Assembly: GCA_021818865.1 (NCBI GenBank)
Contig: JAKASX010000027.1
Location: 1-37,786 of the forward strand
Reading direction: 5' to 3'
Length of the DNA: 37,786 bases
Source of the DNA: Acidobacteriota bacterium
GTDB lineage: Bacteria > Acidobacteriota > Terriglobia > Acidiferrales > UBA7541
The first letter of the stretch is position 1; every line of letters begins with the position of its first letter. The position numbers and the translations under genes are program-made. Positions 1 through 37,786 of this stretch are shown one piece after another. The notes under the pieces are model-generated. The model worked only from the letters and a program-made list of their open reading frames with translations, was not told the origin of the DNA and made no database searches.

Positions 1-158
1 ACGGCACCGTGGTGGAAGCCAGGCTGCGGCCGGAGATCGATCCGCAGGAAATTCTGAAAGCGGCGGTCGCTCAGAACATTTCGCTCGCGCGGTTCGAGCT
101 GGTCGAGCCGCCGCTGGCCGATATTTTCGTCGAGAAAGTGACGGCAGCCCATGCGTAA
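1..158 (+). CDS. ABC transporter ATP-binding protein, C-terminal fragment
   Basis: The window opens inside this gene; the reading frame starts at base 3 and runs to the TAA at 156-158. The visible 51 residues (start GTVVEARLRPEIDPQEIL, end FELVEPPLADIFVEKV) match the C-terminal accessory region (DUF4162-like) that follows the nucleotide-binding domain in NatA-type exporter ATPases. The Walker motifs lie outside the window. The stop overlaps the start of the following permease gene by 8 bases, so the two are probably translationally coupled and form one two-component exporter. The substrate cannot be told from this fragment. Confidence 0.75.
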   Translation, partial: GTVVEARLRPEIDPQEILKAAVAQNISLARFELVEPPLADIFVEKVTAAHA

Positions 159-1428
159 GCTGCGGCTGGTGATCGCGCGCGAGTACAAGATGCGCGTGCG
201 CACGCGCACGTTCGTGCTGAGCACCATAGGTCTGCCGCTGCTGATGATGGCGATGCTTTTCATTCCGGCCTACTTCGCCAGCCGCCACAGCGGAGGGACG
301 CTTTCGATCGCCGTCGTGGACGAAGCGGGGGGTCTGGGACCTCTGGCCGCGAGCGCGCTCGAACGCAGCCAGACGCCGGAGGGCAATCGGCGCTTCAAAA
401 TCGTCGCGACGATCGAGCACCCGTCGAATTCTCAGCGCACGATCGAGGAGTTGAAGCAGAAGGTGCTTGCCGGAAAACTGGGCGGGTACCTGGAATTTCC
501 GGCCAAGGTGCTCGACGGCGCGAGCGCTCGTTTTTACACGCGCAACCCCGGCGACGTGACGCTGACCCACTCGCTCGAAAACGCGGCGACGCAGGCGGTG
601 ATCGGCGGACGGCTGGCGCGGCAAAGGATGAAAATTCCCGACCTGAAGGCGCTGCTGGCCCGCGTGCCCGTCGACGTGGTGAAGGTAAGTCCGCGAGGGG
701 AATCGAAGGAAAAAGGGCAGACGTTTTACGTGGCCATCGTTCTGGGGATCATTCTTTACACCAGCCTGCTGTTTTACGGAATCAATACAATGCGGTCGAT
801 CCTCGAGGAAAAATCCTCGCGAATCATCGAAATCCTGCTCTCCTCGGTGCGGCCGTTTCCGCTGCTGGCGGGGAAAATCATCGGCGTGGGCGCCGTGGGT
901 TTCACGCAATACCTGATCTGGGCGGTCGCCGGCGCCATCGTCGTCAGCTACGGCGCGCTGATGCTTTCGGTCTTCAGCTCCGGCAGCGTATCCATGCATT
1001 TCCATTTCCCGCTGGCGCTGTGGGGCTGGTTCATTCTCTTTTTTCTGGGAGGGTATTTCCTCTACGCTTCGCTCTACGCGGCCATTGGCGCCGCGGCGTC
1101 GAGCGATCAGGACGCCAATCAGCTCCAGGTGCCGATCACGTCGCTCGTTGTCGCGTCGTTCGTGCTGTTTAACGTGATCATGCGGAACCCGGGTTCCACC
1201 GCGTCCGTCGCGCTTTCGATGATTCCCTTCTTTTCCCCGATCCTGATGATTCTGCGGCTCACGCTCGAATCGCCTCCGCTCTGGCAGGTGGTGCTCTCGC
1301 TGGCGGTTCTGTTCGCCAGCGCCATCGGCGTCATCTATCTTTCCGCGCGCATTTACCGCGTGGGCGTGCTGATGTACGGCAAGCGGCCATCGCTCGTCGA
1401 GCTCGCCCGCTGGATTCGCTACAGCTGA
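151..1428 (+). CDS. ABC-2 type transporter permease (NatB-like)
   Basis: The 425-residue product is the membrane subunit of an ABC exporter. It has one hydrophobic segment near residues 25-45, then a soluble loop of about 140 residues outside the membrane, then a C-terminal block of about five hydrophobic segments (roughly 190-400). This is the layout of the ABC-2 membrane family that includes NatB. The segment NTMRSILEEKSSRIIEILLS after the second membrane helix is typical of this family, where the EEK(S/T)xR stretch probably contacts the ATPase. The ATG lies inside the last codons of the ATPase gene. Family members export sodium ions, drugs or peptides; the substrate here is unknown. Confidence 0.85.
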   Translation: MRKLRLVIAREYKMRVRTRTFVLSTIGLPLLMMAMLFIPAYFASRHSGGTLSIAVVDEAGGLGPLAASALERSQTPEGNRRFKIVATIEHPSNSQRTIEELKQKVLAGKLGGYLEFPAKVLDGASARFYTRNPGDVTLTHSLENAATQAVIGGRLARQRMKIPDLKALLARVPVDVVKVSPRGESKEKGQTFYVAIVLGIILYTSLLFYGINTMRSILEEKSSRIIEILLSSVRPFPLLAGKIIGVGAVGFTQYLIWAVAGAIVVSYGALMLSVFSSGSVSMHFHFPLALWGWFILFFLGGYFLYASLYAAIGAAASSDQDANQLQVPITSLVVASFVLFNVIMRNPGSTASVALSMIPFFSPILMILRLTLESPPLWQVVLSLAVLFASAIGVIYLSARIYRVGVLMYGKRPSLVELARWIRYS

Positions 1429-1491
1429 ACCCGATTTCTTGCGCGGGAGGGCCTGCTAGGAAGGTGCCGCGCACGGGTGGAAGTCTATCCT

Positions 1492-2343
1492 TCAGGGCCG
1501 CCGGCCGAAGATGTGCAGATCGCGGCTGACGCCAAACGTGAAGCCGGTGGAAGGGTCGTTTGGATAGACGCCGGCAATCGCCGCGACGTCCCACTGGAAT
1601 CCACCGGCGGAGATCACGAGCCCCATGCGTCCTTGGCCGCGATTTTCCGTGCCGTACAGCGCCGGAGTGAGCGTGCGTGGGGAATAATGGCCGGAAACCT
1701 CACCGGCGAGGCTCAGGCGCTTCGTCAGGCGGTAGACGAGCGCGCCGCCGTACATCAGCGCGTCGTTCTGGGAAAATTTGGCGTTAGGCGACTGTAAAAT
1801 GCCGAGCCCGGTGTTGGTGAAGGCAGCGAGCCGGCCGAAATGCTTCTCCAGAATCACGCTGGCGTAGACGTTCGTGGCGTTATTGCCGATCCCGCGCGCC
1901 TGATTCGTATTCGGCATCAGGAATCCAAAGCGAAACGCGACGGCGGGCGCGCGATGTTCGTCGAGAATCTTGATTTTCGTCCACATGCTGAAATCGCCTA
2001 TATCGTTCGTCGAATTCCCGCCGCTCAGAGTCGGCGTCACCGGCGCGGGAACCTGATGGTGCACCTGTAGGAAATTCTGTATCGTACCCTGCAGATCCAC
2101 TTCGACGCGCTTCGCCACGCCCAGCCGCAAATCCAGATCGCCGACGCCCGTCTGGTCGCCCGAAAGGCCGGAAAGGGGATACTGGATGCTCTGCAGGAAA
2201 TCGAATCCGCCTTCGACGCGCAGCGTCCCTTTGGGAACAATCGTGGCATCGGGCGTGCGCAACGGCCGATTTTGCGCCCGGAGCGGTCCCGCGGACCCGA
2301 GTATCAGCACGACCACTCCCAGCCAGAGAAATTTCCTTGTCAT
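1492..2343 (-). CDS. Secreted outer-membrane beta-barrel protein, transporter-like
   Basis: The 283-residue product starts at the ATG at 2343, preceded by a GGGAG ribosome-binding site; an in-frame upstream ATG at 2409 would put a charged leader before the signal peptide. Residues 1-23 (MTRKFLWLGVVVLILGSAGP...AQ) form a signal peptide. The rest is rich in alternating polar and hydrophobic strands, for example LRVEGGFDFLQSIQYPLSGL, RLGVAKRVEVDLQGTIQNFL and the C-terminal GFTFGVSRDLHIFGRRP, as in outer-membrane beta-barrels of the broad phenol-degradation-transporter-like (MetA) type. It faces no obvious partner: the ABC permease ends tail to tail with it and the heat-shock operon lies upstream. 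The exact function is not known. Confidence 0.65.
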   Translation of the reverse strand: MTRKFLWLGVVVLILGSAGPLRAQNRPLRTPDATIVPKGTLRVEGGFDFLQSIQYPLSGLSGDQTGVGDLDLRLGVAKRVEVDLQGTIQNFLQVHHQVPAPVTPTLSGGNSTNDIGDFSMWTKIKILDEHRAPAVAFRFGFLMPNTNQARGIGNNATNVYASVILEKHFGRLAAFTNTGLGILQSPNAKFSQNDALMYGGALVYRLTKRLSLAGEVSGHYSPRTLTPALYGTENRGQGRMGLVISAGGFQWDVAAIAGVYPNDPSTGFTFGVSRDLHIFGRRP

Positions 2344-2470
2344 TGGTGCTCCCATTTGCCTCGACGTTCTTGGGTTACCTTTTGCCGTGTCTCGCCGGGA
2401 CACGTACAAGCCCTGCGTGGCGAGTCGCGCGGCGTCTTCCTACCTGCGACCACGAATGTTCAGCCGGGCG

Positions 2471-3184
2471 TTACGCCCAACCGCAGCAAGCGATCGCCAG
2501 TGCGGCGACGACCGCTGTTTCCGTCCGCAAAATCAGAGGACCGAGCGACGCTTCCTGAAATCCGGCGGTTCGCGCGGCGCTTAATTCCTCGTCCGTCCAC
2601 CCACCTTCGGGGCCGAAGGCCAAAGCGATGGATTTCGCGGCGCGCGCGGGACGAAAGCTTTCCATTTTCGGAGCGTCTCGCCGCTCGGAAAGAATCAGCC
2701 GGATTTCGGCATTCGTTTCGCGGAACGCTTCGCCCGGCCGAATGGGATCGAGCACTTGCGGCGCGGCCGTGCGCCGCGACTGATTCGCCGCTTCATGCGC
2801 TATTTTTTCCCAGCGCGCCAGGCGTTTGGGAGCAGCGGCAACCAGGCCCGCTTCGCTGCGCGCCGCCGCAAGAGGCCGTACCACCGACACGCCGAGTTCC
2901 GTCGCTTTTTCGACCGCCCATTCGAGGCGAACGAACCGGAAAATCGAAATGAGCGCGGTTGCTTCGATCGGCAAATCCGCGGCGGCCACGCGTTCCAAGA
3001 GCCGAAATTCCACGCCGTCGGGTTCCACGCGGCTTACCGCCGCGAGCCACACGGCGCTGCCATCGCTCAACTCGAAACGGTCGCCGGGACTTGCCCGCAG
3101 GACGCGGCTCAGATGGCGCGCATCCTGGCCGCGCAGCACCGCAGTGCCGTCCTCGAATCGTTCCACCAGAAATCGCCGCCGCAC
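2471..3184 (-). CDS. rsmE: 16S rRNA (uracil(1498)-N(3))-methyltransferase RsmE
   Basis: The 237-residue product matches RsmE, which methylates N3 of U1498 in 16S rRNA using S-adenosylmethionine. The N-terminal PUA-like domain begins MRRRFLVERF and contains GQDARHLSRVLRASPGD. The C-terminal SPOUT domain holds the knot motifs LILSERRDA, LAFGPEGGWTDEEL and LGPLILRTETAVVAALA. The GTG start at 3184 follows an AGGAAAGG site. The gene lies 84 bases downstream of dnaJ on the same strand. A dnaJ-rsmE neighbourhood is common in bacteria, so it is probably the last gene of the hrcA operon. Confidence 0.95.
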   Translation of the reverse strand: MRRRFLVERFEDGTAVLRGQDARHLSRVLRASPGDRFELSDGSAVWLAAVSRVEPDGVEFRLLERVAAADLPIEATALISIFRFVRLEWAVEKATELGVSVVRPLAAARSEAGLVAAAPKRLARWEKIAHEAANQSRRTAAPQVLDPIRPGEAFRETNAEIRLILSERRDAPKMESFRPARAAKSIALAFGPEGGWTDEELSAARTAGFQEASLGPLILRTETAVVAALAIACCGWA

Positions 3185-3268
3185 CGCGCTCGCCTTTCCT
3201 CTGGCAACCGGAACGCGCTCCCACGCCGCCGGCCGAGCACCGGATTCACTCGGGCCAGGTTCGCCGCG

Positions 3269-4414
3269 TCAATTGAAGATTTCCTTGATCCGATCGAAAA
3301 AGCTGGAATTGCGTTCGGCCGGCCTGTTTTCCACGTGGAGCGTATCGGCCAGCTCCTCGAAGAGCTTGCGCTGCTCGCGCGTGAGCTTGGCCGGCATCAC
3401 CACCTGCACGCGCACGTAGAGGTCGCCGCGGCCGCCCTCGTGCGGGTCGGTGAGCCCCTTCCCGCGCATCCGGAAAATCTGGCCCGATTGCGTGCCCTCG
3501 GGAAATTTCATCGGCTGCTCGCCGTCGAGCGTGGGAACCATCAGCTCGGTGCCGAGCGCGGCCTGCGACACGCTGAGCGGAATCGTGCAATAGAGATCGG
3601 AGCCGCGCCGCTCGAAAAAAGCGTGTTCCTGCACCTGGACGTAAATATAGAGATCGCCGGGAGGGCCACCGTTCGCGCCCGGCTCGCCTTCGCCGGAAAT
3701 GCGCAAACGGGTGCCGGAATCGACGCCAGCGGGAATGCGCACTTCGATCGTGCGCTCGCGCTCGACGCGGCCGCGCCCGTGGCAACGCGGACAGGCTTCG
3801 CGAATGACGCGACCCTGGCCGCGGCACGCGGGACAGGTGCGCGAGATGACGAGCGGTCCCTGCTGGTAGCGCAATTGGCCGCGCCCATGGCAGCTCTGGC
3901 AGGTCGAGAGGCCGGAACCTGATTTAGCGCCGACGCCGTGGCAGGCTTCACAGGATTCCTGACGAGAAAGCTTGATTTTCGTGTGCACGCCCGCAGCGGC
4001 CTGCTCGAATCCCAGCGTCAGGTCGTAGCGAAGATCGGCCCCGCGCTGCACCTGCGGCCGGCCCGAGCGGCGTCCTCCGCCGAAAATCTCCTCGAAGCCG
4101 AACAGATCGCCCATGCCGAAAATATCCTGAAATTCCTGGAAGATGGTGCCGAAATCCTGCCCCATCACCGGCCGATCGGCGAGTCCCTCGTGGCCGTAAC
4201 GGTCGTAGACGGAGCGCTTCTGGGCGTCGCTCAGCACGCTGTAGGCTTCGGTCGCCTCGCGGAAACGGTCTTCGGCTTCTTTTTTGTGCTCGGGGTTGCG
4301 ATCGGGATGCCAGCGCATCGCCGCCTTGCGGTAGGCGCTCTTGATTTCGTCGGCGCCGGCGGTGTGCTCGACGCCCAGGATTTCGTAATAATCCCTCTTC
4401 GTTCTGTCGGTCAT
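3269..4414 (-). CDS. dnaJ: Chaperone protein DnaJ
   Basis: The 381-residue product is a full-length type I Hsp40 co-chaperone, which delivers unfolded proteins to DnaK and stimulates its ATPase. The J domain (about 1-75) has the HPD motif at residues 36-38. A short F/G-containing linker follows (about 88-118). The zinc-finger region has all four CxxCxGxG repeats, with cysteine pairs at 155/158, 172/175, 194/197 and 208/211. The C-terminal substrate-binding domain is complete. It starts 6 bases after grpE stops. No dnaK is present in the window, so the partner must be encoded elsewhere. Confidence 0.97.
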   Translation of the reverse strand: MTDRTKRDYYEILGVEHTAGADEIKSAYRKAAMRWHPDRNPEHKKEAEDRFREATEAYSVLSDAQKRSVYDRYGHEGLADRPVMGQDFGTIFQEFQDIFGMGDLFGFEEIFGGGRRSGRPQVQRGADLRYDLTLGFEQAAAGVHTKIKLSRQESCEACHGVGAKSGSGLSTCQSCHGRGQLRYQQGPLVISRTCPACRGQGRVIREACPRCHGRGRVERERTIEVRIPAGVDSGTRLRISGEGEPGANGGPPGDLYIYVQVQEHAFFERRGSDLYCTIPLSVSQAALGTELMVPTLDGEQPMKFPEGTQSGQIFRMRGKGLTDPHEGGRGDLYVRVQVVMPAKLTREQRKLFEELADTLHVENRPAERNSSFFDRIKEIFN

Positions 4415-4420
4415 CGGAGC

Positions 4421-5053
4421 TTAGTGAACCGCGGATTTCGAGGAATTTTCTCCCGCCGCCGGGGCCACCGCCACGCGCACCTGCGCCGGCCGCAATACGC
4501 GGTCACGAAAACGGTAGCCGGGCTGCACTTCGCTGACGATCGTGCCTTCGGGCTGCTCGTCGGTGACGACGCTTTCGAAAGCGTGGTGCTGATGCGGGTC
4601 GAACGGCTTGCCGAGCAGGTTTTCCATTCGGACGATGCCGTGATGCGCGAGCAGCTCGGAGAGCTGCCGGTGGATCATCTCGAATCCTCGCCGGTACTCC
4701 TCGTACGCGGCGTCCTGGTGCGCGGCCAGGGCGCGCTCGAAATTATCGAGCACGGGCAGGAGCGATTCTGCCAGGCGAGCGATGGTGCGGTCGTGATCCT
4801 CGCGGCGTTCGCGGTCCATTCGCTTGCGGAAATTTTCGAAATCGGCCTGGCGATGAATCAGCGCCTGGCGAAGGTCGTCGCGCTCGGCTTCGAGCCGGGC
4901 GATTTTTTCGGCTTCGGCGCGGAGTTCGCGCTCGTCCCGAGCTTCGTCGCGCTTTTCGCGCGGCTCGGCCGCTTCGGATTCTTCCTGCCGGATTTCCGGT
5001 TCTTCCGTTTGCGGGTCCGTCGCCGGACGCCGCGGATTGTGCGAATGGCTCAA
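4421..5053 (-). CDS. grpE: Nucleotide exchange factor GrpE
   Basis: The 210-residue product is GrpE, which releases ADP from DnaK. A long, charged, Glu/Arg-rich coiled coil (about residues 20-105, including ARLEAERDDLRQALIHRQAD) precedes the conserved FENFRKRMDRER segment and the small beta domain with GTIVSEVQPGYRFRDRVLRP near the C-terminus. The start is a TTG at 5053 that overlaps the hrcA TGA by 3 bases; no ATG is available before the conserved core, so coupling to hrcA translation is likely. The final 15 residues are unconserved tail. Confidence 0.95.
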   Translation of the reverse strand: MSHSHNPRRPATDPQTEEPEIRQEESEAAEPREKRDEARDERELRAEAEKIARLEAERDDLRQALIHRQADFENFRKRMDRERREDHDRTIARLAESLLPVLDNFERALAAHQDAAYEEYRRGFEMIHRQLSELLAHHGIVRMENLLGKPFDPHQHHAFESVVTDEQPEGTIVSEVQPGYRFRDRVLRPAQVRVAVAPAAGENSSKSAVH

Positions 5054-6150
5054 GGCGTGCTCGCTCCATTCCAGGTGGAACTGACGCGCTCGGCCAGATA
5101 GGCCGCAGCGGTGATGGCCCGCTCGTAGTCCATGCGGAGCGGACCCAAAATTCCCAGGGTGCCCGGCGTGCGGCGTCCCGCGCGGAAACGCGCGCTGATC
5201 AGCGCGAGGCTCGATCCGGCAAGCGCCATTTCGCTGAGGCCGATCCTGACGGCCACCGGCTCCGGCGTTTCGAGACAGGCCGCGAGCAGTTCCACCAGAC
5301 GGCGCTTCTCCTCGATCGCGCCGAGCAATTCGCCCAAGCGCTCGGGGTCGGCGAATTCGGGCGCGGCAATGATTTCCGTGGCCCCTTCGACATAAAGCCG
5401 CTGTACGCCGTCCTCTTCAATCCATGGCCAATCGCACAGCATCAGCGCGCGGCGCGCAACCATGCCCCAGGAATCCTGTTCGCGCTCGAGCCTCTCGCTC
5501 AAATCCGCGCGAATCGCTTCGATCGTCCAGCCGGAGTAGTTCGAGTTCAGATGCTCAGCGATGCGATCGAGTTCCTGTTGCGAAAAGGGGCGTTCGGGAC
5601 GAATCAGTTTGTCGCGCGTGCGTCCGCCCTCGGAAAGCACGACGACGAGGACGCGGCAATCCGGCACGAGAAGAAAGCGGATGTGCTCGACTGGGAGCCG
5701 ACCGATGGGCGGAGAAAGGATCAAGCCCAAGCCGTGCGAAACTTTTGCGAGAATATGGCCGGCGCGCTCGGCCGCTTCTTCAAACGTGGTTGCGCCGTCC
5801 ATCTCGCCGCGAATCCATTGCTCGTCTTCGGCGCTCAGCCGCGCCTGCCCGGCGAAGCGATCGATGAAAAATCGGTAGCCGGCGGCCGTGGGCACTCGTC
5901 CGGCGGAAGTATGCGGCTGAAAGAGGTATCCGGCATCCTCGAGATCGGCCATCACGTTGCGAAACGTCGCCGGGCTCAAGCCTTCCGCGTGGCGTCGCGC
6001 GATCGAACGCGAGGAGACCGGCTCGCCGCTCTCGATATACGCGCGAACCGCTTCCGCCAGCACCTGTTCGTGCCGTTCGCTCAGAGTCGCTGGATTATGA
6101 GCCACCGCTGCCGCCCGCTCCTTTTGCCGCGTGGAAGGGTACTCCTTCAC
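5050..6150 (-). CDS. hrcA: Heat-inducible transcriptional repressor HrcA
   Basis: The 366-residue product is HrcA, the repressor of class I heat-shock genes, which normally binds CIRCE operators. The N-terminal winged-helix domain includes ESGEPVSSRSIARRH and the wing LFQPHTSAGRVPTAAGYRFFID. The C-terminal GAF-like and dimer regions follow, with LGILGPLRMDYERAITAAAYLAE near the end. The annotated GTG at 6150 has a poor ribosome-binding site; a GTG at 6105 with AAGGAG upstream is an alternative. It is the first gene of hrcA-grpE-dnaJ-rsmE. I could not find a CIRCE palindrome in the 228 bases upstream. Confidence 0.93.
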   Translation of the reverse strand: MKEYPSTRQKERAAAVAHNPATLSERHEQVLAEAVRAYIESGEPVSSRSIARRHAEGLSPATFRNVMADLEDAGYLFQPHTSAGRVPTAAGYRFFIDRFAGQARLSAEDEQWIRGEMDGATTFEEAAERAGHILAKVSHGLGLILSPPIGRLPVEHIRFLLVPDCRVLVVVLSEGGRTRDKLIRPERPFSQQELDRIAEHLNSNYSGWTIEAIRADLSERLEREQDSWGMVARRALMLCDWPWIEEDGVQRLYVEGATEIIAAPEFADPERLGELLGAIEEKRRLVELLAACLETPEPVAVRIGLSEMALAGSSLALISARFRAGRRTPGTLGILGPLRMDYERAITAAAYLAERVSSTWNGASTP

Positions 6151-6378
6151 CTTATCGCCGGAGCGCGCCCTTCGCGCGCTTCCCTTGCGCCGTTTCTCGA
6201 GGTCGATGTCGCCTCACCAACCTGGCACGTTTACCGGGAAGCCGCATCTTCAGCCCCGCTAAACGATTGAGGCGAAGTCGCCAAGGGCCAACCACCGAGG
6301 GCCACCCTCACTTCGTATTCTATCGTAGCTTGTCAACCGCGCACGCCAAACTCGAATGGCCGGTGTTCAACCCGGTCT

Positions 6379-8343
6379 GTGGGTGTATACTGCGCGCATC
6401 GGCGGACGCGAAATCGGGCCTCTCGTTTTGCATTGACCCGCCTTGCCGAGCGAGGCGGCGCCGAGGGAGCCATCAACGCGACCCTGCTGATTGCGCTTTT
6501 CCTGCTGTTGCTGGTGGGACTGCCCGCACTGGCGGTTTGGGCATCAGCCCGTATTCGCCGACTGGAAATCGCGCGCTCCCCCGAACCACCCCTGCCCGCG
6601 GCGCCCACGCTCCAGCGGCTCGCCGAACTGGAAAACCGAATCAGCTTCCTCGAAGAGCGAATCGCGTCGCTCGAAAGCGGCGTGCCGATGGCGCAACGGC
6701 CGCCGGTTCGCGTTGCCCCAGCACCGGCGCAGCCGCCTGCGGGCGAAACCGCGCCGCTGCCCGGCATTGCGCCCGCGCCCGCCGGATCGCAGTTCGAAAA
6801 GGTGGTTACCGAGCGCTGGCTGATTTACATCGGCATTTTCGCCGTTCTTTTTGCGACCGCTTTTTTCATCCAATACAGCTTTCAGGAAAGCTGGCTGGGC
6901 ATGTGGGGTCGCGTGGGCGTCGGCTTGCTCTTCGGAGCGGCGCTCGTTGCCTGGAGCGGGCCGCTGCTGCGGCGCGGCTACGGCTATTTTTCTGAAGTCA
7001 TCGCCGGGCTGGGCGCCGCGGTGCTCTATTACACGGTTCGCGGGAGTTGGCACGCCTACGCGCTGGTTGGAATCGCGCCGGCTCTTGCGGGGATGACGGC
7101 AGTTACCGGCGTTCTGGTTGCGCTGGCGATTCGGCGCAAATCGCCTCGGCTGATTTTCCTCGCGTTCGTCGGCGGCTTCCTAACGCCGCTGCTTCTTCCC
7201 TCGGCGGCGCTGCGCGACACGCTGCTCTTCGTTTATCTGCTGGCAATCGCGGCTGCGCTGCTATTTGTTTCGACGGCGCGCAAATGGCTGTGGCTCGGGC
7301 CGTTTCTGCTGCTCGCGCTCGAAACGTATTTCTGGACGTGGTTCGCGCTTTCCTATCGTAGCGAATTTCTCGAAGCCACCCTGCTTTACGCGACCGCGGC
7401 ATTTCTGCTCTTTTCCGCGCCGTCTTTCTTCGCCGCGCGGCGAAGCGGTCATCTGGCCGGGTCGCTAGCATCCGTTGTGCTGCTGAACCTTTTGGCCTAT
7501 CTGGTCGCGCTGCGCGAACTGCTGTGGCCGGGCCAGCGATGGCTGCTCGCCGTGGCGATTCTGCTGGTTGGCGCGGCGCATCTTTCCGAGCGGCAAACGC
7601 TGGTTCGCCGCTTCGGCACGGAAGCGCGATCGGTTGGCCGGCTGCTTTCCGCGCTGGCCCTCGTTTGCCTTTCCGCGGCGATTCCCGTACTCGCCGAAGG
7701 CTCGTGGCTCACGATGGCCTGGTCGCTCGAAGCGGCGGGGGTGGTGTGGCTTGGCGCGCGGCTCGCTTCCTGGCGGTTGCGGCTGGGCGGGCTGTTGCTG
7801 CTGAGCATTGTCGCGATACGTCTGCTCGTTTTGCGCGCGCCGGCGGCGCATTTCCTCTGGAACGCGCGATTCGTGGCTTTCGCGATTGCCGCGGCGTGTT
7901 TCGCGCTCGCGGCCGCGTGGATGGCGCGGCAGACGAAGGGCGCGGCGCCCTACGAGCACACGGTTTCCATCATGCTGCTCGTCGCGGTGAGTGGCTACGC
8001 GCTGATTGGCCTTTCCCTCGAGGTGTGGGACCTCTTCGCGCGGCTGCGCGTTGCGGGAATCGAGCACGGCCCGGCGCAGCAGATGGCGCTATCGGTCTTA
8101 TGGACGGTATTCGCCGGCGGATTGGCCCTGGCGGGGATGGTGAAAAAATCGGCGCTCTTGCGCTGGCAGGCACTGGGTCTTTTTGCGCTCGTTGTGGGCA
8201 AGGTGTTTCTCTACGACCTGTCGTCGCTCGAACGTTTCTACCGAATTTTGTCGTTTCTCGTGCTGGGAATCCTGCTCCTCGCCGTCTCGTTCCTTTACAA
8301 GCGGCATACAGCGCAAAAAACCCGCAAGGAACAAACCGAGTAG
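6379..8343 (+). CDS. DUF2339 polytopic membrane protein
   Basis: This long membrane protein (up to 654 residues) matches the DUF2339 family. It has an N-terminal hydrophobic segment, a short coiled coil with LAELENRISFLEERIASLES, a Pro/Ala-rich linker, then FEKVVTERWLIYIGIFAVLF and about twelve to fifteen further hydrophobic helices, ending with FYRILSFLVLGILLLAVSFL as family members do. The family has no established function. The start is uncertain: the frame opens with GTG at 6379, but a TATACT -10-like hexamer at 6386-6391 sits inside it, so a downstream start such as TTG at 6433 is possible. Neither has a clear ribosome-binding site. It converges with the aldehyde dehydrogenase gene. Confidence 0.85.
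   Translation: MGVYCAHRRTRNRASRFALTRLAERGGAEGAINATLLIALFLLLLVGLPALAVWASARIRRLEIARSPEPPLPAAPTLQRLAELENRISFLEERIASLESGVPMAQRPPVRVAPAPAQPPAGETAPLPGIAPAPAGSQFEKVVTERWLIYIGIFAVLFATAFFIQYSFQESWLGMWGRVGVGLLFGAALVAWSGPLLRRGYGYFSEVIAGLGAAVLYYTVRGSWHAYALVGIAPALAGMTAVTGVLVALAIRRKSPRLIFLAFVGGFLTPLLLPSAALRDTLLFVYLLAIAAALLFVSTARKWLWLGPFLLLALETYFWTWFALSYRSEFLEATLLYATAAFLLFSAPSFFAARRSGHLAGSLASVVLLNLLAYLVALRELLWPGQRWLLAVAILLVGAAHLSERQTLVRRFGTEARSVGRLLSALALVCLSAAIPVLAEGSWLTMAWSLEAAGVVWLGARLASWRLRLGGLLLLSIVAIRLLVLRAPAAHFLWNARFVAFAIAAACFALAAAWMARQTKGAAPYEHTVSIMLLVAVSGYALIGLSLEVWDLFARLRVAGIEHGPAQQMALSVLWTVFAGGLALAGMVKKSALLRWQALGLFALVVGKVFLYDLSSLERFYRILSFLVLGILLLAVSFLYKRHTAQKTRKEQTE
6386..6391 (+). promoter_or_regulatory. 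Candidate -10 element upstream of the DUF2339 gene
   Basis: The hexamer TATACT differs from the consensus TATAAT at one position. Only a weak -35 candidate (TGTTCA at 6364-6369, 16-base spacer) is present. If used, transcription would begin near 6398, inside the longest reading frame, and would argue for a later translation start. The rest of the 228-base gap between hrcA and this gene shows no operator that I can recognise. Confidence 0.35.
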
Positions 8344-8388
8344 CGGAATCGCTCGCCCCTGCCGAGCAGAATGGCCCGGCTAGCGAGC

Positions 8389-9909
8389 CTATTCCATCTT
8401 GCCGAAGCTGCCGGTATCGATCTGCGCGCGCTGGAGGCGGTCGGAATAATCCACGTAGATCGTTTTCCATTCCGAGAATACATCGAGGCCGGCGACCGCG
8501 GCTTCGCGGTGACCGTTGCCGGTCTGTTTGATTCCGCCGAATGGCAGATGCGTTTCGGCGCCGATCGTGGGCGCATTCACGTAAACGATGCCGGTATCGA
8601 GTTCCCGCATCGCGTGGAAGGCGCGATTCAAATCGCGCGTGTAAATCGAGGAGGAAAGTCCGTAGACAACGCCGTTGGCCACTTCGATCGCCTGTTCGTA
8701 TCCTTCGATCGGCATCACCGAGACGACCGGGCCGAAAATTTCCTCCTGGCAAATCCGCATCTTCGGGTCGCAATCGGCGAAAATCGTCGGCTCGTGGAAC
8801 CAGCCCTTCGCGTGCGCTCCCTTGTCGAGCCGGTTTCCGCCGGCCACCAGCTTCGCGCCTTCGCCCTTGCCGATTTCGACGTAGCTCATCACCGTTTCCA
8901 GCTGCGACTGGTTCACGACAGGGCCCACTTCCGTTGCCGGATCGAGGCCGTCACCCACGCGCAACGCCTTGACGCGCGAAACGTAGCGTTCCACGAACTC
9001 CTTGTAGACTTTCTTGTGCACGCCGATGCGGCTGGTCGCCGTGCAGCGTTGGCCAGTGGTGCCGAATCCGCCCCAGATGGCGCCGTCGATCGCCAAATCG
9101 AGGTTGGCGTCTTCCATCACCAGAATGATATTTTTGCCGCCCATTTCCAGATGGCAGTGCTTGAACTGCGGCGCGCAACCTTCGCTCACCTTGCGGCCCA
9201 CTTCGGTCGAGCCGGTGAAGCTGACCACCTTCACCTTTTCGTGTTTCAGAAGCGGCGTGCCCACCTCGCCGCCATGCCCCATCACGATGTTCACCACGCC
9301 GGGAGGAATGCCCGCTTCGGTCAGCACTTCCACCAGATGGCAAACGGAAAGCGGCGTATCCGTCGCCGGCTTGATGACCACCGTATTGCCGAGCGCGAGC
9401 GCCGGCATCATCTTCCACGATGGAATCGCCATTGGGAAATTCCACGGCGTTATGAGGCCGCAAACGCCCACCGGCTCGCGCACGGTCATCGCGAATTTGT
9501 TCTGGAGTTCGGAAGGGGTGGTTTGGCCGAACTGGCGGCGTCCTTCGCCGGCCATGTAATACGTCATGTCGATGGCTTCCTGGACGTCGCCCTTCGTTTC
9601 GGCGAGCACTTTGCCCATTTCGCGCGTCATGTCGCGCGCCATCTCTTCCTTGCGCGCCACGAGGAGCTGGGCAGCGCGGAAAAGAATTTCAGCGCGCTTG
9701 GGCGCGGGCACGCGGCGCCAGGAACGAAACGCCTGGCTAGCGGCTTCGACCGCGGCTTCGACGTCACGTTGGTCTCCGGCGGCAAACAGGCCGACGAGTT
9801 CGTCCTGATTCGCCGGGTTGCGATTCTCCGTGGTTTTTCCGTTTTTCGGCTCGACCCATTCGCCGTTGATGAAATTCCGGTAGGTTTTCGGGGAAACTGC
9901 GGTGGCCAT
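8389..9909 (-). CDS. NAD(P)-dependent aldehyde dehydrogenase
   Basis: The 506-residue product is a complete member of the aldehyde dehydrogenase superfamily, oxidising an aldehyde to its acid with NAD(P)+. Visible are the N157 of TPWNF, the cofactor-loop [11 protein letters not shown], the general base E255 in LEMGGKN and the catalytic C289 in GQRCTATSR. The start is the ATG at 9909, preceded by AAGGGAGG; the frame stays open upstream to 9987 but has no signal there. The C-terminal [14 protein letters not shown] and [12 protein letters not shown] resemble enzymes acting on alpha-ketoglutaric semialdehyde (Bacillus YcbD type), so that substrate is a possibility, not established. The neighbours give no pathway. 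Confidence 0.88.
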
Positions 9910-10083
9910 GTCGCCTCCCTTGAGTTGCGCTCCCGGCGCGTAAGCAGCCATCGGGCAGCGCCGCGCAGCGTGCAGAACAGCGCGCAAGCGCGCGAAAATC
10001 GCACGTCGCGTTCAATCTAGCATTCGATGGGGAGGCGGTCAACGCGGCGCGAAGAACGCACCGCGGCACGCGTAAGGTTCAGC

Positions 10084-10740
10084 TCAGCGTGTAACGCCGG
10101 AGCCCGCTTTGCTTTCCTTGCTCGAACTATCGGCGGGATCCGACCCAATCAAAGGACGCGGCGGCGCGAGCCCCGCGACCGCCGATCCGAGGCCGAGCAT
10201 CTGCAGGCTGGGCGCGTCGATTTTTCCGGTCGGAGGCAGTCCCTGCGCCTGCTGGAAATTCTTCATCGCCTGGACCGTGTTTTCATCCCAGCGCCCTGTG
10301 GGATCGCCCTGATAGAAACCCGAACGCGCAAGGGCGCGCTGAATCTGATTGATGCGGTCGGAACTGGGGCCGTAGCGGTAACGCACCGGACGGCGGTAGT
10401 AGCGGCGATACACGGGACGGCGGTAAACAGGACGGCGATACAGGCGCGCCTGACGGATTGGATGACGCCGCGCGCGGCTCATCGGATGCTTCGAGCTGCG
10501 GAACGGAGATTTGCGACGGCTCAGCGGTTTGGCTCGGCGATTCGGAACGCGGTGCGTGAAGCCGCGGCGAACGTAATGGCGGCTGGCGCGCCGGTTCGGG
10601 ACGCCGTGCAAAGGAGGTCGCGGAGCCACGGCGTGCTTGACCTTGTGCACGTTCGTGGCCGCCATCCCCGGCACGGCCAGCAAAAGTCCCGCCACCAGGG
10701 CGGGCAGAACGCTCGTCACCAAACGCCTGGTTCCCGTCAT
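10084..10740 (-). CDS. Secreted peptidoglycan-binding-domain protein with Arg/Tyr-rich region
   Basis: The 218-residue product starts with a signal peptide (LVTSVLPALVAGLLLAVPGMAA). Residues about 30-125 are very basic, dominated by Arg with Pro and Tyr, and contain a short tandem pattern of YRRPV units near 102-122. A C-terminal PG_binding_1-like helical domain follows (about 130-185: INQIQRALARSGFYQGDPTG and MKNFQQAQGLPPTGKIDAPS). It probably sits in the periplasm and may contact the cell wall or other anionic polymers through the basic part. The ATG overlaps the htrA stop by 4 bases, so it is co-translated with the protease. The basic part has no family that I recognise. Confidence 0.75.
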   Translation of the reverse strand: MTGTRRLVTSVLPALVAGLLLAVPGMAATNVHKVKHAVAPRPPLHGVPNRRASRHYVRRGFTHRVPNRRAKPLSRRKSPFRSSKHPMSRARRHPIRQARLYRRPVYRRPVYRRYYRRPVRYRYGPSSDRINQIQRALARSGFYQGDPTGRWDENTVQAMKNFQQAQGLPPTGKIDAPSLQMLGLGSAVAGLAPPRPLIGSDPADSSSKESKAGSGVTR

Positions 10741-12299
10741 CGTTCCTCCGGCATGACGCCAGCCAAAAACAGCGTCAGATTCTGATTGGTCTGCGAGGAC
10801 CGCGGCCCTTCCACCTTGAACAAGACATCCTGGCCCGGCCGCAAATTCGCCAGCACGCGCTCGAAATCCGAGACAGTGTACACCGGCACGTGATTCACTT
10901 CCACAATCACTTCACCGCGGGTAAAGCCGATGTCGTCGGCGAAGCTGGCCGGCTCGACCGCGCGCACGATCACGCCACGGGTCAGGCTGCCCAGATGCAG
11001 CTTCGCCGCCAATTCCGGCGTAAGCTGATCGAGCGTGAGCCCGATGCCGTGCTTCCGGGCCGGCGAAGAGCTCGGGCCTGAATCGGAAGCACCCGCGAGC
11101 TGCGGAAACAATTTATCGCGATTCGCCACGAGCACCGGCGTGGTGTAGCGCCTCCCATCCCGAATGTAGCCGACTTCCACCGATTGCCCGATCGGCGTGG
11201 CCAGAATGGGACTCACCAGGTCGTCGCCGTTGCGTACCGGCTGGCCGTTCACCGATACGATCACGTCGCCGGCGCGCATGCCCGCGAGCGCGGCGGGGCT
11301 ATTCGGCTCGACGCTTTCGAGAATTACGCCGTAGCTGGCCCCAAGTTCCTTGAGCGCGATCGGATTTTCGCGGCCGCGCGCGAACGAAACACCGATCGAG
11401 CCGCGCGTCACGTGGCCCTGCGCGACGAGCTGGTTGTAAACGCCGATCGCGGTGTTCGACGGGAGCGCGAAACCTACGCCCTCGAATCCCTGCTGGCTGG
11501 TGTAAATCGCGGTGTCGATTCCGATCACTTGCCCGGCCATATTCACCAGCGGTCCGCCGGAATTTCCCGGGTTGATCGGCGCGTCGGTCTGGATGAAATG
11601 CTGGAGCGGCATCCCGATCCGGTCCCGGTCCTTGGCGCTCACGATGCCCGCGGTCACCGTCCCTTGCAGCATGAACGGGCTGCCGAAAGCGAGCACCCAA
11701 TCGCCCACCGAAACCGCGCTCGAATTCCCCATGCGGGCCACCGGGAGCGGATGCCCGGCGTCGATTTTGATCACCGCCAGATCCGTTTCGCCGTCTACAC
11801 CCACCAGGCGCGCGACGTATTGGTTCGGATCGCCGCTGAGCCTCACGTCGATGCGCGATGCGCCGTCAATCACATGCTCGTTCGTCAGAATGTAACCGCG
11901 CGGATCCAGAATCACGCCGGAGCCCAGGCTGCGATCGGCTTCCGGCATGTTCGGATCGGAGAAGAAACGGTGGAAGAAGTCGCCAAAAGGGTCGCTGGGT
12001 TCGCCCGGCTCGCCGGGCCGCGCGTGAGCCATGGGATTTTCGATGAGTTGCGTGGTGGAAATATTGACGACGGCAGGCTCGACGCGGTGGACGATGGTGG
12101 TGAAGGCGCTCGAGAGCTGAACCGGGCTTGGCACCGAGAGTACGGCCGCGTCGGTCGCGTTCGGCCGATTGGGCGCGACTCGGCCGGAAATCACAGAACC
12201 GATCAGGATTCCCAGCCCCAGGGTCAGCAGGAAGAACAACCCGGCAAACACCTTGCGCCGGCGCGCCCAGTCCCCCACATCACGCATCACTGCGCCCAT
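10737..12299 (-). CDS. Periplasmic serine protease/chaperone, HtrA/DegP family
   Basis: The 520-residue product is a Do-like protease that degrades misfolded envelope proteins. It has a membrane segment or uncleaved signal anchor (about 19-38), a trypsin-like domain with the catalytic triad H142 (TNEHVIDG), D173 (ETDLAVIKI) and S247 (NPGNSGGP), and two PDZ domains (about 300-390 and 420-510). The ATG at 12299 follows AGGGAG; a second ATG four codons later is possible. It is followed by the peptidoglycan-binding-domain gene through an ATGA overlap, which suggests a shared role in envelope upkeep. An extended -10 promoter lies upstream. Confidence 0.94.
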   Translation of the reverse strand: MGAVMRDVGDWARRRKVFAGLFFLLTLGLGILIGSVISGRVAPNRPNATDAAVLSVPSPVQLSSAFTTIVHRVEPAVVNISTTQLIENPMAHARPGEPGEPSDPFGDFFHRFFSDPNMPEADRSLGSGVILDPRGYILTNEHVIDGASRIDVRLSGDPNQYVARLVGVDGETDLAVIKIDAGHPLPVARMGNSSAVSVGDWVLAFGSPFMLQGTVTAGIVSAKDRDRIGMPLQHFIQTDAPINPGNSGGPLVNMAGQVIGIDTAIYTSQQGFEGVGFALPSNTAIGVYNQLVAQGHVTRGSIGVSFARGRENPIALKELGASYGVILESVEPNSPAALAGMRAGDVIVSVNGQPVRNGDDLVSPILATPIGQSVEVGYIRDGRRYTTPVLVANRDKLFPQLAGASDSGPSSSPARKHGIGLTLDQLTPELAAKLHLGSLTRGVIVRAVEPASFADDIGFTRGEVIVEVNHVPVYTVSDFERVLANLRPGQDVLFKVEGPRSSQTNQNLTLFLAGVMPEER

Positions 12300-12395
12300 T
12301 TTTCGGCTCCCTGCCCGGCCGGTGAGTGTGCGCGAAGCGGCACGAACGGGGCCGCCGCGACCCCGAACTCCCCATCACCAGCGGCGAACCGCGTT

Positions 12396-12404
12396 ATTAT
12401 AGCA
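12396..12404 (-). promoter_or_regulatory. Extended -10 promoter for htrA
   Basis: On the minus strand the sequence reads TGCTATAAT, a perfect -10 hexamer with the TGn extension. A TTGACG lies upstream at an over-long spacing of 21 bases, so recognition probably rests on the extended -10. Transcription would begin near 12389, giving a leader of about 90 bases before the htrA ATG. The site shares the 312-base divergent region with the leuC promoter; I see no other element in that gap. Confidence 0.55.
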
Positions 12405-12585
12405 TCGGCCGTTCGGTCGCTTCGTCAACAAAATACTGCCTTTGTTGGCGGAAGGGTACCGACCCTGGTTTCGCCGTAGCTGGCTGCATCACCATAGACG
12501 ATGGGGTTTGCCAGTCGGCTCGGTTTGGCACGGCGGACCGCAGAGTTCGACTTCCAACTCCCGTTTTCCCTCTTCCCTTCTCTTT

Positions 12586-12594
12586 TGCTAGAAT
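12586..12594 (+). promoter_or_regulatory. Candidate extended -10 promoter for leuC
   Basis: The sequence TGCTAGAAT is an extended -10 with one mismatch to consensus. No good -35 is present in the preceding pyrimidine-rich stretch. Transcription would start near 12601, leaving a leader of about 11 bases before the leuC ATG, too short for a leader peptide or attenuator. Confidence 0.4.
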
Positions 12595-12611
12595 CCCCAC
12601 CGGAAACCATC

Positions 12612-14030
12612 ATGCCGCCCCGCACACTCTACGATAAAATTTGGGACCACCACGTTGTCACCGAGGAGCCGGGCAAGCCCTGCCTGCTCTATATTGACCG
12701 GCACTACATTCATGAAGGCACTTCGCCGCAAGCCTTCGCCGGGCTGAAATCGGCCGGCCGGCGCGTTCGCCGCCCGGATCTGACCTTTGCCGTAATGGAC
12801 CATTCGGTTTCGACGCGCAATCGCGACCTGCCGGTTCTCGACGCCGACGCCCGCGGCCAGTTCGAAGCGCTGGCGCGGAATTGCCGCGAAACCGGCGTGC
12901 GCCTGTTCGACATGCATAGCCGCAATCAGGGCATCGTGCACATCATCGGGCCGGAACTCGGCCTGACGCAGCCCGGCTTCACGATCGTCTGCGGCGATAG
13001 CCACACATCCACCAACGGCGCGTTCGGCTCGCTCGCGTTCGGCATCGGCACGAGCGCCGTCGAACACGTATTGGCGACGCAGTGCTTGCGCGAATACCGC
13101 TCGAAGCCGATGCGGATCGAAGTCACCGGCAAGCGCCAGCGCGGCGTTACCGCCAAAGACGTCATTCTGGCCATCATCGGGAAAATCGGCATCTCGGCTG
13201 GCGTCGGCCACGTTCTCGAATACACCGGGTCGGTGATTCGCGGGCTTTCGATGGAAGGAAGAATGACCGTCTGCAATATGTCCATCGAAGCCGGAGCCCG
13301 CGCGGGGATGGTTGCGCCGGACGAAACGACCTTTGCCTACATGGAGGGCCGCCCGTTCGTTCCACGCGGCAAGGATTTCCATGTCGCAGTGGATTTCTGG
13401 AAGAGCCTGGCCACCGATCCCGGCGCACTGTACGCCAAATCGGTCGAGCTCGACGGCGATAAAATCGCGCCGCAAGTTACCTGGGGCACGAATCCGGGCA
13501 TGGTGACAGACGTGACCGGCCACGTTCCCTCGCCCGATTCGTTCGCCGATCCGGGCGCAAGGCAGGCCGTTGGAAGCGCACTCGAGTACATGGATCTGAA
13601 ACCGGGAACGGCGATCACCGATATTCCCGTGGATTACGTTTTTATCGGTTCCTGCACGAATTCGCGCATCGAAGACCTGCGCGCCGCCAGCAAGATCATT
13701 GCCGGGAAACACGTAGCGCCTACGGTGAAGCTTGCGCTGGCCGTTCCTGGCTCGCGCGTGGTGAAAACGCAGGCGGAAAGCGAAGGCCTAGACAAGATTT
13801 TCCGCGACGCCGGTTTCGAATGGCGCGACGCCGGCTGCTCGATGTGCATCGGCATGAACGACGATGTGCTGCCCAGCGGCATGCGCTGCGCCAGCACTTC
13901 GAATCGAAATTTCGAAGGCCGCCAGGGCAAGGGCGGCCGAACCCATCTGGTGAGCCCGATCACCGCGGCGGCCGCCGCCATCGCCGGCCACTTCGTTGAC
14001 GTGCGCCAGATGGGCGTCGAGCTGGAGTAA
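12612..14030 (+). CDS. leuC: 3-isopropylmalate dehydratase large subunit LeuC
   Basis: The 472-residue product is the large subunit of isopropylmalate isomerase, which interconverts 2- and 3-isopropylmalate in leucine synthesis. It has the aconitase-fold motifs [20 protein letters not shown] and the three ligands of the [4Fe-4S] cluster, C348 (GSCTNSR), C409 and C412 (CSMCIGMN). The chosen ATG gives [16 protein letters not shown], which lines up with the usual LeuC start; the frame is open upstream but without family sequence. leuD follows after 129 bases that contain a dispersed repeat. leuA and leuB are not in the window. Confidence 0.95.
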
Positions 14031-14048
14031 CAGTCGCCTCTCCAAAGC

Positions 14049-14085
14049 TGTCATTCCGAGGAACGGAGTGACGAGGAATCTGCTT
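14049..14085 (+). repeat. Dispersed intergenic repeat between leuC and leuD
   Basis: The segment begins TGTCATTCCGAGGAACGG and ends GACGAGGAATCTGCTT. Its ends are imperfectly inverted (ATTCCGAG against GAGGAAT), so the transcript could fold into a stem. From memory, sequences of this type are scattered through many Acidobacteriota and other GC-rich genomes. It interrupts an otherwise compact leuCD operon. Only one copy is in this window, so its repeat nature rests on outside knowledge. Confidence 0.5.
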
Positions 14086-14159
14086 TCGACAGGCGAATTG
14101 CCGCTTCTGCCAGTTGCCCGGAAACGGCCGCGGGAATTTACACGAGGTCTCGAAAAACG

Positions 14160-14798
14160 ATGCAACCCTTCACTCGTCACACCGGCAAGGCACTCCCTTT
14201 CGATCGCGTGGACGTTGACACCGACCAGATGGTTCCGAAGCAGTTCCTGAAATCCCAGACGAAGGAAGGCTACGGCCGCATCCTCTTTTACGACTGGCGA
14301 TACCTGCCGGGCGAAGAGCCGAATCCCGAATTCATTCTGAACGAGCCGCGTTACCAGGGCGCTTCGATTCTGCTCACACGCCGGAATTTTGGCTGCGGCT
14401 CCAGCCGCGAACACGCCGCCTGGGCCGTGGCCGATTACGGCTTTCGCGCCGTGATCGGGCCGAGCTTCGCCGATATTTTCTTCAAGAATTGCGCGATGAA
14501 CGGCATCCTGGCGATTACGCTGCCCGAAGACCAGGTGGATGAACTCTTTCGCCGCGCGCAGGCCACGCCCGGCTACCAGTTAGACGTGGATTTGCCGAAT
14601 CAAACGATTCGCGACAACGAGGGGCTGGAACTGAAATTCGAAATTGACGATTTCCGCAAGCAGGCGCTGCTAAAGGGACTCGACGAGATCGGATTGACTC
14701 TCGAACACGACACCGAAATTTCCTCCTACGAGCGCGCCCACCACCCCGAACCCGCGCAGCAATCTCCGGTGGATTTCAGTTACCCGGTGGCTTCATAG
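14160..14798 (+). CDS. leuD: 3-isopropylmalate dehydratase small subunit LeuD
   Basis: The 212-residue product is the small (swivel-domain) subunit that pairs with LeuC. Family marks are the N-terminal FTRHTGKALPFDRVDVDTDQ, the FGCGSSREHAAWA segment around residue 80, and GPSFADIFFKNCAMNGILAI. The ATG at 14160 follows a GAGG site. The length is normal for bacterial LeuD. Its last 23 bases overlap, on the opposite strand, the end of a HicB-like remnant. Confidence 0.95.
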   Translation: MQPFTRHTGKALPFDRVDVDTDQMVPKQFLKSQTKEGYGRILFYDWRYLPGEEPNPEFILNEPRYQGASILLTRRNFGCGSSREHAAWAVADYGFRAVIGPSFADIFFKNCAMNGILAITLPEDQVDELFRRAQATPGYQLDVDLPNQTIRDNEGLELKFEIDDFRKQALLKGLDEIGLTLEHDTEISSYERAHHPEPAQQSPVDFSYPVAS

Positions 14799-14943
14799 CG
14801 CAGCGCGCGTGCAGCGCCAGCGCCTCAGCCGCAGCAATGGCTCCTTTTTCCGCGCTTCCGTAAGCTATTACACCCGGAAGTTCCAGAACCTCGGCGATCC
14901 AGCGCCCGTCCGCTTCGCGCCTCGTTTCGATGCTATAGACCAC
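14776..14943 (-). CDS. HicB-family antitoxin-like short ORF, probably a remnant
   Basis: A 55-residue frame from GTG 14943 to TGA 14776 reads YSIETRREADGRWIAEVLEL then PGVIAYGSAEKGAIAAAEAL. This is the core of a HicB antitoxin (strand, DGRWIAEVxELPGVxAYG, then the EAlALH helix). In normal members the helix continues; here it ends after ALALHARCAMKPPGN, and an in-frame TAG lies four codons before the GTG. There is no ribosome-binding site and no hicA gene next to it. Its 3' end overlaps leuD in antisense by 23 bases. I read it as a decayed orphan antitoxin, though a short expressed protein is possible. Confidence 0.55.
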   Translation of the reverse strand: MVYSIETRREADGRWIAEVLELPGVIAYGSAEKGAIAAAEALALHARCAMKPPGN

Positions 14944-14999
14944 GGCCGCATGCTATCACGCCGAGCAGAGGAAAACGCGCCAAGCGAAGGACGGGTGGT

Positions 15000-15115
15000 G
15001 GCCACTTTGGCCTGTCGTTCAGTCTCGATGTAGGACAGCGTAGTGGATGTCCATGAATTAGCGGGTGTTCGAGCGGCGCACAGGCAGGAGTGCCTGTGCC
15101 ACTGCCAAAGTGGCC
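15000..15115. repeat. Nested inverted repeats upstream of the HicB-like remnant
   Basis: Outer arms of 12 bases, GGCCACTTTGGC at 15000-15011 and its exact reverse complement at 15104-15115, enclose a perfect hairpin, GCACAGGCA at 15078-15086 and TGCCTGTGC at 15091-15099 with a 4-base loop. The inner hairpin type is one that I associate with dispersed intergenic repeats of GC-rich soil bacteria. No coding function is evident in the region 14944-15152 and there is no T-run, so it is not a standard terminator. Confidence 0.5.
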
Positions 15116-15152
15116 CGCTGCGTAAGGCCGTGAGCATGACCGGCGACCCGGA

Positions 15153-15644
15153 TTACATCGCTTCGTCGGCGCTGGGGCCGTAAATCGAAGGCACTTTCGC
15201 GCCCATCGGCCGAAGGTATGTCGAAAGCTGGCCGCGATGATGGATCTGATCGAGCAGGAATCCCCACGCCATGTCGTAGCCGGTTTCGCGCATCACTTCC
15301 TGGCCGCCGAAAAGGAACGGCATTGTTTCCTCGAATTTCGGCGCGGGGATCGCGTGCAACCGAGCCGTCAGCGCGTTGTGCCGGCGGTCGTATTCGGCCA
15401 CGATATCCTGCATATTCGCCGGCGTCGGAACTTCCACCCATTCAAACGCGCTTTTTTCGAGCCCATCCACCAGCGCCGCTTCCTCGTGCACGATCAGCCA
15501 CGCGATTTCCCGCGCCGTTCGCGCTTTGGGATCGGGCCGGTAATCCGATTTTTCGTGCGGAATCCTGCCAATCACTTTGCGCGTCGCCGTCGCCTCTTTT
15601 TCCCAATACTTCAAGAAGAATTCCTTGTGGTCCATGGTCGCCAT
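15153..15644 (-). CDS. DinB-family putative metal-dependent protein
   Basis: The 163-residue product has the DinB/YfiT four-helix fold pattern. It starts MATMDHKEFFLKYWEKEATA, has VHEEAALVDGL in the second helix and the C-terminal QIHHRGQLSTYLRPMGAKVP motif typical of the family, whose histidines bind a divalent metal. Family members include thiol transferases and proteins of unknown job; none can be assigned here. The start at 15644 follows GAAGGAAAGGCGAGG; the frame is open far upstream but without family sequence. It is separated from sua5 by 125 bases. Confidence 0.85.
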   Translation of the reverse strand: MATMDHKEFFLKYWEKEATATRKVIGRIPHEKSDYRPDPKARTAREIAWLIVHEEAALVDGLEKSAFEWVEVPTPANMQDIVAEYDRRHNALTARLHAIPAPKFEETMPFLFGGQEVMRETGYDMAWGFLLDQIHHRGQLSTYLRPMGAKVPSIYGPSADEAM

Positions 15645-15769
15645 CCTCGCCTTTCCTTCGGGGATAAACACAGTGCCAGGAATATAGGCGAAGATAAGGC
15701 GAAAGTAAAGAGGATTTCCAGCGCAGTGCGCCTGACCGCTCCGCAGGGCCGGTATGGGCCGCGCGAACG

Positions 15770-16405
15770 TTAGGCCAAGGCTCGGAGAATCTCCGCTTCG
15801 GGGATGGCGCCTTCGCGGACGATGCGCCAATCCTCGCCGCCCACGTCGACAATGGTCGAAGGGATGGTCCTGCCGGTTTCGCCGGCGTCCAGAATCAGCG
15901 GCAAGCGTTCGCCCAATTGCTTGGCCACTTGTTGTGCGCTCGAACAGGGAGGAAAACCGGAAAGGTTGGCGCTCGTGCCGGTGACCGGTCCCTGCACCTT
16001 TTCGAGCAGCTCCGTGACCACAGCACAATTCGGCCAGCGGAGCGCAACGCGGCCGGTATTCCCCGTCACTTTCAGCGGGAGGCGATCGGAAGCCTCGACG
16101 ATGAGCGTAAGGCCGCCCGGCCAGAACGCTTTCGCGAGGCGGTGAAACGCTTCGGGCAGGGCGCGCGCCAAAATCGCGGCCGAAGCGATGGAATCAATCA
16201 AAATCGGCAGCGCTTTCGTTTCTACCCGGCCTTTGATCCGGAAGACGCGCTCGATCGCCGCCAGGTTGAAAGGATCCGCGGCGAGGCCGTAGAGCGTGTC
16301 GGTGGGAATGCCTACCACTTCCCCGCGCCGAATCAGACTGGCGGCGTATTCGAGAACGTGGGGTTCCGGGCGGTCTAGGGAAACTTTCAGAATCTCGGCA
16401 GGCAA
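15770..16405 (-). CDS. L-threonylcarbamoyladenylate synthase (Sua5/YciO/YrdC family)
   Basis: The 211-residue product makes threonylcarbamoyl-AMP from threonine, bicarbonate and ATP for the t6A37 modification of ANN-decoding tRNAs. Visible family signatures are EVVGIPTDTLYGLAADPFN, RIKGRVETKALPILI, FWPGGLTLIVEAS, VALRWPN and GPVTGTSANLSGFPPC. The length is that of the short TsaC form, without the C-terminal Sua5 domain. It lies between the DinB-like gene and the DUF2306 gene on the same strand, with gaps of around 100 bases, so it may have its own promoter. Confidence 0.93.
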   Translation of the reverse strand: MPAEILKVSLDRPEPHVLEYAASLIRRGEVVGIPTDTLYGLAADPFNLAAIERVFRIKGRVETKALPILIDSIASAAILARALPEAFHRLAKAFWPGGLTLIVEASDRLPLKVTGNTGRVALRWPNCAVVTELLEKVQGPVTGTSANLSGFPPCSSAQQVAKQLGERLPLILDAGETGRTIPSTIVDVGGEDWRIVREGAIPEAEILRALA

Positions 16406-16504
16406 GTTGAGCTCGCGCGCACGTAGCGCAAGGGCCGAAACTTACCACACCCCTCGCCCGCGCGCAACCGAGCAGAGCACGAATGGCCGGGCTGTCGCTT
16501 GCCG

Positions 16505-17167
16505 TCAGGCCCGCGGCGCCGCCATCTGCCTCGCGCCGCGCCCCACCGCGGCCAGTTTCTGCCACTCAATCACGAATGACGGCAGGAGGCTAGCGACCGC
16601 GATGCAGCCCCAGACTGACGCTTCCAAGCCAAGCAGACCCATCTGGGCGACGGCGGGAATCGCATCGATTGCTCGCACGAAGACGAAAACCATCGCGAAG
16701 GGGTACCCGCGCATCATCCACTCCCGATGCTGCTGAATCCTGCCGGTACGTATGCAATACAGCGCGGTCCCCGTCGCCAGAAGCCATCCCGCAGCCTGAA
16801 TGATGGAAGCCGGCAGCAGCGTCGGTATCGGCAGCTTGATCGCAACCACGATCGCGACAGGCGCAGCAACGGCCACGCAGCCGACGTAGATTCGACCCAT
16901 CACCCGATGCACTTTCGGGTACCGCTGCCGCAGCCGGCTCGAAAACTGAAAAATCCCCAGGAAAAGGGCGGTCGCGCCCGGAACGCCGTGCAGCATCACG
17001 ATCCACCAAACGGGCGCGTAGCGTTCCCGCAGCCACGAATGAGGATCGAGCAGAAGGTGATCGCGCGTGAACCACACCACAAGCATCAACAGGCCAAAGA
17101 CGATAAATAGCGTATGCTTGGCCCCAAAGCGACTTCCACGCCCAGCAGGTACAGTTGTAGCGCCCAT
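16505..17167 (-). CDS. DUF2306 membrane protein
   Basis: The 220-residue product has about six hydrophobic segments and the DUF2306 pattern: MLHGVPGATALFLGIFQFSS followed by RYPKVHRVMGRIYVG, then RTGRIQQHREWMMRGYPFAM. The family consists of predicted membrane proteins without known function; the conserved histidines could be ligands or proton carriers, which is speculation. The ATG at 17167 is chosen because GGGAGG sits 7 bases before it; an in-frame GTG at 17173 would lie directly against that site. It diverges from the TrmH-like gene. Confidence 0.8.
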   Translation of the reverse strand: MGATTVPAGRGSRFGAKHTLFIVFGLLMLVVWFTRDHLLLDPHSWLRERYAPVWWIVMLHGVPGATALFLGIFQFSSRLRQRYPKVHRVMGRIYVGCVAVAAPVAIVVAIKLPIPTLLPASIIQAAGWLLATGTALYCIRTGRIQQHREWMMRGYPFAMVFVFVRAIDAIPAVAQMGLLGLEASVWGCIAVASLLPSFVIEWQKLAAVGRGARQMAAPRA

Positions 17168-17361
17168 CCCCACGCCTCCCTTGCGAACCGATTGTCTCCA
17201 GGGGTTCTCCCCAGGAATTGCCGCCTGGCGGCCTCCTGTGGCGCAGAAATCTAGCCTTCGTGGCGCGGGTTGTCAACGAAAATCGCCCCGCACGCGCTTC
17301 GCACTGCTCTCCGTCCGCGGCCGAGCGCTTCCGGGCGCGTCTTTACTGCCCTTCGCCCCTT

Positions 17362-17370
17362 TGTTACGCT
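17362..17370 (+). promoter_or_regulatory. Candidate extended -10 for a leaderless TrmH-like transcript
   Basis: The sequence TGTTACGCT has the TGn extension and a weak -10 hexamer, with TTTACT about 18 bases upstream as a -35 candidate. Transcription would start at or next to the ATG at 17378, which has no ribosome-binding site in front of it. A leaderless messenger would explain both facts. Confidence 0.3.
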
Positions 17371-17377
17371 TTTTGCG

Positions 17378-18286
17378 ATGCCCGCCAATCGCGCCAGCGC
17401 CGGCTCTCGCGCACGGCCCGAAGCTCCTGATTCCGGCGATGCGCTGCTGACCAGCAAGGAAAATCGCTGGCTGAAACGCTTCCGCGCCGCGCTCGCCGGC
17501 GATTCCGGCGAACGGAATCTCTATGGAATCGAGGGCCCGCACCTGGTGGAAGAAGCGCTGCGGTCGGGCGTCGAAATCGAAGCCATTCTCGCGAGTCCCT
17601 CGGGCGAAAAGCATCTCGCCGGGCTCGGTCTGGCGGCTTTGCCTTCCGCGCCAGCGAGCTCGAAGCCGCGCGTTTTCCGCACCACCGACCGTCTGTTCGC
17701 GCAAATCGCCGCGACCGAAGCGCCGCAGGGTATCGCCGTGCTCGTTCGCCTGCGCGAATATGCGTTTGACGATCTGGTGCGCGGCGTGGCGCTGATTGTC
17801 GTGCTCGTTGGAGTGCAGGATCCGGGCAACGTCGGCACGATCGTTCGCTCGGCCGAAGCGTTTGGGGCGACGGGCGTGGTAGCCGCGGCGGAAAGCGCGA
17901 GCCCTTACGGACCGAAAGCGATGCGGGCGTCGGCAGGCTCCGTCTTTCGCATGCCGATCGTGCCGCGGGCGCAGGCGCCGATTCTGATGGCGCAGCTGCG
18001 CGTGGCCGGCGTCAGGCTGGTTGCGACGGCTGCGGCTTCCGTTCACGGAGCGGCGCCGCTGCTCGAACCGCAAAATCTCGATTGGCGCGAGCCCGTGGCG
18101 CTGCTCGTGGGCAGCGAAGCGCATGGATTGCCCGATTCCGTGCTGCGCTCGGCGGAAACGGCGGTTCGCATCCCGCTATCGGCTCCCGTCGAATCGCTCA
18201 ACGCGGCCGTTGCCGCGTCGGTGTTGCTCTACGAAGCCGCGCGCCAGCGCTCGGCTTTCGCCGCCGGAAGGGACAACGCCCGATGA
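17378..18286 (+). CDS. TrmH/SpoU-family RNA 2'-O-methyltransferase
   Basis: The 302-residue product is a SPOUT methyltransferase that transfers a methyl group to a ribose 2'-hydroxyl of rRNA or tRNA. It has an N-terminal substrate-binding domain beginning LLTSKENRWLKRFRAALAGD, and the three knot motifs: VQDPGNVGTIVRSAEAFGAT, LLVGSEAHGLPDSV and VRIPLSAPVESLNAAVAASV. The frame is open to 17270, but the conserved part starts after 17378. It overlaps rarA by 4 bases (ATGA). The target nucleotide cannot be deduced; 23S rRNA is usual for this two-domain form. Confidence 0.9.
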   Translation: MPANRASAGSRARPEAPDSGDALLTSKENRWLKRFRAALAGDSGERNLYGIEGPHLVEEALRSGVEIEAILASPSGEKHLAGLGLAALPSAPASSKPRVFRTTDRLFAQIAATEAPQGIAVLVRLREYAFDDLVRGVALIVVLVGVQDPGNVGTIVRSAEAFGATGVVAAAESASPYGPKAMRASAGSVFRMPIVPRAQAPILMAQLRVAGVRLVATAAASVHGAAPLLEPQNLDWREPVALLVGSEAHGLPDSVLRSAETAVRIPLSAPVESLNAAVAASVLLYEAARQRSAFAAGRDNAR

Positions 18287-19632
18287 GCCTCTTCCCCACC
18301 GCACCCACGCGGCAGAAGCAGTCCGTACCGCTGGCCGAGCGGATGCGCCCCCGCACGCTCGACGAATTCATCGGCCAGGAACATCTGCTCGGGCCGGGCA
18401 AGCCGCTGCGCGTGCAGATCGAGCGGGACGAAGTCAGTTCGATGATTTTGTGGGGCCCTCCCGGCTGCGGCAAAACCACGCTCGCGCAAATCATCGCCCA
18501 CATCACGAAATCCGAATTTCTGCCGTTCAGCGCCGTGCTTTCGGGCATCGCCGAAATCCGCAAAGTGATGGAACGCGCCGACCGCATGCGGGAAATGGGC
18601 CGGCGCACGATCGTCTTCGTTGATGAGGTGCACCGTTTCAACAAAGCCCAGCAGGACGCTTTCCTTCCCTGGGTCGAGCGCGGAAGCATCGTGATGATCG
18701 GCGCGACCACCGAAAATCCCTCGTTCGAGGTGATCGGTCCGCTGCTTTCCCGGACCAAGGTCTACATGCTCCGCGCGCTCGACGAGGGGCAGGTCGTCGC
18801 CCTGCTGCGCCGCGCGCTGGCCGATCCCGAACGCGGCCTGGCAGATCGCACGGAATACGGCGAGATTGTGGCGAGCGACGACGTGCTGCGGCGAATCGCG
18901 CTTTACGCCAATGGCGACGCCCGCGCAGCGTACAACTCGCTCGAAGCCGCCGTTCTCGGCTCGCGGCCAGATGCCGCGGGTCGCCGCGTGTTGACGCTCG
19001 CACTGCTCGAAGACGTTCTGCAGCGCAAGCTGCTGCGCTACGACAAAGCCGGCGAAGAGCATTTCAACCTGATTTCCGCGCTCCACAAATCGGTGCGGAA
19101 TTCCGATCCCGACGCCGCGCTCTACTGGATCACGCGGATGCTCGAATCGGGCGAAGACCTGATGTACGTCGCGCGGCGCCTTGTTCGCATGGCGAGCGAG
19201 GATATCGGCCTCGCCGATCCACACGCGCTTGAAGTAACGATCGCTGCGATGCAAGCGGCCGATTTTCTCGGCTCGCCCGAGGGCCATCTGGCGCTGGCTG
19301 AGGCTGCAATTTACCTGGCGCTCGCACCGAAATCGAACGCCGTCTACTCCGCTTACGGCGTCGTGCGCCGCGACCTGGCCGAAACCGAAGCCGAGCCGGT
19401 GCCGATGCACCTGCGCAATCCGGTGACGGACTTGATGAAAGAAGCGGGATACGGGCGCGGCTACGAATACGCCCACGATTACGAGGAAAAAACCACGGGA
19501 ATGACGTGCCTGCCGCCGTCACTCGAAGGACGGCGTTATTACCAGCCGACGGCGGAAGGTTACGAAGCGGAACTGCGGAAACGCATCGAGGAATGGATGC
19601 GGCGCCGCGCGAAGCTTCGGGAGAAACCATGA
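18283..19632 (+). CDS. rarA: Replication-associated recombination protein RarA (MgsA), AAA+ ATPase
   Basis: The 449-residue product is a clamp-loader-like ATPase acting at stalled replication forks with SSB. It has the opening LAERMRPRTLDEFIGQEHLL, Walker A GPPGCGKTT (58-66), Walker B VFVDEVHRFN (111-120), sensor 1 region MIGATTENPSFEV, then the helical collar and tetramerisation domain with HKSVRNSDPDAALYWITRML and RMASEDIGLADPHAL. A GGAAGGGA site precedes the ATG, which overlaps the methyltransferase stop. The 3' end overlaps the next gene by 4 bases. Confidence 0.95.
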   Translation: MSLFPTAPTRQKQSVPLAERMRPRTLDEFIGQEHLLGPGKPLRVQIERDEVSSMILWGPPGCGKTTLAQIIAHITKSEFLPFSAVLSGIAEIRKVMERADRMREMGRRTIVFVDEVHRFNKAQQDAFLPWVERGSIVMIGATTENPSFEVIGPLLSRTKVYMLRALDEGQVVALLRRALADPERGLADRTEYGEIVASDDVLRRIALYANGDARAAYNSLEAAVLGSRPDAAGRRVLTLALLEDVLQRKLLRYDKAGEEHFNLISALHKSVRNSDPDAALYWITRMLESGEDLMYVARRLVRMASEDIGLADPHALEVTIAAMQAADFLGSPEGHLALAEAAIYLALAPKSNAVYSAYGVVRRDLAETEAEPVPMHLRNPVTDLMKEAGYGRGYEYAHDYEEKTTGMTCLPPSLEGRRYYQPTAEGYEAELRKRIEEWMRRRAKLREKP

Positions 19633-20810
19633 AACGCAGGAATCAAACGTCGTACGGCGCGCAACAGACGCGCGGGAGCGTTCTTCGGACCATCCTTCGC
19701 GCAAGCCCCTCAGCCGGAGTCGCGCTCAGCGCGCTCATTGCACTGGCGTTCCTCGCCGCGGGTCCCGTGCTCGCGCAACAGGCCAAGCTGACCGTCACGG
19801 ACGATTGCACCGTTTTCGCGTTTTCGCCCGACGGCCAACGGATCGTCTACGCCGCGCGGCGCGTTTCCGAGGAAAAAATCGCCCGGAACAAACGCTCGCT
19901 CGTCGAGCACGACAGCATCTGGCAAGTGACGCTCAACGGGCACAAAAAACGGCTGGTGGACGGGAGAAAGCTGGTGAAAGGCCGCGTTCCCGTCAGTTTC
20001 CAGATTCAGGCGATTCGCATCGCTCCCGACAATCAGCACATGACGGTGCAGATGGCCACGCGCACGTTCCTTCCGCGCGACCGCGATTCGGAAGCCGGCA
20101 ACGTACGCACGGCCGAACTCACGGATTTGATGACCGGCGAAGGGAAGGAAATCGATATTGCGGGAACCAAGCCTGCAAACAGCGCGATTTTCGGCGCGAC
20201 GAACGCGGCTTGGCTTTCCGACGGCGAAACCGTCGTCTACATGACGCAGCCCAAGGGCAGCTTGCTTTATCAGATCGCCTACGTGCGTCCCCTGGGCGGT
20301 ACAGGCGGCCCGATTCTTCACGACCACTATTACGCCGCCGTCGCCTGGAATCCCGCGCACAACGTTGGCGCGGCGATCGAGCGAAATCCGGATCTTTCCG
20401 GCACCATTCGCCTCGTCTGGATCGACCTCATCAACAAAACCGAGCGCACGCTTGCCACGCTCGCCGGTTTCGCCGGCCATCTCACCGTTTCGCCCGACGC
20501 CACCCAGGTCGCCTATTTCCGCGATGGCGACACCATCGAAATCCGCTCCGTTGCCAATTCGGAAAAGCCGCTCGATATCAAGGCGCCGTTCGGCCGCTAC
20601 GAATGGGCGCCGGATGGCACGCACCTACTTCTGAAGCGCGGGCCAAACGGTCAGACGAATCAACTGGTCTGGATCTCGCTGCCCAGCGGCCAATTCCAGG
20701 ACGTTCTCCACGGCCTCATCTATCACGATTTCCACATCTCGCCCGACGGCCATTGGGTCGGCGTCACCGAACCCGGCCTGCAAATTCTGAAAGTTTTTCC
20801 GCTGCCCTGA
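19629..20810 (+). CDS. Secreted WD40-like (PD40/TolB-type beta-propeller) protein
   Basis: The 393-residue product has an N-terminal signal sequence (residues about 25-48, ending VLAQQ) and then repeated beta-propeller blades with PD40-style SPDGxxIxY motifs: FAFSPDGQRIVYAARR, IRIAPDNQHMTVQ, AWLSDGETVVYMTQ, TVSPDATQVAYFRDGD, EWAPDGTHLLLKRG and ISPDGHWVGVTEPG. Such proteins act in the periplasm as binding scaffolds; no enzymatic motif is visible. The ATG overlaps the rarA stop (ATGA) with GGGAG just upstream, so it is co-translated, although RarA is cytoplasmic and a functional link is not obvious. Confidence 0.75.
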   Translation: MKRRNQTSYGAQQTRGSVLRTILRASPSAGVALSALIALAFLAAGPVLAQQAKLTVTDDCTVFAFSPDGQRIVYAARRVSEEKIARNKRSLVEHDSIWQVTLNGHKKRLVDGRKLVKGRVPVSFQIQAIRIAPDNQHMTVQMATRTFLPRDRDSEAGNVRTAELTDLMTGEGKEIDIAGTKPANSAIFGATNAAWLSDGETVVYMTQPKGSLLYQIAYVRPLGGTGGPILHDHYYAAVAWNPAHNVGAAIERNPDLSGTIRLVWIDLINKTERTLATLAGFAGHLTVSPDATQVAYFRDGDTIEIRSVANSEKPLDIKAPFGRYEWAPDGTHLLLKRGPNGQTNQLVWISLPSGQFQDVLHGLIYHDFHISPDGHWVGVTEPGLQILKVFPLP

Positions 20811-20849
20811 GCCTCACAAACCTCCAGCGGTACAGCTCGAAAAGCGTAG

Positions 20850-20855
20850 TAAAAT
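20850..20855 (+). promoter_or_regulatory. Candidate -10 element for the small membrane protein gene
   Basis: The hexamer TAAAAT lies 8 bases before the ATG at 20864. Transcription would start near 20862, making the messenger nearly leaderless, which fits the absence of a ribosome-binding site. I see no convincing -35 element. Confidence 0.35.
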
Positions 20856-20863
20856 CGCCGGCG

Positions 20864-21151
20864 ATGAATCCGTACGAAAAGGCGCTTCTGGTCGGTTTCA
20901 CGGCGTCCTACCTTCCCGCTTTTGGCCTTTTTCACTGTATGCTCTTTAGGGTGAATCGGGAGCTGCCGTCAAATCGCAGAATTCCGCATACGCTTTACTT
21001 CGGGGAGTGGCAAAGGCTACCCAAGGAGTACAAACGGCTCTATCCATGCAGCCTTTTGTACGAGATTGCCCTGGCGTGCGCTGTCGCTTGCCTGACAATC
21101 GCAGCGGCCTTCGCCGCACTTCGCATCTGGGAGTACGGGGCGCGTAGGTAG
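20864..21151 (+). CDS. Small membrane protein of unknown function
   Basis: The 95-residue product begins MNPYEKALLVGFTASYLPAF and has two hydrophobic segments, about residues 8-28 and 66-88 (YEIALACAVACLTIAAAF), around a polar loop with RVNRELPSNRRIPHTL. I do not recognise the family. A -10-like TAAAAT lies just upstream. The three neighbouring genes on this strand are unrelated by sequence. It could be an integral inner-membrane protein with both ends on the same side. Confidence 0.55.
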   Translation: MNPYEKALLVGFTASYLPAFGLFHCMLFRVNRELPSNRRIPHTLYFGEWQRLPKEYKRLYPCSLLYEIALACAVACLTIAAAFAALRIWEYGARR

Positions 21152-21203
21152 CGTCTCTGGAAGTCGGCGTGCCCGGCCTGTGCTGGCCGCCCGAGTACGT
21201 TCC

Positions 21204-21231
21204 TGTGGCGCCTGGCTTAAGCCCGGCACTG
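21204..21231. repeat. Palindromic repeat, degenerate copy of the GCCCGGC family
   Basis: The segment reads TGTGGCGCCTGGCTTAAGCC then CGGCACTG. It matches the copies at 36276 and 37135 in the core GGCTTnAGCCCGGCAC, with an imperfect stem. It lies in the 100-base gap between two convergent genes, where a stem could help end transcription from either side, though there is no T-run. Confidence 0.45.
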
Positions 21232-21251
21232 TTCGGCTACGGGCACAGCCT

Positions 21252-22616
21252 TCAGTGGTAGGGATAGAAAATAAAGAACAGCAGAGATAGCGCGGCGAGC
21301 GCCCACAAGCCACCCGGAACTTCCCTGCCCCGCCCCGCGACGAGCTTGCAAAAGGGATAGAGCGCGAGGCCGGCGGTGATTCCGATTCCGATGTTGTAGG
21401 TGAAACTCATCAAGGCGATCACCGCAAACGCCGGAATCGCTTCCGTCAAATCGTCCAGGCGCAAGCGCGTGATCGGCGCGAGCATCAAGAGGCCGACAAT
21501 AACGAGCGCCGGACCGTAGGCCTGCGGCGGAATCGCTTCCACCACCGGCGCGAAAAAGAGCGTCAGCAGAAAACAGAGCGCCGTGACGATCGCCGTGAAT
21601 CCGGTTCTGCCTCCCGCTTCTACTCCCGTCGCAGATTCTATGAATGCTCCTGCCGTCGTCGTGCCCACGAGCGGGGCAAAGACGGTGGAAAGCGCGTCGG
21701 CCAGCATGGGGCGCTCGATTTGCGGCAGCTCGCCGCGCTCGTCGAGAAATCCCGCGCGAGCGGAAACGCCGATCAGCGTTCCCATCGTATCCACGAACGC
21801 CATCACGAAGATCGTCAGCACGACCGGAAAAAATCCCCACGAAAACGCGCGATGAAAATCCAGATGAAAAAATACCGGCGCGAGGCTCGGCGGCCGGCTC
21901 ACCCATCCGTGCGGCAACGGGACGAGGCCCAGGACCATGCCCACGGCCGTCGTCGCGAGCATTCCGACCAAAATGGCGCCGGGAAATTTTCGAATCATCA
22001 GCAGGGCCAGGAGCAACAATCCGCCAATTGCCAGCAGCACCGGCCCAGACGTGAGCACGCCGGCTTTCACCGGCGCGCCGGGCTCCCCGAGCGCCACGAT
22101 CCCGCTCTCGTTGAGGCCGATGAACGCGAGGAACAGCCCGATTCCCGCGGCAAAGCTGTAGCGCAGCGCTTCCGGCACCGCGCGCACCAGCCACGCCCGC
22201 AGCCGGAAAATCGTGAGGAGCAAAAACAGGATTCCGCCCAGCAGCGCCGCCGCGAGCGCCTCCTGCCATTTGTAGCCGAGCACTCCGACCACGGTGTACG
22301 CGAGGAAGGCGTTTTCGCCCATGTACGGCGCGATGGCAAACGGCCGATTCGCGTAGAGGCCCATCACCACCGTGCCGAAAACAGCGGTCACCACCGTCGC
22401 GGTCATCGAAGCGCCGGCGGGCATTCCCGCGGCGTGCAAAATCGCGGGATTCACCACGACGATGTAGGCCATGGTGAGGAAGGTGGTGACGCCCCCAGCG
22501 GCTTCGCGGCGGAAATCGGCGCCGTGTTCGGCGAAACGGAAATAGCGCTCCAGGCGGCCGGCGGGGCCGCGGCGCGCCTCCTGTAAATTTGGCGTTTGTG
22601 CGTTCATTGCGGTCAT
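21252..22616 (-). CDS. NCS2-family purine permease (AzgA-like adenine/guanine/hypoxanthine)
   Basis: The product of about 454 residues has 12-14 hydrophobic helices and the marks of the AzgA branch: GGVTTFLTMAYIVVVNPAIL, GENAFLAYTVVGVLGYKWQE, FVDTMGTLIGVSARAGFLD and GTTTAGAFIESATGVEAGGR. Such permeases import hypoxanthine, guanine or adenine with protons. The ATG at 22616 is chosen because a GAG lies close before it; ATGs at 22628 and 22607 are alternatives. It diverges from the SGNH hydrolase gene; the 100-base gap must hold both promoters. Confidence 0.93.
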   Translation of the reverse strand: MTAMNAQTPNLQEARRGPAGRLERYFRFAEHGADFRREAAGGVTTFLTMAYIVVVNPAILHAAGMPAGASMTATVVTAVFGTVVMGLYANRPFAIAPYMGENAFLAYTVVGVLGYKWQEALAAALLGGILFLLLTIFRLRAWLVRAVPEALRYSFAAGIGLFLAFIGLNESGIVALGEPGAPVKAGVLTSGPVLLAIGGLLLLALLMIRKFPGAILVGMLATTAVGMVLGLVPLPHGWVSRPPSLAPVFFHLDFHRAFSWGFFPVVLTIFVMAFVDTMGTLIGVSARAGFLDERGELPQIERPMLADALSTVFAPLVGTTTAGAFIESATGVEAGGRTGFTAIVTALCFLLTLFFAPVVEAIPPQAYGPALVIVGLLMLAPITRLRLDDLTEAIPAFAVIALMSFTYNIGIGITAGLALYPFCKLVAGRGREVPGGLWALAALSLLFFIFYPYH

Positions 22617-22716
22617 GGTCTCGAACAATTTCGCGCCGAAAGAGTATCATCAGGGCTGCCCGCGCGTCTCCGGCGAATCCAGGATGGTTGCGCGCGGAAC
22701 AAACGGAGGGGGAACC

Positions 22717-23955
22717 ATGAAGAAGTGCGTTCGAGGGATGGTGCTGGCGCTGGGTCTGGCGTTGATCCTGGCCACACAGTCCATGCCGGCTCGCGCGGCC
22801 GCGGCGCAAAATCCGAACGGCGAGCATTGGGTCGCGACCTGGATCACCGCGCCGCTGCGCGGACTGCCGAAATTGACGCTGCGCAACCAGACGGTTCGGA
22901 TGATCGTTCACACCAGCATCGGCGGAAACCGTTTCCGTGTGGAACTCTCAAACGCTTTCGGCAGGCATTCGCTGGTGATTGGCGCGGCGCATCTGGCGAT
23001 CCAGGCGAAAGGCTCGTCCATCGTTCCCGGCTCCGACCGCACGCTCACCTTCAACGGTTCGCCTTCGGTCACGATTCCGCCGGGCGCGCCGATGCTCAGC
23101 GATCCGGTTTCGCTCACCGCACCGCCGCTCGCCGATCTCTCCATCAGCATTTACGTTCCCGGCCCCGTGATTCCGAGCACCGAGCACACCGTCGCGCTCG
23201 AAACGACCTATATTTCTCGCCCGGGAAATTTCACCTCGTCTGTAGGCATTACGCCCACCCGCACCAACGCCACCTGGTATTGGCTTTCCGCGGTGGATGT
23301 CGAAGCGGCGCCCGACGCCGCCGCGATCGTCGGCTTCGGCGATTCCATCACCGATGGCTACAATTCGAAACTTGGCGCCAACGGCAGCTGGCCCGCGCAG
23401 CTCGCGGCGCGCTTCCAGACCAATCCCGCGACGGCGCATCTGGCCGTGGTCAACGCCGGGATTTCCGGCAATCGCATCCTGCACGACGTCTACGGTCCGG
23501 ACGCGCTCGCCCGTTTCGATCGCGACGTTCTGGCCCACGACGGCGTGAAATACGTCGTCATTCTCGAAGGGATCAACGACCTTGGCTTTCCGCACGAGCC
23601 GCGCAAGTACAAAGTGCCGCATCAGGAAGTCACCGCGCAGCAACTGATCGGCGGCCTGCGCCAGATGATCGAACGCGCGCACGCGCACGGCATTCGCGTC
23701 ATCGGCGCGACGCTGACGCCCTACAAGGGCTCGCTCTATTACAGCAAGGAGGGCGAAGCCAAGCGCGAAGCCATCAATCATTGGATCCGGACCAGCGGCG
23801 CCTTCGACGGCGTGGTGGATTTCGCCGCCGCCGTCCGCGATCCCAAGCACCCGCGTCGTTTCCTGTCCGCGTACGACAGCGGCGACCATTTGCATCCCAA
23901 TGATGTGGGCTACAAAGCCATGGCCGACGCCATCAATCCCGCGCTGTTCCGGTAG
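22717..23955 (+). CDS. Secreted SGNH/GDSL hydrolase
   Basis: The 412-residue product has a signal peptide (MKKCVRGMVLALGLALILAT... to about residue 28), a beta-rich N-terminal domain (about 35-195) and a C-terminal SGNH esterase domain. The nucleophile is S210 in GFGDSITDGYNS; the oxyanion residues are in NAGISGNRIL and EGINDLG; the catalytic pair is D390 and H393 in DHLHPND. This arrangement is seen in secreted carbohydrate or rhamnogalacturonan acetylesterases, a likely but unproven role. The ATG at 22717 follows a strong GGAGGGGG; longer frames lack a signal peptide. Confidence 0.9.
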   Translation: MKKCVRGMVLALGLALILATQSMPARAAAAQNPNGEHWVATWITAPLRGLPKLTLRNQTVRMIVHTSIGGNRFRVELSNAFGRHSLVIGAAHLAIQAKGSSIVPGSDRTLTFNGSPSVTIPPGAPMLSDPVSLTAPPLADLSISIYVPGPVIPSTEHTVALETTYISRPGNFTSSVGITPTRTNATWYWLSAVDVEAAPDAAAIVGFGDSITDGYNSKLGANGSWPAQLAARFQTNPATAHLAVVNAGISGNRILHDVYGPDALARFDRDVLAHDGVKYVVILEGINDLGFPHEPRKYKVPHQEVTAQQLIGGLRQMIERAHAHGIRVIGATLTPYKGSLYYSKEGEAKREAINHWIRTSGAFDGVVDFAAAVRDPKHPRRFLSAYDSGDHLHPNDVGYKAMADAINPALFR

Positions 23956-24021
23956 CGCCCCGGGCGCAGTAAGCGCGAGTGCGACGGTCGAGGAGGAGCC
24001 GAAACGCCGCCGGCCCGCCAC

Positions 24022-24411
24022 ATGATGCCTTCCTGGCCACAACTCGCACTCGCGCTCGCCGTCACCGTTCTCGTGCTGCATCTCGCTTTTATTTTCTGGG
24101 TGCTTTTTGGCGCGGCGTTCACCCGGCGCCGGCCGCGGCTCGCCTTCCTTCACGCCATTTGCGCCGTTTACGGCTTGGTGATCGAAGTCGCTCCGTGGCC
24201 CTGTCCGCTGACGCTGGCGGAGAACTGGTTTGAAGTGCAGGCGGGCCGAATGCCGTACAACGGACCGTTCCTGCTGCATTATCTCGACGCGACCGTCTAT
24301 CCCAACGTCCAGCCGATCGTCCTGATCGTCGGCGCGGGAATCGCACTCCTTGCGAACGCGGCTGTGTATTACCGCCGCTGGCGGCAGTGGCGAGCTGCCC
24401 GCAGCGGGTAG
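24022..24411 (+). CDS. DUF2784 membrane protein
   Basis: The 129-residue product has three to four hydrophobic segments and the DUF2784 signature: LHLAFIFWVLFGAAF, FLHAICAVYGLVIEVAPWPC, PLTLAENWFEVQAG, PYNGPFLLHYLDATVYPNVQ, then a last helix ending NAAVYYRRWR. The family is of unknown function and lies in the inner membrane. The start is ATG 24022 or 24025; neither has a ribosome-binding site at normal distance. It follows the SGNH gene by 66 bases. Confidence 0.88.
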   Translation: MMPSWPQLALALAVTVLVLHLAFIFWVLFGAAFTRRRPRLAFLHAICAVYGLVIEVAPWPCPLTLAENWFEVQAGRMPYNGPFLLHYLDATVYPNVQPIVLIVGAGIALLANAAVYYRRWRQWRAARSG

Positions 24412-24466
24412 TGCGCGCCGCAGCATTGGAGCCGGGTGCAAAGATTCCGCAAATGGAGCAACCGGG

Positions 24467-24475
24467 TGGTAAAGT
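24467..24475 (+). promoter_or_regulatory. Candidate extended -10 for the Cys-rich protein gene
   Basis: The sequence TGGTAAAGT is an extended -10 with one mismatch (TAAAGT). Transcription would start close to 24482, two bases before the ATG at 24484, giving a leaderless or nearly leaderless messenger. No ribosome-binding site or good -35 is seen. Confidence 0.35.
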
Positions 24476-24483
24476 GTTTGGCT

Positions 24484-24843
24484 ATGCGCCGGTTGAAGGC
24501 GATCCTGGTCGTCATCTCCCTGCTCGTCGCTCCCATGGCCCTTTTCGCCGACGCGTGGACGTGCGCGTGCGCGGCGCCCTATTGCACGATGGCTGAGTGC
24601 AGGGCGCAGTGCCCGATGATGCAGCGGATGCAACAGCACGGTTGCCAGGGCGCCAGCCTGTCGCTTTCCTGCAACTGCATGCGCTACCCGGCTCTCGCGG
24701 CGCTCATCCCGCTCACGCAGATGATTCTCCCCGCCGCCGTTCCCCGGCCGATGATCCAGCGGAGCGCGCCGGCCGCGCCGATTGTGGCGCTCGCCGCCCT
24801 TCCCGGTTCCAAACCCTCCCCGTTTCACCCTCCTCGCGGCTGA
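24484..24843 (+). CDS. Secreted Cys/Met-rich small protein
   Basis: The 119-residue product has a signal peptide (MRRLKAILVVISLLVAPMAL, cut near residue 22). A cysteine- and methionine-rich segment follows at about 27-66: CACAAPYCTMAECRAQCPMM, then MQQHGC and SLSCNCMRY. The C-terminal third is a Pro/Ala-rich tail with another hydrophobic stretch. I know no family with this exact spacing. The eight or more cysteines and several methionines could bind copper or another soft metal. The gene ends 43 bases before the TonB-dependent receptor on the same strand, so a shared uptake role is plausible. Confidence 0.6.
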   Translation: MRRLKAILVVISLLVAPMALFADAWTCACAAPYCTMAECRAQCPMMQRMQQHGCQGASLSLSCNCMRYPALAALIPLTQMILPAAVPRPMIQRSAPAAPIVALAALPGSKPSPFHPPRG

Positions 24844-24886
24844 TCGCCCCAACTGCGATTGGCAAAACCGCAAGGAGGAGGGTTCG

Positions 24887-27103
24887 TTGGGCAAGTGGGC
24901 CAGAGTTGTGTGCGTGTGCGTTTTCGTGTGTCTCGCCACTCCGGCCTGGGCGACGATTTTCGGCAGCGTGCGAGGCGTGGTGCACGATTCGCAGCATCTG
25001 CCGATCGCCGGAGCGAAAATCGTTTTGTCTGCGCGCGATTCCCAGTGGGAAAAATCGGCGCTGAGCAACCGGTTTGGCGAATTCTCGTTCGTAGCCGTTC
25101 CGCTGGGCCGCTATACGCTGCGGATTTCACACCCGGGATTCGCCACGGTCACCGCGCAAGTAACCGTCGAATCCGGCGGCGTACCGATTCTGCATTTCGA
25201 ATTGGCGGTCAAAACCGCGCGGCAAACGGTGACCGTTTCCGCCGCGCCGGCGCCGATCAATCCGCAATCGAGCACCACGGAAACCCTCCTCAGCGGGCGC
25301 CAGATCCAGAACACACCCGGGGCGTTTCGCACCAACAGCCTCGCGATGATCACCGACTACGTTCCCGGCGCTTACATCGTTCACGACATGCTCCACATCC
25401 GCGGCGGGCATCAGGTTTCCTGGCAAGTGGATGGCGTGCCGGTGCCCAATACGAATATCGGCAGCAACATCGGTCCGCAATTCGATCCGCTCGACGTGGA
25501 TTACCTCGAAGTGCAGCGCGGCGGCTACTCGGCGGCTTACGGCAACCGGACCTACGGCATCTTCAACGTGGTGCCGCGCACCGGCTTCGAAGGAAACCGT
25601 TTCGGCGAATTCGTCACGAGCTACGGCAGCCTGAACCAGACGAACGATTACTTGAGCTTCGGCAGCCACACCGACCGCTTCGCCTGGTACGCGAGCCTCA
25701 ACGGCAACCGCTCCGATTTCGGGCTCGATCCGCCCGTGGCGCAGGTGATTCACGACGCCGAAAACGGCTACGGCGGATTCACTTCGCTGATTTTCAACGC
25801 CACACCCAACGATCAGCTTCGCCTGGTCAGTTCCCTGCGCCAGGACTATTTCCAGGTTCCGAATACGCCCGAGCAGCAAGCGGCCGGCATTCGCGACGCC
25901 CAGGCCGAAGACGACGCGTTCGTCAATTTCTCCTGGGTCCACACGGCCGGGCCGGGCCTGATGCTCGTGGTTTCGCCCTTTTATCATTTCAATCGCGCCC
26001 ATTACATCGGCGGAGCGAACGACCTTCCCTACAGCCCGCAAAGCGACCGCGGCTCGCAATACGCGGGCGGTGAAGCGACGCTGAGCGTGACGCGCGGCCG
26101 GAACCACGCGGAAATTGGCCTCGAATCCTTCGCCCAGCGCGATAATTCGCTTTTCTCGATCACCGCGAACGCCGATCCGGCAACGACGATCGCGCAACGC
26201 GAGCGGCTCTGGGGCAGCGTCAGCGCCATTTACGCACAAGACCAGCTCCGTGCCACACGATGGCTGACCTTCAACGGCGGCTTGCGCTACACGCACTATT
26301 CGGGAAGCGTCGTCGAAAACGCCACCGATCCGCGCATCGGCGTGGCCATCGCCCTGCCGCGCGTTCACTGGGTTTTGCGCGGCTTCTACGGCCGCTATTA
26401 CCAGCCCCCTCCGCTCGAAACCGTCGGCGGACCGCTGCTCGCTTTCGCGTTTCAACAGGGTTTCGGTTTTCTACCACTGCGCGGCGAGCGCGACGAAGAA
26501 TGGGAAGTGGGGCTCGGCATTCCGTGGCATGGCTGGGCGTTCGATTTCGACCATTTCCACAACCGCGCCACGAATTTCCTGGACCACGACGAACTCGGCA
26601 ATTCCGATATTTTCTTTCCTCTCACCACCGCCGGCGCGCGCATTCAGGCCTGGGAAACCACCGTACGTTCGCCGCAGGTTTTCGGACGGTTGCAGGCGCA
26701 CCTGGCTTTCTCGAATCAGATGGCGCAGGGCTTTGGCGCGGTCACCGGCGGCCTGACCGATTTTTCGCCGCCGCCCAGCGGCTACTACTACCTCGATCAC
26801 GACCAGCGCAATACGCTCTCGACGGGATTCACTTTCGTGTTGCCCTGGCGCGGCCTGGTTTCCGCGGATTATGCCTACGGTTCGGGTTTCCTGAATGGCG
26901 ACGGTCCGGCGCACCTGCCGGCGCACCAGACGTTCGACTTCTCGGTGGAAAAACGGATCACCGATGCAGTGTCGCTCAGTGTCACGGCGATCAATATCGC
27001 CGGTTCGCGCTACCTGCTCGATAACAGCAACACCTTCGGCGGCACGCACTGGAACGCGCCTCGGCAAATCATCCTGTCGTTGCGCTACAACTTCCACTTC
27101 TGA
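24887..27103 (+). CDS. TonB-dependent receptor with N-terminal carboxypeptidase-regulatory-like domain
   Basis: The 738-residue product is an outer-membrane active transporter powered by TonB. It starts at TTG 24887, fixed by AAGGAGGAG 6 bases upstream and by the signal peptide that begins there (LGKWARVVCVCVFVCLATPA). Next come a CarboxypepD_reg-like domain (about 25-105, GSVRGVVHDSQHLPIAGAKI and RISHPGFATVTAQV), a plug (about 120-230, with DMLHIRGGHQVSWQVDGVPV and YLEVQRGGYSAAYGNRTYGI) and a 22-strand-type barrel ending in the aromatic LSLRYNFHF. The ligand is unknown. The adjacent Cys-rich secreted protein hints at a metal or metal complex. Confidence 0.92.
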   Translation: MGKWARVVCVCVFVCLATPAWATIFGSVRGVVHDSQHLPIAGAKIVLSARDSQWEKSALSNRFGEFSFVAVPLGRYTLRISHPGFATVTAQVTVESGGVPILHFELAVKTARQTVTVSAAPAPINPQSSTTETLLSGRQIQNTPGAFRTNSLAMITDYVPGAYIVHDMLHIRGGHQVSWQVDGVPVPNTNIGSNIGPQFDPLDVDYLEVQRGGYSAAYGNRTYGIFNVVPRTGFEGNRFGEFVTSYGSLNQTNDYLSFGSHTDRFAWYASLNGNRSDFGLDPPVAQVIHDAENGYGGFTSLIFNATPNDQLRLVSSLRQDYFQVPNTPEQQAAGIRDAQAEDDAFVNFSWVHTAGPGLMLVVSPFYHFNRAHYIGGANDLPYSPQSDRGSQYAGGEATLSVTRGRNHAEIGLESFAQRDNSLFSITANADPATTIAQRERLWGSVSAIYAQDQLRATRWLTFNGGLRYTHYSGSVVENATDPRIGVAIALPRVHWVLRGFYGRYYQPPPLETVGGPLLAFAFQQGFGFLPLRGERDEEWEVGLGIPWHGWAFDFDHFHNRATNFLDHDELGNSDIFFPLTTAGARIQAWETTVRSPQVFGRLQAHLAFSNQMAQGFGAVTGGLTDFSPPPSGYYYLDHDQRNTLSTGFTFVLPWRGLVSADYAYGSGFLNGDGPAHLPAHQTFDFSVEKRITDAVSLSVTAINIAGSRYLLDNSNTFGGTHWNAPRQIILSLRYNFHF

Positions 27104-27180
27104 TTGCCGCCCGGCCTTGAGCCCTTTAGGAGGCAACCCTTACGGGAAAATGGAACCACACTACACATTGCCAGATGGGC

Positions 27181-27186
27181 TATAAT
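27181..27186 (+). promoter_or_regulatory. Consensus -10 element before the three-gene cassette
   Basis: A perfect TATAAT lies 22 bases before the ATG at 27209, with transcription expected near 27193 and a GAGGGAAA ribosome-binding site within the 16-base leader. No convincing -35 lies 16-18 bases upstream. It would drive the three genes 27209-28808 as one unit independent of the TonB-receptor gene. Confidence 0.5.
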
Positions 27187-27208
27187 CCGGCCCGATGAGG
27201 GAAACCTG

Positions 27209-27886
27209 ATGCCAATCCAAGTCTCCGTCGAGCAGAATCAGCTAAGGCACACGGGCTTCTTCACGCGCCCGCTCCTCGGACTATGGGGTGACGGGAAGAC
27301 CCTCCTACAGGGCCTGTATGGCGCGTTTTCACCGTACGGCGCGACCATCGCCAACATTCGAAACGAGTCCACTTCGCTCAGTCCCAATGATCAGGTGGTG
27401 TCCGTTAGCCTGGGACTCAACAAGATACACAGGTTCCGGCTGGACAGGACGGAAACCACGGTCACCAACTTCTCTCAAGAGGACCTCAAAGCCTTTCCCG
27501 AACTTATTGCCGCTTCGGAAAGGTGGATGAGGGAGGCCGTCCCATCCTTCGCCTTCGGCTCGCACGTGTTCGCGTACGCCGCCCATGGCCGGCCTCGCGG
27601 GGAAAGCGTCGAAGAGATGCTGAAGGCTCTGGGCCCGTCAGCACCGAGCGTCGGGGGAACGGACCGCGGCACTGGCCTCACTTTCCACTGGGAACTACCG
27701 GACAGTGGTTGGAGAACCCAACTCGCGATCGACCACTCAATTTTGATCCCGGAAGGGCTTTTCATCATGTTTACACTGCGGGTAGACGCTGACAGCCTCG
27801 ACTACGGTAAACTAGCGGAAGAGGGCCGAAAGTACCTTGATGGGGTGATGAACGAAGTCGGCCTGAGCATCAGCAGGTCTGCGTAG
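27209..27886 (+). CDS. Protein of unknown function, first gene of the protease cassette
   Basis: The 225-residue soluble product has no signal peptide or membrane helix. It appears to be an alternating alpha/beta protein: strands such as VVSVSLGLNKIHRFRLDRTE, a helix FSQEDLKAFPELIAASERWM, and a C-terminal part with LAIDHSILIPEGLFIMFTLR then DYGKLAEEGRKYLDGVMNEV. The general strand-helix rhythm loosely recalls the TIGR04255 family, but I would not assign it. The ATG at 27209 follows GAGGGA; the frame is open back to 27104. It is followed after 9 bases by the DUF5678-like gene. By eye it uses more A/T-ending codons than the core genes, as imported DNA might. Confidence 0.65.
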   Translation: MPIQVSVEQNQLRHTGFFTRPLLGLWGDGKTLLQGLYGAFSPYGATIANIRNESTSLSPNDQVVSVSLGLNKIHRFRLDRTETTVTNFSQEDLKAFPELIAASERWMREAVPSFAFGSHVFAYAAHGRPRGESVEEMLKALGPSAPSVGGTDRGTGLTFHWELPDSGWRTQLAIDHSILIPEGLFIMFTLRVDADSLDYGKLAEEGRKYLDGVMNEVGLSISRSA

Positions 27887-27895
27887 GGAGCTAAC

Positions 27896-28378
27896 ATGTC
27901 CGTTATTCAGGCGATTCTCGGAACTGCCGGCCTCGTCGGGACGCCCAAAGGAGGACTGGCCACAGGAGTGCACTTCAGAAACGACCCCCAACTCGCAGAC
28001 CGCTTGTCCCAGGGCGATATCGAAGGCATGCCCACGCAGGCATGGACGCCCGCCTCCACCGACCTCCTGCAGACGTTCAGGGACCAGGTCGAACAGGGTT
28101 CGCCCGAAGCCGCGGTGGTTATGTCCATGCGCGCAACCGCAAGTAAAACGTTCCGGGAAACTGCTACGGGAGAGAGTCCAGAGATGGAGTGGCTGGCCGA
28201 AAACGCCACTGCACTGGAGGCCTACCGCGGGGAGTGGTTGCTGATCGTAGCGACAGATCTCGTCGCGCATAGCCAAGACTTCGTGGACATACTCCTCGCA
28301 ATCCGCTCCCGCGGGGTCAATTCGCCCTTCATCTACTACGTCCCGCGTCCTGACGAAGTCAACTTCATCGCAGTTTAA
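27896..28378 (+). CDS. Protein with DUF5678-like C-terminal domain
   Basis: The 160-residue product has an unassigned N-terminal half (about 1-95) and a C-terminal domain (about 98-155) reading EWLAENATALEAYRGEWLLI then VATDLVAHSQDFVDILLAIR and SPFIYYVPRPDE. This follows the DUF5678 pattern of an entry helix, a YxGxWxxV strand, a second helix and a PxxxxVP end. In my recollection DUF5678 genes often sit directly before retropepsin-like protease genes, as here. The ATG has GGGAG 5 bases upstream; the stop lies one base before the start of the protease gene. What the domain does is unknown; it may guide or restrain the protease. Confidence 0.7.
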   Translation: MSVIQAILGTAGLVGTPKGGLATGVHFRNDPQLADRLSQGDIEGMPTQAWTPASTDLLQTFRDQVEQGSPEAAVVMSMRATASKTFRETATGESPEMEWLAENATALEAYRGEWLLIVATDLVAHSQDFVDILLAIRSRGVNSPFIYYVPRPDEVNFIAV

Positions 28379-28379
28379 T

Positions 28380-28808
28380 TTGACCGTGCCCACTGTCGAA
28401 TACCCATTTTCGCTAGACTACAAGGCCGTTCCCGGCCTCGGCAGGATGCCGGCCGTGGAAGTTGTCCTGAAGTACGCTGGGCATGAGGCACGTGCCGTGG
28501 CGGTGATGGACTCAGGCTCAGCTCTCACAGTCTTTGGTCACGAATACGCCCTAGCTTTGGGCATACCGGATGTTACCGTGGGCCGCCAGCAGGCCATTAG
28601 TACACTCGGCGGCGGCATCGACTGCTACATGTTCGACGTCGAGATGGAGATCCGTGTCAAGGAACACAGCAACCGCTTCCAGGCCCAAATCGGGTTCTTC
28701 GCAGGTCGCGTCCGCCGCAACATCTTAGGAAGGAATATCTTTTTCGCCCACTACCAGCTAGGCTTCCATGAGAGCCAGCAGGTAATTCATATTCGTCCCG
28801 AGGACTAG
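28380..28808 (+). CDS. Retropepsin-like aspartic protease
   Basis: The 142-residue product is a small clan AA aspartic protease that would act as a dimer. The catalytic aspartate is D44 in VMDSGSALTVF (DSG variant of DTG), after the strand PAVEVVLKYAGHEARAVAVM; the hydrophobic-hydrophobic-Gly motif of the family is NILGRN at 114-119. The start is TTG 28380, one base after the upstream stop, or GTG 28386. No signal peptide is present, so it acts in the cytoplasm. Its TAG stop lies in the CTAG target duplication of the downstream IS, so the insertion left the protein unchanged. Substrate unknown. Confidence 0.75.
   Translation: MTVPTVEYPFSLDYKAVPGLGRMPAVEVVLKYAGHEARAVAVMDSGSALTVFGHEYALALGIPDVTVGRQQAISTLGGGIDCYMFDVEMEIRVKEHSNRFQAQIGFFAGRVRRNILGRNIFFAHYQLGFHESQQVIHIRPED
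28805..28808 (+). repeat. Left target-site duplication of the IS element
   Basis: CTAG, repeated at 29654-29657 on the other side of the element. The last three bases are the TAG stop codon of the aspartic protease gene. The four-base palindromic CTAG fits the target preference known for IS5-type elements, although a two- or three-base duplication cannot be excluded because the site is symmetrical. Confidence 0.6.
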
Positions 28809-28823
28809 AACCCATCTCATAAA
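28809..28823 (+). repeat. IS left terminal inverted repeat
   Basis: AACCCATCTCATAAA, matching the reverse complement of the right end (AAGTTATCTCATAAA) at 12 of 15 positions. The stop codon of the second transposase frame lies within it. Confidence 0.7.
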
Positions 28824-29215
28824 TGCCTCAGGAGGATAACGAGGCAACCGAGTTGGACCATGGCAAGGAAGTTCAGCTCATGGTATTCCCACCGCGTGAC
28901 CAAGCGGCGGAAGTTATGCAGCCAGGCGAACAGGCGCTCGATTTTCCAGCGGCGGCAGTACCGCCGCAATTCGCGGCCGTCTTGCGTTCTTCGGCGGCGA
29001 GTGGGGTTGTGGGGAGCGATGAGGCGAATGTGATGTCTCCGGCGGAGTTGTTGATCTAATCCGTCGCTGTCGTAAGCGCGGTCGCCGATCATGCGCTCCG
29101 GCTTGGCCCGCGTGAAGCGCTGCCCGACGGTCGCTTCGACGAGTTTCGTTTCATGCGGCGAAGCGCTGGCGATGCTGCAGGCGACAGGAAGACCATGGCG
29201 GTCTGTGATCGCCAT
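28817..29215 (-). CDS. IS5-family transposase, C-terminal part (second frame)
   Basis: The frame begins MAITDRHGLPVACSIASASP and carries the remaining catalytic residues: the second aspartate in ERMIGDRAYDSDGLDQQL and the glutamate in RRWKIERLFAWLHNFRRL. It ends within the left inverted repeat. The ATG at 29215 is probably not a true start; the same frame extends upstream as GAAVGPTRRGKGSKI, the normal family sequence, up to the G run at 29259-29262. It would be made only by frameshifting from the first frame, or not at all if the element is dead. Confidence 0.8.
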   Translation of the reverse strand: MAITDRHGLPVACSIASASPHETKLVEATVGQRFTRAKPERMIGDRAYDSDGLDQQLRRRHHIRLIAPHNPTRRRRTQDGRELRRYCRRWKIERLFAWLHNFRRLVTRWEYHELNFLAMVQLGCLVILLRHL

Positions 29216-29583
29216 GATTTTACTGCCTTTTCCTCGGCGAGTCGGGCCGACAGCAGCGCCCCTTTCTTCGCCGAACTGAAGCTGGCATCGATGAAGGTCT
29301 CCGAGAGGTCGAGCTTGCCGCGCCCTCGTAGGTCTTCGGCCAGCGCGTGCAACAACCGGGTCAGAGTGCCATCACGCTGCCATTGCTGAAAACGCCGGTG
29401 GCAGGTTTGATAAGGCGGATAACGGTCGGGCAGATCGTGCCAGGGAGCACCGGTGCGCAAGATCCAGAGAACGCCGTTCAGCACCGCTCGCGCATCGCGC
29501 CAGGGCCGACCGCGACCGTCGGGACGTCGCTTGGGAGTGAGCAAAGGCTTGAGAACTTGCCACTGCGCCTCGGTCAGTTCCAT
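29089..29583 (-). CDS. IS5-family transposase, N-terminal part (first frame)
   Basis: The frame starts MELTEAQWQVLKPLLTPKRR and holds the N-terminal helix-turn-helix-like domain (GRPWRDARAVLNGVLWILRT and WHDLPDRYPPYQTCHRRFQQ) and the first catalytic aspartate in SETFIDASFSSAKKG. After AKKG it runs out of frame (ALLSARLAEEKAV...) until its stop, giving 164 residues. One additional G in the run of four Gs at that point would restore AKKGGAAVGPTRR and a single transposase of about 255 residues. Confidence 0.8.
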   Translation of the reverse strand: MELTEAQWQVLKPLLTPKRRPDGRGRPWRDARAVLNGVLWILRTGAPWHDLPDRYPPYQTCHRRFQQWQRDGTLTRLLHALAEDLRGRGKLDLSETFIDASFSSAKKGALLSARLAEEKAVKSWRSQTAMVFLSPAASPALRRMKRNSSKRPSGSASRGPSRSA

Positions 29584-29638
29584 GCTCCCGATTTACGCTG
29601 TTTTGCACAACCCTCAAGCCCGAAATGAATTGTATGTG

Positions 29639-29653
29639 TTTATGAGATAACTT
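29639..29653 (-). repeat. IS right terminal inverted repeat
   Basis: TTTATGAGATAACTT on the plus strand, the imperfect inverse of the left end. It is followed directly by CTAG at 29654-29657, the second copy of the target duplication. Confidence 0.7.
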
Positions 29654-29669
29654 CTAGTCCCGGTCCCGC

Positions 29670-30119
29670 TCAGGGCCGGCCGACGCGAAACCTCTTTACG
29701 TGTTCCTTCATGATGCACGCGTCCATCACCACCACCAATCCGGCCTGCCGCGCCTCTTCGGCGGCAGCGTGATGCAAAACGCCCTCCTGCATCCAGATGG
29801 CGCGCGCGCCGATGGCGATGGCGCTGCGCACGATTTCGGGAACGAATTCCGACCGGCGGAAAACGTTCACGATTTCGACGCGAAACGGAATGTCTTCCAA
29901 CCGGGCGTACGCCTTTTCGCCCAGGACCTCGGTTTCCTTCGGATTCACCGGAATGATCTGGTAGCCGGCCGACTGCATGTATTGCGCCACGCCGCAGCTG
30001 GGCCGGAACGGTTTCGACGAGAGCCCCACAACGGCAATCGCGCGCCCGTGTTTCAGGATTTCCATGTATGGATCAAGCGCCACCCGACGTTCGGGCAGCG
30101 CGGTTTCAGCAGAATTCAC
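29670..30119 (-). CDS. CoA-binding domain protein (YccU-like)
   Basis: The 149-residue product is a single Rossmann CoA_binding_2 domain: GRAIAVVGLSSKPFRPSCGV, YMQSAGYQIIPVNPKETEVL, GEKAYARLEDIPFRVEIVNV, IGARAIWMQEGVLHHAAAEE and the C-terminal VVMDACIMKEHVKR. Such small proteins bind CoA or a nucleotide in the cytoplasm; their role is not settled. The GTG at 30119 is supported by GGGAGG 8 bases upstream. It follows hisC by 36 bases and probably belongs to its operon. Its 3' end lies 13 bases from the IS target duplication. Confidence 0.88.
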   Translation of the reverse strand: MNSAETALPERRVALDPYMEILKHGRAIAVVGLSSKPFRPSCGVAQYMQSAGYQIIPVNPKETEVLGEKAYARLEDIPFRVEIVNVFRRSEFVPEIVRSAIAIGARAIWMQEGVLHHAAAEEARQAGLVVVMDACIMKEHVKRFRVGRP

Positions 30120-30155
30120 GCAAACGACCTCCCATGGGATTCCGGAATTCGCGCC

Positions 30156-31274
30156 TCATGACTGCGCGAGGCCCTTTTCCCGCCGCGCGCCGAGCGTTTC
30201 GCCCAACGCGGCCAGGAATTTCCGGTTTTCCTCGGCGGTGCCCACCGTCACCCGAATCGCCTGGGGAATGCCCATCCAAGCCATCGGGCGCACGACCACG
30301 CCGAGGTGCAGCAGAGCGCCAGCGACCGCATCTCCATCGCCGACGTCAGCCAGAATGAAATTCGCAATCGAACGAATGTAAGATACCTGCAAATCGTCGA
30401 GTCCGGCGGAAAGTTGCTCGAGACCGGCACGGTTCATTTCGAGCGAGCGCCGCACGTGCTCCGCGTCGTCGAGCGCCGCGAGCGCGCCCGCCTGCGCCAG
30501 GCCCGAGGTATTGAACGGATGGCGCACGCGGTCGAGCGCGCCAACGATCTCCTCGCGCGCCACCCCGTAGCCCAGGCGCAGCCCGGCGAGGCCGTACACC
30601 TTCGAAAACGTTCGCAGCACCAGGAGATTTCGCCCCTCGGCGACCATCTCGAGCGAACGCGAGTAGCCCGGCCGCTCGGCGTATTCGAAATATGCCTCGT
30701 CGAGCACCACCAACACGTCGTCGGGGATGCGATTCAAAAACGATTCGAAAGCCGAGGCGGGAAACCACGTTCCGGTGGGATTATTCGGATTCGCCAAATA
30801 GATGATGCGCGTCCGCCGGGTCACCGCCGCGGCGATTCCGTCGAGGTCGATCGCATGCTCGACCAGCGGCGTTTCCACCAGGCGCGCGCCCGTCGCCAGA
30901 ATCCCCGCTGCGTAGACGGGAAACGTGCTTTCCGACGTCAGGCCCTCGTCTTCGGCCGTCAGATACGCGTGCGCGGCCAGCAAAATCAGTTCACTCGTTC
31001 CAGCGCCGAAAACGAGCCGCTCCGGCGGCACTGCCAGTTTTTCCGATAGGTGCTGGCGCAGCACGTACGCCGAACCGTCTGGATAGCGATGCGCGTTTTC
31101 CGCCGCCGCGCGAATCGCTTCCACGGCGCGCGGGGAAGGCCCCAGGGGATTTTCGTTCGACGCCAGCTTGATCGCCTGCACGCCCAGTTCGCGTTCCACT
31201 TCCTCGATCGGTTTGCCCGGCACGTAAGGCTGAATCCGCAGCACCGGTTCCGAAATGCGAGGTGGTTTCGTCAT
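30156..31274 (-). CDS. hisC: Histidinol-phosphate aminotransferase HisC
   Basis: The 372-residue product is a class II-type PLP aminotransferase that converts imidazole acetol-phosphate and glutamate to histidinol-phosphate. Visible are IKLASNENPLGPSPRA, the phosphate-site GAGTSELILLAAHAY, NPNNPTGT, the cofactor-binding D192 and Y195 (LVVLDEAYFEYAE) and the Schiff-base lysine K225 in RTFSKVYGLAGLRLGYG. HisC and phenylalanine or tyrosine aminotransferases overlap in sequence, so broader specificity is possible. The ATG overlaps the rluB stop by 4 bases. No other his genes are nearby. Confidence 0.9.
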   Translation of the reverse strand: MTKPPRISEPVLRIQPYVPGKPIEEVERELGVQAIKLASNENPLGPSPRAVEAIRAAAENAHRYPDGSAYVLRQHLSEKLAVPPERLVFGAGTSELILLAAHAYLTAEDEGLTSESTFPVYAAGILATGARLVETPLVEHAIDLDGIAAAVTRRTRIIYLANPNNPTGTWFPASAFESFLNRIPDDVLVVLDEAYFEYAERPGYSRSLEMVAEGRNLLVLRTFSKVYGLAGLRLGYGVAREEIVGALDRVRHPFNTSGLAQAGALAALDDAEHVRRSLEMNRAGLEQLSAGLDDLQVSYIRSIANFILADVGDGDAVAGALLHLGVVVRPMAWMGIPQAIRVTVGTAEENRKFLAALGETLGARREKGLAQS

Positions 31275-32056
31275 GCGGTTGGCTTCTCCGCTCCTGGTCG
31301 TTTCGGGCGCCGCGCTTCGGGCCGCCGGTTGCGGCGTTCCGTTCCGCCCGTTTTCCGCGGCAAACGTTTTTCTTCCTCTTCGAGCTTCCGCAATTCCCGT
31401 TCGTCGATCTCGCGCCAGCGTCCCGTTTCGAGGTCCGCGAGTTCCACCGGGCCGATCGCCGTGCGCCTGACCTTTTCCACCGGATGCTTCATTTCGACGA
31501 GCATCCCGCGCAGCCGATCCTGCCGCGCTCCGGCCAGCCGCACTTCATACCACGGATTCGGTCCTTCGCGCGAGAGGCGAATTGGCCCGATGCGCCGGGA
31601 GATCAATTCCACCTCGGCCGGCCCGAGCCGGTTTTTCACCTTGAACTGGTAGGTTTGGTGCAATCCGCGCCCGAGCGCCTGAAAGAGCCGCGCCGCAAAA
31701 TCGCCGTCGTTCGTCAGGATGATGAGGCCGGTCGCGTGATATTCCAGGCGCCCCACGGGGAAAACGCGCCCGGAAATGCTGCCCAGGTAGTCGCGCAGCG
31801 TGGCGCGGCCGGAGGGATCGCTCAAAGCCGCGACGCACGCGTCGGGTTTGTGAAACGCTAAAATCAGCCGCCGTTCCGGCAACCGCAAACGGCGTCCCGC
31901 CACGCGAATCGAGTCGCGCTCCGCGTCGGCTTTGGCGCCCAATTCCGTCACCACCTGGCCATTCACTTCCACTTGCCCAGCGACGATCAAGTCCTCGGCG
32001 CGCCGCCGCGAAGCGACGCCCGCGCGAGCAATAATCTTTTGCAGCCGTTCAAGCAT
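31271..32056 (-). CDS. rluB: RsuA/RluB-family rRNA pseudouridine synthase
   Basis: The 261-residue product has an N-terminal S4 RNA-binding domain (1-60, QKIIARAGVASRRRAEDLI) and the pseudouridine synthase domain with LAFHKPDACVAALSDPSGRA and GRLEYHATGLIILTNDGDFA. The family converts a uridine of 23S or 16S rRNA to pseudouridine using the aspartate of GRLD; here the codon is GAA, giving E105 at that place. The C-terminal tail (about 220-261) is very rich in Arg and Lys and unconserved. It overlaps hisC and follows scpB by 21 bases, the gene order often seen after scpAB. The symbol rests on family and neighbourhood. Confidence 0.82.
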   Translation of the reverse strand: MLERLQKIIARAGVASRRRAEDLIVAGQVEVNGQVVTELGAKADAERDSIRVAGRRLRLPERRLILAFHKPDACVAALSDPSGRATLRDYLGSISGRVFPVGRLEYHATGLIILTNDGDFAARLFQALGRGLHQTYQFKVKNRLGPAEVELISRRIGPIRLSREGPNPWYEVRLAGARQDRLRGMLVEMKHPVEKVRRTAIGPVELADLETGRWREIDERELRKLEEEEKRLPRKTGGTERRNRRPEARRPKRPGAEKPTA

Positions 32057-32077
32057 CAGCCCACATCCTGCGTTCCT

Positions 32078-32878
32078 TCATTCCGAGCCGCTTCCCTCCG
32101 CGCCAGCTTTCTCTTCGCGCGCTTCCCGTTCCGCAGGCGCAGTCTCCTCAACGGCGAAGTCTTCAGCCGCCACGGCCATTTCTTCTTCCGCCCGAGCGCC
32201 GTCCGGCGCCGCCTCCACCGGAACCGAACCGTCGCCCACACCATCCTTTTCTTCCGGTGCTTCGGCAACGGCCTCTTGCCCTGCTCCCTGCACGGCTTCG
32301 CCTTCTGTTTCCGGCCCGAGTTCGAGCCCGGCTTCCGGCCCCAACGCTTCGCGGGCCAGTTGTTCGAATTCCTTCAGGCTCGGCAGCTCGTCCACGTCGT
32401 TGAGCCCGAACCGCACCAGAAAATCCTTCGTCGTCCGGTAAAGAATCGGCCGGCCCATCACCGGCTTGCGTCCCGCCGTGGTCACCAGCCTCTTATCGAG
32501 CAGCGTCTGGATCACGCCCGAGCAGTTCACGCCGCGAATTTCCTGCATTTCCGGCAGCGTGATCGGCTGCTTGTACGCGATCACCGCCAGGGTTTCGAGC
32601 GCTGGCATGCTGAGCCGCACCGGCGGACGCAGGTTCTTGATGAACGTGCGCACCACCTCGTGATGCTGCGGCTTGGTGGAAAATTTGTAGCCGCGGGCCA
32701 CGCGCCGCAGCTCGACGCCGCGTTCGTCCGCGGCGCAAGCGGCAATCATCTCGTCCAGCGCGGCCCGCACCTGGTCCTTGTCGGCGCCGGTCGCGCCGGA
32801 CAGTTGATCGAGCGTCGCTGGCTCGTCGGCCGCGTAAATGATCGCTTCGAGAGCGCCTTTGAGTTCCGCTTGGGTCAT
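32078..32878 (-). CDS. scpB: Segregation and condensation protein B (ScpB)
   Basis: The 266-residue product is the kleisin-associated winged-helix subunit of the SMC-ScpAB condensin. The two winged-helix domains occupy about 1-175, with LKGALEAIIYAADEPATLDQ, LSMPALETLAVIAYKQPITL, IRGVNCSGVIQTLLDKRLV and RPILYRTTKDFLVRFGL. The last 80 residues are an acidic, Glu/Ala-rich, low-complexity tail, longer than in Bacillus ScpB. It starts one base after scpA stops. Confidence 0.93.
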   Translation of the reverse strand: MTQAELKGALEAIIYAADEPATLDQLSGATGADKDQVRAALDEMIAACAADERGVELRRVARGYKFSTKPQHHEVVRTFIKNLRPPVRLSMPALETLAVIAYKQPITLPEMQEIRGVNCSGVIQTLLDKRLVTTAGRKPVMGRPILYRTTKDFLVRFGLNDVDELPSLKEFEQLAREALGPEAGLELGPETEGEAVQGAGQEAVAEAPEEKDGVGDGSVPVEAAPDGARAEEEMAVAAEDFAVEETAPAEREAREEKAGAEGSGSE

Positions 32879-32879
32879 C

Positions 32880-33695
32880 TCACTGGTATTCCTGGTCGGG
32901 GTTTGCGAGCGGTCCCACCCCTCCCTCTTCCGAAAACACTACATCAAACATGCGGTGCTTGCGCAGCACGATTTCCGCGAAGGTTTCGTCCTGCACCACG
33001 AGCACGGCGCCCAGCCGCACCAGTTCGAGCACGGCCAGGAACGCGGCGATCATCGCGCGCCGCGTGGGGCAGCTTTCGAAAAAATCCACCAGTTCGAGCA
33101 AATCCGTTTCGGCCAGCCGTTCGCGCAGGCGCTTGATCATCAGCGAAACGGTGAATTCGTCCCGTTCCAGCTCGATGTCCTTGCGCTCCTTGCGCCGGTC
33201 GAGCACTTTCTGAAACACCTTCACCAGATCGATCAGCGAAACCACCAGTTCGCCTTCCGTCTCGCCGCCTTCATAAAGGGTCCGGTCCGGCTTCGACCAG
33301 ACGTGGTCCTCGATCTGCTGCCGTTCGTGGAGCATCTGCGCGGCGCTCTTGAATTTTTCGTGTTCCAGGAGCTGGTGCACCAACTGCTCGCGCGGGTCCT
33401 CCGCCGACGCTTCGCCTTCGAGTGCGGGCTCGGTGGGCAGCAGCATCCGCGATTTGATGTAAATCAGCGTCGCGGCCATATACAAAAAATCGGCGGAAAT
33501 ATCGATATCGAGCTGTTCCATCCGGTGCAGGTATTCGAGGTATTGGCCGGTGATTTTGGAGATCGGGATATCGTGAATGTCTATCTGCTGCTTGCGAATC
33601 AGATCGAGCAGCAAATCGAGTGGACCTTCGTACCGCTCGAGCTGCACCTGATACGGCAGCGAAGATGCCCCGAGCGGCCGGGACTCGTCAGTCAC
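32880..33695 (-). CDS. scpA: Segregation and condensation protein A (ScpA)
   Basis: The 271-residue product is the kleisin subunit that bridges the SMC heads in condensin. It has the N-terminal SMC-neck binding region YQVQLERYEGPLDLLLDLIR, then QQIDIHDIPISKITGQYLEY and ISADFLYMAATLIYIKSRML, a charged middle and a C-terminal winged helix (TRRAMIAAFLAVLELVRLGA). The GTG at 33695 is chosen because GGAG lies 5 bases before it; the frame extends to 33767 but only with Arg-rich non-family sequence. It overlaps the trpS end by 8 bases. Confidence 0.94.
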   Translation of the reverse strand: MTDESRPLGASSLPYQVQLERYEGPLDLLLDLIRKQQIDIHDIPISKITGQYLEYLHRMEQLDIDISADFLYMAATLIYIKSRMLLPTEPALEGEASAEDPREQLVHQLLEHEKFKSAAQMLHERQQIEDHVWSKPDRTLYEGGETEGELVVSLIDLVKVFQKVLDRRKERKDIELERDEFTVSLMIKRLRERLAETDLLELVDFFESCPTRRAMIAAFLAVLELVRLGAVLVVQDETFAEIVLRKHRMFDVVFSEEGGVGPLANPDQEYQ

Positions 33696-34974
33696 TTTCG
33701 CTCCAGAGCGGCTCGGCCGGCTTTTCCGCGCCCGGCGGCGTCGCGGCGATTTCCAAAGGAGGGCCAAAGATCGCGTCCCGCACGCGCCGCATCGTTCGCC
33801 GCGCCACCTTCCGCGCCTGCTTCGATCCGTTTTCCAGAATTTCGTTCACGCGCTCGGGCTGCGCTTCGAGCAGTTTTCGCCGCTGATGAACAGGCGCGAT
33901 CCATTTCACCAGACTGTCGGCCATCGCTCGCTTGCATTCCACGCACCCGATTCCCGCCGTTCGGCATCCGTTTTCCGACCACGCGATTTTTTCCGGCTCG
34001 GAAAACAGCTTGTGATACGCAAACACCGGACAAATTTCCGGCCTTCCGGGATCCGTCCGCCGTACGCGCTGCGGATCGGTCATCATGCCGAGAGCTTTTT
34101 TCTGGATCGTCTCCGGATCGTCTTTCAGCCAGATCGCGTTGCCGAAACTTTTCGCCATCCGCCGGCCATCCGTGCCGGGAAATCGCGGCGTCTCAGTGAG
34201 CATCGCGCCGGGCTCGGCAAGCGCCTGCCGGTTGCGCACGAAATTCTTCAGCGCCGGGTTCCGTTCCAGAAAATTATCGATCCCCTCGTTTGCCGCGAGC
34301 CGGCGCAATCCCCAGGCGATTTCGCTCGCGTCGCGCGAGGCCAGTTCCCACGTCCCGGAGTTACCCGTCGCGAAAATTTTCGCCTGTGTTACCACAGCGG
34401 TCGCCGCCTCCAGGTTTTCAGGCGCGCGCAGGGCCTCCGCGTCCACTTCGAGCCCGAACAGGAAATTGAATCGCCGCACAACTTCTCGCGCGAGTTCCAC
34501 GTGCGGCACCTGATCTTCGCCCACGGGCACGAGATCGGCGTCGTACATCACGATGTCGGCCGTTTGGAGCAGCGGATAGCCCAGAAATCCGTACGTTCCC
34601 AAATCCTTTTCGCGCAACTGCGAAATCAGTTCTTTATAGGTCGGCACGCGCTCGAGCCATTCGAGCGGGGTGATCATCGAAAGCAGCAGATGCAATTCGG
34701 CGTGTTCCGCAATGGACGATTGCACGAACATCGTGCACTTGTCCGGGTCGAGTCCCACCGAAAGCCAATCCAGCACGATTTCCCGCGTATTCTGCCGAAC
34801 GAGCCGCGTATCTTCCGCGTAATGCGTGGTCAGCGCGTGCCAATCCGCGACGAAATAATAGCAGTCGTATTCCTCCTGCATCTTCACCCAATTCGACAGC
34901 GCGCCGAAAAAATGGCCCAGATGCAACGGCCCGGTCGGCCGCATTCCGCTCAGCACTCGTTTTTTGCGTCCCAA
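33688..34974 (-). CDS. trpS: Tryptophan-tRNA ligase (TrpRS) with internal insertion and Cys motif
   Basis: The 428-residue product charges tRNA-Trp. The HIGH-type motif is PLHLGH at 16-21 and the KMSKS motif is MAKS at 273-276. Between the Rossmann core (VGEDQVPHVELAREVVRRFN) and MAKS there are about 100 residues where typical enzymes of about 330 residues have far fewer, so there is an insertion near 180-262. The anticodon domain has C315, C337, C344 and C347, spaced C-x21-C-x6-C-x2-C, close to the [4Fe-4S] motif reported for Thermotoga TrpRS. The TTG start at 34974 follows GGGGAAAGGGA and gives MGRKKRVLSGMRPTG, the usual N-terminus. Confidence 0.93.
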   Translation of the reverse strand: MGRKKRVLSGMRPTGPLHLGHFFGALSNWVKMQEEYDCYYFVADWHALTTHYAEDTRLVRQNTREIVLDWLSVGLDPDKCTMFVQSSIAEHAELHLLLSMITPLEWLERVPTYKELISQLREKDLGTYGFLGYPLLQTADIVMYDADLVPVGEDQVPHVELAREVVRRFNFLFGLEVDAEALRAPENLEAATAVVTQAKIFATGNSGTWELASRDASEIAWGLRRLAANEGIDNFLERNPALKNFVRNRQALAEPGAMLTETPRFPGTDGRRMAKSFGNAIWLKDDPETIQKKALGMMTDPQRVRRTDPGRPEICPVFAYHKLFSEPEKIAWSENGCRTAGIGCVECKRAMADSLVKWIAPVHQRRKLLEAQPERVNEILENGSKQARKVARRTMRRVRDAIFGPPLEIAATPPGAEKPAEPLWSESD

Positions 34975-35012
34975 TCCCTTTCCCCTTCTTCGTCGTTCAG
35001 GATCAAGCCGTG

Positions 35013-35040
35013 GTAGGGGCGACGCATGCGTCGCCCCTAC
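35013..35040. repeat. Perfect 28-base palindrome between trpS and the acyl-CoA dehydrogenase gene
   Basis: The left half is GTAGGGGCGACGCA and the right half is its exact reverse complement, without a spacer. A degenerate relative (GTAGGGGTGACGCGTGCGTC) occurs at 36329-36348. From memory, similar GGGGCGACGCATGCGTCGCC elements are scattered over many bacterial genomes. It has no T-run and is not a normal terminator; a cruciform or a protein-binding site is possible. Confidence 0.75.
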
Positions 35041-35069
35041 GTAGCCCCTCCCACCATGAACTGCCTTCT

Positions 35070-36233
35070 TCAGGCGCTGCGGCCGAAGCCCGCGCCCAGC
35101 AATTCCCGCGCGATCACCATGCGCTGGATTTCGCTCGTGCCCTCGTAAATCGTCAGCACGCGCGCATCGCGATACAACCGCTCGATCTCGCATTCGCGCG
35201 AATATCCGCTGCTGCCATGAATCTGCACCGCGTGATAGACCACGCGATTCGCCATCTCGCTCGCGTACAGTTTCGCTTCCGACGCGTACCGGCCCAGTTT
35301 TTTCACTCCGGCGTCGCGCATCGCCGCTCCCTGCCAGACGAGCATCCGCGCCGCGTCAATTTCCGTCTGCATATCAGCGAGCTTCCACTGGATCGCTTGA
35401 AATTCCGCAATCGCCTGACCGAACGCCCGGCGCTGCTTCGCGTAACGAGCCGCCATTTCCATCGCGCCTTGCGCTACGCCCACCGATTGCGCCGCAATGC
35501 CCAATCGCCCGGAATCGAGTCCGGCGAGCGCGATTTTCAGCCCTTCGCCCTCCCCGCCGAGCAGTTGATTCGCCGGCACTTCGCAATTCTCCAGCGCCAG
35601 CTCCACCGAGCGCGATATTCGCAAACCCATTTTATCTTCGTGCCGCGCCACGCGAAACCCGGGCGCGCTGGGTTCGATGAGAAAGGCGCTCACGCCCTTG
35701 CGCCCCGCCGCCGGATCCGTTTTCGCGAAGACGATGTAGAGCCCGGCTTCGCCGCCATTCGTCACCCAGCTTTTCGTTCCGTTCAATACGTACTCGTCGC
35801 CATGGCGTTCCGCGCGCGCTTCGATTCCCGCCGCGTCCGAGCCGGCGGCTGGCTCGGTGAGCGAAAACGCGCCGAGCATTTCCCCGCGAGCCAGGCGTGG
35901 CAGCCAGCGCTTCTTCTGCTCGCCGGTTCCGTGCGCGAGCAGCGGTCCGGCGACCACGGAATTCGTTACGCTCAGCGTCACGGCCGTCGAAGCGTCCACT
36001 CGGGCCACTTCCTCGAGCATCAGGACGTAGCTCACAGTGTCCGCGCCCGCACCGCCCCATTCCTCTGGCACCAGCATTCCGCAAAAACCCATTTCGCCGA
36101 GTTTTCGTATTTCCTCGGCGGGAAAATGCTCTTCTTTTTCGTATTGGCGCAGCCGCGGCCGCAGTTCCGTTTCCATGAACTGCCGCGCCGTGGCGCGAAC
36201 GAGTTCCTGCTGATCGGTAAGCGCGAAATCCAT
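35070..36233 (-). CDS. Acyl-CoA dehydrogenase
   Basis: The 387-residue product is an FAD flavoenzyme that oxidises acyl-CoA to trans-2-enoyl-CoA. Visible are the FAD and substrate motif GAFSLTEPAAGSDAAGIEAR, SWVTNGGEAGLYIVFAKTD, the QRRAFGQAIAEFQAIQWKLA helix, HGSSGYSRECEIERLYRDAR and the catalytic-base segment LTIYEGTSEIQRMVIARELL, in which the glutamate of YEG is the expected base. It resembles short-chain (butyryl-CoA) enzymes. The ATG at 36233 gives MDFALTDQQEL, the standard start; the longer frame to 36383 only translates repeats. No other beta-oxidation genes are adjacent. Confidence 0.92.
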   Translation of the reverse strand: MDFALTDQQELVRATARQFMETELRPRLRQYEKEEHFPAEEIRKLGEMGFCGMLVPEEWGGAGADTVSYVLMLEEVARVDASTAVTLSVTNSVVAGPLLAHGTGEQKKRWLPRLARGEMLGAFSLTEPAAGSDAAGIEARAERHGDEYVLNGTKSWVTNGGEAGLYIVFAKTDPAAGRKGVSAFLIEPSAPGFRVARHEDKMGLRISRSVELALENCEVPANQLLGGEGEGLKIALAGLDSGRLGIAAQSVGVAQGAMEMAARYAKQRRAFGQAIAEFQAIQWKLADMQTEIDAARMLVWQGAAMRDAGVKKLGRYASEAKLYASEMANRVVYHAVQIHGSSGYSRECEIERLYRDARVLTIYEGTSEIQRMVIARELLGAGFGRSA

Positions 36234-36275
36234 CTGTCCGTCTTTTTCCTGCAGCTGACGTCCCGATTCGCGAAA

Positions 36276-36303
36276 TGTAGCGCCGGGTTTTAGCCCGGCA
36301 CCG
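36276..36303. repeat. Palindromic dispersed repeat, GCCGGG-AGCCCGGC family
   Basis: The segment begins TGTAGCGCCGGGTTTTAGCC and continues CGGCACCG. The stem GCCGGG/CCCGGC is separated by TTTTAG. It is closely related to the copy at 37135, and the similarity extends upstream through CGATTCGCG, so the repeat unit is longer than the stem. It lies upstream of the acyl-CoA dehydrogenase gene. Confidence 0.55.
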
Positions 36304-36323
36304 TCCATGCCCGTGCCATACCC

Positions 36324-36352
36324 AACCCGTAGGGGTGACGCGTGCGTCACTC
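36324..36352. repeat. Degenerate copy of the GTAGGGGCGACGC palindrome
   Basis: It reads ACCCGTAGGGGTGACGCGTG then CGTCACTCT. The core GTGACGCGTGCGTCAC is nearly self-complementary. It resembles the perfect palindrome at 35013-35040. Together with the repeat 20 bases to its left it fills most of the 178-base gap between vapC and the acyl-CoA dehydrogenase gene. Confidence 0.5.
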
Positions 36353-36411
36353 TCTCGCTACAGACTCCGAGCGATGCTAGCACGCCGCCGCGCCCGGCCC
36401 AAACAGCGGTT

Positions 36412-36807
36412 TCAGCGATTGGCGAGCACGGAAATGCCTTTGATTCTCATTAGACGCTCGTCGGCCGTAACCAGCGTGAGATCCAAAACCCTGGCCGTGG
36501 CCGCCAGCAGCGCGTCGACCGGGTCCCGAAGACCCGGCCAGAATTCGCGCGCGGCTAGCGAGATTTCGTTGTTGAGCGGGGCTTCGCGCACCGAGGACGT
36601 GGCAAGAGCATCGACCACCCATCGTTCGAAGCCCACGTTGAGCCTGATTCGCCGCTGCTCCACCAAAAGCATGGACTCCCAAATGCTGAGTGGAGAGAGC
36701 CACATCTCATTCGCCGGCCTCACCATCGCCCGGGCAACGCGCCCGCTCACCCTTTCCGGTTCGAGGACGCTCCACACCCAGATGTGCGTGTCGAGGAGCA
36801 GTTTCAT
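36412..36807 (-). CDS. PIN-domain toxin, VapC-like
   Basis: The 131-residue product is a PIN-domain ribonuclease of a type II toxin-antitoxin pair. Acidic active-site residues are D6 (LLDTHIWVW), E44 (SIWES), D98 (RDPVDALLAATA) and D116 (LVTADERL). The DTHIWVW opening and DPxDxLLAATA are typical of the VapC subgroup paired with Phd-type antitoxins, which cleave tRNA or rRNA. The ATG at 36807 overlaps the antitoxin stop by 4 bases, so the pair is translationally coupled; a longer frame upstream is the antitoxin region read in another frame. Confidence 0.9.
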   Translation of the reverse strand: MKLLLDTHIWVWSVLEPERVSGRVARAMVRPANEMWLSPLSIWESMLLVEQRRIRLNVGFERWVVDALATSSVREAPLNNEISLAAREFWPGLRDPVDALLAATARVLDLTLVTADERLMRIKGISVLANR

Positions 36808-37046
36808 TTCCGCAGCGCGTCCCAGTCCTCGAGCGGCGTCGCCGGAGAAATAATGTCGCCGCAGATAATGCCAGTCCCCGCCATCGTGCCCAGCTTCCGC
36901 TTTTTCGGCTTCCGGCTCGTCGCCGGCACCACTTCGGCTACCGGCTTGCCAAACTTCGTGATTCTCACCGGTTTCCCTGTCCGCCGCACCCGCTCCACCA
37001 CGGCGAGACACGTCGCTTTGAATTTCGAAACGGCAATCTCTTCCAT
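36804..37046 (-). CDS. Phd/YefM-type antitoxin
   Basis: The 80-residue product begins MEEIAVSKFKATCLAVVERV then RRTGKPVRITKFGKPVAEVV, the prevent-host-death fold that binds DNA as a dimer. The C-terminal tail (KLGTMAGTGIICGDIISPAT... DWDALRK) would wrap around and inhibit the PIN toxin. The ATG at 37046 is preferred because AGGAAGGG lies 6 bases upstream; an ATG at 37052 and a GTG at 37064 are also in frame. A palindromic operator lies in its promoter, which suggests autorepression, usual for such pairs. Confidence 0.9.
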   Translation of the reverse strand: MEEIAVSKFKATCLAVVERVRRTGKPVRITKFGKPVAEVVPATSRKPKKRKLGTMAGTGIICGDIISPATPLEDWDALRK

Positions 37047-37073
37047 GATCATCCCTTCCTTCACCGCGCCCTC

Positions 37074-37103
37074 AGTTTAACCATGGTCATTGACCATAGT
37101 CAA
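37074..37103 (-). promoter_or_regulatory. Toxin-antitoxin promoter with palindromic operator
   Basis: On the minus strand TTGACT (37098-37103) serves as -35 and TAAACT (37074-37079) as -10, with an 18-base spacer. The spacer contains the perfect palindrome ATGGTCATTGACCAT at 37083-37097. A bound antitoxin dimer would cover the polymerase site between the two hexamers, the standard layout for autoregulated toxin-antitoxin operons. The -10 matches consensus at four of six positions. Confidence 0.65.
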
Positions 37104-37134
37104 TCTTGCCTCCGTCGCGCCTCGATTCGCGGCA

Positions 37135-37163
37135 TGTAGCGCTGGGCTTCAGCCCGGCACGGG
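37135..37163. repeat. Palindromic dispersed repeat, second close copy
   Basis: It reads TGTAGCGCTGGGCTTCAGCC then CGGCACGGG. The stem GCTGGGCTTCAGCCCGGC is imperfect. It agrees with the copy at 36276 along most of its length and in the upstream CGATTCGCG. It stands between the antitoxin promoter and the truncated methyltransferase gene; the rest of the 175-base gap shows nothing else that I recognise. Confidence 0.55.
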
Positions 37164-37278
37164 TTTTCCGGCCGCACGGCTCCGGCACGCACCACGGGAA
37201 AGAGAGGCTTGCCAGATTCCCCACCGCAAGGCATAAAGGGATGGTCGTCGGAACGAAAAAACTCGGGGGAGGTTTTTC

Positions 37279-37701
37279 GTGAACGCACCCACGCTTGGAC
37301 TGCAACAGCTATCCGGCCCGCAACGCCTGCAACAGATGCACTTCTCTTTCGTCACCGAACGCGTGCTTTCCGCCTCGGTGCGCCTCGATGTCTTTTCCCA
37401 CATCGCCTCGGGCAACCACACCGTCGCGGAAATCGCCGCGGCGGCCTCGTCGAGCGAACGCGGCATGCGCATGCTGCTCGACGCGCTCGCTGGCTTCGAA
37501 TTGCTCACGAAAGAGGACGGCCGCTACGATCTCACGCCCGACGCCGCGCGCTACCTGGTTCGCAGCAGCCCGGAATATCTCGGCGCGTTTCTCGAATCCA
37601 ATCTGTTGTGGGAGGCGTGGGGCCATCTGGCCGACGTCGTTCGAGAAGGCAAGCCGCGTCGCTCCTCTAGCAGGCTGCTGAAAAACCCGGAAATTGTGTA
37701 A
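37279..37701 (+). pseudogene. SAM-dependent methyltransferase gene, truncated by an insertion sequence
   Basis: The frame starts at GTG 37279 with GGGGGAGG 6 bases upstream. The first 126 residues form the helical winged-helix dimerisation domain of O-methyltransferases: LQQMHFSFVTERVLSASVRL, DVFSHIASGNHTVAEIAAAA, SERGMRMLLDALAGFELL and GRYDLTPDAARYLV. After VREGKP the sequence turns into RRSSSRLLKNPEIV and a stop, where the end of an IS begins. The SAM-binding Rossmann domain is missing here and would lie beyond the element, outside the window. The protein made would have no catalytic domain. Confidence 0.75.
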
Positions 37702-37786
37702 CGGAGCAGCTTCGAGTGCGTCCAACCGTGCATGCGAGGAAACGATCAGCAGCAAAATCACGTGTTCAGTTATCTGTCGCCGGAGC
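37671..37786 (+). mobile_element. Left end of an IS1182-type insertion sequence (partial)
   Basis: The sequence CAGGCTGCTGAAAAACCCGG at 37671 resembles the terminal repeat that I associate with IS1182-type elements, and it breaks the methyltransferase frame. A transposase start follows at 37732. The right end lies beyond the window, so boundaries and target duplication cannot be checked; the left limit may be off by a few bases. Confidence 0.6.
37732..37786 (+). CDS. IS1182-family transposase, N-terminal fragment
   Basis: Only 18 codons are in the window: MRGNDQQQNHVFSYLSPE. This is very close to the conserved N-terminus of IS1182-type transposases (MRGxDxQQxxMFSYxSxExR). The gene continues off the right edge. 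It has the same orientation as the interrupted methyltransferase gene. Confidence 0.7.
   Translation, partial: MRGNDQQQNHVFSYLSPE

What the first reader, a model, noticed from the sequence alone, without database searches (positions are those of the whole stretch)
27209..28808. Three-gene cassette: unknown protein, DUF5678-like protein and retropepsin-like protease
Seen: three genes on one strand with gaps of 9 and 1 bases, a TATAAT before the first, codon use that looks less GC-skewed than the core genes, and an IS directly after the last. The third has DSG and ILGRN of clan AA aspartic proteases; the second ends in a DUF5678-like domain. Known: DUF5678 and retropepsin-like genes tend to be neighbours in bacteria and archaea, but no function has been shown to my knowledge. 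Inference: a regulated cytoplasmic proteolysis module, perhaps with the first protein as substrate, sensor or effector; a defence or toxin-like role is possible.
Basis: partly seen in the sequence, partly recalled or inferred. Interest (0 to 1): 0.62.

Follow-up and report, generated by a model that had tools for sequence, protein, structure and literature searches.

The report
Three-gene module with swappable retropepsin-like protease
A small acquired bacterial gene cassette puts a cousin of the HIV protease in the slot that RNA-cutting toxins occupy in sister cassettes, which suggests (but does not yet prove) a toxin-antitoxin-like system whose weapon is an aspartic protease.

Summary
The three genes are real and at the stated coordinates: a 225-aa protein in no library searched, a 160-aa protein ending in DUF5678, and a 142-aa retropepsin-like protease with intact DSG and ILGR motifs. 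They are a discrete insertion: in two same-genus genomes the flanking genes lie 42 and 117 bp apart, with no cassette and no IS. DUF5678 plus retropepsin is a recurrent pair in this phylum (39 of 54 DUF5678 loci), and DUF5678 is often fused to type II antitoxin domains. The new result concerns gene 1. It is a conserved family, and in 20 genomes with readable flanks it heads a compact cassette whose last gene is a retropepsin (9), a PIN (5), a HEPN (4) or unidentified (2). On the gene-1 tree the last-gene type changed at least 8 times, and the window's gene 1 sits inside a group of PIN cassettes. The retropepsin therefore occupies a toxin slot. Most likely this is a three-component toxin-antitoxin-like, possibly anti-phage, module with an aspartic protease as effector. 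Toxicity, trigger and substrate are inferred. No such system was found in the open literature searched; PADLOC-DB lists weakly matching proteins only as unnamed defence candidates.

The parts
27104..29660 (.). Interval absent from same-genus genomes: the three-gene cassette plus a later IS insertion
   Evidence: In G114 (84-89% DNA identity) the homologues of 27103 and 29661 are 42 bp apart; in G051 117 bp apart
27181..27186 (+). TATAAT, -10-like hexamer before gene 1, no matching -35
   Evidence: Sequence; scan finds no promoter above threshold there
27209..27886 (+). Gene 1, 225 aa: first component, uncharacterised family
   Evidence: No Pfam, NCBIfam or PADLOC match; family found by single-sequence and profile searches, heading small cassettes in all readable loci except one weak partial hit
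27896..28378 (+). Gene 2, 160 aa: antitoxin-like/adaptor protein
   Evidence: antitoxin-domain fusions in relatives
28214..28348 (+). DUF5678 domain of gene 2 (residues 107-151), proposed protease-cognate module
   Evidence: PF18929 E 1.1e-5; 39 of 54 DUF5678 loci have a retropepsin directly downstream
28380..28808 (+). Gene 3, 142 aa: retropepsin-like aspartic protease (alternative GTG start 28386)
   Evidence: family profile matches FIV protease and DDI1
28509..28517 (+). Catalytic motif Asp44-Ser45-Gly46
   Evidence: Asp in 35/35, Ser/Thr in 31/35, Gly in 34/35 partners
28722..28733 (+). ILGR, hydrophobic-hydrophobic-Gly motif of clan AA
   Evidence: Gly in 35/35, preceding Leu in 34/35
28802..29660 (.). 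IS5-like insertion sequence (transposase frames on -), inserted at CTAG overlapping gene 3's stop codon; a hitchhiker, not part of the module
   Evidence: Inverted repeats; CTAG at 28805-28808 and 29654-29657; copies of the IS end elsewhere in the genome

Best explanation
This is a three-component toxin-antitoxin-like module. Gene 3, a probably homodimeric retropepsin-like protease, is the effector, in the slot filled by PIN or HEPN RNase toxins in sister cassettes. Gene 2 is the antitoxin/adaptor: its C-terminal DUF5678 domain holds the protease in check and its N-terminal part connects to gene 1. Gene 1 is the shared regulatory component (sensor, chaperone or co-antitoxin), common to protease and RNase versions and perhaps a remote relative of TIGR04255. 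On a trigger such as phage infection the gene 1-gene 2 hold would be released and the protease would cleave a host or phage protein and stop growth. Shown: the architecture, its recurrence, catalytic-motif conservation, antitoxin-domain fusions, swapping of the last gene behind one gene-1 family, and presence as a compact insert. Inferred: toxicity, inhibition by DUF5678, the role of gene 1, the trigger and the substrate.
For: (1) DUF5678 is followed directly by a retropepsin in 39 of 54 loci, plus 3 variant ones. (2) DUF5678 is fused C-terminally to antitoxin domains AF2212-like, RelB-like/Phd-YefM and FitA-like RHH, and precedes a Fic/Doc toxin (E 2e-15, 4-nt overlap) in L140 and a PIN in L142. 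(3) Gene 1 heads cassettes with last gene retropepsin 9, PIN 5, HEPN 4, unclear 2 of 20 (HEPN type by PDB profile 1.7e-8). (4) Last-gene type changed at least 8 times on the gene-1 tree; the window nests with PIN cassettes, 97/92 support. (5) The middle protein's C-terminus tracks the last gene: a 440-aa homologous scaffold (4e-48) precedes a retropepsin in L121 and a PIN in L142, and L142's extra tail matches the tail of L087, which has a homologous PIN. (6) Catalytic Asp 35/35. (7) Empty site in relatives. (8) The window protease weakly matches PADLOC candidate-defence proteins PDC-M08B (2e-5) and PDC-M52B (2e-3).
Against: No experiment shows that any member is toxic or proteolytic. DUF5678 is not exclusive to retropepsins (L140, L142). 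About 12 of 54 DUF5678 loci lack a recognised retropepsin. Two gene-1 cassettes carry DTA in place of DTG/DSG (L088, L096) and may be inactive. The window's gene 2 has no recognisable DNA-binding domain. Gene-1 structure predictions failed (pLDDT 42 and 38). Nothing was found on plasmids, phages or viral contigs. Acquisition is inferred from absence in relatives; loss is possible.
Confidence: 0.6

Rival explanations
1. The retropepsin is a regulatory processing protease, not a toxin: it cleaves the DUF5678 protein (or gene 1) to switch transcription or release another activity, as proposed for ImmA/COG2856-type Zn proteases that act on Xre repressors.
For: In a number of two-gene loci the partner is a fusion of an antitoxin-type DNA-binding domain with DUF5678, as in protease-repressor pairs (Makarova 2009, PMC2701414).
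Against: The same slot is filled by PIN and HEPN effectors behind the same first gene; most DUF5678/retropepsin loci show no separate effector gene in the flanks read; gene 2 of the window has no recognisable DNA-binding domain.
Confidence: 0.24
2. A narrower form of the best explanation (overlaps it): an anti-phage abortive-infection system proper rather than a classical toxin-antitoxin pair. Gene 1 senses an infection product and licenses the protease, which is harmless unless activated.
For: Weak PADLOC candidate-defence matches; by eye, one gene-1 cassette lies beside a type I restriction specificity gene (L097) and one near a TIR/SEFIR-like gene (L085); an extra conserved component compared with two-gene toxin-antitoxins.
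Confidence: 0.35
3. A housekeeping proteolysis module like RimB/RloA retropepsins, unrelated to toxin-antitoxin systems.
For: Known bacterial retropepsins such as RimB and RloA process polyglutamate sequences, with an ATP-grasp protein in the operon (PMC12239564).
Against: No ATP-grasp partner; patchy distribution (gene 3 relatives in 8 of 200 class genomes); antitoxin fusions; absent from the same site in relatives; exchange with PIN and HEPN.
Confidence: 0.05
4. Gene 1 is a chance neighbour of an unrelated DUF5678/retropepsin pair.
For: Most DUF5678/retropepsin pairs lack gene 1; no gene-1 match in 299 genomes of the class with the single sequence.
Against: Eight other genomes have the same three-gene order, and gene 1 heads similar cassettes in all other readable loci but one weak hit.
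Confidence: 0.01

Closest known systems
VapBC and HEPN type II toxin-antitoxin modules
   Same: Compact antitoxin-then-toxin order; antitoxin with a variable N-terminal and toxin-cognate C-terminal module; sister cassettes actually carry PIN or HEPN proteins
   Different: Third upstream component (gene 1); effector is an aspartic protease; middle gene here lacks a recognisable DNA-binding domain
TIGR04255 family cassettes
   Same: TIGR04255 - middle gene - HEPN in L111 has middle and last genes homologous to gene 1 - middle - HEPN in L100 (6e-13, 1.7e-15); weak collinear profile match to gene 1
   Different: Gene 1 does not match TIGR04255 by HMM; the profile match is not significant enough to claim membership; no function of TIGR04255 was found in the open literature
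PADLOC candidates PDC-M08 and PDC-M52
   Same: Their B components match the retropepsins weakly (window 2.4e-5 and 2.4e-3; up to 2e-9 in relatives)
   Different: Unnamed predictions; none of the DUF5678 proteins nor the two gene-1 proteins scanned matches PADLOC
COG2856 (ImmA-like) Zn protease plus Xre modules
   Same: Protease next to an antitoxin-like partner, proposed as part of toxin-antitoxin circuits (PMC2701414)
   Different: Zincin, HTH partner, no gene 1
Bacterial retropepsins RimB/RloA and APRc
   Same: Bacterial retropepsin-like aspartic proteases (PMC12239564; PMC4140852, abstract)
   Different: Different operons; RimB/RloA cleave polyglutamate; no antitoxin-like partner
Toxin-antitoxin-chaperone (TAC) modules with SecB-like chaperone (from memory)
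   Same: Three components, one possibly a chaperone of the antitoxin
   Different: Gene 1 has no SecB (or any Pfam) match; gene order differs; not tested further

Membership tests
Retropepsin-like aspartic protease (clan AA) | D-[ST]-G catalytic motif | tested here: met
   DSG at residues 44-46; Asp 35/35 in partners
Retropepsin-like aspartic protease (clan AA) | Second hydrophobic-hydrophobic-Gly motif and single-lobe length (~100-145 aa) | tested here: met
   ILGR; 142 aa; Gly 35/35
Retropepsin-like aspartic protease (clan AA) | Statistical match to known retropepsins | tested here: met
   Family profile: FIV protease 2.3e-4, DDI1 2.4e-4; relatives above Asp_protease_2 cut-off; window protein alone below it
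Retropepsin-like aspartic protease (clan AA) | Dimeric fold and proteolytic activity | not tested
DUF5678 (PF18929) | Match above gathering score | tested here: met
   25.6 bits vs 23.2
Type II toxin-antitoxin system | Co-directional antitoxin-toxin gene pair with tight spacing, recurrent across genomes | tested here: met
Type II toxin-antitoxin system | Antitoxin with DNA-binding/dimerisation domain | tested here: inconclusive
   Present in several two-gene relatives; none recognised in the window's gene 2
Type II toxin-antitoxin system | Toxin arrests growth and is neutralised by the antitoxin | not testable with these tools
   Needs expression assay
TIGR04255 family (for gene 1) | HMM match over the 30-bit cut-off | tested here: not met
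   No TIGR04255 match for any of 11 members; profile-profile E 0.002-0.006 against controls 0.1-0.4
PADLOC PDC-M08 / PDC-M52 | Both components present | tested here: not met
   Only B-like matches; no other cassette protein scanned matches PADLOC

The most novel reading that the evidence does not exclude
A new class of three-component toxin-antitoxin/defence systems: one conserved first protein family controls interchangeable antitoxin-effector pairs, and one effector class is a retroviral-type aspartic protease, the first such protease acting as a bacterial toxin or abortive-infection effector.
Probability: 0.45. Interest if true: 0.87.

Novelty: new variant of a known kind. Interest (0 to 1): 0.72.

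Why it matters
DUF5678 and most small prokaryotic retropepsins lack a known function. Exchange of the retropepsin with PIN and HEPN effectors behind one gene-1 family gives a concrete, testable hypothesis: aspartic proteases serve as toxin-like effectors. It would add a protease class to the toxin-antitoxin and defence repertoire, explain the variable antitoxin domains fused to DUF5678, and point to a shared regulatory component (gene 1, perhaps TIGR04255) controlling several effector types. Retroviral protease inhibitors could be tried as chemical probes.

Tried and rejected
AlphaFold models of gene 1 alone and with one relative were not usable, so no fold search was run. Other gene-1 members were not added to the structure job because loci from the genome search are not on that tool's list of accepted sources. 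A PurF match to DUF5678 (E 0.0014) was set aside as probable chance. TIGR04255 membership of gene 1 was considered and not claimed. In my first read of L011, L015 and L016 the wrong strand was read; corrected. The first count of DUF5678 loci in my notes (39 of 53) is corrected here to 39 of 54, window included.

Full report
1. Observation. The three genes are present as described: gene 1 27209-27886 (225 aa), gene 2 27896-28378 (160 aa), gene 3 28380-28808 (142 aa), with gaps of 9 and 1 nt. DUF5678 occupies residues 107-151 of gene 2 above Pfam's cut-off; gene 3 is a sub-threshold Asp_protease_2 match; gene 1 has no match worth the name in Pfam, NCBIfam or PADLOC. GC3 is modestly lower than in flanking genes. 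TATAAT is there, but no promoter passes the scan. A GTG start at 28386 is possible for gene 3.

2. The cassette behaves as an insertion. In the closest same-genus genome (G114, 84-89% DNA identity) the TonB-dependent receptor-like gene and the CoA-binding-protein-like gene that flank the cassette (named by eye) are 42 bp apart; in G051 they are 117 bp apart. The absent stretch is 27104-29660. It consists of the three genes plus an IS with 22-nt inverted repeats that landed on the CTAG containing gene 3's stop codon; the stop is kept. Without the IS the insert is about 1.7 kb, hardly more than the three genes. Loss in relatives is the alternative, less likely because both tested relatives lack it and no other genus member searched has a gene-1 or gene-3 match.

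3. DUF5678 plus retropepsin is a recurrent pair. A phylum-wide DUF5678 search found it in 21 of 297 genomes, up to about 10 copies in one. After removing one false hit, one contig edge and one duplicate, 39 of 54 loci (window included) have a retropepsin directly downstream on the same strand by a profile built from 16 members, mostly within a few tens of nt. Some of those 16 came from the same loci, so the profile is partly trained on them; the position is not. Three more have a variant retropepsin, one supported by Pfam at sub-threshold score, two by eye. The catalytic Asp is conserved in 35 of 35, Ser/Thr after it in 31, Gly in 34, and the second Gly motif in 35. The family profile matches solved retropepsins, FIV protease and DDI1, at about 2e-4.

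4. DUF5678 sits where antitoxin toxin-binding regions sit. In two-gene loci it is the C-terminal part, and the N-terminal part is variable: AF2212-like, RelB-like with Phd-YefM, FitA-like RHH. Of 51 DUF5678 proteins scanned, 5 have RelB-like, 2 FitA-like and 1 AF2212-like domains; many others have a short helical N-terminus that I could not assign. In L140 a DUF5678 protein overlaps by 4 nt a Fic/Doc gene (2e-15); in L142 it precedes a PIN gene (just under cut-off).

5. Gene 1 is a conserved first component. Phylum searches and a further search of two other classes with an 11-member profile gave 20 loci with readable flanks, window included. The last gene is a retropepsin in 9 (window, L088, L095, L096, L099, L176, L177, L178, L179), a PIN in 5 (L085, L086, L087, L098, L168; all above Pfam's cut-off), a HEPN in 4 (L097, L100, L172, L181) and unidentified in 2 (L169, L170). 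The HEPN assignment rests on a profile match to solved HEPN proteins at 1.7e-8, since Pfam does not match them above cut-off. Caveats: in L172 gene 1 looks degraded and no middle gene was seen; in L169 no convincing third gene was seen; L182 is a weak partial hit without a recognised cassette and is not counted; L171 and L180 end at contig edges; L088 and L096 have DTA instead of DTG; DUF5678 is below cut-off in L176, L178 and L179, and in L088, L096 and L177 is seen only by eye.

6. The last gene is exchanged. On a maximum-likelihood tree of 19 gene-1 proteins last-gene type changes at least 8 times (6 without the two unidentified), and starred branches force 4 changes for the retropepsin label. 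The window's gene 1 lies in a supported group (97/92) with three PIN cassettes and one unidentified. Two long branches (L096, L098) are placed uncertainly. The middle gene's C-terminus follows the last gene. L121 and L142 share a 440-aa homologous region (4e-48) but lead to a retropepsin and a PIN, and L142 has after its DUF5678 an extra tail matching (2e-6) the tail of the middle gene of L087, which has a homologous PIN (1e-16). The retropepsin thus occupies the slot of effectors that are PIN or HEPN proteins elsewhere, families known (established knowledge) mainly as RNase toxins.

7. Link to TIGR04255. In L111 a TIGR04255 gene heads a middle gene and a HEPN gene that are homologous to those behind gene 1 in L100 (6e-13, 1.7e-15). 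Profile-profile alignment of the two first-gene families is collinear over most of the length with E 0.002-0.006, against 0.1-0.4 for controls, but the reported probability is only 7-15% and ordinary HMM searches do not connect them. Remote homology is suggested, not established; replacement of one by the other in the same kind of cassette is better supported. TIGR04255 genes on Crinalium and Rhizobium plasmids are also followed by two co-directional hypothetical genes.

8. Mechanism. The simplest reading is an effector (gene 3), a cognate inhibitor/adaptor (gene 2, DUF5678) and a shared regulator (gene 1). Shown: anatomy, recurrence, exchange, motif conservation, empty site in relatives. Inferred: that the protease is harmful when free, that DUF5678 inhibits it, that gene 1 binds gene 2's N-terminus, and that phage or stress is the trigger. 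The main rival, a processing protease acting on gene 2, cannot be excluded.

9. Known work. No open-access paper on DUF5678 function, TIGR04255, or retropepsin with antitoxin was found; subscription literature and preprints were not searchable. Makarova 2009 lists AF2212 antitoxins and COG2856 Zn proteases but no aspartic protease. Known bacterial retropepsins have other operons and substrates. PADLOC-DB contains candidate-defence proteins (PDC-M08B, PDC-M52B) that match these retropepsins weakly, so part of this has been flagged before as a candidate.

10. Verdict. Observation confirmed and considerably extended. A new variant of toxin-antitoxin-like systems is the best-supported reading; interest is high because the key step, protease as toxin, can be tested with a simple expression assay.

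Noticed in passing
L140:967-1709 (G345): A DUF5678 protein overlaps by 4 nt a Fic/Doc toxin gene; DUF5678 here is followed by a C-terminal tail of about 55 aa.
   Followed up: partly
L121 and L142 (G345): Homologous 485- and 584-aa proteins with DUF5678 near the C-terminus precede a retropepsin and a PIN respectively; the large N-terminal part is unassigned (weak AbiG-like Pfam score for L142).
   Followed up: partly
L109, L110, L113, L114: TIGR04255 heads a recurrent three-gene cassette with a ~160-aa middle gene and a 160-190-aa last gene of unknown function.
   Followed up: no
L049:6737-7940 (G385, coordinates on the reverse complement): A DUF5678/retropepsin pair is preceded, with a 4-nt overlap, by a different 122-aa gene, near HicAB-like and HNH-like genes and an integrase (by eye): another three-gene version.
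   Followed up: no
L165:3968-6141 (Rhizobium plasmid): TIGR04255 cassette with a last gene that looks NlpC/P60-like by eye, next to multiubiquitin and ThiF genes.
   Followed up: no
L088 and L096, last gene: DTA instead of DTG/DSG at the protease active site, possibly inactive or altered proteases.
   Followed up: no
N-termini of middle genes in L088, L095, L096, L176-L179: Shared short start (M-x-G-x-Q-like, loosely); could be a docking peptide for gene 1.
   Followed up: no
G306, G345, G543, G557: Single genomes carry about 6-10 DUF5678 loci, as expected for expanding toxin-antitoxin-like families.
   Followed up: partly
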